Assembly (NCBI GenBank): GCA_013214355.1
Contig: JABSSL010000089.1
Location: 1 to 64,000 of the forward strand
Length of the DNA stretch: 64,000 nt
Direction: 5' to 3'
DNA from: Saprospiraceae bacterium
GTDB taxonomy: Bacteria > Bacteroidota > Bacteroidia > Chitinophagales > Saprospiraceae
Position numbers and translations under genes: made by a program. Positions within the stretch are counted from its first letter, which is position 1, and every line of letters starts with the position of its first letter. A model generated the notes under the pieces. The model made no database searches and had not been told where the DNA came from. It saw nothing but the letters and a program-made list of their open reading frames with translations. This document shows positions 1 through 64,000 of this stretch, one piece after another.

Positions 1-2
1 AA

Positions 3-89
3 ATCAACAGCAAGAGCTGTGGCTTACTCAACCACTTCGAAGCGCCCAACTGGTATGATGATAACCTGAAATCAGCGCCGACTTTTTGA
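3..89 (+). CDS. C-terminal end of an unidentified protein (partial)
   Basis: A frame open from the window edge ends at a TGA at 87-89 and encodes 28 residues, finishing with WYDDNLKSAPTF. The other two forward frames also stop within 90 bases, so the choice rests only on the natural-looking composition (NHFEAPNWYDD). The family cannot be named from this tail. The 160 bases that follow, before the end of the next minus-strand gene, are AT-rich and hold nothing I can identify. Confidence 0.4.
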   Translation: MNSKSCGLLNHFEAPNWYDDNLKSAPTF

Positions 90-248
90 GGACGCCCTAA
101 TTATTGACTCTATGATCCATCAATTATGGGTTTAGGGGGTTTATTTTCATTTAAAAATAAAAACAACACCCCACTAGGTCAATACAAAACTAGTAAACCA
201 GGTAAATAAAACAGTAAAAACCAAAGACCAACCAGCGTTGCAAGCTGA

Positions 249-758
249 TCAGGAAGTTATTGCCCCTCTCCTACCCATCTCAATCACTTCCAGATCTGAG
301 ATCTGCTTACCATTGATCGTAAACCGGATGATTGTCTTGACTTGATGAAAACCATGAACACCAGCAGCACCAGGATTGATATGTAGCAAATTGTGCTTGG
401 GATCAGGCATTACTTTGAGAATATGTGAATGACCACAAATGAAGAGATCAGGATTGACCTCGGCGAGTTGTTCCTTGATACGTTTCTTATAGCGGCCGGG
501 ATACCCTCCGATGTGTGTTAACCATACTTTCACCTCTTCACAAGTGAAGTGAAGATCTAAAGGATAGGTTCGGCGAACAACAGCTGCATCTATATTGCCA
601 TACACCGCGCGAAAGGGTTTGAAAGCAGCCAATCGATCCGCCACCTCGATGGCTCCAATATCTCCGGCATGCCAAATTTCATCGCATTCCGCAAAATGAT
701 CAAAAACCTTCTCTTCCAAATGGGAATGCGTATCAGAAATTAAACCGATTCGAGTCAT
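249..758 (-). CDS. YfcE/MJ0936-type metallophosphoesterase
   Basis: A 169-residue calcineurin-fold phosphoesterase of the small bacterial and archaeal YfcE group, probably cytoplasmic and acting on phosphodiesters with Mn-like metals. The metal-binding motifs occur in the expected order: ISDTHSH near residue 8, HAGDIG near 30, GNID near 54, and CGHSH near 108, followed by NPGA. The length is normal for the family. It is last in a minus-strand run after the papain-like gene, with a gap of 64 bases. The fold assignment is secure; the physiological substrate cannot be read from the sequence. Confidence 0.88.
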   Translation of the reverse strand: MTRIGLISDTHSHLEEKVFDHFAECDEIWHAGDIGAIEVADRLAAFKPFRAVYGNIDAAVVRRTYPLDLHFTCEEVKVWLTHIGGYPGRYKKRIKEQLAEVNPDLFICGHSHILKVMPDPKHNLLHINPGAAGVHGFHQVKTIIRFTINGKQISDLEVIEMGRRGAITS

Positions 759-822
759 GTAATAGCATAGATTGCAGCCGAGCTTCCCGATTTGATCTGC
801 CGCTAAGCATCAACTGAATTTC

Positions 823-1635
823 TTAATAATATTCTTCTGGAACCATAACGTATCCTCCAGAAGCCAATTGACCAAAAGTATCGTAGGAGATATGAATATA
901 TCCATTATTAGCCCAATCACTCCCAAAATTACTCCTCAATTCGAAAGTTTTCGCAGCTTCATCAAAGCCAACTACGATGAAAGAGTAGCGATAATCTCCG
1001 GATCGTGCGGGTCCCCATTCGTGTTCTCTAAAAGAGGTAACTCGTTCATCAGCCTGAAATTCCACGATCACTGGATTTCCCCGAATCAAAGCCTTTTTCG
1101 TCTCAAAAGTCTTTTGCATAGAGCGCGCCGAGCCATTGAAGAGGAATAAATAATTGTTGATCTTATATTTCGCAGTGGCAAAGACAGCATTAGTGATCTC
1201 TCCAGCATCATACGGCAGAATGGCGGCGTTAACGGTTCCATCCTTTACGAGGAAATTCAATACATCTTTAGCATTAGGGGTACGCCCAGTGGCCGCTAAG
1301 TTCAGGGAAATATAATCGGGACTTAGGTTAATTTTGTAATTCTTCTTAAGGTTGAGATAGTATTCCAAGCAGCTGGTAAGGGTATAGCACATATCATCCC
1401 CTCGGAAGCCCAATTTTCGGACGGGCATCATGAAAGGCTTGAGGTTTTGACGTTCTAGGACATTTCTGGAGTGGCTCCCAATATCAGGCACCAATACCAT
1501 CAGATCATCAAATAGCTTAGGATCAGCCACCCCAATTTTGGTGACACGTTGTGCAGACTTAAATCGAACTTTTTGGGCTAGGCTTGTTTGGACAAATACT
1601 AAGGTTAGCAATAAACTGAAGCCAAAGGATTTCAT
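823..1635 (-). CDS. Exported papain-fold protein, probably catalytically dead
   Basis: A 270-residue protein with an N-terminal signal peptide (hydrophobic core, cleavage near SLAQ at 18-21). The layout follows C1 papain-like peptidases: a Cys region (GDDMCYTLTS, C83), a middle helical part, and a C-terminal strand block FIVVGFDE followed by FGSDWANNGYIHISYD, which parallels the papain NSWGxxWGxxGY segment. The position of the catalytic His is Tyr217 (RYSFIVVGF), the Asn position reads Ser (RSNFG), and the oxyanion Gln appears as Leu75. Only the Cys is plausibly kept. It is probably a binding or structural pseudopeptidase outside the cytoplasm. The alignment was made by eye, so the fold call is firmer than the loss of activity. 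Confidence 0.6.
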   Translation of the reverse strand: MKSFGFSLLLTLVFVQTSLAQKVRFKSAQRVTKIGVADPKLFDDLMVLVPDIGSHSRNVLERQNLKPFMMPVRKLGFRGDDMCYTLTSCLEYYLNLKKNYKINLSPDYISLNLAATGRTPNAKDVLNFLVKDGTVNAAILPYDAGEITNAVFATAKYKINNYLFLFNGSARSMQKTFETKKALIRGNPVIVEFQADERVTSFREHEWGPARSGDYRYSFIVVGFDEAAKTFELRSNFGSDWANNGYIHISYDTFGQLASGGYVMVPEEYY

Positions 1636-1725
1636 GGAGTATAAGCTTTAATTGAATCAATACAGCATTAACGCGTGAAAGGGTCAATTTCTTTTCTCTC
1701 TCCCTAATTTGGCTCCAAAATCCCC

Positions 1726-3267
1726 TTAAAGGGGGATATTTCCATGCTTTTTCTTAGGCAATTTCACCACTTTGTTCTGTAACATCGTAAAGGCTTTGAT
1801 TAGCTTACGACGGGTATGAATAGGGTCTATGACTTCATCTATAAAACCTCGGCTTGCCGCTCGGTAAGGATGGGCGAACTTTTCTTTATACTCTGCTTCC
1901 TTCTCCGCCAATTTGGCAACCGAATCCTCTGCCTCAGCAATTTCTCTCTTGAAAATAATCTCAGAAGCCCCTTTTGCTCCCATCACAGCAATTTCCGCCG
2001 TTGGCCAAGCAAAATTAAAGTCAGCCCCAATATGTTTGGAGTTCATGACATCATAAGCTCCCCCATAAGCCTTTCGAGTAATTAGGGTTACTCTTGGCAC
2101 AGTAGCTTCACTAAAGGCGTATAGTAACTTGGCACCGTTAACAATAATACCGTTCCATTCTTGATCTGTACCTGGAAGAAAACCAGGTACATCCACCAAG
2201 ACTAAAAGCGGAATATTAAAACAATCACAAAAGCGTACAAAACGAGCACCTTTCTTAGAACTATCCACATCTAAAACCCCGGCAAGGCTCATCGGTTGGT
2301 TACCTACTACGCCAATACTACGTCCCCCTATTCTGGCAAAACCAACAATGATGTTTTCCGCGTACTGTTCGTGAATTTCCATAAAGGAGTCTTCATCCAC
2401 AATGCCAGCTACTACCTCGCGCATATCATAGGGTTGCTGAGGATTAGCGGGCACAATATCTCGAAGCACCTCTCGCATTTCCTCGCCCAGTTGAAATTCT
2501 TCAACGGGTGCTTGTTCTTCGCAATTTTGAGGCATGTAGCTAAGCAGCCGCTTAACCTTTTCAATACAATCTATATCATTAGCAGCCGTGAGATGAGTCA
2601 CACCTGACTTGGAAGCATGAGTACTTGCCCCTCCTAATTCTTCGGCCGTAACCTCCTCATTGGTAACTGTTTTAACCACATTCGGTCCAGTCACAAACAT
2701 GTAGGAGGTGTTTTCAACCATAACCGTAAAGTCTGTCATGGCTGGCGAATAAACGGCACCTCCAGCACAGGGGCCCATAATAGCTGAAATTTGAGGAATA
2801 ACTCCAGAAGCCATCACATTGCGATAGAAGATATCAGCATAGCCTCCAAGTGACTTTACTCCTTCCTGGATACGTGCTCCTCCGGAATCATTGAGTCCGA
2901 TCAATGGAACACCGTTTTGCACCGCAAGATCCATCACTTTACAGATTTTCTCTGCGTGGGTTTCGGACAAACTTCCACCGAAGACGGTAAAGTCTTGGGC
3001 AAAAACGTAAACCAAGCGACCGCTGATGGTACCATAGCCAGTTACCACGCCATCCCCTAGAAAGATCTGCTCCTCCATACCAAAATCCTTAGAGCGATGC
3101 GTAACCAACATACCAATTTCCTCAAAAGAACCTTCATCCAATAAAAAATGTAAGCGTTCGCGAGCAGTTAGCTTACCCTTTTTATGTTGGCTCTCTATCC
3201 TTCTCTCTCCTCCGCCTAGTAAGGCTTCACTTTGCTTGTCGGCTAATAATTTTAATTTGTCTTCCAT
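1726..3267 (-). CDS. pccB: Acyl-CoA carboxylase carboxyltransferase subunit (propionyl-CoA carboxylase beta type)
   Basis: A 513-residue biotin-dependent carboxyltransferase of the PccB/MmdA group. It transfers the carboxyl group from biotin to an acyl-CoA, most likely propionyl-CoA to give methylmalonyl-CoA. The crotonase-like halves show the expected signatures: an N-terminal [12 protein letters not shown] segment, [43 protein letters not shown], and in the second half [18 protein letters not shown] and [11 protein letters not shown]. The length is typical. No biotin carboxylase subunit lies beside it, so its partner must be elsewhere. It is 22 bases downstream of a methyltransferase gene on the same strand. 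Acetyl-CoA, methylcrotonyl-CoA or decarboxylase use cannot be excluded by sequence alone. Confidence 0.9.
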
Positions 3268-3289
3268 CCTGTTAGGGTTTATGGTTGTA

Positions 3290-4102
3290 CTATCCAGTTA
3301 TGGGCTTTCTTATAACAATTCCTTGTCCGATCGCTCGATGGCTATTTTTAAACAGGGAAAAATCTAAAGATAAGATTGAATCGGTCACAAAGGTGAGCTT
3401 AGGCTCTTTCTTGGAAGGCCTCAGGGCTAACTTCTTTTTTTCTTGTTTGGAAACGTTTACCGCATTTTCTTTGAAAATCTGTTGTACCCAACCCGTCCAA
3501 TACATCTCCAAGAGGCCGACAATGTAACCACTTAGATTTCGCTCTCGTTCCAGTACAAGATTCTCATTGGCCACCCATTCTTTGAAGGCCGGAGGCGAGA
3601 TTAAGTATTCGTGCCCAAAAGCAAAGGCACCTTGAGATATATGTCGATCAGAAAACCAACTTAGCATTCGGTTGATCGGATCATAGGTAAACGGAAACTC
3701 TAGAGAAGGGTAAGTCATCAAAGCCAAGCCTCCTGGTTTCAACACCCTCCCAATCTCTGTAATCATTTGAGCAGGCTGGCCCACGTGTTCAATCACCTCT
3801 GAAGAGATAATGAGATCGAAATGGTTGTCCGGAAAACTAAGCGCAAGCGCATCCTCCTCCTGATAGGTAAGGTTTTCCACTTCACTGTTAAAGGCACGGG
3901 CAAACGCCAAGTCATCTGCATTGATATCGCAACCGATCAAAGTTTGACAATGGGCGGCTACCATAGCATCGTAGTCACCTTCTCCCGTCCCTAAGTTCAG
4001 GCCCCGCTCAAATTTTCCTTGTTCTTGCACATACTGCTTTAAAGCATCTCTTATAAAACAGTATCGATTCCGATAGGTCGGAAAAAGAAATTTATATTGC
4101 AT
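3290..4102 (-). CDS. Class I SAM-dependent methyltransferase
   Basis: A 270-residue Methyltransf_11-type protein. Motif I reads [13 protein letters not shown] (about 36-48), the acidic end of strand 2 is GCDINADD, the motif around strand 4 is [16 protein letters not shown], and motif VI follows as [13 protein letters not shown]. The C-terminal 80 residues are basic and probably contact the substrate or membrane. It is the third gene of a minus-strand run beginning with the large glycosyltransferase fusion, with only 9 bases between it and the preceding methyltransferase. That spacing suggests the two act on the same glycolipid or polysaccharide pathway, which is inference. The acceptor is unknown. 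Confidence 0.8.
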
Positions 4103-4111
4103 GCTTCTCGA

Positions 4112-4855
4112 TCAATCCTTTAATACCCCTTCAGCGACACAAGTCAAACCAAACCACTGATTCCACTTCCTAATATTCATCTCAAAAGAATTATAAGCTT
4201 TGAGAATCGCGTTTACTGGGCCGGGAATGGGTTTCATATCCGAAGAGGTAGGTTCCTCCATGTTCTCAGAATTGCTTCTTTTGATGCGGCGGATCAACCA
4301 TACCAATGGAAAAATGGAACCATAAATGTAGTATTTGCTATCAATCTTTGATTGCGCATTATTCAGTAGGCTCGTCAATGTCGGCAAGGTATATCGACGA
4401 AAATGCCCCAGATATACATCATGACTGGACCAAACGCTCATAAAAGCTGGAACAGTGATAAAGTAGTGAATGTTTTGTCCAGTGCGTTGCTTGATATCTT
4501 CCAAGACCGCTAAATCATTTTCAATATGCTCCAGCACATCCATCATGATGACAACTGCATCATCAATCCCTTCAGGAATATAACGGAGCTTGCGAACCGG
4601 CTCATTGGCTGTTTCAGCTAGCTCCTCGTCTGTATATTCAATATCTACCAGGAGGGTTTCCTTTATGTATTGGGGAAAAGCACGATGCAATTCGTAAGCA
4701 AAGAAGCCAGAGCCGGCACCAAAATCAATCACCGTCAAAGGCTTTTGCTCCTGTTTAGCTAATTTCTCAAAGAAAGATAAGAGCGGTAATTTTTTGGATT
4801 GGTAATACCAATGAGTTTCAGGATCCACCCCACTTTTAAGCTCCTTTATATCCAT
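4112..4855 (-). CDS. Class I SAM-dependent methyltransferase
   Basis: A 247-residue methyltransferase with motif I VIDFGAGSGFFAYEL (about residues 42-56), an acidic strand-2 end (LLVDIEYTDEE) and a clear strand-4 motif VVIMMDVLEHIENDLAVLEDI. The helical C-terminal part (GSIFPLVWLIRRIKRS) is hydrophobic and basic, as in membrane-associated methyltransferases that act on lipid-linked substrates. It starts 9 bases after the stop of the large glycosyltransferase fusion and is probably cotranslated with it. The region before motif I (DPETHWYYQSKKLPLL) resembles methyltransferases found next to DPM1-like glycosyltransferases. The exact substrate is not known. Confidence 0.78.
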   Translation of the reverse strand: MDIKELKSGVDPETHWYYQSKKLPLLSFFEKLAKQEQKPLTVIDFGAGSGFFAYELHRAFPQYIKETLLVDIEYTDEELAETANEPVRKLRYIPEGIDDAVVIMMDVLEHIENDLAVLEDIKQRTGQNIHYFITVPAFMSVWSSHDVYLGHFRRYTLPTLTSLLNNAQSKIDSKYYIYGSIFPLVWLIRRIKRSNSENMEEPTSSDMKPIPGPVNAILKAYNSFEMNIRKWNQWFGLTCVAEGVLKD

Positions 4856-4864
4856 GAACTGCTA

Positions 4865-7800
4865 TTATTGTTTGTTTTTTTGTTGCTGGGCCTGTGAGCG
4901 ATCGTACAAAGCTTTGAGCTTTGTAGCTGGTTCGTAGTCCCGCAGATACGGTAATGCCTGAGTAAGCATTCGGTAAGAGTTTTGGTAATCCTTTTGAAAG
5001 TAAGCCTTTTTGGCCTGGAAGTACACTGCTTTCCATTTCTTTCCCAAAGCATTCGCTGCGCCTATGGCCATGTCGTAACCTTGCGGTAGATTTCCATTGT
5101 GCATATCAAATTGCTCAAGCAGGCGGAGTACCTGTTCCATATTCTGTTCCCCGGCATAAATCGTGGCCAAGTGATAATAAACGATATTGGATTTGTAGTT
5201 GAGTTCGATACAACGTTCAAAAGCCGCCTTCGCCTCCTCTAATTCGCCTACCGCCTTGTGGTATAATCCTTTCCAAATGTTGTGGTTTAAGTGGCTGGGC
5301 GACAGGGTCAGCATTTGATCAATAGCAGCTTTGGAAGCTGGGTAATTTCCCAGTCTATAATTGGTACTTGCCACACCCATCCAGGCCACCTCATTTTTGG
5401 GATTAGCCGCCACCTCTTTCTGATAAGCTTCCAGAGCACCCTGAATATTATTAGATTGTTCCAATTGGAAACCTTCTAAATCAAAACTAGTGTTACGCTT
5501 ACTTATGCTCGCTATCGGCACTCCTCCCGCTTTGATTTCATGCACCAACTGATCCGGAGGCCAAGCTCCAGACTTCTGTAAGCCTTCATTCACAAAACGG
5601 GAATAGAAGAAGTAATAATCTGCTGGCTTCTTATGTCGATCATTATATCTAGTATATACCACCTTGACATTAGGTGCCAAAGCTTTCATGTAATGCCCCA
5701 CTGATTGAGATGTAGTAGTCGCAATAGTAACCTCCTTGCCACTCTTCACATCTTCATTGTTTGCTACGAACCATTGGGACAACTCCTTCATCGAATTCAT
5801 CCAATAGTCGGTTTCATAGTGCGCAAAGGCGCTCTGAATCCCACCAGAAACCGGGTTGAAATAGGAAGCCTGATAAGGGTGATTACGCACCATCCACAGC
5901 AGTGGAATAGCAACCAGGACAGCCATGGCACCCTGGGTTCCAAGTTGGAAGCCTTTAGCAGGCAGAAGGGTCGAAAGCCAGTCCCAGCCCTTGGCAGCCA
6001 CCACTACCAGTACCGGATAAACAAATAAGAAGTGACGCATTCCATCATAGAGCGACGATTGCTTTGCAATCGCATAAACCACTGGAAAGATCATCGTATA
6101 TAAGAGAAAGAGCCAAAGCCAAACATCTGCCTTTTTCCTTTCCTTTATCAATAGAAACGGAAATACCAAAGCCCCTAATAGCACAAAAATGGGGCTAGCA
6201 ATACTGATCCATTTAGGAATATAATACCAAGGGAGTTCATCCGACCACAAGTGCTCCCCTTCGAAAAGCATTCTAATACTGGTGGAAAAGTTTGACATCT
6301 CCCCTAGCGCCTTAAAGGGGTTGCTAAAAGGGGCTTGCCAGCCATACGGCCAGTAGAGCATACCTCCAAAATACCCTCCAACTACAATTAGGCCTAACAA
6401 AGCACCTACTCTGCCTATGGTTGGAAAATGCAAGATTTTAGTACGTAGTTCTTGCTGGAGCAAAAAGCGTAAACCGACAAAAAAGCCTAGATAGGCAATC
6501 AGTAGAATCCCACCGACTCGCACATTGATACTAGCCGCTATCCCAACAATCAACAGAAAGACCGTTCGTGCTCCAGGGCGTGGTAATTCTTTGACGAATC
6601 GGATAATGTAGAGTAGTGAAAAAACATAGGTAGCTGCAAAGGGAATGTCCTTGGGGTTATTCATGGAATGCCCAAAGATCCTGGGGGAAATGGCCATAAA
6701 TAGCAAAGCCCAAAATCCCACACGCCAGCTTCCGCTCATTTCTTTAGCCAGTAAACCTGTGAAAAGCATCAATAGAAAACCGACCAGAGCGTTAAGCACG
6801 TGGCGCATCTCATACTCGTCTAGACCTCCAATATACTTGTTGGCCCAGGCTGCAGTATAATCAAATAAGCCACCGTAATAATATAAGTTTTTATAGCTCA
6901 GGGCAGAATTCTCCTCCCCATCTGTTTCGTAGTAACTCAAGAGTTTTTCCCCGTAGATCTTTTGCACCTCTTCATCACCAGTAATCCCATAATCAAAGCT
7001 CAGCATGGGCATTCCTACTAACAATACCAACGAGAGTACGAGAAAGAACAAACGATAATAACTGGGCTCCTGTCCCGCGCCCTTCGCCCTAAAAGATTGG
7101 ATGGGTTCGCTTATGAATCGCTCGATAAAGAGGGTAAAACCAATTCGTAAAGCCTGCCCAAACATGGTAAAACTGTCTCTTACTAAAGATATCTTCGAAC
7201 CTTCCTGATGATCCCATTTTACTGGCATGGAAGTAATGCCGTAGCCCGCATGCTTGGCTCTACTGAGCAATTCGACATCATGTGCCCAGCCTTTTACCTT
7301 GAGCTCACCAAATAATTGCTTGGCAATAGCTTGTGGGTATAATTTAAAACCACATTGCGTATCCCGTAAATTGAGATTGGTAAGTATTTGAATAATAAAA
7401 TTGAAGATCAAACCCGCCAGTCGGCGAATGAAAGTGCCTTGCACCTGAGAATCCTTATGCTCCCTTGATCCAATCAGAATCTCATCGGACGAAAACGCTT
7501 GATTAGGTAAGGATTCTAGCCAGTTGAATAACTCCTGTGGCTGCGTAGCCATGTCAGCGTCCAAGGTGAGGATAAAATCACCGGTGGCAGCCTGCACACC
7601 AGCCTTCAGGGCACCACCCTTACCTTCATTTTTGGGTAGGGTGATGATCTGATAATCCTTGGCGTTGGAAAAGGTCTTTTCCAGCAGTTTCTGGGCTTTT
7701 TCTGTGGTCCCATCAGTACTGCCGTCATCGACGATTATAATCTCTAACTCGCCACTCCATTCCGATTCAAAAGCAGACAAGGTTTTGATCAGTTTTGGGA

Positions 7801-7906
7801 CGCGTTCCTTTTCATTAAAGCAGGGGATTACCAGAGACAATTTCCCTTTAAAATCAGGTCGTCTTTTCTTGGGAACTTTTGCCTTCTTTTGCCTGGTTTT
7901 ACTCAT
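4865..7906 (-). CDS. Fusion of DPM1-like GT2 glycosyltransferase, membrane PMT/GT39-like domain and TPR tail
   Basis: A 1013-residue protein with three parts. Residues about 22-250 are a GT2 domain of the dolichol-phosphate-mannose synthase type (SLVIPCFNEKERV, IIIVDDGSTDGT, LDADMATQP, GSREH, QCGFKLY). Residues about 280-670 hold ten or so membrane helices with an early acidic GDEEV motif and a GHSMNNPKDIPFA loop, as in GT39/PMT-like transferases that use polyprenyl-phosphate sugars. Residues about 790-1010 form TPR-like repeats (LEAYQKEVAANPKNEVAWMGVA, AAFERCIELNYKSN). The likely role is to make a lipid-linked sugar and transfer it at the outer face of the inner membrane. Two methyltransferases follow at 9-base gaps. 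Having synthase and transferase in one chain is unusual. The start codon agrees with the basic N-terminus before the GT2 strand. Confidence 0.8.
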   Translation of the reverse strand: MSKTRQKKAKVPKKRRPDFKGKLSLVIPCFNEKERVPKLIKTLSAFESEWSGELEIIIVDDGSTDGTTEKAQKLLEKTFSNAKDYQIITLPKNEGKGGALKAGVQAATGDFILTLDADMATQPQELFNWLESLPNQAFSSDEILIGSREHKDSQVQGTFIRRLAGLIFNFIIQILTNLNLRDTQCGFKLYPQAIAKQLFGELKVKGWAHDVELLSRAKHAGYGITSMPVKWDHQEGSKISLVRDSFTMFGQALRIGFTLFIERFISEPIQSFRAKGAGQEPSYYRLFFLVLSLVLLVGMPMLSFDYGITGDEEVQKIYGEKLLSYYETDGEENSALSYKNLYYYGGLFDYTAAWANKYIGGLDEYEMRHVLNALVGFLLMLFTGLLAKEMSGSWRVGFWALLFMAISPRIFGHSMNNPKDIPFAATYVFSLLYIIRFVKELPRPGARTVFLLIVGIAASINVRVGGILLIAYLGFFVGLRFLLQQELRTKILHFPTIGRVGALLGLIVVGGYFGGMLYWPYGWQAPFSNPFKALGEMSNFSTSIRMLFEGEHLWSDELPWYYIPKWISIASPIFVLLGALVFPFLLIKERKKADVWLWLFLLYTMIFPVVYAIAKQSSLYDGMRHFLFVYPVLVVVAAKGWDWLSTLLPAKGFQLGTQGAMAVLVAIPLLWMVRNHPYQASYFNPVSGGIQSAFAHYETDYWMNSMKELSQWFVANNEDVKSGKEVTIATTTSQSVGHYMKALAPNVKVVYTRYNDRHKKPADYYFFYSRFVNEGLQKSGAWPPDQLVHEIKAGGVPIASISKRNTSFDLEGFQLEQSNNIQGALEAYQKEVAANPKNEVAWMGVASTNYRLGNYPASKAAIDQMLTLSPSHLNHNIWKGLYHKAVGELEEAKAAFERCIELNYKSNIVYYHLATIYAGEQNMEQVLRLLEQFDMHNGNLPQGYDMAIGAANALGKKWKAVYFQAKKAYFQKDYQNSYRMLTQALPYLRDYEPATKLKALYDRSQAQQQKNKQ

Positions 7907-8022
7907 ATATCAGGGATTAACACTGGATGCGCAAAGATGAAAAACTTCTAGTACAAATCATAACAGTTTCAAAATGTTAGTCTCGCCCCTCGAAAAATCA
8001 AGCACGATAACGACAAAAAGCC

Positions 8023-8030
8023 TACTTTTG
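8023..8030 (+). promoter_or_regulatory. Candidate -7 promoter element for the aspC operon
   Basis: TACTTTTG matches the Bacteroidota -7 consensus TAnnTTTG and lies 63 bases before the aminotransferase start, in the 187-base gap between divergent genes. No clear TTTG -33 element is seen at the usual distance, so this is a motif match only. Confidence 0.4.
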
Positions 8031-8093
8031 CAGGCAGACCTAATCGAATCGCCAAACATTCAATTTTTTTTCCAATTCTGAAAAGCAAGCAAA

Positions 8094-9302
8094 ATGTCCG
8101 TTGTAAGTAAAGCAACCATTTCTCAGAGGGTCCAGAATATGGCCGAATCAGCGACAATTAAAATGGCTCAGTTAGCTCGAGAGCTGAAAGCCGAAGGTCA
8201 TGATGTCATTAGTCTAAGTCTCGGGGAACCAGATTTCGATACGCCCCAACACATTAAAGATGCCGCAAAAAAGGCATTGGACGAGGGATTTACAAAATAC
8301 ACCCCTGTCCCTGGCCTGATGGAACTTCGGCAAGCCATCCAGACCAAGTTTAAACGAGATAATGACTTAGATTATGATGTGAGTCAGATCGTAGTTTCTA
8401 ACGGAGCAAAGCAATCTATCGCTAATGTTTGCTTGTCCATTCTTGACCCAGGCGATGAGGTAGTAATTTTGGCGCCATACTGGGTCACTTATTCCGAAAT
8501 TGTTAAGTTGGCTGAGGGTGTTCCTGTTTTGGTAAAAGCGGGGATCGAGCAGGATTATAAAGTAACCAAAGAACAGTTACAAGCCGCCATAACGGAACGT
8601 ACTAAGGCAGTGCTATTTTCCTCTCCTTGTAATCCAACTGGTTCTGTCTACTCAAAAGAAGAATTAGCAGATATTGCAGATGTAGTAGCCGCTCACGATG
8701 ATATCTTTATCATTGCCGATGAAATCTACGAATACATCAACTTTACCGGAAAACACATCAGTATTGGGTCTTTTGAGGCGGTAAGAAATAGAACAGTTAC
8801 CGTAAATGGTTTCTCCAAAGGCTTTGCTATGACCGGTTGGCGATTGGGTTACATTGGTGCGCCTAAAACCATTGCCGCCGCTTGTAGCAAAATCCAAGGT
8901 CAGTTCACTTCCGGCGCCAACGCCTTCGCTCAAAAAGCAGCAGCTTATGCTTTGCTTGCTGACATGGGTCCCAGCATCAAGATGCGGGAGACTTTTCTCA
9001 CTCGCCGTGATCTCGTCATCGAAGGCCTAAGTCAGATCCCCGGCTTTAAAGTCAATCGCCCAGAAGGAGCCTTCTACCTGTTTCCAGATATTAGCGCTTA
9101 CTTCGGAAAATCTGACGGTGAAACCACTATCAACAACGCTAGTGAGTTTTGCGATTATATTCTTCGAACGGTATACGTTGCCATAGTCACGGGAAGTGCT
9201 TTCGGTGCGGACAATTGCTTTAGACTTTCTTACGCTGCCTCGGAAGAGCAGCTAACCGAAGCCATTGCACGCATTAAATCAGCAGTTTCCAAATTATCCT
9301 AA
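8094..9302 (+). CDS. aspC: Aspartate aminotransferase, class I PLP-dependent
   Basis: A 402-residue fold-type I aminotransferase of subgroup I-gamma (the AspB-like thermophile group), which interconverts aspartate and oxaloacetate with glutamate and 2-oxoglutarate. Visible signatures are SLSLGEPDFDTP (about 38-49), SNGAKQSI for the phosphate of PLP, SPCNPTGSVYS with the PLP-ring Asn region, ADEIYEYI, and the Schiff-base lysine K242 in NGFSKGFAMTGWRLGY. A C-terminal Arg (CFRLSYA) would bind the substrate carboxylate. The length is normal. It is followed after 15 bases by a lipoprotein gene. Some family members also use prephenate, which cannot be told from sequence. Confidence 0.9.
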   Translation: MSVVSKATISQRVQNMAESATIKMAQLARELKAEGHDVISLSLGEPDFDTPQHIKDAAKKALDEGFTKYTPVPGLMELRQAIQTKFKRDNDLDYDVSQIVVSNGAKQSIANVCLSILDPGDEVVILAPYWVTYSEIVKLAEGVPVLVKAGIEQDYKVTKEQLQAAITERTKAVLFSSPCNPTGSVYSKEELADIADVVAAHDDIFIIADEIYEYINFTGKHISIGSFEAVRNRTVTVNGFSKGFAMTGWRLGYIGAPKTIAAACSKIQGQFTSGANAFAQKAAAYALLADMGPSIKMRETFLTRRDLVIEGLSQIPGFKVNRPEGAFYLFPDISAYFGKSDGETTINNASEFCDYILRTVYVAIVTGSAFGADNCFRLSYAASEEQLTEAIARIKSAVSKLS

Positions 9303-9317
9303 TCAAATACAATAATT

Positions 9318-10058
9318 ATGAAGCGATTCTGGACCGTACTCCTTGGTTCATCCCTCCTATTCCTCACCAGTTGTTTTGACATCATTGAGGAGATTCATCT
9401 TAAAAGAGATGGTTCTGGAAAATATGTAGTGACCACCGACTTGAGTGGTTTGATGAGTGACGGCTTCATGAAGCAAGCCTTAGAAGAAGCCGTGAAGTCC
9501 GAATCTGGAGAACTAAACATGAATCTGATGGATATGGATTCTTCCTTTACTTTCGCCAATGCTCCAGAAGCTGTAAACCTTTCTGCTGCTGATCAAAAGA
9601 TGTTGGAAAAAGTCGTAATCACAATGAAGGGAAGTGAGAAGGAAGAAGTATTGAAAATGGGTATGACTGTTAACTTCGATTCCTTTGCCGAAATGGAGAA
9701 AATAGCTGAGGTGATGAAAAAGATGAGCAAGGATGGAGAGGGCCCAGGCGCTGGCTTGATGGGCGGAGGTCAGTTTACAGACTTCAGCAATATGTTTAGC
9801 ATGAAGAAAAAGAAGCTATTCTCTAGAAGTGGCACTAGTCAACCACTGGATGGCTTGATTCAGGATGACATGAAAGACATGATGACGATGATGTTAGCTG
9901 GAGCGAGCTACAAGACCATCTACAAGATGCCAGGTAAGGTCAAGAAAAGCACGATTCCAGAAGCGGAAATCGACGGAAAGACAGTTACCGTGGAACATCC
10001 TATGTTAGATGTAATCAATCAAAAAGTAAAGATTGACGGAGATATCAAGTTCAAATAA
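9318..10058 (+). CDS. Lipoprotein of unknown function
   Basis: A 246-residue protein with a lipoprotein signal peptide: basic MKRFW, a hydrophobic stretch, and the lipobox LTSC with Cys near residue 20. The mature part begins IIEEIHLKRDGSGKYVVTTDLSG, typical of small Bacteroidota lipoproteins of beta-rich fold. It is Met-, Lys- and Asp-rich, with a low-complexity GEGPGAGLMGGGQ segment in the middle. I do not recognise a family. Its stop overlaps the start of the next gene by one base (TAATG), so the two are probably translationally coupled. Confidence 0.7.
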   Translation: MKRFWTVLLGSSLLFLTSCFDIIEEIHLKRDGSGKYVVTTDLSGLMSDGFMKQALEEAVKSESGELNMNLMDMDSSFTFANAPEAVNLSAADQKMLEKVVITMKGSEKEEVLKMGMTVNFDSFAEMEKIAEVMKKMSKDGEGPGAGLMGGGQFTDFSNMFSMKKKKLFSRSGTSQPLDGLIQDDMKDMMTMMLAGASYKTIYKMPGKVKKSTIPEAEIDGKTVTVEHPMLDVINQKVKIDGDIKFK

Positions 10059-10483
10059 TGATTGATAGGATCAAGAAAGTATTACAGGACGCATCTGAAG
10101 TCATTAAAGATCAGACCAATGCGCTAGGTGATGGTGCCAAGGAGCGCAGTTTTAAGCTGATCGAGGAATGGCTTCAGATCTTCCCCCGCCTCGAGTCTTA
10201 TGGTTTTGAAACTACCAGTTTCTCCTTAGGTGTTGCTATTAGCCCTTCTGTAGAGGTAGAACTAACCGCTCCGCACGGTCAGTTTCCGATGCCCAAAATC
10301 CAGGCTATCATTGAAGAGAACAAGAAGACTTCAGCCATAAATACCGTATTTACCACCATTCGTACAGCCTATCAGTTGCACGAAAAGACAACCAGTCCGC
10401 TGCGAGAACCTTTAATCGTGAAAATCCGAATCCGGATCTCGCCTGAGATAAAGGTATTCATTGGAGAGCCCATTATACAGTAG
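10058..10483 (+). CDS. Small conserved-looking protein of unknown function
   Basis: A 141-residue soluble protein with no signal peptide or membrane segment. It starts in the TAATG overlap with the upstream lipoprotein gene, which makes the start well supported. An N-terminal amphipathic helix (IKKVLQDASEVIKDQ) is followed by a beta-rich part that ends with alternating hydrophobic strands (LIVKIRIRISPEIKVFIGEP). I do not recognise the family. Its tight coupling suggests a role with the lipoprotein, although one protein appears cytoplasmic and the other exported. Confidence 0.65.
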   Translation: MIDRIKKVLQDASEVIKDQTNALGDGAKERSFKLIEEWLQIFPRLESYGFETTSFSLGVAISPSVEVELTAPHGQFPMPKIQAIIEENKKTSAINTVFTTIRTAYQLHEKTTSPLREPLIVKIRIRISPEIKVFIGEPIIQ

Positions 10484-10499
10484 CGCTTCCTGCTTCCTT

Positions 10500-11360
10500 T
10501 TACTCAAAGAGTATTGTTTTATTCTTATACGGTAAGGTCTTGTGTTGGATCTCGCGCCAAATGGCTTGGGACAAGACTAGCTTTTCCAAATCTTTTCCTC
10601 GCCGTTTTAGATCCTGGACGGTATCTCGATGTGATACTTTAGCTACATCCTGAAAGATGATCGGGCCTTCATCCAGATCCGCTGTCACATAGTGACTGGT
10701 GGCTCCAATGATCTTAACTCCCCGTTCGAAGGCGGAGTGATAAGGACGGGCACCTTTAAAGGCTGGGAGAAAGGAATGATGAATATTGATAATTCTATTC
10801 GGGAAGGTACTCACAAAGTTATCAGAAAGGATTTGCATGTATCTGGCCAACACGATAAAATCCACTTCCAGTTCTTTCATTAGGGCAATTTCTTTCGCCT
10901 CCTGTTCTGGTTTGTTCTCCTTGGTGATCGGGAATAGATAAAAAGGAATTTCGAATCGATCCGCTAAGTACTGTAGGTTATCGTGATTTCCAATGATAGC
11001 AGGAATTTCTACAGCAAACTCGCCAGACATATAACGTTGCAGGATATCATACAAACAATGGGAAGCTTTAGACACGAAAATAGCCATCTTCGGTTGACGA
11101 TCGGTAAAATACAGCTTCCATTGCATTTGATATTTTTGGCCGATCAGCGTCCCAAAAAAGTCATCGATCTTAGCTTCAGGAATCGTAAAATCTTCTAACA
11201 TCCATTCCACACGCATAAAGAATCGTTGCTCGGAACGATCTACATGCTGTTCTAAACTAATGATATTGCCGTTGTTGCTGTGCAAAAAGTCAGTAACAGA
11301 AGCAACAATCCCCATTTGATCGGGGCAATGAATTAGTAGTATGGCAGTATTCTTTTTCAC
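10500..11360 (-). CDS. purU: Formyltetrahydrofolate deformylase
   Basis: A 286-residue PurU. It hydrolyses 10-formyltetrahydrofolate to formate and tetrahydrofolate, supplying formate for the purine pathway and balancing one-carbon units. An N-terminal ACT domain (ILLIHCPDQMGIVASVTDFLHSN start, residues about 5-85) precedes a formyltransferase domain. The catalytic cluster is seen as IINIHHSFLPAFKGARPYHSAFERGVK and GATSHYVTADLDEGPII, with the Asn, His and Asp of the family. The length is typical. It ends 16 bases from the convergent upstream gene and has its own promoter region in the 437-base gap at its 5' side. Confidence 0.93.
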   Translation of the reverse strand: MKKNTAILLIHCPDQMGIVASVTDFLHSNNGNIISLEQHVDRSEQRFFMRVEWMLEDFTIPEAKIDDFFGTLIGQKYQMQWKLYFTDRQPKMAIFVSKASHCLYDILQRYMSGEFAVEIPAIIGNHDNLQYLADRFEIPFYLFPITKENKPEQEAKEIALMKELEVDFIVLARYMQILSDNFVSTFPNRIINIHHSFLPAFKGARPYHSAFERGVKIIGATSHYVTADLDEGPIIFQDVAKVSHRDTVQDLKRRGKDLEKLVLSQAIWREIQHKTLPYKNKTILFE

Positions 11361-11797
11361 TATCCTCTATTTTCCTTAAATGAAATCTGGGCGCGAAATT
11401 CGTATTTTTCTACACATAGTCCCAAATTTTTACATTTTTTTTAACGTAAGTCCGTATTTATTCATTTGTTCTCAGCATTTAGTTTTTCTGGTAATATGAA
11501 ATGGATCACACCGCCAAGCGAAGCTCCATTTTTGGGATACATCTAGAAGATACGGCCCAAAAACTAGCTGAAACCCGGCAAAGAGAGGCGTTCATATTAG
11601 TGAAAGCCCGCCTACCGGCCTGCAGGAATTAACTTTAAACCTACTCTTAACACCATCCAATCATAAAAACCCACCGAGAATACCGAAAGTATGGAAGACA
11701 AGGATTAAATTTGAAGTTTTGTGTTCTTTCGCTTGTAATGATCACCTTATGATACGTAAACCAAAATAGGAAATAGCTTAGGTAGCGCTTTAATGAC
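11361..11797. other. 437-base gap between divergent genes purU and the SWIM-protein gene
   Basis: The first 140 bases next to purU are AT-rich and probably carry its promoter, but no clean TAnnTTTG element was found. A short plus-strand ORF at 11501-11632 is listed separately. The bases from 11633 to 11797 show nothing I can name apart from the string TTTAAACCTACTCTTA at 11634-11649, which resembles the end of the MITE-like repeats at 42311 and 53079 but lacks a matching left arm. Confidence 0.4.
11501..11632 (+). CDS. Possible 43-residue small protein
   Basis: An ATG at 11501 opens a 43-codon frame ending in TAA. The product begins MDHTAKRSSIFGIHLEDTAQ and ends KARLPACRN. An in-frame stop lies just upstream, so it is not the tail of a longer frame. 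The composition is protein-like, with an amphipathic helix around LEDTAQKLAETRQREAF, but there is no ribosome-binding site and no recognised family. It may be a relic of a larger gene or chance. Confidence 0.25.
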   Translation: MDHTAKRSSIFGIHLEDTAQKLAETRQREAFILVKARLPACRN

Positions 11798-13498
11798 ATG
11801 AATTTCTTCTTGCAGCATATTGAACGCCACGTCGATGAATCCTTGCTCATACAAGGAGAGGAACTCTTTATCCAGGATAAAGTGTTGTCGATGGAGGAGA
11901 TTGAGCAGCATCTCTGGTCTTTTAAGGTCCTTGATCATGATGACAAGATCTATGAGGTAGAAATTCAGATTACGCCTTCTAAGGTAAAAGCCGTTACCTG
12001 TGACTGTGATCAGTTCCAAAGAGAGAAGAATTGCCCTCATATCGTAGCTTCCCTTCTGGCTCTACGTCGACGAAAGAGTGAGGAAAAAAAACAAAAACGG
12101 AAGAGCAAAGAGCGGCAACAAAGTCAATCGAATAAAAAACTTAGCATACAACAAATCCTTGATCAGTTAGAGCGGGAAGAGCTGATCCATATTATCAAGG
12201 ATTTTACTCGGCAAAATCGGGCATTTGCCTTGAGCCTGAAGGCCAGGTATGCCTATAAGGTACCCAGCGTAGATAGTCAGAAGGCCTACCTCCAGTTGGT
12301 GAATTCTGTGATTCAAATGGCCAGGCGTCCTGATCGTACTTTCAACAAGCGAGGTGCCGCCAGTATTGCTAAGATCTTAGAGGAGATGCTAGAGCAAATG
12401 CATTTACATTTGGTTCAGCATCAATACGCGGAGGTATTTATCTTGGCACAAAGTATTTTATTGAAGGTGCCGCCTATTCTAGGAAAAATTCAATCTGACG
12501 AAGCCTTACTAAATCCTCCGCTAGAGAAGGTCCTCAAACTATTGCTACAACTCATCCAAGCCCGGATCCCTCCTGCCTTAAGGGAAAGAATTTGGGAATT
12601 CTTGATTGAAGAGTACGTCAAAATAGCCTATCGCAATCATGCCTTAGATGTTTTTTTTCATCCCATTCTGATTCGGCTGGCTGCTGAGGATGAGCAGGAG
12701 GTCCTATTGCTCGAAACGAGTGAACTGATGCTCGATCATTACCGTATAGAAGATCGTCCTTTAGCCCAGGCCCTCTATTTTCACTATCTACTCTGGGAAA
12801 AGAAATATGGGAAAAAGGCCATTCGCCAATTCCTAACCCACATCCTGCAGGAGTCTTCAGAGCGATCGGAATTAATTCATTATTGCATTCGCCAAAAGGA
12901 TTATAACAGAGCAGAACAATTTGCCAAGGCCTCGCTTAAATTAGCGGAAACGGTCGCAGATAAAGTTAAGGGAAAGACTTTCCTGTTGAGGCTGGCCGAG
13001 CTACAGCAAGACAATAAAAAGACCATTAAACTAGCACAGGATCTATTTCTGACCTCAAAAGAGTTGGGCTATTTTCGAAAGATGAAGCAGGCTGCAGGTG
13101 AAGGCTGGCTAGAAGTTCGTACGGAGGTGATCCAGAAACTGGAAAAACAGTTGGCAAAATCAGACAACCACAAGCTCTTGCCCCAGATTTACGGAGAAGA
13201 AGGGATGCAAGAGGAACTCTTGGCCTACATTACCCAACACCCTTCCTTAGATCTGTTGGTGAATTTTGATAGATATTTATTACCGGCACACGAAAAGCAA
13301 CTCAAAGCCGTATATGTGGCTGAAGTACAGTTATATCTGAATGCCCATCTCGGGCGAATTAGCTCCACAAAAATTCGGTCGATTATTCAGCATTTACATT
13401 CTTTAGGCGCACATAGTATTGGAAATGAGTTGGTTCAAGTTATAAGAAAAGATTATGCCGAGCGCCCCTCTCTGATGGACGAATTGTCCCTCTTCTAA
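11798..13498 (+). CDS. SWIM zinc-finger protein with long helical region
   Basis: A 566-residue protein. Near the N-terminus it has a SWIM zinc finger with C68 and C70 (TCDCDQF) and C79 and H81 (KNCPHI), matching CxCxnCxH. SWIM domains bind DNA or proteins. A basic linker (RRRKSEEKKQKRKSKERQQ) follows, and the remaining 450 residues are helical with TPR-like character (YNRAEQFAKASLKLAETV). The arrangement matches bacterial SWIM proteins of unknown function that are sometimes paired with SNF2 helicases; no helicase is nearby here. It is followed after 9 bases by rlmH, so the two may be cotranscribed. Confidence 0.75.
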   Translation: MNFFLQHIERHVDESLLIQGEELFIQDKVLSMEEIEQHLWSFKVLDHDDKIYEVEIQITPSKVKAVTCDCDQFQREKNCPHIVASLLALRRRKSEEKKQKRKSKERQQSQSNKKLSIQQILDQLEREELIHIIKDFTRQNRAFALSLKARYAYKVPSVDSQKAYLQLVNSVIQMARRPDRTFNKRGAASIAKILEEMLEQMHLHLVQHQYAEVFILAQSILLKVPPILGKIQSDEALLNPPLEKVLKLLLQLIQARIPPALRERIWEFLIEEYVKIAYRNHALDVFFHPILIRLAAEDEQEVLLLETSELMLDHYRIEDRPLAQALYFHYLLWEKKYGKKAIRQFLTHILQESSERSELIHYCIRQKDYNRAEQFAKASLKLAETVADKVKGKTFLLRLAELQQDNKKTIKLAQDLFLTSKELGYFRKMKQAAGEGWLEVRTEVIQKLEKQLAKSDNHKLLPQIYGEEGMQEELLAYITQHPSLDLLVNFDRYLLPAHEKQLKAVYVAEVQLYLNAHLGRISSTKIRSIIQHLHSLGAHSIGNELVQVIRKDYAERPSLMDELSLF

Positions 13499-13507
13499 AT
13501 CAACAAT

Positions 13508-13981
13508 ATGAAAGTAGAATTCTGGGTGATTGGGAAAACAGGTGAGTCTTACTTGAAGCAAGGAATCGAACTGTATGTCAAGCGTTTATCTCACTACCTT
13601 CCTTTTCAGATGGTCGTAGTTCCTGACGTAAAGACTTCTAAAGGAATGAAACCCAACCAACTCAAAGAAAAAGAAGGAGAAGCTATTTTGCAAAAACTCA
13701 AATCCGAAGACCTGCTCATATTGTTAGATGAAAAAGGCAAGTCTTTCAACTCAGTATTTTTCGCAAAATATATGGATCAGCTACTGATGAGGCCCGGAAG
13801 AAGATTGATCTTTTTGGTTGGAGGAGCGTTTGGATTCTCGGAAGCTCTATACAAAAGGGCCCAGGGAAAGCTCTCCTTATCTGACATGACATTTTCACAT
13901 CAGATGATCCGACTGTTCTTCGTTGAACAGTTGTACCGGGCCATGACGATCTTGCGAAATGAGCCCTATCATAATAGCTAG
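13508..13981 (+). CDS. rlmH: 23S rRNA (pseudouridine1915-N3)-methyltransferase
   Basis: A 157-residue SPOUT methyltransferase, the normal length of RlmH. It methylates pseudouridine 1915 in helix 69 of 23S rRNA on assembled 70S ribosomes. Family features include the N-terminal VEFWVIGKTGESYLKQGIELYVKRL start, LLILLDEKGKSFNS, the knot glycine loop IFLVGGAFGFSEAL, and the C-terminal MTFSHQMIRLFFVEQLYRA with HxxxR and a final YHNS. It lies 9 bases after the SWIM gene and 29 bases before a rhomboid gene. Confidence 0.95.
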   Translation: MKVEFWVIGKTGESYLKQGIELYVKRLSHYLPFQMVVVPDVKTSKGMKPNQLKEKEGEAILQKLKSEDLLILLDEKGKSFNSVFFAKYMDQLLMRPGRRLIFLVGGAFGFSEALYKRAQGKLSLSDMTFSHQMIRLFFVEQLYRAMTILRNEPYHNS

Positions 13982-14010
13982 CCAAACTAAACCGAATAAA
14001 CTGCAAACTT

Positions 14011-14643
14011 ATGTCCATTACGCTTTTATTACTGATTATGACCTGTGTGGTCTCTTACCAAGCTCTCCAAAATCCAGGGATGCGGGCCAAGCTGCTTTTT
14101 TACCCCTATGAAATTAAGCGCACGGGGGAATACTTTCGGTTTATCACCTCGGGCTTCATCCATGGAAGTTGGCCACACCTGTTCATCAACGTTTTTGTAC
14201 TTTATCAATTTGGTATTATGGCCGAGGAGGTATTTAGTATGCTATTCGGGCCAGATTACGGGAAAATTGTATATATCGTCTTCTATATTAGTGCCATTAT
14301 CGTAGCAGGACTACCTACCTACTTTCGACATCAGGATGACGTCGGTTATCGGGCTTTAGGAGCCTCGGGAGCGACTTCGGCCTTGGTATTCTTCTATATC
14401 GTTTTTGCCCCATGGACCTGGTTTACCTTTCCCCCTTTACCAGCTGTCGTCTTTGGTATTCTCTATCTAGCCTATTCTTCTTACATGGATAAGCAAGGTG
14501 TAGATAATATCGGGCACAATGCGCACCTGTGGGGTGCCATTTATGGGTTGATCTTTACCCTGACTTCCGTTTACATTGCTCGGCCAGAGTTATTCGAGGT
14601 CTTATTGGCTCAATTGTTGGCTGGTCCAAGTAATCCGTTCTAA
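14011..14643 (+). CDS. Rhomboid family intramembrane serine protease
   Basis: A 210-residue six-helix rhomboid. The catalytic pair is S119 in GASG (RALGASGATSAL) and H172 in GHNAHLWGAIYG. Upstream, HGSWPHLFINVFVLYQFG supplies the HxxxN oxyanion motif. The protein sits in the inner membrane and cleaves transmembrane substrates; none can be named. It follows rlmH closely and precedes a Nudix hydrolase gene by 37 bases, so SWIM, rlmH, rhomboid and Nudix read as one operon. Confidence 0.88.
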   Translation: MSITLLLLIMTCVVSYQALQNPGMRAKLLFYPYEIKRTGEYFRFITSGFIHGSWPHLFINVFVLYQFGIMAEEVFSMLFGPDYGKIVYIVFYISAIIVAGLPTYFRHQDDVGYRALGASGATSALVFFYIVFAPWTWFTFPPLPAVVFGILYLAYSSYMDKQGVDNIGHNAHLWGAIYGLIFTLTSVYIARPELFEVLLAQLLAGPSNPF

Positions 14644-14680
14644 AGTGCATTCGACACCTAATAAAATCCTTTCCTGCTTG

Positions 14681-15241
14681 ATGAAAAACCCTTGGAAAAC
14701 CCTCTCTACAACAACTGCTTACGAAAACCCTTGGATCAAGGTGACCCACAGAGATGTCTTGAACCCTTCTGGCAAGCCGGGAATTTATGGAGTTGTCCAC
14801 TTCAAGAATTTAGCCATCGGAATTGTCCCCGTAGATCCTGATTTAAATACTTGGTTAGTAGGCCAATATCGCTATACCTTGAATGAGTATTCTTGGGAGA
14901 TTCCAGAGGGCGGTTGCCCCTTGGGGACGGATCCCTTGGATACCGCAAAAAGAGAGTTAATAGAAGAAACAGGGATTCGAGCCAATAGGTGGAAGAAAAT
15001 CTTGGACTTTCACACCTCCAATTCCGTGACAGATGAAGCGGGCATGGCTTATTTGGCTACTCATCTTAGTTTTGGGGAATCCGAACCTGAAGACACGGAG
15101 GATCTAGTGGTAAAAAAAATGCCGTTGGCACAGGCGATCGAATGGGTAGATGAAGGAAAGATTACCGATTCGCTTTCCATTATGGCTTTGCAAAAGGTAG
15201 CCTTGATGCAGGGACAAAGCCTGTTAAATGCTTTCTTGTAG
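14681..15241 (+). CDS. Nudix hydrolase, ADP-ribose pyrophosphatase-like
   Basis: I place the start at the ATG at 14681 (MKNPWKTLSTTTAYENPW), giving 186 residues. A longer in-frame reading from 14576 would overlap the rhomboid gene by 68 bases and adds no family-like residues. The Nudix box is GCPLGTDPLDTAKRELIEETGI; the REL-EE core is intact but the first Glu of the box is Thr. The N-terminal ENPWIKVTHRDVLNPSGKPGIYGVV and the GQYRYTLNEYSWEIPEGG region fit ADP-ribose or nucleotide-sugar pyrophosphatases. The substrate is uncertain. Confidence 0.8.
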   Translation: MKNPWKTLSTTTAYENPWIKVTHRDVLNPSGKPGIYGVVHFKNLAIGIVPVDPDLNTWLVGQYRYTLNEYSWEIPEGGCPLGTDPLDTAKRELIEETGIRANRWKKILDFHTSNSVTDEAGMAYLATHLSFGESEPEDTEDLVVKKMPLAQAIEWVDEGKITDSLSIMALQKVALMQGQSLLNAFL

Positions 15242-15414
15242 CGAGATTATTCTAAGCTGCCATTGCCATCTCTTTGGTGTAGTAGGATATTAACCAAAAT
15301 CATTAGTCTACCTCCTGATTAACCAAACTTTAGCATTTTCAAGGCAAAAGGCAAGAAAACAATTATACCCTACGTATCCTTTACCTGCTATAAGCAACAC
15401 ACAGAATCTATACC

Positions 15415-18400
15415 ATGTTGAAATTCTACCCACTCACCTTACTAGTCTTCTTTTTCTCTTCGGCCTGGGCACAAAAGCCCGAGTTAGTGCTGCCGACTGG
15501 CCATTCCAAAGATATTACCTCGATCTCTTTTTCTCCCGATGGTCAACAAGTGCTCACTGGAAGTCGAGACCAAACCGCCATATTGTGGAGTATCACCGGA
15601 GATCAACTCGTGGTACTTTCTGGACATAATAATGTCATTTTTGCCGTTGCTTTTTCTCCCAAGGAGAAAATACTAGCCACCGCTAGCGCGGATCAAACCA
15701 TCAAACTGTGGGATTTGGAAGGGAATGTACTAAAAACCTTTAGCGGGCATACTTCTTGGATCAAATCACTACAATTCTCACCTTCAGGAAAAGAGCTACT
15801 TTCCGGGAGTTTGGACCAAACGGCCAAGTTATGGAATTTGCAGGGTAATGTTTTACGCACTTTCTCTGGGCATGAAGCAGGAATAAATACGGTTGATTTC
15901 TCAGCGGACGGAAAGAGCATCTTGACCGGTAGCAGAGATCAAACGGCCAAACTTTGGGAGGTAGCCACCGGAGAACTTAAGCAGACTTTTTCTGGTCATA
16001 CGGAAGAAATCACTGGTGTGCAGTTTGCCCCAGGAGCTGACCGTTTACTCACGGTAAGTGCCGATCAATCCATCAAGATTTGGCGAATTGATGGTACTGA
16101 AACCCAGGAACTAAAAAGTAAGGATGATGAAATCACAGCTGCTGCTTTTTCAGCAGATGGAAAGAGCGTGGCCGCAGGCCTTTGGAGGTCATTCGGAGGA
16201 GTCAGAGGAAGAGTTGGCTCGTTTGATCTCGAAAATGGCCAACTAGACGTATATCACGCACACGACTGGCCGATCAAGGCTATTGCCTTTTCACCAGATG
16301 GTTCTAATCTATTGACCGGAAGTTCAGATGATCAGGCAAAACTATGGAATCTCGATGGCAAACTCATACAGTCCTTTGCAGGAAAAGTAGCTGCCATAAA
16401 CTCAACCGCTTTTACTCCTGATGGCGAAAAAATTCTAATGGGGACCTGGTTTGACGGAGCCAGTCTTTGGAATTTGAGAGACCGGAAATTCACCTATTTC
16501 AAGCCTATTCGACCTAACACTTCAGATTTGGTGGCCATTTCACCAGATGGCAATAACATATTGACCGCTGGTATCCAAGGCGGTTTCTTGTGGGATTTTG
16601 ATGGCAACAAGCTGCAAGAGATTTCAAACCCAAAGAATTGGGGGGGCAATTTCAAATCGGTTGCCTTTTCACCAGATGGAACAAAAATTCTGACTGGATC
16701 CGAAGGTAATAACACTTCGCACCTATGGGATCTCCAAGGTCAACTACTAGCCAGTTACGAGGGACAAAGGTCATGGATACCAGCTGTGGCTTTCACGCCT
16801 GATGGGCAATCCGTACTAATTGGCAATAGCGTGGGTGAGGTCAAACTGTGGGATTTACAAGGTAATCCGATTCGTAACATCAGTAATAAGTTGGGGGATT
16901 TACATGCATTGGCCATCTCCTCAGACGGTAAGATGGTAGTGATACGGCATGGCCATAAGGTCGCCGAATTATGGACGATAAATGGCGAAAACTTACGTAC
17001 GTTAAGAGGTCACAGCCAAGCCGTTCGGTCCGTTGCCTTCTCTCCCGATGGCCAGTACATTGTAACGGGTAGTCAAGACAAAACTGCCCGACTTTGGGAC
17101 TTGCAAGGCCAACTCATTCACGAATTCAAAGGACATAACTCAAGCGTTTCAGGAGTAAGCTTTACCCCCAATGGTAAGCACCTTATGACCGTTTCGGGAG
17201 GAGCCTTGAGAATCTGGGATGCCATGACCGGTTCACAAAAATGCCTGTTATTGCCCTTTAAAGATGGAGAATGGGTAGTGACAACACCTTCTGGACTCTT
17301 CGATGCCTCAGCTGGAGCCTTTGACCAATTACACTATCGAATTTATGATCGTTCAGAGCAGTCCTACGAAGCCATTGATGTAGAACAACTCAAAGCAAGG
17401 TATTATGAACCCGGTTTATTAGATAAAATCCTCGGTTACTCTGAAGAAAGCATTAGGCCAGTACAAGATTTCGGTGAATTGGACCTTTACCCTCGCGTCG
17501 AAGCAAAGATCGATGGAGATGTACTGAGCGTTACATTAGAAGAACGTAATGGCGGAATTGGAAAAGTGAGCGTTTTCGTCAATGGTAAAGAGGTAGCCGA
17601 AGAGATCAATCCCCTGCCAAGGCGCGAAAATCCAGAACGGGCAAAGTCGATTGCTTACGATCTCTCACAACACCAAAACTACCTGCTTTCTCATCCAGAT
17701 AGTACCAATATCGTTAGCATCAGAGCCTATAACGAAGCCGGTTGGCTAAAAAGCAGGGCTGTCGATCTGGTGTATTCAGCCAGTTCTTCTAAGGGAATTT
17801 ATGATCAAACTGCGGGCCAGGCTCCAGATTTGAATAGATGGCTTCACCCAAAACTCTTTGTCGTAACCGTTGGGACTTCGGATTATGCCGGCTCCAACCT
17901 GGATTTAAAATATGCGGATCAAGATGCCATGATGATGGCATTAGCGCTAGAATCAGCTGGCTCGAAACTCTTTGAGCGGGGCCGTTCAGGAGAAACCAAT
18001 TTAGAAGTTTATTGCTTCTCTACCACTGAATCTGATGCCAAAACCCTTTCGGATGCCGGCATAGTGTGGCAGTCTCCGGCAAAGCAAAATATCGAAGCTA
18101 CCTTCGAGCAGATCAAAGCCAAAGCCAAAGCTGAGGATGTGCTAGTACTCTACATGTCTGGCCATGGAGTAACACAGAGTGAAAATGATCAGACCCAATT
18201 CTACTACTTAACCAAAGGAATTGGCAGTGAGGATGCGCTGGGAGATCCAGGCCTCAGAGATGCTTTTACCATCTCCAGCGAAGAGCTAACCCAATGGATC
18301 AAAGATATCCCCGCTCTTAAGCAAGTCATGATCATCGATGCTTGCTATTCGGGACAGGTGGTGCAGAGCCTCATGGGAGGATCTAAAAGATTGAGTTCCA

Positions 18401-19098
18401 ACCAGGTCAGAGCCTTAGATCGCATGAAAGATCGCACCGGGCTTTTCATCCTTTCTGGGAGCGCATCAGATAAGGTAAGCTGGGAAGCCAGCGGATTTGG
18501 TCAAGGTCTTCTTACGTATTCATTATTGAAAGGCATGAAGGGAGTGGCAGCAAAAAAGACTCCTGATGGTGAGACCATTGATGTAATGAAGTTGTTTCAA
18601 TATGCGCGGGATGAGGTTCCAAATCTTGCCAAAGGTATCAATAGGATTCAAACACCAATGATGGGTTTCCCTACCCACGGAGCTAGCTTTGACATTGGAA
18701 TCTTAGATGATGATATCAAATCTACCATCCAATTGAGTGATAATAAACCTATTGTCATCAAGAGCAACTTCATGAATCAAAAGACACTGCGTGATGATCT
18801 GGGGCTAGAGGCACGTCTGGAAAAACTGTTTCGGAAAGAAACGGCTAGGGGAAGAGACGCAGATGTGATTTACGTTGACGTTAGTGAGTATCCTGGTGCT
18901 TGGTCCGTCGGAGGGCTCTACGAAATTTCGGACAATAAGGAGACAGGGTCGGGAAGGGAAGCAAAAAAAATTACACTCAAGTTATTTAAAGGGACGGAAG
19001 AAGAAATTCCGATTCAAATTGATGATCCTGAGCCAGATGTGGAGGATTTAGCCCTACAGATTTTCGAGGCGATTATTGATGAATTATTGTGGCAATAG
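15415..19098 (+). CDS. Exported WD40-caspase (C14 peptidase) protein
   Basis: A 1227-residue protein with an N-terminal signal peptide (LTLLVFFFSSAWAQ), so it probably acts outside the cytoplasm. Residues about 25-600 contain roughly 14 WD40 repeats, enough for two seven-bladed propellers; intact ones read GHxxxVxSVxFSPDG...SxDxTxxLWD. A beta-rich linker follows (about 600-800). The C14 caspase-like domain begins near residue 815 (PKLFVVTVGTSDY). The catalytic pair is H917 in YMSGHGV and C977 in IIDACYSGQ. A 160-residue C-terminal tail has no recognised domain. Caspase-like proteases of this kind cut after basic residues. The gene stands alone; its neighbours are housekeeping genes. Confidence 0.9.
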   Translation: MLKFYPLTLLVFFFSSAWAQKPELVLPTGHSKDITSISFSPDGQQVLTGSRDQTAILWSITGDQLVVLSGHNNVIFAVAFSPKEKILATASADQTIKLWDLEGNVLKTFSGHTSWIKSLQFSPSGKELLSGSLDQTAKLWNLQGNVLRTFSGHEAGINTVDFSADGKSILTGSRDQTAKLWEVATGELKQTFSGHTEEITGVQFAPGADRLLTVSADQSIKIWRIDGTETQELKSKDDEITAAAFSADGKSVAAGLWRSFGGVRGRVGSFDLENGQLDVYHAHDWPIKAIAFSPDGSNLLTGSSDDQAKLWNLDGKLIQSFAGKVAAINSTAFTPDGEKILMGTWFDGASLWNLRDRKFTYFKPIRPNTSDLVAISPDGNNILTAGIQGGFLWDFDGNKLQEISNPKNWGGNFKSVAFSPDGTKILTGSEGNNTSHLWDLQGQLLASYEGQRSWIPAVAFTPDGQSVLIGNSVGEVKLWDLQGNPIRNISNKLGDLHALAISSDGKMVVIRHGHKVAELWTINGENLRTLRGHSQAVRSVAFSPDGQYIVTGSQDKTARLWDLQGQLIHEFKGHNSSVSGVSFTPNGKHLMTVSGGALRIWDAMTGSQKCLLLPFKDGEWVVTTPSGLFDASAGAFDQLHYRIYDRSEQSYEAIDVEQLKARYYEPGLLDKILGYSEESIRPVQDFGELDLYPRVEAKIDGDVLSVTLEERNGGIGKVSVFVNGKEVAEEINPLPRRENPERAKSIAYDLSQHQNYLLSHPDSTNIVSIRAYNEAGWLKSRAVDLVYSASSSKGIYDQTAGQAPDLNRWLHPKLFVVTVGTSDYAGSNLDLKYADQDAMMMALALESAGSKLFERGRSGETNLEVYCFSTTESDAKTLSDAGIVWQSPAKQNIEATFEQIKAKAKAEDVLVLYMSGHGVTQSENDQTQFYYLTKGIGSEDALGDPGLRDAFTISSEELTQWIKDIPALKQVMIIDACYSGQVVQSLMGGSKRLSSNQVRALDRMKDRTGLFILSGSASDKVSWEASGFGQGLLTYSLLKGMKGVAAKKTPDGETIDVMKLFQYARDEVPNLAKGINRIQTPMMGFPTHGASFDIGILDDDIKSTIQLSDNKPIVIKSNFMNQKTLRDDLGLEARLEKLFRKETARGRDADVIYVDVSEYPGAWSVGGLYEISDNKETGSGREAKKITLKLFKGTEEEIPIQIDDPEPDVEDLALQIFEAIIDELLWQ

Positions 19099-19116
19099 CA
19101 GCCCCCTTAAGCGGCA

Positions 19117-20007
19117 CTAATCCAAATAACGCTGCATTAAGCCCTGGTAGGCATCAATTCGTCGATCTCGAAAGAAAGGCCAAATGCGACGAACGGCCTC
19201 AGTGCGATCTTTATCGATTTCCACCACCTCCACGCATGCATCACCCTGTGGGGCTTCGAACAGTATCTCCCCTTGTGGCCCAGCTACAAAGCTTCGTCCC
19301 CAGAAGTGAATGCCTTTGGTTTGACCACTCCAATCTGCTTCAAAACCAGTTCGATTCACACAGACCACTGGCAATCCATTGGCGACGGCATGTCCACGTT
19401 GAATACTCCGCCAAGCATCTAGCTGTCGCTGCTGTTCCGCCTCATCATCGGAAGTTTCATAACCTATTGCCGTGGGATAAATCAACAGCTCTGCCCCCGC
19501 CAAGGCCATTAATCGGGCAGCTTCGGGATACCATTGATCCCAGCAAAGCAGGACGCCTAATCGGCCAACGCTAGTATCTATCGGTTCAAAGCCTAAATCA
19601 CCAGGAGTGAAGTAGAACTTCTCATAATAGGCAGGATCATCAGGGATGTGCATTTTACGGTATTTCCCAGCAATGCTACCGTCTTTCTCAAAAACAACGG
19701 CAGTGTTGTGATAAATCCCAGCAGCTCTTTTTTCAAATAGAGAAGTAATCAAAACGACCTCATAATTCCTTGCGGCTTCAGCATAGATATTAACCGTTTC
19801 CCCAGGAATAGTATCTGCCCATTCAAACTGACTCACTTCTTCGACTTGGCAAAAATAGGGACTACAATGCAACTCTTGCAGAATAACTAATTCCGCTCCG
19901 GCATCAACTGCATCTCCTATAGCCACCAGCGTGTGGGTAATATTATCAAACTTATCATTGCTACAGCTGTGCTGAACTATTCCTACTTTTAAAACACTCA
20001 TAATCAT
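19117..20007 (-). CDS. aguB: N-carbamoylputrescine amidase
   Basis: A 296-residue nitrilase-superfamily amidase that converts N-carbamoylputrescine to putrescine, CO2 and ammonia. The Glu-Lys-Cys triad is visible in LQELHCSPYF, GKYRKMHIPDDPAYYEKFYF and GVLLCWDQWYPEAARLMAL. The motif FTPGDLGF and the ending DRRIDAYQGLMQRYLD are typical of AguB. Its start overlaps the stop of the agmatine deiminase gene by 4 bases (20004-20007), so the two are translationally coupled and form the agmatine-to-putrescine route. It ends 18 bases from the convergent caspase gene with no obvious terminator between. Confidence 0.95.
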   Translation of the reverse strand: MIMSVLKVGIVQHSCSNDKFDNITHTLVAIGDAVDAGAELVILQELHCSPYFCQVEEVSQFEWADTIPGETVNIYAEAARNYEVVLITSLFEKRAAGIYHNTAVVFEKDGSIAGKYRKMHIPDDPAYYEKFYFTPGDLGFEPIDTSVGRLGVLLCWDQWYPEAARLMALAGAELLIYPTAIGYETSDDEAEQQRQLDAWRSIQRGHAVANGLPVVCVNRTGFEADWSGQTKGIHFWGRSFVAGPQGEILFEAPQGDACVEVVEIDKDRTEAVRRIWPFFRDRRIDAYQGLMQRYLD

Positions 20008-21041
20008 CTATTTATGACTCCTTCGGGAAACTGCATACAAAGACAGTGTAGTGATCCATGTTGTTTAATGATCGGAAGTGCATCCACTCCCACCACCTGC
20101 CTATTGGAAAATACTTGTGCCAAACGATCTATTGCTAATCGATCCTTCTCCTGCTGATAAGTAGGCACAATCACATAACGATTGGAAATAATAAAATTGG
20201 CGTAGGTTGCTGGCAATCGATGACCATCTTCCGGGTGGAAACAAGGATCTGGTAAGGGTAAAGGTAGCAAGTTATAGGCTTGCCCTGCTAACGTTCTCCA
20301 CTGCTTCAGTTCTCGCTCAACGGATTGCAGAAATTCCAAATGCTCGTCTTTCGGATCATTACATTGAACGTAGGCGATGGTACTCGTTGTACAAAAACGC
20401 GCAATGGTATCGATGTGCCCATCTGTATCGTCACCGGCTAATTGCCCGCTTGGCAAGGTCAAAACCCTGCTAACTCCAAGCTGATTTTTGAGTTGTGCCA
20501 GCATTTCATTCCAATCCGCATGTGGATTCCTGTTTTTATCCAGCAAACAGTCGGTAGAACCTATCAGGGTACCCATCCCATCGCTTTCAATAGCGCCACC
20601 TTCTAATACCAATGATAATTCACGCCTTTCGATCTGGCCAAACAAGCCAGACTGATACAGGTGCTTCGTAACTTGGTTGTCCAATTCAGCCGGATACTTC
20701 TTTCCCCAACCATTAAATTGAAAATCGAGTAATACCAATTTCCCTTGGTACTGGACCGTAATAGGTCCATTATCCCTTGCCCAAACATCGTTTGAAGTTA
20801 CTTCCACAATATGCAATCGCTCCGAAGGAATATCCGACAATTCTTGGCGTATCGAATCTACATTTTGCCCCGCAACAATTACAGATTGATCTTCGGTGAT
20901 CAGCGCAATACACTCATGAATCCGTTCTTGGACGGCGATAGCATCTTGCCCCCAATCCATATTTTCGTTCGGCCAAGTAAATTGAATGGCACTTTGCGTT
21001 TCCCATTCGGCAGGCAATCTGCAAGGGCTCTCATCTTGCAT
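20004..21041 (-). CDS. aguA: Agmatine deiminase
   Basis: A 345-residue member of the peptidyl-arginine deiminase fold that converts agmatine to N-carbamoylputrescine and ammonia. Family features include the N-terminal RLPAEWETQSAIQFTWPNE, VWARDNGPI, the acidic LEGGAIESDGMGTL, GDDTDGHIDTIARF and the C-terminal catalytic Cys in HGSLHCLCMQFP. The length is normal. It is the first gene of a two-gene operon with aguB. A minus-strand gap of about 100 bases separates it from pruA. Confidence 0.94.
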   Translation of the reverse strand: MQDESPCRLPAEWETQSAIQFTWPNENMDWGQDAIAVQERIHECIALITEDQSVIVAGQNVDSIRQELSDIPSERLHIVEVTSNDVWARDNGPITVQYQGKLVLLDFQFNGWGKKYPAELDNQVTKHLYQSGLFGQIERRELSLVLEGGAIESDGMGTLIGSTDCLLDKNRNPHADWNEMLAQLKNQLGVSRVLTLPSGQLAGDDTDGHIDTIARFCTTSTIAYVQCNDPKDEHLEFLQSVERELKQWRTLAGQAYNLLPLPLPDPCFHPEDGHRLPATYANFIISNRYVIVPTYQQEKDRLAIDRLAQVFSNRQVVGVDALPIIKQHGSLHCLCMQFPEGVINR

Positions 21042-21143
21042 GTTTTACACTTTCTAGCAAAAAAGAAAGGGCATCTTCCAGTGTTAACCGGAAGACACCC
21101 AATGACAATTTGTTATTAGCAAGATTGTTCCAACTAGGTGGAA

Positions 21144-22775
21144 CTATTCTTCAGTCAAGAAAGGATATCTATAATCCTTTGGTGACACAAAATTCTCTTT
21201 AATCGTACGGGGAGAAACCCAACGATATAAATTCAGAACCGACCCCGCTTTATCATTCGTACCCGAAGCCCTGGCACCTCCAAAAGGTTGTTGGCCCACC
21301 ACAGCACCTGTCGGTTTGTCATTAATATAGAAATTTCCAGCAGCTTGTTGTAAGCGTTTTGTGGCAAGAACGGTAGCAGCTCGATCTTGAGAAAAGATGG
21401 CTCCCGTCAAAGCATATGGAGAAGTACTGTCTACCAAATCGAGTGTGTTTTCGAACTGATCATCCTCATAAATATAGATGGTCAATACAGGTCCGAAAAT
21501 CTCCTCTTCCATGGTAGTGTAACTAGGATCGGTCGTTACAATGATAGTTGGATCAATAAAATATCCCTTAGACTTATCATATGTACCGCCCGCTATTACA
21601 GTAGCTTTAGGATCTTTTTTGGCTCTTGCTATATATCCAGAAATTTTGTCAAAGGCTCGTTCGTCAATGACAGCGTTAACAAAGTTAGTAAAATCTTCTG
21701 GAGTACCAATTTTAATAGAAGCAATATCTTCTAATAAATATTTTTCAATTGTGTTCCATAAACTCTTAGGTAAATAGGACCTAGAAGCGGCACTACATTT
21801 CTGTCCTTGGAACTCAAAAGCCCCTCTAATTAGTGCCACAGCTACGGCCTTTGGATCGGCACTTGGATGAGCTACGACAAAGTCTTTCCCTCCTGTTTCA
21901 CCAACGATACGAGGGTAAGAACGATACTTGTTGATGTTCTTTCCAATGGTACTCCAAAGGTGTTGAAATACCCCTGTACTTCCGGTAAAGTGCAAGCCTG
22001 CGAAATCCTTATGGGAGAAGATAATATCTCCCGCCATTGGTCCATCAACATAGATCAAATTGATCACTCCATCCGGCAAGCCCGCCTCTATCAACACCTC
22101 CATAATCACGGCAGCACTGTATACCTGTGTCTCGGCTGGCTTCCAAACTACGGTATTGCCCATTAAAGCAGGTGCACCGCAAAGGTTTCCGGCAATGGAA
22201 GTAAAGTTGAAAGGTGTGATGGCAAAGATAAAGCCTTCTAGCGGTCTATATTCTAGTCTATTCCAGATGCCAGGCGCGCTTTCGGGTTGCGTCTGGTAAA
22301 TCTCGGTCATGTACTGAGCGTTGAAGCGGAAAAAGTCGCACAATTCAGCCACTGCATCAATTTCTGCCTGAAATATATTTTTGGATTGCCCAAGCATGGT
22401 CGCAGCATTCATCTTCGCTCGATAAGGGCCAGCCAGCAGATCTGCTGCCTTCAAGAAAATTGCGGCACGTTCTTGCCATGGCATGCTTTCCCAAGCTGGC
22501 TTTGCCGCTAATGCCGCCTCGATTGCATCGTGGACGTGAGAAGAATCACCCTTACAAAAATGTCCCAGCAGATGATCTAGTTCATGTGGTGGATAGATGG
22601 CAATTTTATCATCAGTTGTGATGGCTTTGCCATTGATGTACATAGGAATTTCTGTAGTCTCCGCTTTCAGGTTAGCCAAGGCTTCTTTTACCGCCTGCTT
22701 TTCAGGTGAACCGGGCTTATAGCTTAGAACGGGCTCATTCTTCGCAACGGGTACTTCAAAAAAGGCATTTGACAT
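21144..22775 (-). CDS. pruA: 1-pyrroline-5-carboxylate dehydrogenase
   Basis: A 543-residue aldehyde dehydrogenase of the stand-alone P5CDH type found in Bacteroidota and eukaryotes. It oxidises glutamate semialdehyde to glutamate with NAD, the second step of proline use. Visible motifs are AITPFNFTSIAGNLCGAPALMGN (first part of the NAD site), HFTGSTGVFQHLW, VGETGGKDFVVAHP with the general-base Glu, the catalytic Cys in FQGQKCSAASR, and EEIFGPVLTIYIY. The long N-terminal extension (FEVPVAKNEPVLSYKPGSPE) is typical of this subgroup. No proline dehydrogenase is in the window. Confidence 0.94.
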   Translation of the reverse strand: MSNAFFEVPVAKNEPVLSYKPGSPEKQAVKEALANLKAETTEIPMYINGKAITTDDKIAIYPPHELDHLLGHFCKGDSSHVHDAIEAALAAKPAWESMPWQERAAIFLKAADLLAGPYRAKMNAATMLGQSKNIFQAEIDAVAELCDFFRFNAQYMTEIYQTQPESAPGIWNRLEYRPLEGFIFAITPFNFTSIAGNLCGAPALMGNTVVWKPAETQVYSAAVIMEVLIEAGLPDGVINLIYVDGPMAGDIIFSHKDFAGLHFTGSTGVFQHLWSTIGKNINKYRSYPRIVGETGGKDFVVAHPSADPKAVAVALIRGAFEFQGQKCSAASRSYLPKSLWNTIEKYLLEDIASIKIGTPEDFTNFVNAVIDERAFDKISGYIARAKKDPKATVIAGGTYDKSKGYFIDPTIIVTTDPSYTTMEEEIFGPVLTIYIYEDDQFENTLDLVDSTSPYALTGAIFSQDRAATVLATKRLQQAAGNFYINDKPTGAVVGQQPFGGARASGTNDKAGSVLNLYRWVSPRTIKENFVSPKDYRYPFLTEE

Positions 22776-22922
22776 AATAATCTGGTTTTTCGACCTTTCT
22801 GCTGCGAAATGTAGCGCTGGAAAGGGTCGTGTTTACGAGGAAGGAGCACCCCTCCTTACTCTAGAAATGTAGTGTTAGGGCGTTGGCCGCGAAGATAATG
22901 AAGGCAAACAAACTTTTCTAAT

Positions 22923-23603
22923 TTACAAAAAGGAATACAGGTCGGTAAGATGAGTAATTTCGTAGGTGGGGGCCACCTCCAAATAGCGTTCCCTACGATC
23001 GTAATTAAACCAACAAGCGTGGATGCCAAAATCTAAGCCGCCCCGGATATCAGCATTTAAATTATCCCCGATAATGAGCGTTCTTTCTTTCGAGGGATGG
23101 GCTAGGCCTTGAAAGACATGACGGAAAAAAGACGCGTCGGGTTTAGCCACGCCAATTTCATCTGAAATAGCAATGTAGGAGAAATAATCTCCAAGGCCAG
23201 AAAGCTCGAGTCTAGATCGTTGAACCTCTTTAATCCCATTGGTTACTAAAGCTAGTTGATATTTGGATCTTAGCGTTTGGAGAAGGTCCATCGCCCCCTC
23301 CATCATTGCCGTACTTTGTGATAAATGTACCAAATAACTTTCAGCAAAAGCCTCTGGATCATCTTTAAGTCCTATCTCCATGAAGAATAGCTGAAATCGC
23401 TTGTACCTCAGCAGCGCCTTCGATAGTTTTCCCTCCTCATAAGCTCGCCAGCAGCTACGGTTAATCTTGTCATACACCTGATTGTGCGCTGGACGAAAGA
23501 TCACACCAATCTCCGTCAAAGCTTCTCGCAGTGCATAGCTTTGGGCTTCATTGAAGTCCAGGATAGTGTTATCTGCATCGAAAAGTAACCAGTCGTATTT
23601 CAT
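22923..23603 (-). CDS. HAD-superfamily phosphatase, YjjG type
   Basis: A 226-residue HAD hydrolase. Motif I is LLFDADNTILDFNEAQ; the second Asp of DxD is present but Asn follows it where many have Glu or Gly. Motif II is LALVTNGIK, motif III is the Lys in EIGVAKPDASFF, and motif IV is LIIGDNLNADIRGG. The cap is helical and inserted between motifs I and II. The set fits the YjjG/YfnB group of nucleotide 5'-phosphatases that dephosphorylate pyrimidine and non-canonical nucleotides. It lies 11 bases downstream of coaD. Confidence 0.85.
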   Translation of the reverse strand: MKYDWLLFDADNTILDFNEAQSYALREALTEIGVIFRPAHNQVYDKINRSCWRAYEEGKLSKALLRYKRFQLFFMEIGLKDDPEAFAESYLVHLSQSTAMMEGAMDLLQTLRSKYQLALVTNGIKEVQRSRLELSGLGDYFSYIAISDEIGVAKPDASFFRHVFQGLAHPSKERTLIIGDNLNADIRGGLDFGIHACWFNYDRRERYLEVAPTYEITHLTDLYSFL

Positions 23604-23614
23604 GCCCAGCTGAT

Positions 23615-24091
23615 CTATACCTCTGAGACACCCTTGATCTCAATAGTCGAAGGAATAAACGGTGATGCATCACCTCCCCACTTGATCACCTCTCGAACGA
23701 TAGTAGAGCTGATGTGAGAATGCTCCGGTTCACTGATTAGAAATATAGTCTCAATCCCATTACCAACAATGGCATTCATTTGAGAGATGGTCTTTTCGTA
23801 ATCAAAGTCCGATGCATTTCTTAAACCACGAAGTAGATATTTGGCACCTATCTTCTGGCAGTAATGAGCAGTTAGATTCTCGAAGAAGTCCACCTCGACT
23901 TTGGGCTCATCAGCAAATACAGCATTCAACCAGGCAATGCGCTGATCCAGGCTGAATAGATATTTCTTTTGGGAGTTTTCCCCAATAGCAACTATAATTT
24001 TATCGAATAAAGGGAGGGCTCTTTTGACCAGGGCGAGATGACCCACGGTGATGGGGTCAAATGATCCAGGAAAAACGGCAACTTTTGACAT
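23615..24091 (-). CDS. coaD: Pantetheine-phosphate adenylyltransferase
   Basis: A 158-residue nucleotidyltransferase of normal CoaD length. It adenylates 4'-phosphopantetheine to dephospho-CoA, the fourth step of CoA synthesis. Visible motifs are AVFPGSFDPITVGHLALVKRA with the T/HxGH signature, RGLRNASDFDYEKTISQMN, and the C-terminal HSHISSTIVREVIKWGGD, equivalent to the ISSTxVR motif. It precedes the HAD gene by 11 bases and is separated by about 100 bases from the upstream unknown exported protein. Confidence 0.95.
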   Translation of the reverse strand: MSKVAVFPGSFDPITVGHLALVKRALPLFDKIIVAIGENSQKKYLFSLDQRIAWLNAVFADEPKVEVDFFENLTAHYCQKIGAKYLLRGLRNASDFDYEKTISQMNAIVGNGIETIFLISEPEHSHISSTIVREVIKWGGDASPFIPSTIEIKGVSEV

Positions 24092-24198
24092 GTATAGGTG
24101 TTTGGTGGTCGTTGCCCAAATTTACACCTTAATTTGACTTAATCGCAATTTAAGTGGTGCGACAATAGAAACTGCCTAAGCAGGTATTATCCCCCTTC

Positions 24199-24780
24199 TC
24201 ATTTCAAAAGCCGGAACGAATCCAGGAAGGCATCAGAAGATTGGTTGATAGCTCGTCCCTTTTGTGTAACAGTCTGCACCGCATAATATCGATTATCCAC
24301 CACTACTGCTTTCGTTTTGATAATACCACGGCCATTGAGATAATCAATTCTCCACAGTTTAGCGGGATATTCGTCCAAGTCCGTGTCTGCGCTATACATT
24401 AATTCTCCCCTTACACTGCTCACCGCCGCCTCAATAGTAGTATGAAAAAAATCCGACAATAAATCCAAGGAATCAGAATGTACAGTCAAGTCCGGGTAGT
24501 CGCAGTAACTCAACATATAGACGTAATTTTCCTCCTTATCGTCATTGGTGTGAAAGTAAAAGGTATGATATACTAAGTTCCCTAAGGGCGTCTTTACTGT
24601 ATCTGCTTTACTATCCATTGTTCCGGGTGCAAGGATTCGGAAGCGTCCTTCGTAAGAAATAGTTTCTTCCCATTGACTTATGGGTGAATTCAGCATGGCC
24701 TCATCTTGGGCATCCCCAGTCACATAGCCGAGCATAAAGAAAAAAAGAAAACAAAACAAAGGCTGCAATTCTCTGTTCAT
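24199..24780 (-). CDS. Exported protein of unknown function
   Basis: A 193-residue protein with a signal peptide (hydrophobic PLFCFLFFFMLGYVTGDAQ, cleavage near DAQ). The mature part is beta-rich: ISYEGRFRILAPG, ADTVKTPLGNLVYHTFYFH, YVYMLSYCDYPD, and a C-terminal RYYAVQTVTQKGRAIN followed by FLDSFRLL. The pattern of short strands ending in a DSFRL-like motif is common in small secreted proteins of this phylum. I do not recognise a characterised family. It faces away from pncB across a 178-base gap. Confidence 0.65.
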   Translation of the reverse strand: MNRELQPLFCFLFFFMLGYVTGDAQDEAMLNSPISQWEETISYEGRFRILAPGTMDSKADTVKTPLGNLVYHTFYFHTNDDKEENYVYMLSYCDYPDLTVHSDSLDLLSDFFHTTIEAAVSSVRGELMYSADTDLDEYPAKLWRIDYLNGRGIIKTKAVVVDNRYYAVQTVTQKGRAINQSSDAFLDSFRLLK

Positions 24781-24931
24781 ACAACATCACATTTCTCTAA
24801 TGAGCTGCAAAAATAAGAAAAGGTTGGCTAGCTAATACATCTCACAGCTGTTAGACGATATTTCCCCCCTACTCTACCACTGAAACTCATTTTTTCGGAT
24901 AAAAACTTGCAAGTTGATGAGAAAGCTCATA

Positions 24932-24956
24932 ACTTAGTTTCAAAATCAAACTAAGT
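24932..24956. promoter_or_regulatory. Perfect 9-bp palindrome before pncB, candidate NrtR operator
   Basis: ACTTAGTTT (24932-24940) and AAACTAAGT (24948-24956) are exact inverted repeats with a 7-base spacer. The site ends two bases before the ATG of the nicotinate phosphoribosyltransferase gene, so a bound protein would block transcription or translation initiation. The gene for an NrtR-type regulator follows directly in the same operon. Assigning this site to NrtR is inference from position and symmetry. Confidence 0.6.
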
Positions 24957-24958
24957 AG

Positions 24959-26437
24959 ATGTATATTTCGAACTCACCCCAAAAAAACAACATGCCAGGA
25001 GCACTTTTAACAGACCTCTATCAACTAACCATGGCCTTTGGCTATTGGAAAGCCGGCATGCATGAGCGGGAGGCTGTTTTCAACCTTTTTTATCGCAAAA
25101 ATCCGTTCCAGGGTACCTTTGCCATCGCCGCAGGATTAGAATTAGCCATTCAATATCTGCAAAACTGGCATTTCACGGATGACGATATTAACTACCTCAG
25201 TAGCCTGAAAGGAGCTAAGGAAAAACCGCTTTTTGAGCCAGAATTCCTAACCTACCTAAGGGAATTGCGCTTTACCTGCGATGTAGAAGCCATTCCCGAA
25301 GGGACTATAGTATTCCCTCATCAGCCACTTCTCAGAATTAAAGGGCCCATCTTACAGGCCCAGTTGGTCGAAACGGCCCTACTGAATATCATCAATTTTT
25401 CAACCTTGATTGCTACCAAGTCGGCCAGAATGGTACAAGCTGCCGAAGGAGATAGTATTCTAGAATTCGGCCTTCGTCGAGCACAGGGGCCTGATGGAGG
25501 TCTAACGGCATCTCGCTCTGCTTACATTGGAGGTTGTACAGGCACCAGTCATGTATTGGCAGGGAAACGGTATGGCATACCCGTAAAAGGTACGCATGCA
25601 CACAGTTGGATCATGGGATTTGCGGATGAGCAGGAGGCTTTTGATACTTATGCGGCGGCCATGCCACACAACTGTATTCTGCTAGTCGACACTTATGATA
25701 CCTTGCAAGGCGTTGAAAAGGCCATCACCGTAGGTTTAGAACTAAAGAAGCGAGGTTTTGATTTATTAGGCATCCGTCTGGACAGTGGAGATCTAGCTGA
25801 ACTCAGTAAGGCCAGCAGAAGATTACTCGACAATGCCGGACTACACGATGCCTTGATCGTCGCCAGCAATGATTTAGATGAATACAAGATTAAAGCACTC
25901 AAAGCAGCAGGAGCACCGATAGATGTCTGGGGTATTGGTACAAAGCTTGCTACGGGGGGAGAGCAAGCCGCACTTGGAGGAGTTTACAAGCTGGCAGCCA
26001 TCCAGGACGAGGATAGCATATGGCAGTATAAGATTAAGCAATCCGAAGATATGATCAAGGTTTCCAATCCGGGGCTTTTGCAAGTACAACGCTGGTTCGA
26101 CCACGAAGGTAAGCCCTTGGCGGATTGCATCATCGACGATTGGCAGAAGTTCCAAAGTCAACGGATGATTAGCATCAAAGAGCAATTCGAAATAGAACTT
26201 GGAAAAGGCAAATCCCAAAAATTACTGGTCCCAATTTTCAGAAATGGAGATTTAGTTTATAATTTACCGGCGCTCGATATCATTAGAGCTCATTGTTTGG
26301 CGCAACAAGCGCTCTTTAGCAAAGTAGATCTAGCGGTTTATCCTCAGGGATTAGAGCGTCAGTTGTTCAAAATTAAACAACAGATGCTGGAAGATATCAA
26401 TCAGAGTAGTGACGGACTCATTTCTGTGCCCAATTGA
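24959..26437 (+). CDS. pncB: Nicotinate phosphoribosyltransferase
   Basis: A 492-residue NAPRTase of the longer (PncB2-like) type. It makes nicotinate mononucleotide from nicotinate and PRPP, the salvage entry to NAD. Visible family features are LLTDLYQLTMAFGYWKAG near the N-terminus, FGLRRAQGPDGGLTASRSAYIGG, GTHAHSWIMGF, LLVDTYDTLQG, and GIRLDSGDLAEL with DVWGIGTKLATGG in the PRPP and phosphate region. The ATG at 24959 is used here; an in-frame ATG at 24992 (MPGALLTDLYQL) is the better fit to family starts. The gene is 11 bases upstream of the NrtR-like regulator. Confidence 0.93.
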   Translation: MYISNSPQKNNMPGALLTDLYQLTMAFGYWKAGMHEREAVFNLFYRKNPFQGTFAIAAGLELAIQYLQNWHFTDDDINYLSSLKGAKEKPLFEPEFLTYLRELRFTCDVEAIPEGTIVFPHQPLLRIKGPILQAQLVETALLNIINFSTLIATKSARMVQAAEGDSILEFGLRRAQGPDGGLTASRSAYIGGCTGTSHVLAGKRYGIPVKGTHAHSWIMGFADEQEAFDTYAAAMPHNCILLVDTYDTLQGVEKAITVGLELKKRGFDLLGIRLDSGDLAELSKASRRLLDNAGLHDALIVASNDLDEYKIKALKAAGAPIDVWGIGTKLATGGEQAALGGVYKLAAIQDEDSIWQYKIKQSEDMIKVSNPGLLQVQRWFDHEGKPLADCIIDDWQKFQSQRMISIKEQFEIELGKGKSQKLLVPIFRNGDLVYNLPALDIIRAHCLAQQALFSKVDLAVYPQGLERQLFKIKQQMLEDINQSSDGLISVPN

Positions 26438-26448
26438 AAAATTGATCT

Positions 26449-27165
26449 ATGCCTTACACTTATGAATACCCTAGACCGGCCTTGACTGTGGATTGTGTGA
26501 TCTTCGGTATGGATGAAAGTGAAAGCTTAAAGGTTCTTTTGATCCAGCGGGCAGTAGAACCATTCAAAAATTGCTGGGCTTTGCCGGGTGGCTTTGTCGA
26601 TATGGCAGAGGATCTGGAAGCTGCTGCCCTGCGAGAATTAGAAGAAGAGACCGGAGTGAAAGATGTTTTCATTGAGCAGCTCTACACCTTTGGCGCCCCT
26701 AAAAGAGATCCTAGAGGCCGAGTAGTGAGTGTAGCCTACTATGCTTTAACAAATCGAGCGAAACACCCCGTAAAAGCATCCTCTGACGCACGGAATGCCA
26801 AGTGGTTCGATTTTGATCAAATTCCAGATTTGGCCTTTGATCATCAACAGATCTTCGAAATAGCTTTGCAGCGACTGCGGGCTAAGGTTCGATATCAGCC
26901 AATTGGTTTTGAACTATTACCGACAGAATTTACTTTGTCTCAAATGCAAAAACTGTACGAGACGATTCTAGGCGTCAAAGAACTTAACAAACGTAATTTC
27001 CGTACTCGCATTCTAAAGATGGGGGTACTTGAGGAAATTGGTAAGCAAGAAGGGGTGGCCCATCGCCCCGCTATGCTGTACCGATTCAATAAAGAAAAGT
27101 ACGACCATTTAGTAAAGGAGCGCTATGAGGGTCTGATTAAACGAGGAGTGGATTTTGAGATATAG
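26449..27165 (+). CDS. nrtR: NrtR-type Nudix-related transcriptional regulator
   Basis: A 238-residue protein with an N-terminal Nudix domain (about 10-145) and a C-terminal winged-helix segment (about 155-235: [28 protein letters not shown]). The Nudix box [23 protein letters not shown] is complete, and the [14 protein letters not shown] and [20 protein letters not shown] regions match NrtR proteins, which repress NAD-synthesis genes and sense ADP-ribose. Its position after pncB and the palindrome before pncB support autoregulated control of nicotinate salvage. Related Bacteroidota proteins control sugar genes instead, so the effector is not certain. Confidence 0.85.
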
Positions 27166-27215
27166 CACCTTCCTGCCAATCAGGAAATAAATGGCCCAAA
27201 AAACATTGAAGGTCT

Positions 27216-28436
27216 ATGAATCCTCCCAAGGACTTGGCTGTTAGTTACGGTAAAGCGAAATTATTCCTGTTAGGGACCTGGCTCCTCTTCAACCTAGGGG
27301 CTTGTAAGCCAGACGCTACAGATCAATCTGAAGATTCTTCCATTCCACCCACCAACGTTAGCCTCCCCTCCATAGAAGAAGATTTTGCTGAAGCACGCTT
27401 TAAATGGGGATTCATTGAACCCACAGGAAGGTTGGTAATTCCCGACTTTTATGACGAAGTAAGGGCTTTCCAAGAAGGCCTTGCAGTAGTAAGGCAGAAA
27501 GGTCGCTGGGGTTATATAGATAGAAAGGGTAAAACCGTGATTCCTACCGACTTTCGCGGTGCATGGTCTTTTTCTAATGGGATAGCTAGGGTGCTCACCT
27601 TCGATGAAAAGATGGGATTCATAAATGCTAAAGGAGAATTTGTCATTCCCGCAGAATGGGAAGAAGTGACAGATTTTCAGGAGAATAGAGCTCGAATCAG
27701 ATTAAAGGATCGTTTTGGATTCATCGATAAAGCAGGCAATGTGGTAGTTGATCCCATCTATAGTGCCGCAACGCCTTTTGAAGATGGAATCGCTTGCGTA
27801 CAATATACCGGTAAGTATGGTTTGATCGATACCAGCGGAAAATTCCTACTCCAAGCAGATGTAGATCGCATTTATCACCCCAGTGACGGTCTAGCCAGGA
27901 TCAAGAAGGAGGGTAAATTTGGGTTCATCGACTTGAAGGGAGAAACGCAGCTCTCTGCTCAGTACCTAGCAGCAACGGATTTTCATGATGGCTTAGCCGC
28001 CGTCGTTACAGATGATGCCTACGGTTTAGTGGATCAATCTGGAGCTTGGATATTACCGGCGGAATATGATCAGTTATTTTATGGTGGCGAAGGCAGATGG
28101 ATCGCCTCAAAAGGAGGTAAGTTTGGGGCATTGAATCAACGGGGAGAATTTGTTATCTCTTGTCAATATGATGAGATGTATGGGTTTAGTAGTGGATTAT
28201 CATTCTATTACAAGTCCGGAGAAGATATGTGGGGAATTATTGACTCAACGGGCCGGAAAATCACCCAACCCAAATATCCGCTAGTGTGGCCATTCCAGGA
28301 AGATCTGGCAAGAGCCGTTGTGCAAGGCGGCATCGGTTACATCAACCGGAAAGGAGCAGTAGTCATCCCCCCTGCACATTTGGAAGTTAGAGAGTTTTCA
28401 GAGCAGCGAGCTGCTGTACAAGTATATCGTCGATAA
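27216..28436 (+). CDS. WG-repeat lipoprotein
   Basis: A 406-residue protein with a lipoprotein signal (LFLLGTWLLFNLGAC, lipobox Cys near residue 30). The rest is about eight WG/KWGF repeats: KWGFIEPTGRLVIPDFYDEV, RWGYIDRKGKTVIP, KMGFINAKGEFVIP, RFGFIDKAGNVVV, KYGLIDTSGKF, KFGFIDLKGETQL, and two or more weaker copies with MWGIIDSTGRK and GIGYINRKGAVVIP. WG repeats form beta structures whose ligand is generally unknown. It is likely anchored to the outer membrane. It stands 50 bases after nrtR and 31 bases before purE, but a role in either pathway is not implied. Confidence 0.85.
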   Translation: MNPPKDLAVSYGKAKLFLLGTWLLFNLGACKPDATDQSEDSSIPPTNVSLPSIEEDFAEARFKWGFIEPTGRLVIPDFYDEVRAFQEGLAVVRQKGRWGYIDRKGKTVIPTDFRGAWSFSNGIARVLTFDEKMGFINAKGEFVIPAEWEEVTDFQENRARIRLKDRFGFIDKAGNVVVDPIYSAATPFEDGIACVQYTGKYGLIDTSGKFLLQADVDRIYHPSDGLARIKKEGKFGFIDLKGETQLSAQYLAATDFHDGLAAVVTDDAYGLVDQSGAWILPAEYDQLFYGGEGRWIASKGGKFGALNQRGEFVISCQYDEMYGFSSGLSFYYKSGEDMWGIIDSTGRKITQPKYPLVWPFQEDLARAVVQGGIGYINRKGAVVIPPAHLEVREFSEQRAAVQVYRR

Positions 28437-28457
28437 AAACTAGAGAAAAGACTTAAT

Positions 28458-28463
28458 AGGAGG
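28458..28463 (+). promoter_or_regulatory. Strong Shine-Dalgarno sequence of purE
   Basis: AGGAGG lies five bases before the purE ATG. It is notable because nearly all other starts in the window lack a purine-rich site of this strength, as is usual in Bacteroidota. Confidence 0.6.
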
Positions 28464-28467
28464 TAAT

Positions 28468-28971
28468 ATGGTAAGTATTATTATGGGGTCGGATTCCGAT
28501 CTGCCCGTTATGCGGCAAGCCGCCGATATTTTGAAGGAGTTTGAAATCCCTATGGAGGTAACCATTGTTTCTGCTCATAGGACGCCTGACAGAATGTTCA
28601 CCTTTGCCAAGGAGGCACATGGACGAGGGGTAAAGGTTATCATTGCAGGTGCCGGTGGAGCAGCCCATCTACCCGGGATGGTTGCCTCACTCACTCCCCT
28701 GCCTGTGATTGGAGTGCCCGTGAAGTCTTCCAACTCAATAGATGGCTGGGATTCTATTTTATCCATCCTACAAATGCCAAACGGCGTACCGGTAGCCACC
28801 GTCGCACTGAATGCCGCGAAGAATGCAGGAATATTAGCCGCAGAGATTCTCGGTGCCCACGATCCTGCCATTTTGGAGAAGATGATAGCTTATAAAGCCT
28901 CTTTGACAGATGCTGTGGCCGCGAAATATGAGCGTCTAGAGCAGGAAGGCTACGAAGATTATAAGAAGTAA
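28468..28971 (+). CDS. purE: N5-carboxyaminoimidazole ribonucleotide mutase
   Basis: A 167-residue class I PurE of normal length that rearranges N5-CAIR to CAIR in purine synthesis. The signatures [31 protein letters not shown] with the catalytic His, [26 protein letters not shown] and [20 protein letters not shown] are all present. The start is fixed by AGGAGG five bases upstream. No purK lies next to it. A structured terminator follows at 29111-29178. Confidence 0.96.
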
Positions 28972-29110
28972 AAGGCCCGCTCTAATAATTCTTGTGGTTA
29001 GCGTCTTAGATGGAAAATTGCGCCCAAAGGAAACAAGGTTTCTAGCTAAAAGGCTAACATGATAGCACAAAAATTGTTAGAGACCACAAAGGGGACGAAA
29101 GAAAAACGAA

Positions 29111-29178
29111 AAAGGCCCCTAGCCATCCGGTTTGATCGGGAACGCTCCCAGATCTAGGTCGGGTGACTAGAGGCCTTT
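29111..29178. terminator. Bidirectional terminator with branched stem between purE and the OmpA gene
   Basis: AAAGGCCCCTAG (29111-29122) pairs with CTAGAGGCCTTT (29167-29178), 11 of 12 positions. The 44-base interior contains GGGAACGCTCCC, a second short hairpin. A-rich sequence precedes the left arm and T-rich follows the right, so it can terminate both convergent transcripts. The multi-branch interior is larger than a plain terminator needs. Confidence 0.65.
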
Positions 29179-29198
29179 GTTATTTATGGGACAATTAA

Positions 29199-30755
29199 TT
29201 ATTCCACGTAAAGGTCGAATTCCACCCTCCTATTGAGGACTCTCCCTTGGGCGGTATTGTTATCCGCCAAGGGTTGAGACTCACCATATCCCACATACCC
29301 CATTCTCGTGGGGGTAATTCCTCGAGAAACTAGATACTGAAAGCAAGCCTTGGCTCTATCTTCCGAAAGGATTTGATTGTTACTCGCTTCCCCTGTATTA
29401 TCTGTATGTCCAGAGATCGTAAGCTTATGATCTACATACTGATTCATAATCTGTACAATGCGATCTAGGATTTCGAAGGAAGATTGCTTCAGGGTAGCCC
29501 TTCCTGTCTCAAAGCGCACGGCTTGCATAGCAATTGTTAGCGTCTGCTGCACTTCCTTGCTAATGACAGGACAACCCTGGTTATCCGTTGGACCAGCTTG
29601 GTTTGGGCAACGATCTTCGGCATCCATTAAACCATCGCCATCCGTATCTGGGCAACCAGAAAATGGTCCGGCGAGTTCTGGGCAGCGATCTTTACTATCC
29701 TCAACCCCATCGCCATCACTATCAGGACAACCATTTACCGTTCCAGCTTGGTTAGGACATTGATCTTCCCCATCCGGAACCCCATCGCCATCAGCATCGA
29801 CCACGGCGGGACAACCTTCATTTTCTAAGGTACCATATTCGTCTGGGCATTTGTCTTTATAATCAGCAATGCCGTCACTATCTCGATCCGGACAACCTTG
29901 CATAGCCTTGGTTCCTACCACATCGGGGCATTCATCTTCGGAATCTGCAATGCCATCATTATCACTATCTGGACAACCATTAAGTCTTCCCGCCATTCTA
30001 GGGCAAGGATCTGCTGAATCCGTCAATCCATCTCCATCAGTATCCGGGCAGCCGTTCATGGCTTCTAAACCCGCCACCAAGGGACAAACATCCTCTGAAT
30101 CTGGAATGCCATCTTGGTCCGTATCCGGGCAGCCTTCAAAGTCTATCACCCCTGGGATTTCGGGACATTTATCTCTTCCATCTACGATTCCATCTCCATC
30201 TTTATCTGTATTGCCAAAACGATATATGTATCCCACACCAATCTGTAGATTATCTCTATTTTCTATGTTAGAAATTCGATACTCTCCTTGCGTATTGATG
30301 TAAGAGTTTTTCCCTACTTTGAAATTGATCCCAAGTCCAAGCGGGATCTGCGTATTGGCATCTCCAGATCTTTCATAAACCAGGCCGCCACCTGCAAAGA
30401 AATAGGGAATAAGCCATGATTTTTCATCCTTCAAGTACTGGAACTGTAGAATCGCATCTAGGCTGGTTATATTTCTATTATTGATGTCATCATTGACATT
30501 CGCCACACCCACTTTTAGGGGAAAAGAAAGGTTTATAAACTTATTGAGGCCACGTATATAGCTAATTTCCAGGCCATTGGTAATATCTAAATCCTTAATG
30601 AGATTGGGATTGCCGTAATCTATAAATAGTACTTTGGCACTAACTGCATTAAAACCTTTTTGATTTTCCTGTGCCTGAGCAATGAGGGGCAGTAAAAACA
30701 GGAAGAGAAGAACGCTCTTGGGGAAAGGACGTGCTACAATAAAACTCATCAGCAT
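29199..30755 (-). CDS. OmpA-family protein with thrombospondin type 3 repeats
   Basis: I use the ATG at 30755, which places a signal peptide directly at the start (MLMSFIVARPFPKSVLLFLF, ending LIAQAQ); a longer frame from 30827 adds 24 residues before it. The predicted 518-residue protein has an N-terminal outer-membrane barrel-like domain (about 1-190). Eight or nine calcium-binding thrombospondin-3 repeats of the form DxDxDGIxDxxDxCP follow (about 190-390), and then an OmpA C-terminal domain (LTISGHTDNTGEASNN, LSEDRAKACFQYLVSRGI, NRRVEFDLYVE) that binds peptidoglycan. It is a common Bacteroidota outer-membrane structural type. It converges with purE. Confidence 0.9.
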   Translation of the reverse strand: MLMSFIVARPFPKSVLLFLFLLPLIAQAQENQKGFNAVSAKVLFIDYGNPNLIKDLDITNGLEISYIRGLNKFINLSFPLKVGVANVNDDINNRNITSLDAILQFQYLKDEKSWLIPYFFAGGGLVYERSGDANTQIPLGLGINFKVGKNSYINTQGEYRISNIENRDNLQIGVGYIYRFGNTDKDGDGIVDGRDKCPEIPGVIDFEGCPDTDQDGIPDSEDVCPLVAGLEAMNGCPDTDGDGLTDSADPCPRMAGRLNGCPDSDNDGIADSEDECPDVVGTKAMQGCPDRDSDGIADYKDKCPDEYGTLENEGCPAVVDADGDGVPDGEDQCPNQAGTVNGCPDSDGDGVEDSKDRCPELAGPFSGCPDTDGDGLMDAEDRCPNQAGPTDNQGCPVISKEVQQTLTIAMQAVRFETGRATLKQSSFEILDRIVQIMNQYVDHKLTISGHTDNTGEASNNQILSEDRAKACFQYLVSRGITPTRMGYVGYGESQPLADNNTAQGRVLNRRVEFDLYVE

Positions 30756-31052
30756 GTGTATTTCATTATGGTAAATATTCTTGGAATTCTCACTATCATT
30801 GGACGCCACAGGTAGCTCTTTCGTCACTTTTGGAGAAAGGAAATCTTGGTCACAAGTCTATTTCAACCGAAAAACCGTTCCCCATTCCAATCACCTGTTC
30901 ACTCAGGCCAATCCGGACCATCCATCCACATTTAATTTTACAAGCTTGATAAAAACAAAATCATATTATTAAATCGATTTTTTTTTAATATTTTGTAGGC
31001 CCAATATCTTACTTCTGAAAATTAAATTCTATAATCCAAAACACCCTAAAGC

Positions 31053-32591
31053 ATGAAGTTTAATCAAACTTACATTGCACTAGCAACTGTATTGCTCGGG
31101 TTGGCAGCCTGTTCCAAAGAAGCTTTCGTGGAACAGAACCCTGCTCAATCACAGGAGCCACTGACCAAAGTAGAGTTAAATGCTATTATCAAAAATGAGA
31201 TTGAGACCAAGAATGATGTATTCCACTGGCAAGATCAAAGCGATCAAGTGTTGTGGAGTGCGGCCGTCCAGAGTGATTCAATTATGAGTATCGGCTATCA
31301 ACCTGCCGGTTACACTCAAATTGAGGATAGGATTCACCTCATAAACGTCGATGAACCTGAGTGGGCAAATATAAAGAATAAACTAGTGACTTTTGTTGTT
31401 CAAGAAACCAATCGTTTGAACCCAAGTCAAAAAGTAGATGCTGCGGATCTGCTTATTCCCGAGCCCGAAGGGGTCTTACCTCACTTCATGGTGAAAATGC
31501 ATAACATTGAGGTTATTAGCCAACTAAGGTCTATGCCTGAAGTACGTTTTGTAGAGCCTTTGGGTTACGAAATGGAGTCAGAAATTCAGGAAAGGAGCGA
31601 TGCTGGCTGTGGTTTATCTCCAAATAACAATATACCTTCCGCTGATTTTACCACCACCAGCCCCAACGCAAAAATCCCTTGGAACTTCTACAATATGAAT
31701 ATTCCAGCTGCTTGGTCAACTAGTACTGGTGATAATATTGAAGTCACTTTGATTGATACCGGAGTCTATCCTGAGCAAAGTAGATTGGGCAGCGGCTTCA
31801 ATTCTGGCCAATCCCAAGGTAGAAGCATTGGAAAAACGGGCACTTATAACAGTTCATTTTGGTGGTGGAATACTAAACCCGATGGCCCTAACGACAAATG
31901 TGGCCACGGTACGCAAATGGCTGGACTAATCGCTGCTCCTAGAAGTACGGGCGGGAGTTCCGTCGGCGTAGCCTACAATTGTAATCTGTATTCCATCAGA
32001 GGGACCGGAGATGTGGTCGTTAACGGATCTAAAGAAAAAACCGGTGTAAAGAATGCCTTGGTAAAGGCTGGGAAGCGCGGCAGTACTAAGATCATCAGTA
32101 TGTCTATTGGTGATATTTTTTATAGTAGTACCGTAGCAGATGGAATTTATTATGCGTACAATCGTGGTAAAATGATTTTTGCCGCAGCAGGTACTTCAAC
32201 CTCTTTCACTAATTGGGTGGGTGTAGTGTTTCCGGCAACAATGAGTCAGACCGTAGCGGTAACTGGCGTAAAGGACGGATCTTCCTTACAGCGTTGCAAT
32301 ACTTGCCATTCTGGTAGCGCCGTTGATTTCGTAGCCGTGATGCAGAGAAGTAGCAGCAACAGTCGGACTTCTTTGACCTTGGCTAGAAGTGGGAACACTC
32401 CTTCCAGTGTTGGTGGATCATCTGCCGCCACGGCTATGACTGCGGGTATTGCTGCCCTAGTTTGGGCTACCAGCCCCGGCCAATCTCGCTCTCAGGTATT
32501 GAGTCGATTGAAAAATGCAGCCAGCATATATCCTAGTCGCAATAGCCAGTACGGTTGGGGTATCATTGATGCGGCTCAAGCCGTAAACTAA
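31053..32591 (+). CDS. Subtilisin-family (S8) serine protease, lipoprotein
   Basis: A 512-residue protein with a lipoprotein signal peptide (TVLLGLAAC, Cys near 20). A prodomain-like region covers about 30-180, and the peptidase S8 domain runs from about 225. The triad is D235 (TLIDTGVY), H285 (CGHGTQMAGLIA) and S457 (GGSSAATAMTAGIAALVWA). The oxyanion-hole Asn expected after AAG is Thr381 (FAAAGTSTS), and the Pro usually found after the catalytic Ser motif is Ala. The protease is probably outer-membrane anchored. A clear terminator follows the stop by five bases. Activity is likely but the changed oxyanion residue is unusual. Confidence 0.85.
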   Translation: MKFNQTYIALATVLLGLAACSKEAFVEQNPAQSQEPLTKVELNAIIKNEIETKNDVFHWQDQSDQVLWSAAVQSDSIMSIGYQPAGYTQIEDRIHLINVDEPEWANIKNKLVTFVVQETNRLNPSQKVDAADLLIPEPEGVLPHFMVKMHNIEVISQLRSMPEVRFVEPLGYEMESEIQERSDAGCGLSPNNNIPSADFTTTSPNAKIPWNFYNMNIPAAWSTSTGDNIEVTLIDTGVYPEQSRLGSGFNSGQSQGRSIGKTGTYNSSFWWWNTKPDGPNDKCGHGTQMAGLIAAPRSTGGSSVGVAYNCNLYSIRGTGDVVVNGSKEKTGVKNALVKAGKRGSTKIISMSIGDIFYSSTVADGIYYAYNRGKMIFAAAGTSTSFTNWVGVVFPATMSQTVAVTGVKDGSSLQRCNTCHSGSAVDFVAVMQRSSSNSRTSLTLARSGNTPSSVGGSSAATAMTAGIAALVWATSPGQSRSQVLSRLKNAASIYPSRNSQYGWGIIDAAQAVN

Positions 32592-32596
32592 GCAAT

Positions 32597-32634
32597 AAAA
32601 AAAGCGGTGAGCATGGCCGGCCCACCGCTTTTTT
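32597..32634 (+). terminator. Rho-independent terminator of the subtilase gene
   Basis: AAAAAAGCGGTG pairs with CACCGCTTTTTT (32623-32634) across a short GC-rich loop, directly after the stop codon at 32591. The T-run supports termination on the plus strand. The A-run on the other side makes it usable by the minus-strand gene ending at 32674 as well. Confidence 0.85.
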
Positions 32635-32673
32635 ACTATTCCAACTTATCTGAGAATTCAAATAAGCGTATTT

Positions 32674-33702
32674 CTAATCAAACAGGTTATCATAACTACC
32701 CTGCCCACCTGATTTATTGGTACGAATCTCCGGCTGAGAAGTACGAGAGTCTAGGTCCAATGTATCCCCACTGGAAGCACTGTCGCCCATCAACATTAAA
32801 GTACTCTTCTGCTCCCACTGCTCTAGCATCTTCAATCCTTCTTCTTCGAAAATACCATTTTGAAGGTCAACAGAATCCATGAAGCTAGAAGACATTTCCA
32901 TGAAGCGCTCCATCTCCCCGACTTTATTCGCTACATCATCTGCTACTGCTTCCATAGCCATATCAAACATAGCTCGCTTATCAGGATCACCAGAAATTAC
33001 GGTCATAGCTGATTTCATAGCAGAGTGGGAAGCTCGGATTGCTTTGCGCTCTTGCTCTTTTAAGGCCACTTGGTCCTTGGTATCCTCCAAAAGAATTTCT
33101 GAGTTCTGGTGCATCTTATTCAAGATACGATACAAGATCTCCATCTTTTGATATAAAGCTTGATACTTCTGATTACTCTCCTTCAAACGTGCGGCCTTAC
33201 GAGAAGACAAGATCATCTGCTGTTCCTTACCTTTATTTCTGGCAGCCTGCGCCAGCTTAAGGTTGTTATTGATCTCTTTGCTATTTTTCTCCATTAACCC
33301 CTGAATCTTACGCATCTGTCCCTTTAAGGCACCGATCTGCTTACGCATCTTCCCCAAATTGTCCTGCAAGTCTTCTACATAGTTCTTCAAGATACCAATG
33401 GGATCAATTTGCACAAACATCCCTGTAATCCAGCGCATCACACTCTTATACATGTACCAAACCAAATTGCGCATCTTAGGATCTAAGACCATGTATACTA
33501 TCATCGCCAACACCCCTAGAAGAATGGCCAAATAGATGGTGTTCTGCAGGAGCGCAATAATGGCAGCTAGATTAGCAAAGATTAAGTAACCACCGCCCAA
33601 TAAAAGAGCGGCCATAAAAAGTAAGCCTGTGACACCTTCTGGTCTCTTCCAGAATCCTTTGGGCTTAGCATCAGGGTTTTGAAATTGCACGATATCGGAC
33701 AT
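32674..33702 (-). CDS. Membrane-anchored coiled-coil protein, possibly PspA/ESCRT-III-like
   Basis: A 342-residue protein. Residues about 25-75 carry two membrane helices (GLLFMAALLLGGGYLIFA and YLAILLGVLAMIVYMVL). Residues about 100-290 form a long coiled coil beginning IDPIGILKNYVEDLQDNLGKM and ending with MAMEAVADDVANKVGEMERFMEMS, followed by an acidic tail. The order of an N-terminal acidic-Pro helix, long hairpin coiled coil and late short helix resembles PspA/Vipp1 proteins, but the two leading membrane helices are not part of that family and the match was judged by eye. It lies 81 bases downstream of a second coiled-coil gene and is likely in one operon with it. Confidence 0.55.
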   Translation of the reverse strand: MSDIVQFQNPDAKPKGFWKRPEGVTGLLFMAALLLGGGYLIFANLAAIIALLQNTIYLAILLGVLAMIVYMVLDPKMRNLVWYMYKSVMRWITGMFVQIDPIGILKNYVEDLQDNLGKMRKQIGALKGQMRKIQGLMEKNSKEINNNLKLAQAARNKGKEQQMILSSRKAARLKESNQKYQALYQKMEILYRILNKMHQNSEILLEDTKDQVALKEQERKAIRASHSAMKSAMTVISGDPDKRAMFDMAMEAVADDVANKVGEMERFMEMSSSFMDSVDLQNGIFEEEGLKMLEQWEQKSTLMLMGDSASSGDTLDLDSRTSQPEIRTNKSGGQGSYDNLFD

Positions 33703-33783
33703 AGGTTGAGTTTTCTTTGTTGAAAAAATTTGGGATTAAAACTTCCATCCCCCTACAATCTTACTACACAATACAGCCTTAAT

Positions 33784-34335
33784 TTAAAGGAAGTTTTGAA
33801 TATTTTCAATATCCTTGTTAATCTGATTATTAATGCTTTGGAGAGCAGTTTCGAAATTATCTCTCGTTCCGTCGATCTTATCTTTGGCAGCCCGGATGGT
33901 TTCGTCGGCACTATCAATGATCCGTTGCGAACTGAGGATCTTCTCTTCCAACTGTTGTATTTTCTTCTTGTAATCTTCTACTTGTGACTTTAACTTCTGC
34001 ACCTCTGTCTGCTTAGAAGCCACTTTTTGCTGTATCTGTTTCTGCAAAGCAGCATCGAACTGAGCCTTTTCTGTGTTCAAAATTTTCTTATAGTGCTCGG
34101 CGGTCTTAATCAACTTCTCTTTGGTGAGACCCAGCGTAGCTGCGGTAGCAAATGCCGACTTAATAGCGGTCTCCTCATCCATACTAAGATCAGCTAAAGC
34201 GCCTAAAGATTGTTTAAATTCCAGATAGTCGAAGCCGGGTAGGTTGTTTTTTGCTAAAGCAGTCGTTAAAAAGTCTACACTTTTTCCATCCAGTCCGTGA
34301 TGCTCACCAAATAATGCTTTCAGATTCTTCTGCAT
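33784..34335 (-). CDS. Coiled-coil protein of unknown function
   Basis: A 183-residue soluble protein. The first 95 residues are a compact helical region (LKALFGEHHGLDGKSVDFL, LEFKQSLGALADLSMDEETA), and residues about 95-180 are a continuous coiled coil rich in Gln, Lys and Glu. There is no signal peptide or membrane segment. I do not recognise the family. It precedes the membrane-anchored coiled-coil gene on the same strand, and the heptad-rich tails of both suggest that the products interact. A 372-base gap upstream probably holds the promoter of the pair. Confidence 0.6.
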   Translation of the reverse strand: MQKNLKALFGEHHGLDGKSVDFLTTALAKNNLPGFDYLEFKQSLGALADLSMDEETAIKSAFATAATLGLTKEKLIKTAEHYKKILNTEKAQFDAALQKQIQQKVASKQTEVQKLKSQVEDYKKKIQQLEEKILSSQRIIDSADETIRAAKDKIDGTRDNFETALQSINNQINKDIENIQNFL

Positions 34336-34707
34336 GTTTGTCTAAGGTTTATAATTCTTCGGGATCGCCGAAACGATCTTAGCTAGGTACGAGAACCGAT
34401 TTCGTTACGCTAAAGTGATGGCTACAATCGTGTTCCCTAGAGCAATAAAAGTATCTATTTTTTAATGAAATAGGGTACTTTCATCCTATCATATCAGGAT
34501 CAAGGGAGAAAAATTAAGAATCATCAAAAGAAGCGTGGAAAATCGGACGTATTCATATGATACAATGCTCACATAAGTATACCCTAAATTACAGCAAATT
34601 GTTGATATCTACTATCATTATTTCGATTAGGTCCAGCGGATATTCGACACAAAGTGTTTGCGGTGTTCCGAACCGTCACACTGCTCAGGGCTACTATAAT
34701 TAAGCCC
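34336..34707. other. 372-base gap upstream of the coiled-coil gene pair
   Basis: This AT-rich stretch between sbcC and the coiled-coil pair on the minus strand has no convincing ORF. No exact TAnnTTTG element on the minus strand was found near the start at 34335. I see no repeat or hairpin worth naming. Confidence 0.4.
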
Positions 34708-37700
34708 CTACCCTTCTGCTGTCACTTGTAAATCACTGAAACCACTACCTTTTTTCACCAACTTAATTTGCGTAGAGATTCTTTCCTTTAAGGCTTGAAC
34801 GTGTGAAATGACTCCTATAGTCTTTCCGTTGGCCTGTAAGTTTTCCAAGGTAGTAATGGCTAAATCTAAGCTGTTTTCATCTAGGGTACCGAAGCCTTCG
34901 TCAATAAACAGGGACTGGATTTGGGCGTGTTTACCGGCAAGATCGGAAAGGGCCAGCGCTAGGGCCAGACTCACCAGGAAGCTCTCACCTCCAGATAAGG
35001 TATTCATAGAGCGCGTGTTATCCGCTTGAAAAGTATCTACGATGATCAGCTCCAAGTCTTGATCACTACTTTTCTGAATGAGGTATCGCCCATTGAGTTG
35101 CTTCAAATGTTGATTGGCTAAGAAGACCAGTTTATTTAAGGTAAGTCCCTGGGCAAAAATTCGAAACTTCTTTCCATCCGCCTGTCCAATGAGGTCATTC
35201 AGCTTAGCCCATCGCAACAGCTCTTTTTCTTGTGCTGCTATGGATTTCAATAGCTTACCTGCTCTACTCTCCTGTTCGCGATGCCTTTCTAATCGCTCTC
35301 GCATAGCTCCAATTTGCTGTTGCATTTCTTGATAGCTACCTTCTTCCAGCTGTAAAGCTTCTTGAAGCGACGGTAATTCAGTGACAGGAAGCTGTAGCTC
35401 CTCCAGAGGTTGTAGGGCTTCCTGGATATCCTTCAGCGATTGCCCAACTGTTAACTTTCGGCGCTCCCAATCTTGTCGGAGACTTTGGAGCCTTTCTACC
35501 TCTTCAACTGGCAACAAAGCTTTTTTTAATGCGGCAAGATCTTCAAATGCACTGTTCTGGATTGCTTTTTCCAGTTGCTCTAGAAGTTCTTTTTCTAACT
35601 GTTGGGTATCCAGCATTTGCTGCCGCAGCTGCTTCTCTTGGTTTTGGGAGCTTTCTTTACGAGCTTGCAGCGAAGCAAGCGCTTGCTCCAGATCGTGCAA
35701 GACCTTTTGCCTATCCGCCAGCGCTTGTTCTAGCTTTCGTTCCTCATCTATGGGATCTAGTTCTCCCAACAGTTCAAATCGTTGAGTTGTAACCGCTGTA
35801 ACCGCAGCTTGCAAGGAGAGAACTGCCTTTTCCTTCTCCCGGACTTGCTCTTGACGCTCTTTAAGTCTTTCGTCTAATTGCTCCAGCTGGGCAGATAGCT
35901 TAGCTACTTCTTGCGTGAAGGCCTGGACATCTCCTTCCTTTTTTTGGAAAATCTGATGATGTTCCTGCAGTTTGGCGAAGGTCACGGCAGCTGTATCTAA
36001 TGCAAAGTGTAAATCATAAGTAGCCAAATGGGCATTAAGGTCCTGTACGGTATCCTGATACTGTTTTTTATTCTCTTCCAATCGAGTTTCCTGAGCCTCG
36101 ATCTGCTGGATGAGCAATTCCGATTCGTGCGTTAAGCGTTGTTCTTCTTGCTGCAATTGATTCAACTGCTCAGCCTTCTGGTCAATTTCTTTTTGTAAGA
36201 CCAATAAGGCTTGTCGATCGGCACGCAATTGTTGAACTCTAGCCGTGGACTCCTCTAGCTTGAGTTTTAGCAAGGAAGCTCTAGTCAATTGGTAGGCCGA
36301 TTCTTCTACTCGGGGGATTACCGCCGCTATCTTCTCTTCATAGCTTATGATACGCTGAAATTGCTTGGCCACCTCTCCACTAGTCGTTTTCAATTCATTT
36401 CCGGCTAGTTGTTCGATCCGCATCTCGATGGCATCTTGCCGCTTGAGCAATTTGCGATGCTGCTCATAAACTAGATCATGCCTTTCTTTGGCCGCCTGCA
36501 ATTCATCTTTTGCCTTATCCACATACTTTTCGGTCACCTGATGTTCCACCGCAGGGTGATGTAGAGAGCCGCATAATGGACAGGGAACCCCATCTTCCAG
36601 CAAGGCACGGTCTTTCTCGTAATTAGCATGCAATTGCTGTAAGTCGTAAACATGCTGTTTGTATTCCAAGGTCTTACCCGTTTGATCGAGAGCCTCGAGT
36701 GAGGACATCAGTAGTTTATGAATACTCAACTCCTCCGCTCGCAAACTATCAAGTTCCTGTTCATACCCTCCCAGTACCTCGATTAGATGCTGATATTCTT
36801 CATTCAACTGGAAGAGTTGCTGCAAGTTTTCGCGTTGCGTATTCAACTCCTCAATATCATGCTGCATAAGTTCCAACAGCTCCGCCCTGGTCTTCGGAAT
36901 TTGCTCCGGGCTTTGCTGCTCAAACTTTGTTTCAAAGAAGCCTAGATCCTTTTTAACTTCAGCGGCCAGTTTAGTTTGTGCTGCCAAGCCCTCTTCAACT
37001 TTGGTTTTCTGTTGCCGTAGTTCTTGTAAGGTGCCTTCTAAGTCCTTTTTCTCTCGCAAGAAAGTTCGCAATTGTTCTTTCTTGAGATCAATCAGCGGAA
37101 GATCCTCCCCCAAACTCGCATAGTGCTGATTGTTACTAAGCCATGCTTGTCTTTCTTGGAGTCCTGCTTGATTGGCCTGCAGTTCCTGAGTTGTATTATC
37201 TAGCAGCGTACCAAGTTTAGTGAAATCTTTCTCCGCTTCTTGCTGCTCTAATTGTTGGACTTGTAAGCTAGCCGAACGTTCAGACAGTTGCAGATCTAGT
37301 TTCTTGGTGGCTTCAATCTTCTTCTTTTCTTGGGGATACTTGGCCTGACTCTCCTGTAGCAACTCCAGCGCTTTTGCTTGCGCTTCGGTTACCTTTTCTA
37401 GTTGTTGGCTAATGATCTGAAGGCCATGGGTCAATTGGGTTTGCTGTTCCTCGTATTGTCGCAGTAATTCAACTTGGTGGGTTAAATCACCGAGTGCTAC
37501 CTGATGAACCTGTGCCCGTTCATGCCAGGTCAGGGTATCAAATATTGGTGCTAGCCCCTCCCCTTCCTCTTGTATGAGCTGCTCCTGCCTGGAAAGCTCT
37601 TGCCATTGTTTATCCAGCTTTTGCTTTTCTAGGAGCTTGTGGATGAGTTGCCGCTTTTCGTCAATCGCAGCTTTCGCCTGGTTCGAGGTCTTTTCCAGGC

Positions 37701-38385
37701 TAGAATACTCGTCCTGAAGTTGCGTAAGCGCTGCGGCCGACAATAATTGAAGTCCATCCCGCTCTAGCTGAAGTTGAGATAGACGGGTCTGTTCTTCCTT
37801 ATGCTTTTCGAAAGCAGCAATAGATATTTGTGAATAAGCTTCCGTACCCGTAATTCGCTCTAGTAGATCGCTACGGTCCCTTGCGTCGGCCTTTAAAAAT
37901 GCTGCGAAATCACCTTGAGACAAGAGCACAGATCGGGTAAACCGATCATAATCCAAACCAGAGACCTTTTCAATCAATTGATCCACTTCCCGGATCTTTT
38001 CTGCCTTAGCCTCAAAAGCTGAAGTTTTGGGGTTCCATTGGGCCAACTCTCTGACAGGGGTCTGTAGCTTTCCATCCACCTTTTTATTGGCTCGCCAGAT
38101 GCTCCACTTCGCCCGATACACCCCGGTTAAGGTTTCAAACTCTACCTCTGCCAGGCAAGAGGTCGTACCATAAGACAGCACCTCTTTCACTTCCTTATTC
38201 CGGTGTATCTTACCATATAGAGCAAGTGTGAGTGCATCTAATATTGTAGTCTTACCTGCTCCCGTATCCCCAGTAATGGCAAATATCCCGGACTCCTCCA
38301 ACGGGCTGCTGGTAAAATCAATCAGAACCGGCTCATTGACCCGGATTGAGTTCAAATTTTGAATTCTAAGTCGTAAGATTCTCAT
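34708..38385 (-). CDS. sbcC: Exonuclease SbcC (Rad50-like ATPase subunit)
   Basis: A 1225-residue SMC-like ATPase. With SbcD it processes DNA ends and hairpins. The N-terminal Walker A is GDTGAGKTTILDALTLALYG, and the Q-loop region follows (LLSQGDFAAFLKADARDRSDLLERI). Long coiled coils rich in Gln, Leu and Glu run through the middle, interrupted near residue 600 by the zinc hook CPLCGSLHHPAV. The C-terminus has the ABC signature NTLSGGESFLVSLALALALSDL and the Walker B QSLFIDEGFGTLDENSLDLA. It starts one base after the sbcD stop, so the two are translationally coupled. Confidence 0.95.
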   Translation of the reverse strand: MRILRLRIQNLNSIRVNEPVLIDFTSSPLEESGIFAITGDTGAGKTTILDALTLALYGKIHRNKEVKEVLSYGTTSCLAEVEFETLTGVYRAKWSIWRANKKVDGKLQTPVRELAQWNPKTSAFEAKAEKIREVDQLIEKVSGLDYDRFTRSVLLSQGDFAAFLKADARDRSDLLERITGTEAYSQISIAAFEKHKEEQTRLSQLQLERDGLQLLSAAALTQLQDEYSSLEKTSNQAKAAIDEKRQLIHKLLEKQKLDKQWQELSRQEQLIQEEGEGLAPIFDTLTWHERAQVHQVALGDLTHQVELLRQYEEQQTQLTHGLQIISQQLEKVTEAQAKALELLQESQAKYPQEKKKIEATKKLDLQLSERSASLQVQQLEQQEAEKDFTKLGTLLDNTTQELQANQAGLQERQAWLSNNQHYASLGEDLPLIDLKKEQLRTFLREKKDLEGTLQELRQQKTKVEEGLAAQTKLAAEVKKDLGFFETKFEQQSPEQIPKTRAELLELMQHDIEELNTQRENLQQLFQLNEEYQHLIEVLGGYEQELDSLRAEELSIHKLLMSSLEALDQTGKTLEYKQHVYDLQQLHANYEKDRALLEDGVPCPLCGSLHHPAVEHQVTEKYVDKAKDELQAAKERHDLVYEQHRKLLKRQDAIEMRIEQLAGNELKTTSGEVAKQFQRIISYEEKIAAVIPRVEESAYQLTRASLLKLKLEESTARVQQLRADRQALLVLQKEIDQKAEQLNQLQQEEQRLTHESELLIQQIEAQETRLEENKKQYQDTVQDLNAHLATYDLHFALDTAAVTFAKLQEHHQIFQKKEGDVQAFTQEVAKLSAQLEQLDERLKERQEQVREKEKAVLSLQAAVTAVTTQRFELLGELDPIDEERKLEQALADRQKVLHDLEQALASLQARKESSQNQEKQLRQQMLDTQQLEKELLEQLEKAIQNSAFEDLAALKKALLPVEEVERLQSLRQDWERRKLTVGQSLKDIQEALQPLEELQLPVTELPSLQEALQLEEGSYQEMQQQIGAMRERLERHREQESRAGKLLKSIAAQEKELLRWAKLNDLIGQADGKKFRIFAQGLTLNKLVFLANQHLKQLNGRYLIQKSSDQDLELIIVDTFQADNTRSMNTLSGGESFLVSLALALALSDLAGKHAQIQSLFIDEGFGTLDENSLDLAITTLENLQANGKTIGVISHVQALKERISTQIKLVKKGSGFSDLQVTAEG

Positions 38386-38386
38386 A

Positions 38387-39610
38387 TTAGCTTTCCTCCG
38401 CTTTTTCCTTCATCCAATCCTGGAGTTCTCGAAAAGATTGTATCAACCCCTCCAATTCTTCTGGGGCACTCCCATAACTCTCACACTTCCGCTTAAACAC
38501 CTCCAAGGTGTCGAGATCACTTAAGTCGGGAGTATCCAAGTACTGGAGATCGAGGGGTTGGTAGTTGCGTTTCAATTTAACCTTCAGTATCTCTAATTCC
38601 ATATCCGTCGCGAACTGTTTCAATTCCTGATCCAGTTGGGGAATGACCTGTTCTGTCTCTACGATTACCTCCACCCATGGTCGCAGTCCTTCTCGCTCTT
38701 TATCTGCAAATCTTCTCAAGTCTTCCTTCACCTTCTGCAAAGAGCCAGCAATGGTCTTCAAACGCCTGAATACGGGCAATTCAAGGGTCTCGATCTGCTT
38801 AATGGATGCCCCTTCCGTTTCGAGAATATATACCGATTTAGTATCCTGCGTCTCACTAAAGCTTAAGGGGATGAGCGAGCCAGAATATCGAATATGATCC
38901 ATGCCACCCACGATCTGTGGCCGGTGGATATGACCTAAAGCGATATAGTGAAAAATTTTCGGGAAATGTTTCGCCTTAATGTTCTCGATATTACCGATGT
39001 AGATGTTGTCTTGTTTATCAGAAGCTAAGGCGCCGGTTGCATACAAATGACCAGTTGCTATGATCGGCACACCGGACTTTTCATAGTCCGCCGCCCATTC
39101 TCCCATCTGCTGATAATGCCGAATCAAACCCGCTTGAATACGAGCTACTCGCTCGTGTCCTCCCTCACCCGCTACGCTTACATCCAAATCGCGATACCTC
39201 AAAAAAGGAACGGCGGCTACCACTAATTCCAACTGACCATTAGCATCCTTTAGCAATAACAAATCATCTTTACGATGCTCACTCACCGCCCCAATCACCT
39301 GGATATTCAGCGCCTGCAAGAGAGGCCGTGGCGCATGTAGCATACTGGGAGAATCATGATTTCCTCCGGTAATCACCACATGTCGGCATGTGGTATTCAT
39401 CAATCGAGTCAAAAAAGTGTAGTACTGAGAGCGAGCGTAGTTTGGTGGGTTATTAATATCAAAAATGTCCCCGGCCACCAGCAGCACCTCTATATGCTGA
39501 CGCTGGATGGTCTCCAGTAGCCAGTCCAAGGCCATTTGATGTTCCTCCGCTCGTTCTTGAAAGAGAAATCGTTGGCCTAAATGCCAATCTGCGGTGTGCA
39601 GGATTTTCAT
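38387..39610 (-). CDS. sbcD: Exonuclease SbcD (Mre11-like nuclease subunit)
   Basis: A 407-residue calcineurin-fold nuclease. The metal-binding motifs are LHTADWHLGQ, VAGDIFDINNPPN, ITGGNHDSP and IATGHLYATG with ALGHIHRPQ. The C-terminal capping region (about 280-400) fits SbcD. It forms a complex with SbcC, encoded one base downstream. The upstream hydrolase gene ends 43 bases away, so a separate promoter is possible in that gap. Confidence 0.95.
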   Translation of the reverse strand: MKILHTADWHLGQRFLFQERAEEHQMALDWLLETIQRQHIEVLLVAGDIFDINNPPNYARSQYYTFLTRLMNTTCRHVVITGGNHDSPSMLHAPRPLLQALNIQVIGAVSEHRKDDLLLLKDANGQLELVVAAVPFLRYRDLDVSVAGEGGHERVARIQAGLIRHYQQMGEWAADYEKSGVPIIATGHLYATGALASDKQDNIYIGNIENIKAKHFPKIFHYIALGHIHRPQIVGGMDHIRYSGSLIPLSFSETQDTKSVYILETEGASIKQIETLELPVFRRLKTIAGSLQKVKEDLRRFADKEREGLRPWVEVIVETEQVIPQLDQELKQFATDMELEILKVKLKRNYQPLDLQYLDTPDLSDLDTLEVFKRKCESYGSAPEELEGLIQSFRELQDWMKEKAEES

Positions 39611-39652
39611 ACTTAGGATTTCTTGATAACATGTTTGACCAATAGGATAACA

Positions 39653-40621
39653 CTAGGAAGAAACACCAACGAACTCCAGTGCCCGAATTTCCGCCCAAGA
39701 ATCGGCATTACGGCCTAGACTAAAGCCAACATGCCCACCTTCTTTGGGCTGTTCAAGATAGATAAAAGGATGGTTTTCGCAAAAACTTGCGGGATAACAT
39801 TCCGGACTCAGAATGGGATCGTTTTGTGCATTAACCAGCAAGGTGGGAATGCTAATAGCTTCCATGAAATGGATGGCAGAGGCCTTATAGTAGAAATCCT
39901 GGGCGCTTTCATAGCCATTGATCGGAGCGGAAAAGAATTCATCAAAGTCCGTCCATTGTTGAACTCGATCGAAATTGCTTAAGTCTATCACGCCAGGATA
40001 CTGCCGATCTTTTTCCGTAAGCTTAGTCTTCAAGCTTCTCATGAAGCGATACCGATAAAAGGCATTCTGTCTTTGATCCAAAAGGCCGACACTTGAGGCT
40101 AGATCTACTGGAGTAGAAAAAGCAATTACTTTCTTGATTACATCCGGTAAAGTGTCTGCATTCACCCCAGTATATTTGAGACTAATACTACCGCCCATGC
40201 TAAACCCAATAAGTACCACTTCCTCATAGTCTTTGGTACGAAGTGCATGTGCAATTACCGATCCAATATCTTCGATTTCGCCATGATTATACAGCCGCAG
40301 GTTTCGATTCATCTCCCCACTACAAGAACGGCAGTTCCACGCCAATACATCCCAGCCTTTTCCCGCAAAGGTCTTGGCCATCGCTCGAATGTATCTTCGA
40401 TCCGAATTACCCTCCAAGCCATGGGATAGGATCACGAGTTGTTTGCTCTGGCGGTCTATCCAGTCCAAATCTACAAAGTCCCCATCTGGGAGTTCCAAAC
40501 GTTCCCGTTCGTAAGGTGGAATATCCGTCAATTTTCGGAAAGCCGGAAAGATAGTCTGTAGGTGCCCATTGAACTGATAAAAAGGTGCACCCGGATAGGA
40601 AGATTTACGAATCAAGGGCAT
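39653..40621 (-). CDS. Alpha/beta hydrolase, YheT type
   Basis: A 322-residue alpha/beta hydrolase. The nucleophile elbow is LIGFSMGGSISLKYTG, the oxyanion strand is LVILSHGLEGNSDRRY, and the motif WNCRSCSGEMNRN with LRLYNHGE is characteristic of the YheT/ABHD group. The acid and His come from LLVNAQNDPILSPECYP and EGGHVGFSLG. No signal peptide is seen. It is probably an esterase with a lipid or ester substrate. It is 9 bases downstream of the first CotH gene, so they may be cotranscribed. Confidence 0.85.
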   Translation of the reverse strand: MPLIRKSSYPGAPFYQFNGHLQTIFPAFRKLTDIPPYERERLELPDGDFVDLDWIDRQSKQLVILSHGLEGNSDRRYIRAMAKTFAGKGWDVLAWNCRSCSGEMNRNLRLYNHGEIEDIGSVIAHALRTKDYEEVVLIGFSMGGSISLKYTGVNADTLPDVIKKVIAFSTPVDLASSVGLLDQRQNAFYRYRFMRSLKTKLTEKDRQYPGVIDLSNFDRVQQWTDFDEFFSAPINGYESAQDFYYKASAIHFMEAISIPTLLVNAQNDPILSPECYPASFCENHPFIYLEQPKEGGHVGFSLGRNADSWAEIRALEFVGVSS

Positions 40622-40630
40622 AGTCAGTAC

Positions 40631-42220
40631 TTACTTGATCTCGTAAAATTGTAAGGCGGCACGGGCCGGAGAAAGACTTGCTGTATGCTCTGCTTCTGCT
40701 ATGATGTAGTATTGGAGGCCTTTTCCCTTTTCCAAAGTAGTGCCCCAAATGCTGTCTCCCTCTTGTTGATCATGATGTCCACTGTCATCAAACATTTCTA
40801 GTCGTTGAAAAGGTCCGCAGCCATCTTCGCGATAGCACAACCAAACCTTCTTAGCTCCTTCTACTCTGGCGGAAAATCCAGTAAACTCTCCATATTCTAT
40901 GTGTTCCACTTCGCTAATCGCTGGTTGTTCCATCTTCAGGAGCGGATGATTCTGAAGGTATTGGATTCTGGGCTCCATGAGTTCCTTAATTCCTACGATC
41001 GCGGCACCAGGAACTCGAATAGTAGTATCGACATTTGCTTTGAAGGATGCCAGTTCATACAGTCTATTTTCATCCTCTTCTACATTTTCATGGATTAAGG
41101 CTTGAATCGCTTCTACCCGCTGAAGATACTTCGTGCTTAAGAATTGTTCTTGTAAGATTGTCTTGATATGCGCTACATAGATTTTTCGATAAAAGGGGTC
41201 GCCAAGTAGTTGGGTGATCAACGGCCTTTTCTGATTTTTTTCCTTGAAGTGAACGAAAGGGCTCATTTTGGCCATGGCAGCATTGGATAGAGAGTTACCA
41301 ATGCCCGTCCTTCTAAAGCCCCCGAAGGCAAGGTTCATATCCCAAACCAGCGGATGGAAGACACCAGAACTGTCTTGATAGAGGTAGTAGTTATGGCATA
41401 GCTGGCCAATGTAGGAATCTAAATTCACCAAGATATTATCAAAGGCTAGCATCCACAGTGCTTGGTCTACATCAAGCACTTGTTCTATCTGCTCAAAATC
41501 CTGATTGAGTACACGGGTGAGCTCAATAAGATTCGACCAACCCGACTCCGTTTTCATCTCATAAAGCCCAAGATAACAAGTCGAGTCTTGCCCCAAATAC
41601 ATTAGGGAAGCCTTGTCCCCCTTAGCACAACTTTCAGGAGCCTGAACATGCCAATTGGGATCGCATTTGACTAAGGTACCATCGTGCTCTCCATAATAAT
41701 GATCTAAAAAGAGCTCATCAATAGATTCTGTGTTGTTGTAGAGTCCCAAGAATTTATCATTCACATACACCTTAGCATAGTTAGCTTTAGGGGCGGGCAT
41801 ATACTCGCCAGCAATTTCGTAGGCCAGGACCTCACGCAGGAAGCTGGGATCTCGAAAAACGTTAGAAAGCTTAAGTGTAGTGATATTTCCAGGAAGGGAT
41901 TGATCTTTGCCTTTGTAATCTAATTTTATATTGAAGGGCAATTTGCTGTGGCCCGCATTTCGAACGTTGAAATAAGAACTATTGCCTTTATATCGAACGC
42001 CTACATCTTCAAAAGCCTCGCCATTGATGACGGCTTTCCCCTTTAACCGCTTATCCTTCCCAGCTTGTTTCAAATCATCTAGACGTTGATCCCAGTCCGA
42101 TTCTTCAAAGTAGATTTTCACTTCAAGTACGGAATCAATGCGAAATAAGTCGGAGCCCTGGGCTAATCCCCAAGTCATGGTAATGAGTAGCAGACAAATA
42201 CTAGACAATAACTCTCTCAT
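40631..42220 (-). CDS. CotH-family protein kinase-like protein (copy 1)
   Basis: I use the ATG at 42220, which puts a signal peptide at the N-terminus (MRELLSSICLLLITMTWG, cleavage near LAQG); a longer frame begins at 42262. The predicted 529-residue protein has the CotH layout: KIYFEESDWDQRLDDLK, GVRYKGNSSYFN, TLKLSNVFRDPSFLREVLAYEI, YAKVYVNDKFLGLYNNTESID, and the metal-site motif PLVWDMNLAFGGF. CotH proteins of spore coats phosphorylate protein Ser residues; here the protein is exported and non-sporulating, so the target is unknown. A C-terminal beta domain (about 440-529) follows. A close paralogue lies upstream at 42601. Confidence 0.82.
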   Translation of the reverse strand: MRELLSSICLLLITMTWGLAQGSDLFRIDSVLEVKIYFEESDWDQRLDDLKQAGKDKRLKGKAVINGEAFEDVGVRYKGNSSYFNVRNAGHSKLPFNIKLDYKGKDQSLPGNITTLKLSNVFRDPSFLREVLAYEIAGEYMPAPKANYAKVYVNDKFLGLYNNTESIDELFLDHYYGEHDGTLVKCDPNWHVQAPESCAKGDKASLMYLGQDSTCYLGLYEMKTESGWSNLIELTRVLNQDFEQIEQVLDVDQALWMLAFDNILVNLDSYIGQLCHNYYLYQDSSGVFHPLVWDMNLAFGGFRRTGIGNSLSNAAMAKMSPFVHFKEKNQKRPLITQLLGDPFYRKIYVAHIKTILQEQFLSTKYLQRVEAIQALIHENVEEDENRLYELASFKANVDTTIRVPGAAIVGIKELMEPRIQYLQNHPLLKMEQPAISEVEHIEYGEFTGFSARVEGAKKVWLCYREDGCGPFQRLEMFDDSGHHDQQEGDSIWGTTLEKGKGLQYYIIAEAEHTASLSPARAALQFYEIK

Positions 42221-42310
42221 AATTGGACTATTCTGTTTTTGGGGAAACTGAGTCTTTTTCACTTACGTAAAAGTAAGCGATTAATCCGATATAAAAGGTA
42301 GAATAGGGTT

Positions 42311-42496
42311 TAGGGTATGTTTAAATTCCCATCAATCGGCTACAGTCGGCAAATTTTCTCCTGTGCTTCGTTAAAAATCCTCGCCGTACCTTCCAGGTAT
42401 GCCTTCGCCTGCCTGCCGGCAAAGGCAGGTTTTTTGCCTCACTCAGAACAAAATTTGCTCGCCCTCGCACAATCCTGGATTTTTAAACATACCCTT
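42311..42496. mobile_element. MITE-like repeat with 13-bp terminal inverted repeats
   Basis: GGGTATGTTTAAA at 42313-42325 is exactly inverted as TTTAAACATACCC at 42482-42494. Just inside, GCAAATTTTCTCCTG and CAGAACAAAATTTGC are also inverted, and CCTGCC/GGCAGG forms a central hairpin. It codes for nothing. A shorter relative with the same ends lies at 53079-53144, so this is a dispersed non-autonomous element or palindromic intergenic repeat. Confidence 0.65.
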
Positions 42497-42515
42497 AGAT
42501 AGGTTGTATGTGAGC

Positions 42516-42576
42516 AGGAAAATCCTGTCGAATCGCTATGCTTTGAGGCAAAAAAGCGAATCTTCAGGATTTTCCT
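42516..42576. repeat. 22-bp imperfect inverted repeat downstream of CotH copy 2
   Basis: The left arm at 42516-42537 (AGGAAAATCCTG start, TCGCT end) matches the inverted right arm at 42555-42576 at 19 of 22 positions, with a 17-base loop. It begins 25 bases after the CotH stop on the minus strand but has no clear T-run. TTTTTTGCCTCA inside the adjoining MITE (42430-42441) is exactly inverted at 42544-42555, so the two repeats share sequence. Confidence 0.55.
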
Positions 42577-42600
42577 ACTAGGGATCGGCTTGCTGTAAGC

Positions 42601-44220
42601 CTATTTGTTTAACTCTTGAATAGAAGCGGAGTACCGTTCCTTGGTGTAATGAGTTGGGCTGTAATTTACGGCTTTTGCATTTTCTGCAAAAATGTAATAC
42701 TCGATAGATTTCTTGCCACTAGGTGGAGTGATCTTCACACCATATACACTATCATTGGCTTTTTCATCGGAGCTATTTCCATTGTCTTTCATCTCTGCCA
42801 TTTTGAAGGCATCCCCATCTGCAAAGCGATAATACACATGTACCTTCTTTGTAAATTTCCCAATCTTGGCTTGAATCTCAAAGTCTGATACCCGTTTGCT
42901 TGAAAATCGCTCGCGGCGCTTAACTTCCACATCTGCAATTGCGGGAGGGCGAATGGTGAAAGCTGGATTCATCTTAAGAAAACTAGCACGCTTAGTCATG
43001 AAATCCACCAAGCCAGGAATCCGACTCTTCTTGCCAATAATTTCTTCTTTACTGCGCAGAAAGTCAGAGGTTGGATAATATTTGTTCACATCCTCCATCA
43101 ATGGACTTAGGATTTCCTGTTGTAAAGTTGTGGCTTTCTCTTTAAAGCTTTCTCCTTTGAAATGATCGTTTACAATGGTAATCATGTGATTGAGATATTG
43201 CTTCTTGTATAATTCATTAGAAAGCAATCTACTAATCAACGGCATGCTAGGGTTATCGGAGTGTAACAAAGGATCCAATTGGATCATCTGGCGGATACCT
43301 AAATCGGAACCAGAACCTGTGTTTTTGAAACTTCCAAAGGCCAGATTCAAATGAGTAACAATGGGTACAAACCTGCCATCTTCTCCCAAGTACAGATAGT
43401 AATTTGGGCTATATTGACCAGAATAACTATTCAAGTTGGCCACAACATTGTTGAAAGCCAACATCCATAAAGTTTTATCTACATCTAAAATCTGATCAAT
43501 CTTGGATAGGTCCTCATTCAACGTCTCCGTTAAGCGTTCAAGCGCTCCCCAGTTAGCGCCTGCATTCGCATCGAAGTGGTTTTTCAAACAAGTCACCCCC
43601 TTATCTAATCCTAAGGAACCATAGATACGACTAGTACAGCCTTCTGGCTCTTGCTCTATGATTTCAGGATTGCTAAGGAAAAGACTTCCTTTTCCGGTCA
43701 TCCCATATCTGTCCCAAAAAGGTTGATCTAATGGTTCGATATTGACAAAGAGGCCATAGTAATCTTCATTGATGAACACTTTAGCAAAGCTGGCCTTGGG
43801 TGCAGGAACATAGGATCGGATGATCTCGTAAGCAAGTACTTCCCGCACTAAGCTTGGGTCTCTAACGGCACTAGAAAGATCGAGAACGGTATAGCCTTTC
43901 AATTTTTCACTGGAGAGTCCCGCGGGCAACTTGATATACAAGCCGTTCCTTTTGTTTCCTGGTGTGAATCCCACACCAGAGCGGTAGCGTACACCCGCCT
44001 CTTCAATCTTCTCTCCGTCTGCCTCCAGGGTCCCGGTCAGGAGGCCCTCTCCGTTGTATCGAAGAGAATCCAGCAAATAACGCCAGTTTTCCTTCTCAAA
44101 AGTAATCTTGATCTCCGGGATCTCCCCGCTATCAAAAAGACTACCTTGGGCCGAAAGCGAACTGCCAATGAATAGCATTAGCAGGCTTCCTATAGCTGGA
44201 ATAATAATTTGTTTTTTCAT
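42601..44220 (-). CDS. CotH-family protein (copy 2), possibly inactive
   Basis: A 539-residue exported paralogue of the CotH gene at 40631, with signal peptide IGSLLMLFIGSSLSAQGS. It keeps the family order: KITFEKENWRYLLDSLR, GVRYRSGVGF, YTVLDLSSAVRDPSLVREVLAYEI, FAKVFINEDYYGLFVNIEPLD. The metal-binding WD of copy 1 (VWDMNLAFGGF) is TH here (IVTHLNLAFGSF), which argues against kinase activity. A C-terminal beta domain of about 100 residues is shared with copy 1. The two copies are separated by a MITE-like repeat and a hairpin, so they may be transcribed separately. Confidence 0.78.
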   Translation of the reverse strand: MKKQIIIPAIGSLLMLFIGSSLSAQGSLFDSGEIPEIKITFEKENWRYLLDSLRYNGEGLLTGTLEADGEKIEEAGVRYRSGVGFTPGNKRNGLYIKLPAGLSSEKLKGYTVLDLSSAVRDPSLVREVLAYEIIRSYVPAPKASFAKVFINEDYYGLFVNIEPLDQPFWDRYGMTGKGSLFLSNPEIIEQEPEGCTSRIYGSLGLDKGVTCLKNHFDANAGANWGALERLTETLNEDLSKIDQILDVDKTLWMLAFNNVVANLNSYSGQYSPNYYLYLGEDGRFVPIVTHLNLAFGSFKNTGSGSDLGIRQMIQLDPLLHSDNPSMPLISRLLSNELYKKQYLNHMITIVNDHFKGESFKEKATTLQQEILSPLMEDVNKYYPTSDFLRSKEEIIGKKSRIPGLVDFMTKRASFLKMNPAFTIRPPAIADVEVKRRERFSSKRVSDFEIQAKIGKFTKKVHVYYRFADGDAFKMAEMKDNGNSSDEKANDSVYGVKITPPSGKKSIEYYIFAENAKAVNYSPTHYTKERYSASIQELNK

Positions 44221-44356
44221 TTTGGATACCTAGTCTTGTTATAGTAAAAAGGGTCAAAACCCAAGTCTGCAATTATAAAGAATTTAATTCATTTAGCCTT
44301 TACTGTAAGCTCAATGGGTAAGGCAGCGGTCAGTTATGAGCAGGGAGCGGCATCAT

Positions 44357-45154
44357 TTAAGAAATTTGCCGTTTTGACTCGCTTATCATCCAAGGTGTAA
44401 TTTCCTCTAGTAGTGCGGTTAGTTGATATTTTTCCTTCAACGGTTGGTCGTACAAATTTAGTATTTTTTTTAAAGTGATGCCCTCCTTCGGGTAATATTG
44501 AGCGAAAGCTTCAGCACACCAATACAGGTCTGTGGTGTACTTTCCCAGCCGCTGCATGACCAACTCAAAAGCCGTCCTTACCACTGTCTTTATGAAGCTT
44601 TGATAGCTTGTTCGACTTGTTGTGGTCTTCCCTCGTACCGTATTCCAATCTTCTGCCAACCATCGATAATTCAACATCACAGCCATCCCCGGTTGGTAGC
44701 TGGGTAGCTGATGACTAATGTCATTTCCCCACCAACATAAAGATTGCGTCTTGATCATCATTCCGATCTTTGGCATCTCCGCCAAAACACTTGAGTTAAA
44801 TGTGCTATACATCATCTCTAATGGGACTCGATCAAAGCCGATAGGTAACAGTCTTCTCAGTTTTTTTTCTTCCTGCGGGAGAATCTCCAAAGTAGCCCAC
44901 CTAACTGAGGGGGCTTGTTCTATTAAACCAAAGATATCTAGATCAGACCAGTTGGGTTTTACAAGCCCTCGAGCTAGGCTCCCACGGATCCAAAGGCTTT
45001 TCAACTTAGCATCGAAATGTTTGTGGTAAGTTTCGAGAATGGCAGCAAGAACTGGATGCCAGACAGCAGTGATGTGATTGCGTCTAGTAGGGTTAACGAT
45101 ATGTCCCTGGTCATCCAAAGGGAAGAAACCGCCGACAGCTTCGACTTTAGCCAT
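44357..45154 (-). CDS. Nucleotidyltransferase-domain protein
   Basis: A 265-residue protein with a minimal nucleotidyltransferase fold near its centre: GSLARGLVKPNWSDLDIFGLIE shows the GS and DxD motifs of pol-beta-type enzymes at about residues 58-79. A third carboxylate could be the Glu in PLEMMY. The C-terminal 110 residues are helical. Related proteins transfer AMP, but no HEPN toxin partner is encoded beside it, so a MNT-HEPN toxin-antitoxin pair is not supported. It is preceded by a 120-base gap and reads as a single gene. Confidence 0.7.
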   Translation of the reverse strand: MAKVEAVGGFFPLDDQGHIVNPTRRNHITAVWHPVLAAILETYHKHFDAKLKSLWIRGSLARGLVKPNWSDLDIFGLIEQAPSVRWATLEILPQEEKKLRRLLPIGFDRVPLEMMYSTFNSSVLAEMPKIGMMIKTQSLCWWGNDISHQLPSYQPGMAVMLNYRWLAEDWNTVRGKTTTSRTSYQSFIKTVVRTAFELVMQRLGKYTTDLYWCAEAFAQYYPKEGITLKKILNLYDQPLKEKYQLTALLEEITPWMISESKRQIS

Positions 45155-45355
45155 ATTTTGTAATCAGCATGAGGTTTTCTGCCTTCTTATTATGGAGAAG
45201 ATTTACCACCAAAAAGAAAGCACAGCATGGCTGAGTAAGTACATCCTCAGTCATGCCTTGTACTCATAATGCCAACTGAAGGATAAGGATACAGTTTTAG
45301 ATCAAAATAATTTTTAATCTATTGTAAGGGAAGCTCGCTAGGAAAAGGATAAGCC

Positions 45356-45577
45356 CTACTGCATGAGTTGTTGGATATGGATAATCAAGTTCAATGCCAT
45401 AACAATGACCAGAAAAACAGCTAGTATCCGTAAAAACCAAGTCTTACCTTCAAAAAAGGCATCTATTCGCTCCTGATCCTCCGGTTTTTTGACTTTGATC
45501 TTACCAAAGGAGAGCAATAGGAAATAGATTCCCATACCCAAAAAAATCAATTCTGCAATTAGTCCAAAACTATCCAT
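45356..45577 (-). CDS. Small membrane protein
   Basis: A 73-residue protein with two predicted membrane helices, LIAELIFLGMGIYFLLLSF and ILAVFLVIVMALNLIIHI, separated by a charged loop (KIKVKKPEDQERIDAFFEGK). No family was recognised. It begins nine bases after the stop of the asparaginase-like gene on the same strand and probably shares its transcript. Confidence 0.65.
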   Translation of the reverse strand: MDSFGLIAELIFLGMGIYFLLLSFGKIKVKKPEDQERIDAFFEGKTWFLRILAVFLVIVMALNLIIHIQQLMQ

Positions 45578-45586
45578 ATGCCGATT

Positions 45587-46093
45587 TTAATGTTCTTCCT
45601 TAGTGGATTCAAAAAAGCCCGTCTTTCTGTTTTTTCGCACTGCATCCCAGTGGTAGTAGCGTCCATTCATAACCACGTATACCCCCGGGGGAAGTATCTG
45701 CACAAAAGCCAAGGCACTCCCTAAGTTAAAGAATCCATCGGAAGAAGTGCCAAAAGCATACGGAACCATTGCACCGGTAAGTACGATAGTTTTTTCGGGG
45801 ATTTCAGCCTGGGCAATATAGGCAGCCGTTTCTACCATTTTATCCGTGCCATGTGTAATCAGAATGTGATTGGCCTTATTTCGCTTGCAATTGTGCACAA
45901 TAATTTCACGATCCGCCTCAGTCATTTCCAGGCTATCAACCATCATTAGGGTCTTGACGTCAATATCCAAGGTAGATCTGCCGCGTTGGAACATCTTGGG
46001 AAGGTGAGTATCCTTGAAAAACAGATTTCCCGTTATAAAGTCATAGTCTTTATCAAAGGTTCCGCCTGTTACAAATACCTGGATGGGTTGCAT
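45587..46093 (-). CDS. Single-domain L-asparaginase-like protein
   Basis: A 168-residue protein corresponding to only the N-terminal domain of L-asparaginase I/II, about half the normal length. The two active-site Thr motifs are present: VTGGTFDKDYDF (Thr near 12) and ILITHGTDKMVET (Thr-Asp near 80-82), followed by IVLTGAMVPYAFGTSSDGFFNLG. The C-terminal domain that completes the tetramer in other asparaginases is absent. No frameshift remnant follows; after nine bases comes a small membrane-protein gene. Short forms of this kind occur in Bacteroidota and may be active. Confidence 0.75.
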   Translation of the reverse strand: MQPIQVFVTGGTFDKDYDFITGNLFFKDTHLPKMFQRGRSTLDIDVKTLMMVDSLEMTEADREIIVHNCKRNKANHILITHGTDKMVETAAYIAQAEIPEKTIVLTGAMVPYAFGTSSDGFFNLGSALAFVQILPPGVYVVMNGRYYHWDAVRKNRKTGFFESTKEEH

Positions 46094-46233
46094 GGTGAAT
46101 ATACTTTATTTGGTTGTCTGTACCGTTTCTGGTCAGATCGGACTGATAAGTAGTGCGAAAATGCTAATTGGCTGCAAGTATATTTCTTTAGTAGAGTAAC
46201 TACAAGCCAAACTCAAAAAATGTTCTACAAGCA

Positions 46234-46275
46234 GAAGACCTCTCGCACCAGCACCACTGGATACGAGAGGTCTTC
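46234..46275 (-). terminator. Terminator of the M16 peptidase genes
   Basis: GAAGACCTCTCG (46234-46245) and CGAGAGGTCTTC (46264-46275) are a perfect 12-bp inverted repeat, with a 18-base loop. Read on the minus strand it lies just beyond the stop of the M16 gene at 46313 and is followed by a T-run complementary to AAAAAA at 46215-46220. Confidence 0.75.
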
Positions 46276-46312
46276 TACTTCTCTTCAAGTCGTTTTCTAT
46301 TCAGCAAAGTAC

Positions 46313-48391
46313 TTACTCTACCTTGAATACCGTATCATCTACTCCTTGATTGACTTTTACCTCCACCACCTTAAAGTTAAGTGGAAATGGAGCTTGACCG
46401 ACGGAGACAATTTCAAATGGCATTAAGATTCCTCCTTCTACCTCTTGATAATCCTTGTAGTCGGTTTGAATGAGCGTATTACCTTCGCTACTTTGGCTAC
46501 GGATTTTCAAGCCAGACTTAATATCATAGTACTCCGTCTGCTTTTTGCCATTGGCTGATTCCACCTCAATAACATACACTTGCTTTCCGTCCAACAGCTC
46601 TCCACCCTTTAAGGTGAGCTTTTTGCCTAGCTTATCATAAGCCAATTCTGGGAACAACATAGCATCTTCCTTCAAGCCTTCTACTGTTGCCGCATCCACT
46701 TCTTGTGGCTGCCCCATCTGGCTAATGGCTGCTTTTTCCCCATCAAACTTTATTTGGTTCATGACCATGCCGTTAGCTTTTACCTCCACTAACATTTTAC
46801 CATTCTTAACGACTCGCTTCATTTCCATACCCATACCTTGTACAGAAGCAGAAAGCGTTACTGTCATATCCTGAACTCCAGCTAGCGCTTCTTTCCCACC
46901 AATCGCTTTGATATAGTTGGAAAGTACATCTTCTGCTTTCGTATCATCAGGCAAAGCCACATCCAACTGGCGAATCTCTTTACCTTGCCCATCGTAGTAT
47001 TTCAACTTGCCCTTGTCACTAAATCGCTTTAATTTCTCCCCCGTTTCTTTGTCGCCAACGACTACAATATGTGCGTTCTCTGGACGGATATACTTCTTAG
47101 CCACTTCCAAGATTTCCTCTTTGGTGATGGCATCTAAACGCTCTAGGTAGGAAGCATAGTGATCGGGGCGAAGACGATATCGGGCGGTGTTCAACGCAAA
47201 TCTTGCGATCGTTGTGGGTTGCTCCATCTGACGGGCAAAGGATCCCATGATCATATTCTTCGCCGTCTGCAATTCCTCGTCTGTTACCACTTCAGTAGAA
47301 ATACGCGTCATCTCATGCAAGAATTCCACCAGCGCACTATCGGTAACCTCATTCCGTACTTTGGCTCCAGCGGTGAAAGAACCTATTTCCCGATCGGTAG
47401 AAATAGAAGAAAATGCCCCGTAGGTATAGCCCTTGTCTTCTCTGATATTTTTGAATAATCGGCCAAAAAATGGGCCTCCAAAAATTTGGTTCAATACATT
47501 TACCCTGATGACATCCTCGTCACTAGGTTTGAGGGTCACTGGGTAAGTGATATTAATGGATGACTGTGATGAACCAGGCTTTCTCACGAAGTGTACCTGA
47601 TTAGCCTCAACTGGTGCGATTTCTGGCAATTCCCCTTTTGCGACAAACGCCTTTTTCCAATCCCCGAAGTACTCTTTTGCCAAAGATAATGCCTCCTTGG
47701 CTTTGATATCACCAACGAAGATCAGATAAGAAAGATTAGGGTGGAAGTAGGTATTATAATACTCCTTGCAGTCATCTACTGTAGCGAGGCTAATACTTTC
47801 CTCCGTAGGAATTTCTCCGTAAGGGTGATCTTTACCATAGGTTACCACACTAGAGACGTTGGATGACATCTGATCTGGATTATCCTTGCCAAGAGATATT
47901 CCCGAAAGACTCTGCTTTTGTAGCTTTTCAAACTCCTCCTGCGGAAAAACCGGGTTCAAGAGAATATCCGCCATCAATTCAACAATCTTTTCTGAATGTC
48001 GAGACAAACCACTTCCTATTACCCCATTAGCATTAGACCCCACGTTGGCCCCAATAAAATCAACGGATTGATCAATTTCTGCCTTAGTTCTAGTCTTTGT
48101 CCCTTTCCCCAGCAATTGCCCGGCCATCTGAATAAAACCCGCTTTTTCCCCTTCATTGATAACCGGGACATTGACGAATACTTGGGCAGAAACTCTAGGA
48201 AGTTTATGGTTTTCCACCACAATTACCTCCAAACCATTTTTCAAAGTAAATTGCTCCGACTTACCCAGCACAATCTTTCGCGCAGGGCCTGGTTTCGGAG
48301 CAGATGACCGGAAGTCATCCTGAGCTTGTGCTGGTACGATCAATAGTCCTACCAGAAAAGCCACAAACGTATATTTTAAATGCTTTATCAT
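46313..48391 (-). CDS. M16-family protein without the zinc motif, with C-terminal lipoprotein-sorting-like domain
   Basis: A 692-residue exported protein (signal ending VPAQAQ). Residues about 45-460 have the M16 (pitrilysin/processing peptidase) fold, with FTLKNGLEVIVVENHKLPRVS, GKDHPYGEIPTEESISLATVDDCKEYYN and ARYRLRPDHYASYLERLDAI. At the place of the zinc motif HxxEH the sequence is GFIQMAGQLL, so zinc and catalysis are lost. Residues about 480-692 resemble outer-membrane lipoprotein-sorting proteins (GGKEALAGVQDMTVTLSASV, YDIKSGLKIRSQSSEG). The gene follows the active M16 gene at a 163-base gap and is probably its non-catalytic partner. Confidence 0.82.
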   Translation of the reverse strand: MIKHLKYTFVAFLVGLLIVPAQAQDDFRSSAPKPGPARKIVLGKSEQFTLKNGLEVIVVENHKLPRVSAQVFVNVPVINEGEKAGFIQMAGQLLGKGTKTRTKAEIDQSVDFIGANVGSNANGVIGSGLSRHSEKIVELMADILLNPVFPQEEFEKLQKQSLSGISLGKDNPDQMSSNVSSVVTYGKDHPYGEIPTEESISLATVDDCKEYYNTYFHPNLSYLIFVGDIKAKEALSLAKEYFGDWKKAFVAKGELPEIAPVEANQVHFVRKPGSSQSSINITYPVTLKPSDEDVIRVNVLNQIFGGPFFGRLFKNIREDKGYTYGAFSSISTDREIGSFTAGAKVRNEVTDSALVEFLHEMTRISTEVVTDEELQTAKNMIMGSFARQMEQPTTIARFALNTARYRLRPDHYASYLERLDAITKEEILEVAKKYIRPENAHIVVVGDKETGEKLKRFSDKGKLKYYDGQGKEIRQLDVALPDDTKAEDVLSNYIKAIGGKEALAGVQDMTVTLSASVQGMGMEMKRVVKNGKMLVEVKANGMVMNQIKFDGEKAAISQMGQPQEVDAATVEGLKEDAMLFPELAYDKLGKKLTLKGGELLDGKQVYVIEVESANGKKQTEYYDIKSGLKIRSQSSEGNTLIQTDYKDYQEVEGGILMPFEIVSVGQAPFPLNFKVVEVKVNQGVDDTVFKVE

Positions 48392-48554
48392 TTCTATTTT
48401 TTTTGATCAACTGATGAAATGGTAAAATGATACCGGCTCGTGCTTTGGGAATAGCACTTCCCCTGTTCTTATCAGCAAAACCTCTATCCAATTGCTGGAC
48501 AAAAGCCTCTGTCCTTCACTTAAGCCACGATACCTCTACCAAATTGAATCTGCC

Positions 48555-49874
48555 TTAAGGCTTAGTAGGATTAGGTAGATAATGTAATACTACTCTGTTC
48601 CCTTTATGAAAATATTCCTTAGCCACTCGGCGGATATCTTCCTTCGTAACGGCCATGTATCGATCAATTTCCGTGTTAATCAAATTGGCATCGCCAAAAA
48701 ACATCTCATAAGTAGCCAAACTACCAGCAATCCCAGCTACTGTGGTATTACTAGCAATAAAATTACTCTCGATCTGATTACGCAGTTTCTGAAACTCCTC
48801 ATCTGTAATGAGTTCTTTCTGCACCTTTTCCACCTCAATGTCCATTGCCTTTTCTAGGTCCCCACTATTTACTCCCACATTGGCAATGCCAAAATTGATG
48901 GATAGGCCTGGATCTTCCAGATCGATGGGTACATTGGCAACTTGAAATGCCGTCTGCTGCTCATCCACCAAGCTCTTGTTGAGTCTGGAACTTTCACCTT
49001 GAGACAATAGTGTGCTTAGCATTTTTATCGCATAAAAGTCGTCCGTTCCTTGCGCTGGTACTCTATAAATCTGTAGAACAGCAGGCAATTGAACATTATC
49101 ATAAATCGTATCTCGGCGTTCCTGAGTCAATGCAGGTTCCACAATATCAGGACGAAATGCGGGTTTTCCTTTTGGAATAGCCCCAAAGTATTCTTCAATC
49201 AACTTCTTCGCCTCCTTGGGATCAATGTCTCCAGCTATCGATAGAATGGCATTGTTAGGGGTGTAGAAGTCTTCATAGAACTGCTTAAAGTCTTGTATAC
49301 TAGCACCATTGATATGCTCCATATAGCCAATAACCGGCCATTTATACGGGTGCTCTTTGTAGGCTGATTTAAAAATTCCCTCTAGGAGTACGCCACCATA
49401 AGGCTGATTGTATCTTTCTCTGCGTTCTTCTTTAACGACCTCTCGCTGGGTCTCCACACCTTTCTTGTCAACCACAGCATGAAGCATCCGCTCGGATTCT
49501 AGCCAAAGACCTAATTCGAATTGATTGGAGGGTAAGATTTCGAAGTAGTAGGTTCTGTCGGAGGAAGTATTAGCATTTAAAGTACCGCCCGCAGATTGCA
49601 CATAATTGCTGTATTCACCACGGCCAATATTCTTAGAACCTTCGAACATCAAATGTTCAAAAAAGTGGGCGAAGCCGGTTCTTTCTGGGTCCTCATTTTT
49701 GGAACCCACGTGATACATAACAGATACGGCTACAATTGGGGTAGAATTGTCTTGATGAAGGATAACTTTTAGTCCATTCTTTAGTTCATACTTCTCAAAA
49801 TTGATCCGGGCCTCTTGTGCAAAAAGGCCTAGGACGGAGAAGCAACAAACCAATAGCCATAAACATTTTTTCAT
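48555..49874 (-). CDS. M16 metallopeptidase, catalytic subunit
   Basis: A 439-residue exported zinc peptidase (signal LWLLVCCFSVLGLFAQEA). The inverted zinc motif is HFFEHLMFEGSKNIGRGEY (HxxEH near residues 70-74), with the distal Glu in VVKEERRERY. The later part keeps FYTPNNAILSIAGDIDPKEAKKLIEEYFG, typical of the catalytic subunit of paired bacterial M16 proteases. It forms an alpha/beta set with the zinc-less gene downstream, as in YmxG-like or PqqL-like pairs. The substrate is unknown, though peptides in the periplasm are likely. Confidence 0.88.
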   Translation of the reverse strand: MKKCLWLLVCCFSVLGLFAQEARINFEKYELKNGLKVILHQDNSTPIVAVSVMYHVGSKNEDPERTGFAHFFEHLMFEGSKNIGRGEYSNYVQSAGGTLNANTSSDRTYYFEILPSNQFELGLWLESERMLHAVVDKKGVETQREVVKEERRERYNQPYGGVLLEGIFKSAYKEHPYKWPVIGYMEHINGASIQDFKQFYEDFYTPNNAILSIAGDIDPKEAKKLIEEYFGAIPKGKPAFRPDIVEPALTQERRDTIYDNVQLPAVLQIYRVPAQGTDDFYAIKMLSTLLSQGESSRLNKSLVDEQQTAFQVANVPIDLEDPGLSINFGIANVGVNSGDLEKAMDIEVEKVQKELITDEEFQKLRNQIESNFIASNTTVAGIAGSLATYEMFFGDANLINTEIDRYMAVTKEDIRRVAKEYFHKGNRVVLHYLPNPTKP

Positions 49875-50101
49875 AGTCTTCTGGATGTTTGATTAATTGC
49901 CTGCGAAGATGAGAATTTATAGAGGAAAAACGTACCAATTTCCTGCGAAAATAGGATTTGGGTAGACGAACGACCAATTAAAGGTGTGTGTTGATGAGGA
50001 AGGGCCGAAAAAGGAGTCGCGAAAGGCGTGAAAGGCTTGAGTTTAGGGGGACAAAGCCAGGTCACCATAGACTTTGTCAATGACCATATCGCAAATAATG
50101 G

Positions 50102-50128
50102 CGTTGACCTAGCGGGGCTAGGTCAACG
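50102..50128 (-). terminator. Hairpin downstream of the YkuK-like gene
   Basis: CGTTGACCTAG (50102-50112) and CTAGGTCAACG (50118-50128) form a perfect 11-bp stem with a 5-base loop directly after the stop of the gene at 50131. A T-run is weak, so termination is likely but not certain. The 225 bases beyond it, up to the M16 gene, show no other feature. Confidence 0.55.
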
Positions 50129-50130
50129 AT

Positions 50131-50613
50131 TTATACCATTTTATCTGCGCAAGATGAGCTAGCGAATGCGTCGGGTTTAGCCTTGAAAACAAAGCCCATC
50201 CCCAAAATGTAGCCCATAGCTTCTTTTAGTGCAAGATTGGACTGGAAATGTGGATCCGTATTGATATCGGCATGCACTTCCAGTTCTACATCGTAGGCAT
50301 CCAAGAGATCACATAGGGCGTAAGCTACCTCTACAGAACGAGCTACCTCGGCAATCATGCGTTCCCGCAAGCTCATTTTCTTTTCCAAGCGGCTGTTACT
50401 GATAAACATGAACCCACCTTTCTTCTCTCTTAGAAATACGATCACCGTAGCAAATTCGATGATTCCGCTCTTCACCTGTGAATCGGACCCAATACAGACC
50501 TTCAACCGATGCCCTTTTTCTTGTTCGCGGTCGATGGCTTCTTCCACCGCTTCTAGGATCGGTTTTTCAATGTATTGGCCACTCAACCTTCGCCATTTGA
50601 ATGTACTTTTCAT
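50131..50613 (-). CDS. RNase H-like YkuK-family protein (DUF458)
   Basis: A 160-residue protein of the DUF458/YkuK family. Typical features are the start KWRRLSGQYIEKPILEAVEEAID, KVCIGSDSQVKSG with the first acidic residue of an RNase H-like site, ATVIVFLREKKGGFMFIS, and the later VELEVHADINTDPHFQSN, where Asp residues would bind metal. YkuK-like proteins have an RNase H fold but an undefined substrate. It ends with DKMV next to a perfect hairpin. Confidence 0.8.
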   Translation of the reverse strand: MKSTFKWRRLSGQYIEKPILEAVEEAIDREQEKGHRLKVCIGSDSQVKSGIIEFATVIVFLREKKGGFMFISNSRLEKKMSLRERMIAEVARSVEVAYALCDLLDAYDVELEVHADINTDPHFQSNLALKEAMGYILGMGFVFKAKPDAFASSSCADKMV

Positions 50614-50955
50614 TGCTAGTATGTTGTGGTTTGGTTAAAAGTAGCAAATATGTCCGCCAAACCAATGACGGCTAGTTCGAATTAATACAAAATTAATTTT
50701 AACCTAACAATCTGCTCAACAAACTAATGCTAGCGAAAAGTTCCCGCCAACGAGATATTAAATGGGAAAGACAGATAAGGGACAAAAGTGGATTTTTTTG
50801 AAGATCGAGGGAACTCCTATGCCTGATCACAAGAGATGCCCCAGGTTCAATGGTATTTGTCCCTGGTTTATGAACCAGCAAGGAGTACTACAAAAATATA
50901 CGTCCTGAAGGGAGCAATGCCCGTTAGAGCGCTACCATTTCAGTAGCACGATTGA
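50614..50955. other. 342-base gap between the YkuK-like gene and hemH
   Basis: An AT-rich stretch. A 60-codon frame on the minus strand at 50699-50881 has no family or ribosome-binding support and is not called. Nothing else is recognised, although the promoter of the YkuK gene should lie near 50620-50700. Confidence 0.35.
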
Positions 50956-51999
50956 TTAAACTTGCACTTCTTTAGGCGCTCTGGAACGGATCAGCTCAGC
51001 CACCGTACGGATCCAACGAGGGTCATCATTTAAACTAGGAACTAGGTCCACTTTTTCTCCCCCCATTTCCTCAAACTCTTCTTGATATTCGGTACCAATC
51101 TCGACGATAGTTTCCAAACAGTCCGCCACAAAGGCGGGACTGAATACTAGGATACGTTTAGCACCTTCTTCGGCTTTTTCCTCCAGAATCACACTGGTGT
51201 AAGGCTTTGCCCATGCCTCCGGCCCTAAGCGGCTTTGGAAGGCGGTGGTATATTGTGTAGGAGATAATTCTAGTTTGGCAGCGATGGCTCTGGTAGTGGC
51301 ATGGCATTGAGCAGAGTAGCAAAATTGATTGGTTTTGCTGATGGTTTGACAACAGTCTGCTCCCTGCAAGCAATGATTGAAATCATCTGCCTTCTTTAAT
51401 TGACGCTGTGGCAACCCGTGATAGCTGAAAATGATGTGGTCGTAATTATCCAAGTCAAATTGCCGGGCATTATCGGCAAAAATATCGATCATCGCCTCGT
51501 TGTCGTAATAGGAGTTGATGAATTTCACATCAGGTATATTGTCTCTCTTGCGAAGCAAACGCATGACCTCATCATGAACAGAACCAGTGGTGGCCGAGGC
51601 GTATTGTGGAAACATTGGAAAAACGATGATTTCAGATACCTGCTTTTGGTACAATCGATCCAGGGCTGATTCGATGGAGGGGTTTTGATAGCGCATGGCT
51701 AGCTCTACCACAAAATCATCCCCTAAATGCTCCTGCACACCTTCCGCTACTCGCTCTCCATATACCTTTAAAGGAGATCCTTCTTCTGTCCACAAAATCT
51801 GATAGAGTTTGGCCGAGCTTCCCGAACGAAAAGGCGCAATGATACCACGGACCAGTAAGTTACGAGCTAACCAATTGTAATCAATAACTCTTGGGTCCAG
51901 CAAAAACTGCTTCAGATAACGATAAACAGCCCCTCGACTGGGAGCATCAGGTGTACCTAGATTGACGATTAAAACACCGATTTTACCAAAACTACTCAT
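50956..51999 (-). CDS. hemH: Ferrochelatase
   Basis: A 347-residue ferrochelatase that inserts Fe(II) into protoporphyrin IX or coproporphyrin III. Typical motifs are GVLIVNLGTPDAPSRGAVYRYL, the active-site His in IIFSYHGLPQRQL, and LVFSPAFVADCLETIVEIG with the conserved Glu. A Cys-rich stretch DDFNHCLQGADCCQT...QFCYSAQC lies after the active site, which could hold a cluster or metal as described for other ferrochelatases with extra Cys. The length is normal. It is divergent from surE over 271 bases. Confidence 0.93.
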   Translation of the reverse strand: MSSFGKIGVLIVNLGTPDAPSRGAVYRYLKQFLLDPRVIDYNWLARNLLVRGIIAPFRSGSSAKLYQILWTEEGSPLKVYGERVAEGVQEHLGDDFVVELAMRYQNPSIESALDRLYQKQVSEIIVFPMFPQYASATTGSVHDEVMRLLRKRDNIPDVKFINSYYDNEAMIDIFADNARQFDLDNYDHIIFSYHGLPQRQLKKADDFNHCLQGADCCQTISKTNQFCYSAQCHATTRAIAAKLELSPTQYTTAFQSRLGPEAWAKPYTSVILEEKAEEGAKRILVFSPAFVADCLETIVEIGTEYQEEFEEMGGEKVDLVPSLNDDPRWIRTVAELIRSRAPKEVQV

Positions 52000-52270
52000 G
52001 TGCCACTTCTATTTTTCGATTTGCTGGAGACAGCTTGTTAATAACTACACTCAGCTTAAACAACGTTCTTTCTGAAAGGTTTCTCTTATTGGGAGCAAAG
52101 CAGCATGGAATGAATAGATTGCCCTGCAGCTAGCTTCCGAAATAAGCGCCAGAAAAATACAAATAAATATCCTTGAGGAAACTATTTTCTCTGGCCGAGA
52201 GTTGCTTCCTTTGCGTAAAATATATGTCATAAGACCCAAAGAAACGTTTTTGGGCTAAAAACACCATTTC

Positions 52271-53056
52271 ATGAAGAAACCGCTCATCCTTGTCACCAAT
52301 GATGATGGCATCACCGCACCGGGTATCACGGCCCTAATCGATGTTGCCAAGCGCATCGGAGAGGTAGTAGTTGTAGCACCAGACTCTCCACAATCCGGCA
52401 TGGGGCATGCCATTACCATTTCCAACCCAATTCGATTACATCCTAGCAATGTTCACGAAGGCGTCAAAGCTTACGAATGCTCTGGCACCCCCGTAGATTG
52501 TGTAAAGCTGGCGAAAAACGTGGTTTTGAAAGATCGAGAAGTTGATCTTTGTGTTTCTGGTATCAACCATGGTTCTAATGCTGCGATCAATATCATCTAC
52601 TCCGGTACCATGTCTGCCGCTATGGAGGCCAGCATTGAAGGTATCCCATCAATTGGTTTCTCCTTGCTAGACTTTGAATATGATGCGGATTTTGAATCCA
52701 GTAAGCCTTTTATCGAATCATTAATGCGTTTTGCACTAGAAAAAGGTCTTGATGGCGGTAATTTGCTGAATGTCAACATTCCGAAGCTGAGTCGCTCTGA
52801 AATCAAAGGCATGCGGGTGTGCAGGCAAGCGAATGCTCGCTGGGTAGAAGAATTTATGGAATCTAGTGACCCCCGGGGACAAAAATATTATTGGTTAACG
52901 GGCCGTTTTGTCAATCAAGACACTTCAGACGACACTGATGTCTGGGCCTTAGAAAATGGTTACATATCTGTAGTGCCGTCTATGCACGACCTTACCAATT
53001 ATCAAGCCATAAAAGCTTTGGGAGCGATCGAAAAGCTGGAACAGGCAGGAGAATAA
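52271..53056 (+). CDS. surE: 5'-nucleotidase SurE
   Basis: A 261-residue SurE of the normal length. It is a metal-dependent survival phosphatase that acts on nucleoside monophosphates. The N-terminal LVTNDDGITAPGITAL holds the DD metal pair, and VVVVAPDSPQSGMGHAITI, the SGTPVDCVKL stretch and SGINHGSNAAINIIYSGTMSAAMEA are all present. The gene reads away from hemH. A short MITE-like repeat lies 22 bases after its stop. Confidence 0.95.
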   Translation: MKKPLILVTNDDGITAPGITALIDVAKRIGEVVVVAPDSPQSGMGHAITISNPIRLHPSNVHEGVKAYECSGTPVDCVKLAKNVVLKDREVDLCVSGINHGSNAAINIIYSGTMSAAMEASIEGIPSIGFSLLDFEYDADFESSKPFIESLMRFALEKGLDGGNLLNVNIPKLSRSEIKGMRVCRQANARWVEEFMESSDPRGQKYYWLTGRFVNQDTSDDTDVWALENGYISVVPSMHDLTNYQAIKALGAIEKLEQAGE

Positions 53057-53078
53057 AGGTCTACTTGTAGGGTGTCAT

Positions 53079-53144
53079 AGAGTACGTTTAAACTTCCATC
53101 AATTTGCTAGCTCTCGGGCAATCATGAAAATTTAAACATACTCT
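53079..53144. mobile_element. Short MITE-like repeat related to the one at 42311
   Basis: AGAGTACGTTTAAA (53079-53092) and TTTAAACATACTCT (53131-53144) are inverted at 13 of 14 positions. The flanking bases CTTCCATCAAT and CAATC resemble the longer copy at 42311-42496, whose interior is missing here. It lies between surE and a small membrane-protein gene and encodes nothing. Confidence 0.6.
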
Positions 53145-53187
53145 TACTCGGATGGCTAGATTGACAAGATATAATAAATAGAAAAAG

Positions 53188-53490
53188 ATGATTTTTGATC
53201 GAAATGAAATCTGGGTAGGCCTAGTAGTCGGCTTGCTGCTACCCTTTGTAGGCTATGCTATCCTTCTGATGATCTTTGAGCAGCTGGAAGGAATGAACAT
53301 GGGTAGCTCCAGTGGCTTTTCCATTAGTTTTAGACAGCGGACGGTAGCTATTTTGGCTATCTGTCTGAATATCTTCCCGCTCAATCGGTTTCAGAAAAGA
53401 CGAATGACCCAGAGTATTCGGGGCTTAGTTTTGGCCACTTTTGCTTTGGTAGGCATCTGGTTATTTCTGTACGGGCCTGAATTTTTCTAA
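53188..53490 (+). CDS. Small membrane protein of unknown function
   Basis: A 100-residue protein with three likely membrane helices (VGLVVGLLLPFVGYAILLMIF, VAILAICLNIFPLN and LVLATFALVGIWLFLYGP). A basic loop RFQKRRMTQSIRG separates the last two. No family is recognised. It starts 13 bases before lpxB on the same strand and is probably cotranscribed, so a role near the lipid A pathway or inner membrane is possible but unproven. Confidence 0.65.
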   Translation: MIFDRNEIWVGLVVGLLLPFVGYAILLMIFEQLEGMNMGSSSGFSISFRQRTVAILAICLNIFPLNRFQKRRMTQSIRGLVLATFALVGIWLFLYGPEFF

Positions 53491-53503
53491 TACGACATTG
53501 TAG

Positions 53504-54622
53504 ATGAAATATTACATTATTGCTGGAGAAGCCTCCGGCGATTTGCACGCTTCCAATTTAATGAAGCAATTATTGGTAAAGGACCCGGAGGCGGAGTTTA
53601 GATTTTGGGGTGGAGATTTGATGGCCGCAGTTGGCGGAGAGCTAATCAAGCATTACCGAGATCTTGCCTTTATGGGTTTCCTGGAGGTAGCTAAGAATAT
53701 CAGGACCATTCTTCGCAACATTCGATTCTGCAAAGCGGACATTGAAGCCTATAAACCTGATGCCCTGATTTTGGTAGACTATCCAGGTTTCAACCTAAGA
53801 ATTGCCAAGTGGGCGAAAAAGAATGGGATTCGGGTCTTCTATTATATCAGTCCTCAAATTTGGGCCTGGCACAGTAGCCGAGTTCATGGGATTAAGGCCA
53901 GTGTGGATAAGATGTTCGTCATTCTTCCCTTTGAACCAGTATTTTATCAGAAGTATGATTATCCCGTTGACTTTGTTGGCCATCCGCTGCTAGATGTGAC
54001 TGAAAATTATCAGGCAGGCAAAGACTTTTACGCTAAGAACCAACTACCCGATAAGCCAATCGTTGCTTTGTTTCCTGGCAGTCGTAAGCAAGAGATTACC
54101 CGTATGTTGACCGAGATGTTACAAGTGGTTCCCTATTACCCTAGCTACCACTTCGTGATTGCCGGTGCCCCCTCTCAAACGGCAGCATTTTACCAACCAT
54201 TTTTAGAACAGGTTTCTGCCAAAAATCTAAGTTTCATTTCTCAGCAATCCTATGATTTATTGAGTCACGCCCGAGCCGCTTTGGTAACCTCCGGTACAGC
54301 CACACTGGAAACAGCTTTGTTTCGAGTTCCACAAGTTGTATGCTATAAGGGTGGTCCCATCAATTACTTTCTTGCTAAGCGACTAATAAATGTCAAATAT
54401 ATATCCCTAGTGAACCTAATCGTGGATAGACCACTAGTCAAGGAGTTAATCCAAGGCGAGCTGAACACGCAACAGCTTCGACAAGAGCTGGACGGAATCC
54501 TGGCAGAAGATCAAGCTTCGGCGATCCAAGCTGGATATGATGAGCTGATTCTCAAATTAGGTAAGAAAGGTGCCTCCGAACGTACAGCACAATTAATGGT
54601 AGAATACGCTAAGCATAGATAA
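53504..54622 (+). CDS. lpxB: Lipid-A-disaccharide synthase
   Basis: A 372-residue GT19 glycosyltransferase that joins UDP-2,3-diacylglucosamine and lipid X to form the lipid A disaccharide at the inner membrane. Family signatures are YYIIAGEASGDLHASNLMKQL, FRFWGGDLMAAVGGE, FMGFLEVAKNI, DYPGFNLRIAKWAKKNG, VYYISPQIWAWH-like FYYISPQIWAWHSSRV, VGHPLLD, LFPGSRKQEI and VTSGTATLETALFRVPQVVCYK. The length is normal. It confirms a Gram-negative envelope. Confidence 0.95.
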   Translation: MKYYIIAGEASGDLHASNLMKQLLVKDPEAEFRFWGGDLMAAVGGELIKHYRDLAFMGFLEVAKNIRTILRNIRFCKADIEAYKPDALILVDYPGFNLRIAKWAKKNGIRVFYYISPQIWAWHSSRVHGIKASVDKMFVILPFEPVFYQKYDYPVDFVGHPLLDVTENYQAGKDFYAKNQLPDKPIVALFPGSRKQEITRMLTEMLQVVPYYPSYHFVIAGAPSQTAAFYQPFLEQVSAKNLSFISQQSYDLLSHARAALVTSGTATLETALFRVPQVVCYKGGPINYFLAKRLINVKYISLVNLIVDRPLVKELIQGELNTQQLRQELDGILAEDQASAIQAGYDELILKLGKKGASERTAQLMVEYAKHR

Positions 54623-54650
54623 GACTAGAATCACACAAAATAGGGCTTCA

Positions 54651-55502
54651 TTAGTGCGGAAATACCTCAACGGCCCGCTGCATGGCTTTCCCAAATAGCT
54701 CTACGTCTACCCCATAGGCTTCTTCCTTTTCTCCAAAGTAAGCCACTAAGTTCTCCATCGGCATATTCCCCGTAAGATCATCCTTAGCCATAGGACACCC
54801 TCCGTAGCCTTTAATGGCTCCATCAAATCTCCGGCAACCATTTTCAAAAGCAGCAACCACCTTCTCTTTCCAAGCTTGTGGCGTAGTGTGGAAATGAGCC
54901 CCAAACTCCAGCGTAGGATAGGCTGGCAACAACTGGCTAAACAGATAACTGATACTTTCCGGGCTAGCAACACCAATTGTATCTGAAAGTTGAAAGATCT
55001 TAATATCCAGACCGACCAAACGATCTACCCATTTACTTACAATATCAACATTCCAGGGGTCGCCATAGGGATTACCAAATCCCATCGAGACGTATAGAAC
55101 TAGCTCCTTATTGTGTGTTTTGCAAATCTCCTGAATGTCTTCAACTCTCTCCAGAGATTCTTCTATAGTTGAGTTCGTATTTCGCATTTGAAAGGTCTCC
55201 GAGACGGAGAAAGGAAAGCCTAAATAATCAATCTCAGGGAATTGTATTGCGTCATTGGCCCCTCGTCGGTTCGCTACAATAGCTAATAACTTAGAGGAAG
55301 TATCGGACAGATCTAAGGCTGAGAGAACAGATGCAGTGTCTCGCATTTGTGGAATCGCCTTGGGAGAAACAAAACTCCCAAAATCAATGGTATCGAAGCC
55401 CACTTTAAGCAGCTGGTTGATGTATGCTGCTTTGGTCTCAGTTGGAATAAAGGTTTTGAGACCTTGCATGGCATCTCTTGGACATTCTATCAACTTTACC
55501 AT
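54651..55502 (-). CDS. Hydroxymethylglutaryl-CoA lyase
   Basis: A 283-residue HMGL-like TIM-barrel enzyme that cleaves HMG-CoA to acetoacetate and acetyl-CoA in leucine and ketone-body metabolism. The motifs LIECPRDAMQGLKTFIPTETKAAYIN, FDTIDFGSFVSPKAIPQM, the YLGFPFSVSETFQ region and the catalytic-loop GCRRFDGAIKGYGGCPMAKDDLTGN are all seen. The Cys in GGCPMA is the catalytic loop Cys of the family. The length is slightly shorter than most. It reads opposite to lpxB. Confidence 0.9.
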   Translation of the reverse strand: MVKLIECPRDAMQGLKTFIPTETKAAYINQLLKVGFDTIDFGSFVSPKAIPQMRDTASVLSALDLSDTSSKLLAIVANRRGANDAIQFPEIDYLGFPFSVSETFQMRNTNSTIEESLERVEDIQEICKTHNKELVLYVSMGFGNPYGDPWNVDIVSKWVDRLVGLDIKIFQLSDTIGVASPESISYLFSQLLPAYPTLEFGAHFHTTPQAWKEKVVAAFENGCRRFDGAIKGYGGCPMAKDDLTGNMPMENLVAYFGEKEEAYGVDVELFGKAMQRAVEVFPH

Positions 55503-55629
55503 GAATATTTGTCAAAGGTTCTCAGACAAGTTTCGGGATAGCCCTTAATTTGTCTTTTATGGTTAGGATATCGTGTATTTCTTGACGGTATTATTACTTG
55601 ACAGCCTCCGTACAAAAAACAAAAATAGA

Positions 55630-55637
55630 TACTTTTG
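55630..55637 (+). promoter_or_regulatory. Candidate -7 promoter element for the small membrane protein
   Basis: TACTTTTG matches TAnnTTTG and lies 117 bases before the ATG at 55754, in the gap downstream of the lyase gene. No TTTG box is seen at the correct distance upstream. Confidence 0.3.
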
Positions 55638-55753
55638 TAAAGATGCGGCTACTATTGAACGAAATGAGCTGTAGATTAGTTTTGTAGTTGGCAAATGAAG
55701 ATGGGAAAAGCTTGATGCGGTCTTGTCTAATTCAAGAAGTAGAACACAAAAAT

Positions 55754-55978
55754 ATGTCTGATACCACAAAAACAATAATTACCATTGTCGGCTTCCTAAT
55801 TGCCGGTACTGGCCTACTGGCGCTGATTCTAAATTTGGTGGGATTGAAGCTGAGTTTTCTGCAATGGATGGATGCCGGAGGAAGGCTACTAGGGCTCATA
55901 CTGCAATTGATACTGAGCATTGCCGGCTTCATCATGATCTATTTTGGTCAAACAGACCTTAGTCAAGAGGAGGCATAA
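55754..55978 (+). CDS. Small two-helix membrane protein
   Basis: The ATG at 55754 gives a 74-residue protein starting MSDTTKTIITIVGFLIAGTG. Two membrane segments are clear: the first through LLALILNLVGL and the second LLGLILQLILSIAGFIMIYFG. An acidic end follows (QTDLSQEEA). A longer in-frame reading from 55688 adds 22 hydrophilic residues and is less likely. No family is recognised. Two hairpins follow the stop. Confidence 0.65.
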   Translation: MSDTTKTIITIVGFLIAGTGLLALILNLVGLKLSFLQWMDAGGRLLGLILQLILSIAGFIMIYFGQTDLSQEEA

Positions 55979-55983
55979 AAAAA

Positions 55984-56036
55984 GGCTGACGGAAGTCAGC
56001 CCTTGAGCTTTAGAGCCGATTCATCAGGCTCTTTTT
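55984..56036. terminator. Two terminator hairpins after the small membrane protein
   Basis: GGCTGAC/GTCAGCC at 55984-56001 with a GGAA loop follows the stop, and AGAGCC/GGCTCT at 56012-56032 is then followed by TTTTAT, a standard plus-strand terminator. The A-run before the first hairpin makes it a possible minus-strand terminator as well. Confidence 0.7.
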
Positions 56037-56138
56037 ATCCTTCGACGACTGTGGATATATGTAAAAGCTTGATTTCTCAACCCTCGATAAGCTATCAAAT
56101 TGTAATCAGGAAAAAATTTCTTTGATCGACCATAAAAA

Positions 56139-56370
56139 ACCGATCTACCAAGGGGGCTTTCCCCCCTGGTAGTCTGCCTTATTCAAAACATGGTCTCATT
56201 TCTTTTTCATAGGGATGACTCCCGTTCCGATTTAGTAAAATCCAAATCAGATCGTTATCTTTGCAGCAAGAATTTGCCGTGGTGTGTAGTAGCTCTCTAT
56301 TGTTACTTAAATCGGTGGGAGTTCGGTATGTATTTGATAGAATGTTATTTGTTTGTTTCCTATCTATCAT
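56139..56370 (-). ncRNA. Candidate structured small RNA of about 230 nt
   Basis: A promoter-like TATATTTG (minus strand, 56375-56382) is directly followed by a 7-bp hairpin (56335-56341 with 56363-56369). A longer helix then pairs 56317-56322 with 56218-56223 and 56308-56315 with 56227-56234 (14 pairs, no mismatch apart from the inner asymmetric loop). A GCAA/TTGC hairpin lies inside, and the transcript ends in the CTACCA...TGGTAG terminator at 56145-56172 with a T-run to 56134. An overlapping 63-codon frame starting at 56370 exists, but the pairing fits an RNA better. The class is unknown; 6S RNA or a new family are possibilities. Confidence 0.55.
56145..56172 (-). terminator. Terminator of the candidate small RNA
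   Basis: CTACCAAGGGGG pairs with CCCCCCTGGTAG around a CTTT loop, 11 of 12 positions, and on the minus strand is followed by ATCGGTTTTTT (56134-56144). It is a strong intrinsic terminator. Confidence 0.8.
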
Positions 56371-56374
56371 GACA

Positions 56375-56405
56375 CAAATATAGGCCACAGAATACTCTGA
56401 GAAAA
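56375..56405 (-). promoter_or_regulatory. Promoter of the candidate small RNA
   Basis: TATATTTG on the minus strand (56375-56382) exactly fits the Bacteroidota TAnnTTTG consensus. Nineteen bases upstream is TTTT (56402-56405), a three-of-four match to the -33 TTTG. Transcription would begin near 56370. Confidence 0.6.
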
Positions 56406-56667
56406 GGACAGAATACACTCCGTACATACCGCTATCAGTTAATAAAAACCTATCTCTAAAATTCGCAAATATCTCATTTACAATATTTTACACCACTTCA
56501 AATACAACAAAACAAGGAATTTTCCAGTCTTCAAACCCCACTTTTTCTCCACTTTTTTTTGCCTTTAGGATTGATTTTTCTTGATGAAGTTTTGTCACAT
56601 TGCTATTAAGTTTAGCCTTGGGGCATTTGAGAAGGTCTTCCACCCTATTTTTCTTAGTTCTAGTTGA

Positions 56668-57057
56668 CAGTATTGCTGCCTGAGATCCTCTACATTTCTA
56701 CATTTTTGGCCTGGTGCCGGACAGGACTGGGAACTTCACCGGAGCAGAATGGAGCACCCGTATGCTTGTCGTGTAATGCTCCAGCGATCAGGACTCTTTC
56801 CTAATCGTTAATAAGAGGCTTTGGATGCCAAATGAGTCAAGTTTTTCTCTTACGGAAGAGGTTCTTAAGCTACGGAGCCTTTCTGAGGTAGTGTGAAAGA
56901 CTTACGGTAGCAGGATAAGCAGTGCCTTATGGAGATCTTAGCGGTAATCCGACTGGTGCTACTACGGATGCTGCATAAGGGGTTGGCGAAAGAAGAGCTT
57001 CTTGCGATGCAGACAAGCCTCCAGGATGAGAAGCAGTTTGTGACTTGCATAAGTTAG
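56668..57057 (+). pseudogene. Broken ORFs, probably remnants of a lost gene
   Basis: Three plus-strand fragments look protein-coding but in different frames and with stops. The first, ending at 56811, includes FWPGAGQDWELHRSRMEHPY. The second, 56777-56893, ends LTEEVLKLRSLSEVV. The third, from an ATG at 56929 to 57057, encodes 42 residues beginning MEILAVIRLVLLRMLHKGLA. No family could be recognised for any of them. Their succession along the strand suggests decay with frameshifts rather than three real genes. No terminal repeats or transposase motifs were seen. Confidence 0.3.
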
Positions 57058-57069
57058 GGGCAAAAAAAT

Positions 57070-57095
57070 ACCCGTACCTGGGGGGAGGTACGGGT
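57070..57095 (-). terminator. Second terminator downstream of the short peptide ORFs
   Basis: ACCCGTACCT (57070-57079) pairs with AGGTACGGGT (57086-57095), 10 bp perfect, six-base loop, followed on the minus strand by a seven-base T-run. It closes the minus-strand transcript that carries the two short ORFs and also faces the plus-strand remnant ORF ending at 57057. Confidence 0.75.
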
Positions 57096-57163
57096 GAAGG
57101 GGAAAATTTAAACCTTTTAAAGTGGAAATCTAAGTCTTAAAAAGTAGGTTAAAAGAGGCAAAA

Positions 57164-57189
57164 ATTGCCCCCCACTAGAGGGGGGCAAT
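57164..57189 (-). terminator. Terminator overlapping the 3' end of the 41-residue peptide ORF
   Basis: ATTGCCCCCC and GGGGGGCAAT are a perfect 10-bp inverted repeat with loop ACTAGA, followed on the minus strand by TTTTTG. The coding sequence for the last residues of the peptide forms one arm, and the stop codon (57175-57177) lies at the loop. Confidence 0.75.
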
Positions 57190-57300
57190 GATATCTACCA
57201 CAATCACACCTCCTTTTACATCTTTCTGTTCCAATTTTGATAACGTGACGTTCTGTACATTTAAGTTTTTTCCTTTTCTTCCTTTTGTGGTCGTCTTCAT
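57175..57300 (-). CDS. Short peptide with VIVVDIIAP C-terminus (41 residues)
   Basis: An ATG at 57300 opens a 41-codon frame. The N-terminal part is basic and polar (MKTTTKGRKGKNLNVQNV), followed by TLSKLEQKDVKGG and the end VIVVDIIAPL. The second short ORF 157 bases upstream shares VIVVDIIAP exactly. In those nine codons five positions differ between the ORFs and all differences are synonymous third-base changes, which argues for selection on the peptide. It has no membrane helix or signal peptide. A leader-plus-core layout, as in ribosomally made peptides or signalling peptides, is plausible. An intrinsic terminator overlaps its end. Confidence 0.7.
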   Translation of the reverse strand: MKTTTKGRKGKNLNVQNVTLSKLEQKDVKGGVIVVDIIAPL

Positions 57301-57457
57301 AATAAAGTAGAGTTTGAGTTGAGTTAGTTAATAATGGATACGAATACCCGTCGGGGTAGTTAAATGGGTTTTACTAGACTCAAATCGGTGGGATGCTTGG
57401 GTTAGATTTCAGGCAGATTAGACTGCAGTGATCGTCGTTCGTGGAATTACAAGTAGA
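57301..57457. other. Gap between the two short peptide ORFs
   Basis: These 157 bases hold only a small hairpin, TACCC/GGGTA at 57345-57358, and no other ORF or promoter match. The hairpin could modulate readthrough from the first ORF to the second, but this is a guess. Confidence 0.3.
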
Positions 57458-57550
57458 TTAAGCGCTTGGGGCGATGATGTCTACTACGATCACTTTATTT
57501 GCAAATCTTTCTTCCTGAACTACAGAGTGGAATCCGTAAATCTGTTTCAT
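57458..57550 (-). CDS. Short peptide with VIVVDIIAP C-terminus (30 residues)
   Basis: An ATG at 57550 opens a 30-codon frame ending in TAA. The peptide starts MKQIYGFHSVVQEERFANK and ends VIVVDIIAPSA. It shares the segment VIVVDIIAP with the 41-residue ORF downstream, and a loosely alignable S-x-x-(E/Q) helix before it. The N-terminal parts differ otherwise, as expected for a variable leader with a conserved C-terminal portion. The 50 bases upstream on the minus strand contain TATCTTGT (57598-57605), one mismatch from the TAnnTTTG box, a weak promoter candidate. No processing enzyme is encoded nearby. Confidence 0.68.
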   Translation of the reverse strand: MKQIYGFHSVVQEERFANKVIVVDIIAPSA

Positions 57551-57927
57551 AATGAAATGTGTTTTTGTGTTTATAAACTGGGTTATTAATTACAACTACA
57601 AGATACGCACAAACCGTGCCACTTTCCAGGACAGAAAACCTCACTTAAATACTTCACAAACAAGCGATTAAAACATATTAATATTTTTTAAATACTTGTT
57701 TTTCAGTTACTTACGGAGACTACTTTTGCCCCTTAAAACGAAATCACAAAAAAAATATGTGTGATTTTCTTTTAAAGCTTTTTGACCTTGTAAACTAAAT
57801 ATTAAATACGGTAGAGGGAAGAAAAGAATTGGACTGTTATATTTACTTAAAACGTAGGAGGCATTCTAGAATTCAACACCAAATTACGGCAATGACTACT
57901 ACCATTCTTCGGCATCAAAAGTCAAAA
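57551..57927. other. 377-base gap between the peptide ORFs and the first TPR-like gene
   Basis: The stretch holds an imperfect inverted repeat at 57731-57777 that probably ends transcription of the TPR-like gene, a weak minus-strand -7 box at 57598-57605 for the peptides, and a plus-strand TACTTTTG at 57721-57728 with TTG at 57696-57698. No convincing ORF was found on either strand. Confidence 0.4.
57731..57777 (-). terminator. Imperfect 18-bp inverted repeat downstream of the TPR-like gene
   Basis: The left arm 57731-57748 and right arm 57760-57777 match at 15 of 18 positions around an 11-base A-rich loop, including the perfect inner stem AAATCACA/TGTGATTT. On the minus strand TTTT follows the stem. 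It can end the transcript of the gene at 57928 and so separate it from the short peptide ORFs. Confidence 0.5.
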
Positions 57928-59493
57928 TCAAGCATGCACCTTTCTAGCTGTTGACCCCGCTCTTTGCGGTTGCTTTCGATAAAACTTATTCTCTAGTGAA
58001 TCAATCACTAATTCCCACAATTCTTCATAAGGAATGATCTCAATCTCATGCGACTGTTTGGCCACATCCAAAGGCATTCCCTTCAATCGGTTCAAGAACT
58101 TAGCGGTCTTGCGTTCGACAGCTGCCTTATGAAAACTACAAGCAGGAATCTGCAAGAGCATTTTTATAAAACAGTTGCTTCTAAAAGTATCATCCTTAGT
58201 TAGATACCTTGAACAATACTTCTCAATCGCTTCAATGCGATCGATCGCAGAATTGTAGTTACGCTGGAGGATCATGAACAGAATCTGCACTACTAGGATC
58301 GGAATATTCATTCCGCGCTTATCCTTTGAGTAGATAGGCGTTCCATTCAAAAAGCGCCCCAAACGAAACTTAGTAAAGTGTTTATCTTTCTTGCTTAGCT
58401 TGACTTTCTGGATAATGACTAGGTAATGAATATAAGCTTCAAAAATCTTCCACATTTCCTTCACATGCTCTGGCAAAAAGGCAAAGCGCTTATGGTCATT
58501 AACCTTGTGAAACAGCTGGTAGGCTTTCTGATATTGATGCGTGTGCATCATTAGCATTAAGTAAAGCTCTTGGTACTTAAACCAATTGAACGATCCTTCT
58601 GTCAGAACCTCCAGGCAGCTTTCCGCCGCAACCCGTCCCTCTTCGTACTGTTTCAGCTGAATATGGCATACCAACAGCTGGTAGTAGAAGATTTGTAGAG
58701 GCATACTCGCCAGGTAATTCTTTCTTTCAAAGAATTCAATGCTTTCCTGGCAAATTACGGCTGTTTCTTTATAATTATTAACACTTGAATACTGCGTCAA
58801 CTTGATCAAAGTAGCACACAAGTGTAGTCTATATGTCTGATATTTACTTAAGCTTTCCTGTAGTCTTTCGTAGTACTCCTTAGCTTTATCCTGGATTAAA
58901 TCATCCGTAGCCTTAATGTTAGTGTAGCGGAGAACTAGCTCTGTATAGAGCTCCTCTGCCAGATCTTCCCAGGCAATGATCTCAGAATATTCCTTGAAGA
59001 GTTCGTTATACTGCTCAAACTTCTTCAAGTTTCCCTCCAGGGTGCCAAAGTGTACTCTTAGGGTACGAGCTACATCTACAGTAAGCTCCGTAAATTCGTA
59101 CTTTTTAGCCCTTTTTAGTATGTTAAAGCTTAGATTGACACCGGCTCCGGAGGCGTTCTTGCCAAATAGAATCTTGGCAGCAGCCCAATCCCGGCAGCAT
59201 TCGTAAAATGCTTGGTATCGGTTTGAGTGGGATGGTTCTTTAGAGTTAAGGAAGAATAGATGGTTTACCAACTTCCTTTTCAGTTTGTGTCTTAGTTTTT
59301 GGTAAGCAGGATGAGATTTGTCTTCTCCGTAAAAGAATCGGGCGGCATCTTCATCTGTTAGAAACTTATTGTCTAGGAGACCTTGATAAAAGATCTCAGT
59401 CCTAGATTTTTCTTTTGATGTAGCATCCAACAGTTCGACATTCTTGAGTCGATTGTTGTTCACGATAAGTGCCAATTCCCGAAGTACCTGCAT
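57928..59493 (-). CDS. Helical-repeat (TPR-like) protein next to the short peptide ORFs
   Basis: A 521-residue soluble protein with no signal peptide. The first 100 residues form a compact helical domain, with NKFLTDEDAARFFYGEDKSH and KLRHKLKRKLVNHLFFLNSK near residues 42-85. The remaining 400 residues are a chain of helix pairs with TPR-like spacing (YQKAYQLFHKVNDHKRF, QYEEGRVAAESCLEVL). The KLKRKLVNHLFFLN block resembles KAHLYKQLLTSLRLLN in the neighbour at 59784, so the two appear to be distant paralogues. I do not know the function. The length and layout recall peptide-binding TPR regulators, but no DNA-binding domain was identified. The codon usage is like the neighbours. Confidence 0.65.
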   Translation of the reverse strand: MQVLRELALIVNNNRLKNVELLDATSKEKSRTEIFYQGLLDNKFLTDEDAARFFYGEDKSHPAYQKLRHKLKRKLVNHLFFLNSKEPSHSNRYQAFYECCRDWAAAKILFGKNASGAGVNLSFNILKRAKKYEFTELTVDVARTLRVHFGTLEGNLKKFEQYNELFKEYSEIIAWEDLAEELYTELVLRYTNIKATDDLIQDKAKEYYERLQESLSKYQTYRLHLCATLIKLTQYSSVNNYKETAVICQESIEFFERKNYLASMPLQIFYYQLLVCHIQLKQYEEGRVAAESCLEVLTEGSFNWFKYQELYLMLMMHTHQYQKAYQLFHKVNDHKRFAFLPEHVKEMWKIFEAYIHYLVIIQKVKLSKKDKHFTKFRLGRFLNGTPIYSKDKRGMNIPILVVQILFMILQRNYNSAIDRIEAIEKYCSRYLTKDDTFRSNCFIKMLLQIPACSFHKAAVERKTAKFLNRLKGMPLDVAKQSHEIEIIPYEELWELVIDSLENKFYRKQPQRAGSTARKVHA

Positions 59494-59688
59494 AATAATC
59501 CCTTTTCTGAAATATACGGATAAAACTTAATATCATCAGTCACCTAAGATAATAAGTTTCCGCGTATGTTTATTCATATTCAATTGTGCAGGTAGCCTTA
59601 CAAAGCAGTTGGGGGGACCCCAATGTTTCTTGAGATATGTTTTGATTAGCGCGTTGTTATAATGTCTGGAACAAAAGTACGAAACCTC

Positions 59689-59715
59689 CAAATTAAAAGT
59701 TATTCATTTGCTCAA
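59689..59715 (-). promoter_or_regulatory. Candidate promoter of the TPR-like gene
   Basis: On the minus strand TTG (59713-59715) is followed after 17 bases by TAATTTG (59689-59695), close to the Bacteroidota consensus TTG-N17-23-TAnnTTTG but lacking one T. It lies about 195 bases before the start at 59493, in a 290-base gap that also carries a TTGGGG/CCCCAA hairpin at 59609-59623. Confidence 0.3.
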
Positions 59716-59783
59716 TTTTGTGACATAGTATTAGGAGATTAGAAGCTTAGTTGCTGGAGCGTGTGCATGTCTTGAGTAAGGCT

Positions 59784-61343
59784 TTATACTGATTTGTCTT
59801 CAATACGTTTCAAAAATTTGCGTCGAATTATCGTTTGTACCGCAGTTTCTTCAATTTTGCTCTCCAACCACGATATAATATCCAAGTATAGGAAGGGTCT
59901 TCGCTCAAAGGGTTGATCCTCAAGTTTAACCAGTTTTTCCCTTAAACTTAGGAATTCTGACTTCATCTCGGGCTCCCTCATCTTAGGTGTTTTACGCAAA
60001 AAACGGAAGATTTCTCGCTGTACTCCATGCAAATCTTCCATTTTTGACAAGAATCGATACACGGATTTCACCTGATATTCAACTAGTTGCGCATTTCCAA
60101 GTTCAAAATGAGCAATTAAATTTAAAATTCTAGCAAAACATTGGATATCCTCCCGATAATCTGGATTTTTCTGATTAATAATCAAATTCAGATAATGGAT
60201 AGCCGTATCATTATCTCCACTACCAAAGTATAGGCAAGCAATTCGATAGTAAAAAATGAGGATTCGGTGATCGTCCCAATGATAACGTTCTGATTCAATG
60301 ATCTTGGTAATTTCTGGAGCCTGTGCAATTCCTTCCGAAAAAGTTCCTTCTAAATAATGCCGCTCTATGGTGTGGATATAAACAAAAAGATAGTACAAAC
60401 CTTCAATATTGTTATCCTGAGAGAGGTCGAATTCTTCCTTGAATTTCACCAACTTTTCAATCTTTTCTACAAATCGGCTATGCTGCAAGGTATTAAATAG
60501 TGATCCAAGCAAGTTGTGCAAGCCTTTAAGATAGAGCGCCGCATCAATTAGCTTCATACTCGGGCTCTCATCAAAAAGCTCTACCCATTTCTGAGCATAG
60601 CGGTAAGCCATCGGGAAATCATGGGTCATGTGATAATACCAAAGGTAGCACTGACAATAATAGATCTTTCCCCAAAAACCTAAGGACTGAAAATCAATCT
60701 GAGGAAGATTGGAATTGAAAAACTCTCGAACAAAGTAGTAGTCTTTGCTATTTCGTACGTATCCTACCTTAAGATATAAGCCATACAACTGTAAGGCGAG
60801 ATTAGAGAATTGATTCGTCTCGGTAATCAACGCGTTAATTCGCTTGGTTTCATTCGTGAGGATTTCAGCCCGACCTTCTATGCTTTTGGTCACGTATTGA
60901 CCTTCGATCAGCTTTTCAAATTCAATGATGGTGAGTACCAAGGAGTCGAAGCGCCCTTTCTGTGCTTTAGCTTTAGCCTTATCTAACATCTCCAAACTTT
61001 GTCGGTAGAGGCCTTTACTATATAACACGCGTGCATAATCAACCATCTCACGAATCTGAATATCCTGATTGTGATTCTTATTGAGCAGCCTAAGGCTCGT
61101 CAACAACTGTTTATACAAATGTGCCTTGAGATTGGACAGCTGGCGCTTCTTAATCCCAGGAAGCTTCTTCAAGATCAGCTGTTCGTCGTACTGCTTATGG
61201 TGGTCCAAAAAATCAAACAATTGCAGAAATAGGATATCATCAGAAGATTGGTTCCTTCTAACGAACAGGCGAAAGTGTCTTTTTTCAGCTCGGGTGAGGG
61301 ACTTAATCAACTGGATGAGATCATCCGTTTTCTGTTTGGGCAT
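59784..61343 (-). CDS. Helical-repeat (TPR-like) protein, paralogue of the gene at 57928
   Basis: A 519-residue soluble protein. The N-terminal domain starts KTDDLIQLIKSLTRAEKRHF and continues RLFVRRNQSSDDILFLQLFDFL, a helix block that I recognise from many Bacteroidota proteins of unknown function. It ends with KAHLYKQLLTSLRLLNKN near residue 90. After that come helical repeats such as YSKGLYRQSLEMLDKAKAKA and GDNDTAIHYLNLIINQKNPD. It has no membrane segment. It is followed on the same strand by the paralogue, 290 bases away, and then by the short peptide ORFs. Functional partnership is inference from this order. Confidence 0.65.
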   Translation of the reverse strand: MPKQKTDDLIQLIKSLTRAEKRHFRLFVRRNQSSDDILFLQLFDFLDHHKQYDEQLILKKLPGIKKRQLSNLKAHLYKQLLTSLRLLNKNHNQDIQIREMVDYARVLYSKGLYRQSLEMLDKAKAKAQKGRFDSLVLTIIEFEKLIEGQYVTKSIEGRAEILTNETKRINALITETNQFSNLALQLYGLYLKVGYVRNSKDYYFVREFFNSNLPQIDFQSLGFWGKIYYCQCYLWYYHMTHDFPMAYRYAQKWVELFDESPSMKLIDAALYLKGLHNLLGSLFNTLQHSRFVEKIEKLVKFKEEFDLSQDNNIEGLYYLFVYIHTIERHYLEGTFSEGIAQAPEITKIIESERYHWDDHRILIFYYRIACLYFGSGDNDTAIHYLNLIINQKNPDYREDIQCFARILNLIAHFELGNAQLVEYQVKSVYRFLSKMEDLHGVQREIFRFLRKTPKMREPEMKSEFLSLREKLVKLEDQPFERRPFLYLDIISWLESKIEETAVQTIIRRKFLKRIEDKSV

Positions 61344-61456
61344 TGTAATTATGTTTTTTATAATCCTCTACAAATCAATATATTACACAGAATAGCCAGG
61401 GCTACCGTCTTGGATTAATAAACTAATTTGGTTTTACAATGTTGAGGTTCCCAAGA

Positions 61457-61464
61457 TATATTTG
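61457..61464 (+). promoter_or_regulatory. Promoter -7 element of the leu operon
   Basis: TATATTTG exactly fits TAnnTTTG and lies 46 bases before the leuA ATG. Upstream, TTTT at 61432-61435 sits 21 bases away as a weak -33 box. Confidence 0.55.
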
Positions 61465-61510
61465 AAGCGGACAAACTTACACTTTTACCGGAAAATTCAA
61501 AATAAAACCA

Positions 61511-62674
61511 ATGTCGGACAATAAGATTTTCATTTTCGATACCACCTTAAGAGATGGTGAGCAGGTTCCGGGTTGTAAACTAAATACCCAACAAAAATTA
61601 GAAATTGCCAAAGAGTTGGAGCGATTGGGAGTAGATGTAATTGAGGCTGGCTTTCCTATTTCTAGTCCAGGGGATTTTGAAGCAGTAGCCCAAATTAGCA
61701 CTAACATCAAGAATCCAATCATCTGCGGTTTGTCCAGAGCAGTTGAAAAAGACATTAAAACGGCAGCAGAAGCCCTTAAATCTGCCCGCCGACCGAGAAT
61801 ACATACGGGAATTGGTACTTCTGATTCTCATGTCAAATTCAAATTGAAAACCACTCGTGAAAAAGTGATCGAACGTGCAGTAGCAGCTGTTAAATACGCT
61901 AAGTCTTTTGTAGAGGACGTAGAGTTCTATGCAGAAGATGCCGGTCGAACTGACAATGAGTACCTTGCTCGTGTGATCCAAGCTGTGGTTGATGCGGGAG
62001 CTACCGTATTAAATATTCCAGATACCACAGGCTATTGCTTGCCGGATGAATACGGTGCAAAAATCGCTTACTTAAAGGCTAACGTAAAAGGAATCCATAA
62101 GACGATCCTTTCTACCCATTGCCACAATGATCTTGGCCTAGCCACCGCCAACTCTATCTTTGGTGTGCGTAATGGAGCACGTCAAATCGAATGTACCATT
62201 AATGGGATCGGAGAAAGAGCAGGTAATACGTCATTGGAAGAAGTAGTAATGGTGATGCGACAGCATGCGCATTTAGGTTTCCATGACAACATCAACACCA
62301 AACTACTGAACCCGATTAGCCAATTGGTTTCTGATCGTATGGGTATGCCGGTCCAACCTAATAAGGCAATCGTGGGAACAAACGCCTTTGCTCACTCCTC
62401 TGGAATCCATCAAGATGGTGTGATCAAGAAACGTGAAACTTACGAGATCATTAATCCGTTGGATGTGGGAGTAGATCAATCGAAGATTGTACTAACAGCC
62501 CGATCCGGAAGAGCCGCTATCGCTTATCGCGCTAAAAATATCGGATACAACCTAACCAAACTGGAACTGGATAAAGTTTACGAACAATTTCTACAGGTTG
62601 CTGACCGCCAAAAGGAGGTTGGTGACGACGATTTGACAGACATCATTGGCAAGCTCAAGGGTGTCGCTGTTTAA
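61511..62674 (+). CDS. leuA: 2-isopropylmalate synthase without the C-terminal regulatory domain
   Basis: A 387-residue enzyme that condenses acetyl-CoA and 2-oxoisovalerate in the first step of leucine synthesis. The TIM-barrel motifs are [18 protein letters not shown] near the N-terminus, [44 protein letters not shown] and the metal site [18 protein letters not shown], with [16 protein letters not shown]. The protein ends soon after [16 protein letters not shown], where the regulatory domain of the usual 510-residue LeuA would begin. Feedback inhibition by leucine may therefore be absent or different. Homocitrate or citramalate synthase would look similar, but leuC follows directly. Confidence 0.9.
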
Positions 62675-62687
62675 ACACATTGAAAAA

Positions 62688-64000
62688 ATGGCAAAAACAT
62701 TATTTGACAAGATCTGGGATGCCCACGTAGTGACCCAGGTTGATGGAGGGTCCGAAGTATTGTACATAGACCGCCAGTTTATCCACGAGGTTACCAGTCC
62801 ACAGGCATTTGATGGTTTAACAAAAAGAAGCCTGCCTGTCTTCCGCCCCGAAAAAACAGTGGCAACAGCAGACCACAATGTTCCTACTGCTAATCAACAT
62901 CTTCCCATCAAAGAAGAACTGTCCCGCTTTCAGGTGGACAAGTTAACGGAGAACTGTAAAAAGTTTGGTGTTGAATTGTATGGCCTAGGCCATCAATATC
63001 ATGGCATTGTTCATGTGATAGGCCCAGAATTGGGAATCACCAAGCCTGGCATGACTATCGTATGTGGCGATAGCCATACCTCAACGCACGGTGCTTTTGG
63101 CGCTATTGCTTTTGGAATTGGTACTAGCCAAGTTGAGCAGGTTTTAGCCTCTCAATGTTTAGTGCTGAAGCGGCCTAAGCGAATGCGCATTACCATAGAT
63201 GGTGAACTTCAACCAGGTGTACTCTCTAAAGACATCATTCTTTATATCATCTCTCAACTGACCGCCAGCGGCGGAACGGGACACTTTGTAGAGTATGCGG
63301 GTACAGCGATCGAGAAGCTATCGATGGAAGCGCGAATGACGATCTGCAATATGTCTATCGAGATGGGAGCGCGTGGAGGAATGATCGCACCGGATGAGAA
63401 GACTTTTGAGTATGTGAAAGGAAAGAAGTTTGCTCCACAAGGCGCAGACTTTGATGAGGCAGTTGCCTATTGGAAGACCTTATATACAGACGAAGGAGCC
63501 ACCTTCGATACAGAATATCATTTTAAAGCTGAAGATATAGAACCGATGGTAACTTACGGGACTAATCCTGGTATGGGGATTAAAGTGTCCGCTAAGATTC
63601 CAATGGTCGAGCAAGTTGACAATCCTGTTACCTACAAGAAGTCCTTAAAATATATGGGACTACAGGAAGGCGAAAGTCTCCTAGGGAAACAGATCAATTA
63701 TGTGTTCATCGGCAGTTGTACCAACTCGAGAATTGAGGACCTGCGATTAGTCGCTAACTATGTGGACGGAAAGCAAAAGGCTGACAATGTCTATGCCATG
63801 ATCGTTCCTGGTTCAAAATTAGTAGAAGAGCAAGTGAAAGCCGAGGGGCTAGACAAAATTTTCCGTGAAGCGGGTTTCGACTTCAGAGAGCCTGGATGCT
63901 CTGCTTGTTTGGGAATGAACGAAGACAAAGTTCCCAAAGGAGAGTACTGCGTGTCCACCTCAAATCGAAACTTTGAAGGACGGCAAGGTCCAGGAGCAAG
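62688..64000 (+). CDS. leuC: 3-isopropylmalate dehydratase large subunit (partial)
   Basis: An ATG at 62688, 13 bases after leuA, starts [17 protein letters not shown]. The frame runs to the window edge (437 codons present of about 465). It is the aconitase-family large subunit that isomerises 2- to 3-isopropylmalate with LeuD. The features [34 protein letters not shown], the iron-sulphur cysteines in [14 protein letters not shown] and [12 protein letters not shown], and NRNFEGRQG at the edge are complete. The gene continues beyond the window. Confidence 0.95.

Follow-up and report, generated by a model that had tools for sequence, protein, structure and literature searches.

Linear-peptide signalling through TPR receptors has been described from the Firmicutes and their phages. 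The systems in question are known as RRNPP quorum sensing and include the pairs Rap-Phr, NprR-NprX, PlcR-PapR, Rgg-SHP and AimR-AimP, in which a short precursor with a conserved C-terminus is encoded next to a TPR gene. To our knowledge, all RRNPP receptors but Rap carry an N-terminal helix-turn-helix. Their propeptides leave the cell by a Sec signal or in the manner of SHP. The RRNPP_detector survey covered only complete genomes of Firmicutes, together with viruses (PMC10075063). For Bacteroidota, a 2026 review presents N-acyl-cyclolysines (ACLs) as a signal, assigning signals of peptide nature to Gram-positive bacteria (PMC13419125); ACL signalling shares its phylum with the locus described below, and differs from it in using a small molecule. 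A survey of Bacteroidales RiPPs reports TPR-like genes from two clusters and mentions that, in other settings, such domains serve in pheromone binding (PMC10352776). No description of the peptide/TPR pairing presented below was found in searches of the open-licence literature.

The locus considered here lies in a genome of the Saprospiraceae (11.2 Mb in 224 contigs), within a stretch of 64,000 nucleotides which was analysed as a whole and is called the window (G000:C213:1-64000). Two short ORFs, termed pepA and pepB, share a C-terminal segment and follow the gene of a 521-aa TPR-like protein on the same strand. We consider it fairly probable that they are precursors of a short hydrophobic signal consisting of the C-terminal VIVVDIIAP, that the adjoining 521-aa protein is its receptor, and that the pair works like RRNPP quorum sensing.

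The tandem peptide genes of the window

Along the minus strand, the genes are arranged in the order 519-aa protein (61343-59784), 521-aa protein (59493-57928), pepB (57550-57458), pepA (57300-57175) and terminator (57189-57164). The product of pepB (minus strand, 57458-57550) has 30 aa (MKQIYGFHSVVQEERFANKVIVVDIIAPSA) and can be written as MKQIYGFHSVVQEERFANK-VIVVDIIAPSA, where the core shared with pepA follows a polar leader of the MKQIY type. That of pepA (minus strand, 57175-57300), which lies 157 bases further on, has 41 aa (MKTTTKGRKGKNLNVQNVTLSKLEQKDVKGGVIVVDIIAPL), with a leader ending in LEQKDVKGG, of double-glycine type, and the core VIVVDIIAPL. No hydrophobic signal is seen in either peptide.

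An earlier, sequence-only reading had described the two minus-strand ORFs, of 41 and 30 codons at this spacing and ending in VIVVDIIAPL and VIVVDIIAPSA, had counted five synonymous third-position differences, and had judged the pattern hard to obtain by chance. The ORF sequences confirm the description as well as the count: third positions differ in five of the nine common codons of VIVVDIIAP, every time synonymously, and in four of the first eight. When the residues of both peptides were shuffled 200,000 times, the longest common word had 7 residues and appeared once, and a word of 9 never arose. When the whole genome was searched with a degenerate VIVVDIIA pattern, pepA and pepB were the only two perfect matches. 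Three near-matches were rejected as peptides, one on C153 lying antisense within a long ORF, one at C164:7044 overlapping another ORF, and one on C10 being a 25-aa ORF with the motif at its N-terminus.

The strong intrinsic terminator (minus strand, 57164-57189) is formed by a 10-bp stem and a U-tract, and likely marks the end of the transcript; a second terminator-like hairpin is found downstream of pepA (minus strand, 57070-57095). Because the last codons and the stop of pepA sit inside the terminator stem, the DNA encoding its IAP(L) is also constrained by the hairpin. The window contains no Rfam family at gathering thresholds and no tRNA. Elsewhere in it, a WD40-repeat-rich protein of 1227 aa is encoded at 15415-19098.

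Three further genomes of the genus were compared, and in two, G001 and G002, both ORFs are intact. The pepB protein is identical in these and in the window's own genome, the pairwise codon changes being 3, 1 and 2 synonymous and 0 nonsynonymous, and the intergenic DNA on both sides of pepB is 86-94% identical to that of the window. In pepA, the same comparisons give 11, 7 and 10 nonsynonymous codons, all of them in the leader, including a KGR in place of KGG in G001. The pepA tail is kept and is identical in DNA across the three genomes, so that by itself it is uninformative for dN/dS. The third of the compared genomes (G003, 80% complete) showed only a different KGG peptide. Among named relatives, the nearest are MAGs: Saprospiraceae bacterium MAG.096 (locus L086), with 96% identity in the 521-aa protein, and uncultured Lewinella sp. 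(L163), with 99% over the available C-terminal part. The window's own genome encodes two more KGG peptides, each divergent from a homologue of the 521-aa gene, namely MTSNSITINDFKGLVDELNTQEQKEVKGGIIEQDILVG on C203 and a 56-aa ORF ending in VKGGLVVTDVLAF on C33.

Short peptides beside related TPR genes

Of 120 Saprospiraceae genomes sampled, 100 encode a homologue of the 521-aa protein (E 1e-5), and it is mostly in this family that such homologues are found. Their flanks contain short ORFs with unrelated N-termini and with tails such as VIVVDIIGPKK, VIVIDTVAPGK, VIIIDITGV, VIIIDIAGV, IIVVDITGP, ITGLDLIGA and IIIVETTGP. The adjacency of a short peptide gene to a TPR gene is a feature which these loci share with RRNPP systems. 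Linkage was quantified in 79 loci from GTDB genomes with flanks of up to 5 kb, where the last 22 residues of each ORF were scored against VIVVDIIAP with BLOSUM62 at five thresholds; counts refer to 77 loci, with the same-genus L086 and L163 left out and the near-duplicates L104/L105 kept. At a score of at least 20, matches were found in 38 of 1646 ORFs on the strand of the TPR gene within 1.5 kb, as opposed to 3 of 1654 on the opposite strand, two of which are supplied by the near-duplicates, and 8 of 5239 at 1.5-5 kb. The corresponding numbers are 16, 0 and 2 at a score of at least 24, and 50, 11 and 44 at 16 or more.

A tail pattern, composed post hoc and fitted to the observed matches, was met in 50 of 1288 same-strand ORFs (distributed over 44 loci), 1 of 1307 on the opposite strand and 9 of 5741 far ORFs in 75 loci, L105 and L140 being left out besides L086 and L163. 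With the pattern frozen, the counts for 33 further loci, most of which are more distant, were 9 of 521, 2 of 558 and 2 of 1499 (two of the nine same-strand matches look spurious); Fisher tests on these ORF counts, which assume independent ORFs although the loci are related, returned p values of 0.03 against the opposite strand, which is weak, and 1.6e-4 against the far ORFs. These loci derive from 40 regions, of which two from the window's own genome were set aside, four were dropped as near-identical to loci already counted and one had no TPR gene by the cut-off.

A rule-based count over 116 TPR genes, L086 and L163 included, assigned a same-strand core peptide to 53 (control strand, 4), a divergent peptide with a hydrophobic leader to 18 (control, 6) and one or the other to 69. 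Two same-strand peptides are present at ten of the genes, two of these being the same-genus copies L086 and L163, and the same pair of tails recurs in L107, L124 and L231. L107 is a locus of the named strain Lewinella cohaerens DSM 23179, whose tails are IITVDTVSP and IIIVETTGP. In a phylogeny of 114 TPR proteins built with FastTree, of which 53 have a same-strand peptide, 17 a divergent one and 44 none by the rule, peptide class clusters, requiring 27 changes versus 47.7 when shuffled and a number as low in 0 of 200 shuffles. In the receptor group of C164 (L098, L099, L205), the peptide search gave one doubtful candidate, in L098. A phage origin was considered and rejected: four viral_contigs stretches match the search patterns and none of them encodes a relative of the 521-aa protein. 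Saprospiraceae-like TPR loci are also found in MAGs labelled Kordia, Nitrosomonas and Thermoanaerobaculia (L105, L110 and L159), records which may therefore be misnamed or contaminated.

Three types of leader were seen: short polar, double-glycine (KGG) and hydrophobic. The same-strand peptides mostly have a short polar leader, which begins with MKQIY in several. Peptides of the divergent type are encoded 5' of the TPR gene on the opposite strand, and combine a hydrophobic N-terminus like MLTAIIISILLSLGII with a linker and with tails of the kind IIIEDDYGI, IIITDDFGM and AIVTADISGI; a common hydrophobic N-terminus (LTAIIISILLSLGII-like) together with an acidic tail was seen in L096, L116, L136, L148, L218, L228 and L254. 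The KGG leader is shared by pepA and the peptides of C203 and C33. For the KGG peptides of G003, G017 and G032 (loci L032, L033 and L036), no gene of the 521 or 519 type is present in the stretches examined; their cores GITIDDTEVM, GFVIVDDIAGF and GFIIEDFVME are similar, and other ORFs of about 500 aa or of TPR-like appearance lie nearby.

Constraint acts on the protein level. Among 50 ORF pairs with an identical 8-aa tail, which include the window pair and close relatives, the average number of differing third positions is 3.6 of 8, that of first and of second positions 0.04 of 8 each, and across dozens of loci the tail is kept as N-termini vary. Both observations uphold the proposal of the sequence-only reading that selection acts on a leader-plus-core peptide. 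Its own refuting condition, that homologous short ORFs be missing or their frames disrupted, likewise turned out in favour of the proposal, in two of three same-genus genomes and at many other loci. TPR distance is correlated with tail similarity (r = -0.46, permutation p 1e-4, 43 receptors including that of the window; r = -0.41 for the 845 pairs at a distance >0.45), a correlation which is expected from co-inheritance alone for any linked genes. L098 and one ORF of L124 were left out here as unlikely peptides, and loci outside alignment A3 were dropped. This alignment has 66 members, 65 of the 79 loci and the window; L134, L148 and L157 contain a stop, and L090, L105, L115, L131, L132, L135, L138, L140, L150, L160 and L163 are absent from it.

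Beyond the family, a 521-type protein was identified in 18 of 296 genomes of the phylum (E 1e-20). Six of these genomes belong to family f43 of another class, where different peptides adjoin the TPR gene in four of the six: locus L195 contains four ORFs ending in LPYIIDRGEEN and L194 contains one, and single ORFs in L197 and L199 carry three repeats of (I/L)IDRGE(E/N/G)N. A degenerate IIDRGE pattern applied to ten genomes gave 11 matches in four of them, and none with the reversed control. All eight matches in G242, G246 and G227 lie within 1.3 kb of a TPR gene, and the three in G371 are located on a contig other than its two listed TPR genes. Near the TPR genes of seven other distant genomes of the phylum with a 521-type protein, no clear peptide was seen.

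The candidate receptor and associated genes

The putative peptide receptor (minus strand, 57928-59493) is encoded 5' of pepB and pepA. Its AlphaFold2 model is all-helical and of TPR type (mean pLDDT 88.3, pTM 0.81), with helices 31-40, 47-55 and 62-81 preceding the TPR array; residues 300-306 form a conserved GSFNWFK motif. A Foldseek search of the PDB ranked four AimR arbitrium receptors first, at E values of 3.2e-3 to 1.3e-2, none of which passes 0.001. A second look at the Foldseek list by VIA placed Rap-pLS20 with Phr* first (Z 17.6, rmsd 3.8, 273 aligned), with RapI at 16.8 and NprR at 16.5. Rap or NprR occupies nine of its top eleven rows; the remaining two belong to MalT, which ties with the first at Z 17.4, and to Rpn6 (16.4), and LGN comes next at 16.0. 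Since the Foldseek E values exceed 0.001, MalT ties and Rpn6 and LGN follow closely, general TPR likeness may explain the match. The predicted fold suggests a likeness to RRNPP receptors and, at most, a possible relationship.

Searches by sequence gave no counterpart. A profile of 66 sequences has no match in the PDB at E <=1, the 66 members of A3 show single TPR-type or stray matches to Pfam and no Rgg-type family, and the 521-aa protein matches none of the NCBIfam families, NF058569 included. No helix-turn-helix or DNA-binding domain was matched by Pfam in the protein or in the A3 members, and the peptides scanned received no Pfam or NCBIfam name above cut-off. The sequence-only reading had compared the peptides with hydrophobic signals of the Rgg type. 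As a statement on how the locus works the analogy is supported, because the neighbour is a TPR protein whose predicted fold is nearest to receptors of the RRNPP type; membership of the known family is no more than possible, as no solved chain is matched in sequence.

The second TPR-like protein, of 519 aa (minus strand, 59784-61343), is of a different family. It matches NCBIfam NF058569 (BT_2802_fam, 'ribose utilization protein') over its full length (E 8e-44, 150.5 bits), under the cut-off of 550. BT_2802 proteins presumably have a regulator role; on BT2802 itself, nothing was found in the open-licence literature. In contrast to the 521-type loci, the tail pattern was found in 0 of 1071 ORFs beside 519-type genes (27 loci, both strands, ORFs up to 75 aa in 1.5-kb flanks, limits not identical to those of the 75-locus count). 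As no core peptides occur near 519-type genes, the 519-aa neighbour is not counted as part of the system. G044, a genome of the same order, has 24 matches to it.

A third gene, for a protein of 135-194 aa with a motif like FGxPSxxCxGxGIC, lies within about 2.3 kb in 36 of the 79 loci (e.g., L087:7580-7993) and, over the whole, in about 40% of loci. It was found at 48 of the 116 TPR genes, in 42 of these together with a peptide by the rule, and a search of 60 genomes found it in 13. Neither Pfam nor NCBIfam supplied a name for the members scanned. The model is beta-rich and confident (pLDDT 90.0), and with a best Foldseek E of 0.6 and a best VIA Z of 4.6 the predicted fold has no clear PDB match in the lists obtained, though it may be a known one. 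No such gene lies beside the window pair, and the matches of the window's own genome are on C203 and C192. On C203 (L050:3849-8012, L303), a homologue of the 521-type TPR gene is divergent from a co-directional series of genes which encode a KGG peptide, the CxGxGIC protein, a NusG-like protein, a CmlA-type hydroxylase, a phosphopantetheinyl transferase and two NRPS proteins (2138 and 4118 aa). This is a paralogous module of peptide and putative receptor heading an NRPS cluster.

Alternative explanations and biological meaning

Under the signalling reading, the 521-aa gene and the two peptide genes, which are observed on one strand in a unit ending at the terminator over pepA, would be co-transcribed. 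The peptides would then be exported and cut by routes differing between loci in line with the leader types observed: a C39-type exporter for double-glycine leaders, a Sec-like route for hydrophobic leaders and some other route for polar MKQIY leaders. The window's own genome has three C39 peptidase matches and two SBP_bac_5 matches, which make double-glycine export and oligopeptide uptake possible. The C-terminal core would re-enter or stay in the cell and bind the TPR superhelix, as suggested by the constant core, the linkage, the parallel divergence and the predicted fold. Binding may alter the activity of the TPR protein and hence the expression of nearby genes, among which the NRPS cluster at the paralogous own-genome locus and the CxGxGIC protein (in about 40% of loci) would be candidate targets.

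The polar N-termini of pepB and most same-strand peptides, which are short and lack a hydrophobic stretch, and the co-directional arrangement of peptide and TPR genes would equally suit peptides which are never secreted, each tuning its TPR partner in the cell where it is made and serving no cell-to-cell signalling. Tandem or repeated cores are typical of secreted pheromone precursors. Such cores are found here, and the hydrophobic, signal-like N-termini joined to related acidic tails at 18 of 116 genes (control, 6), like the KGG leaders at other loci, point to export, so that we regard the purely intracellular role as unlikely. The KGG leader of pepA also raises the question of RiPP or bacteriocin precursors of a lanthipeptide-like double-glycine class, whose maturation, immunity or regulation would involve the TPR protein. 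In line with this idea, NF038153, the class I lanthipeptide leader, gives a weak match to the peptide of C203 (13.8 bits), and TPR-like genes occur in two clusters of the Bacteroidales RiPP survey (PMC10352776). The C203 score nevertheless remains under the cut-off of 22 and pepA, which resembles such precursors in its leader end KDVKGG, has no NF038153 match. Moreover, VIVVDIIAPL, lacking Cys, Ser, Thr and Lys, offers no modifiable residues, pepB, like most of the family, is without a double-glycine leader, no modifying enzyme is encoded by the neighbours scanned (54651-55502, 57928-61343 and 61511-62674), and what is kept across loci is the core and not the leader. A RiPP function is accordingly improbable in our estimate.

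It would be more surprising still if the common segment were a nucleic-acid feature, such as a binding site, an attenuator or a terminator element, open in one frame by accident. The pepA tail does overlap the terminator stem and is identical in DNA in three genomes; the changes in pepB, however, are synonymous only, and in identical cores from other loci nearly half of the third positions are changed, first or second ones hardly ever. This codon pattern leads us to reject an RNA element for the core, and we attach very little probability to it.

With the RRNPP systems, the locus has in common the short precursor with a conserved C-terminus adjoining a TPR gene; a further likeness, seen outside its class, is the repetition of the core within a single precursor. 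The top structural matches of the predicted receptor model are AimR, Rap and NprR, at the E values given above and with MalT tied. A short hydrophobic, beta-branched core with an Asp is what we take to be its likeness to Rgg-SHP, from which it differs in the lack of an Rgg-type family among the Pfam matches. Further differences are the occurrence in Bacteroidota and not Firmicutes, the size of the receptor candidates (about 500-530 aa) and their lack of any sequence match in the PDB at E 1, the presence of three leader types, the recurrence of loci with two peptides, and the additional CxGxGIC gene. A hydrophobic N-terminus, in keeping with RRNPP export, is limited to a minority of loci, and pepA has a double-glycine leader instead. 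Taken together, this suggests a working principle resembling RRNPP; what is apparently new is the set of families, the phylum, the types of leader and the third gene.

The wider proposal is of an undescribed, phylum-wide pheromone family of Bacteroidota, which would probably comprise hundreds of receptor-ligand pairs, with several in a genome, a different core for every pair, interchangeable export leaders and often two competing or cooperating peptides and a CxGxGIC partner. The pairs would control neighbouring genes, NRPS clusters included, as an evolutionarily separate Gram-negative counterpart of RRNPP; we hold this proposal to be evenly balanced between true and false. If such a separate system exists in a major Gram-negative phylum, the peptide/TPR solution arose or spread more widely than thought. 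It would also provide many ready-made ligand-receptor pairs whose specificity may be readable from sequence, as well as a handle for switching on silent natural-product clusters; in this genome, the NRPS cluster of C203 is headed by such a module.
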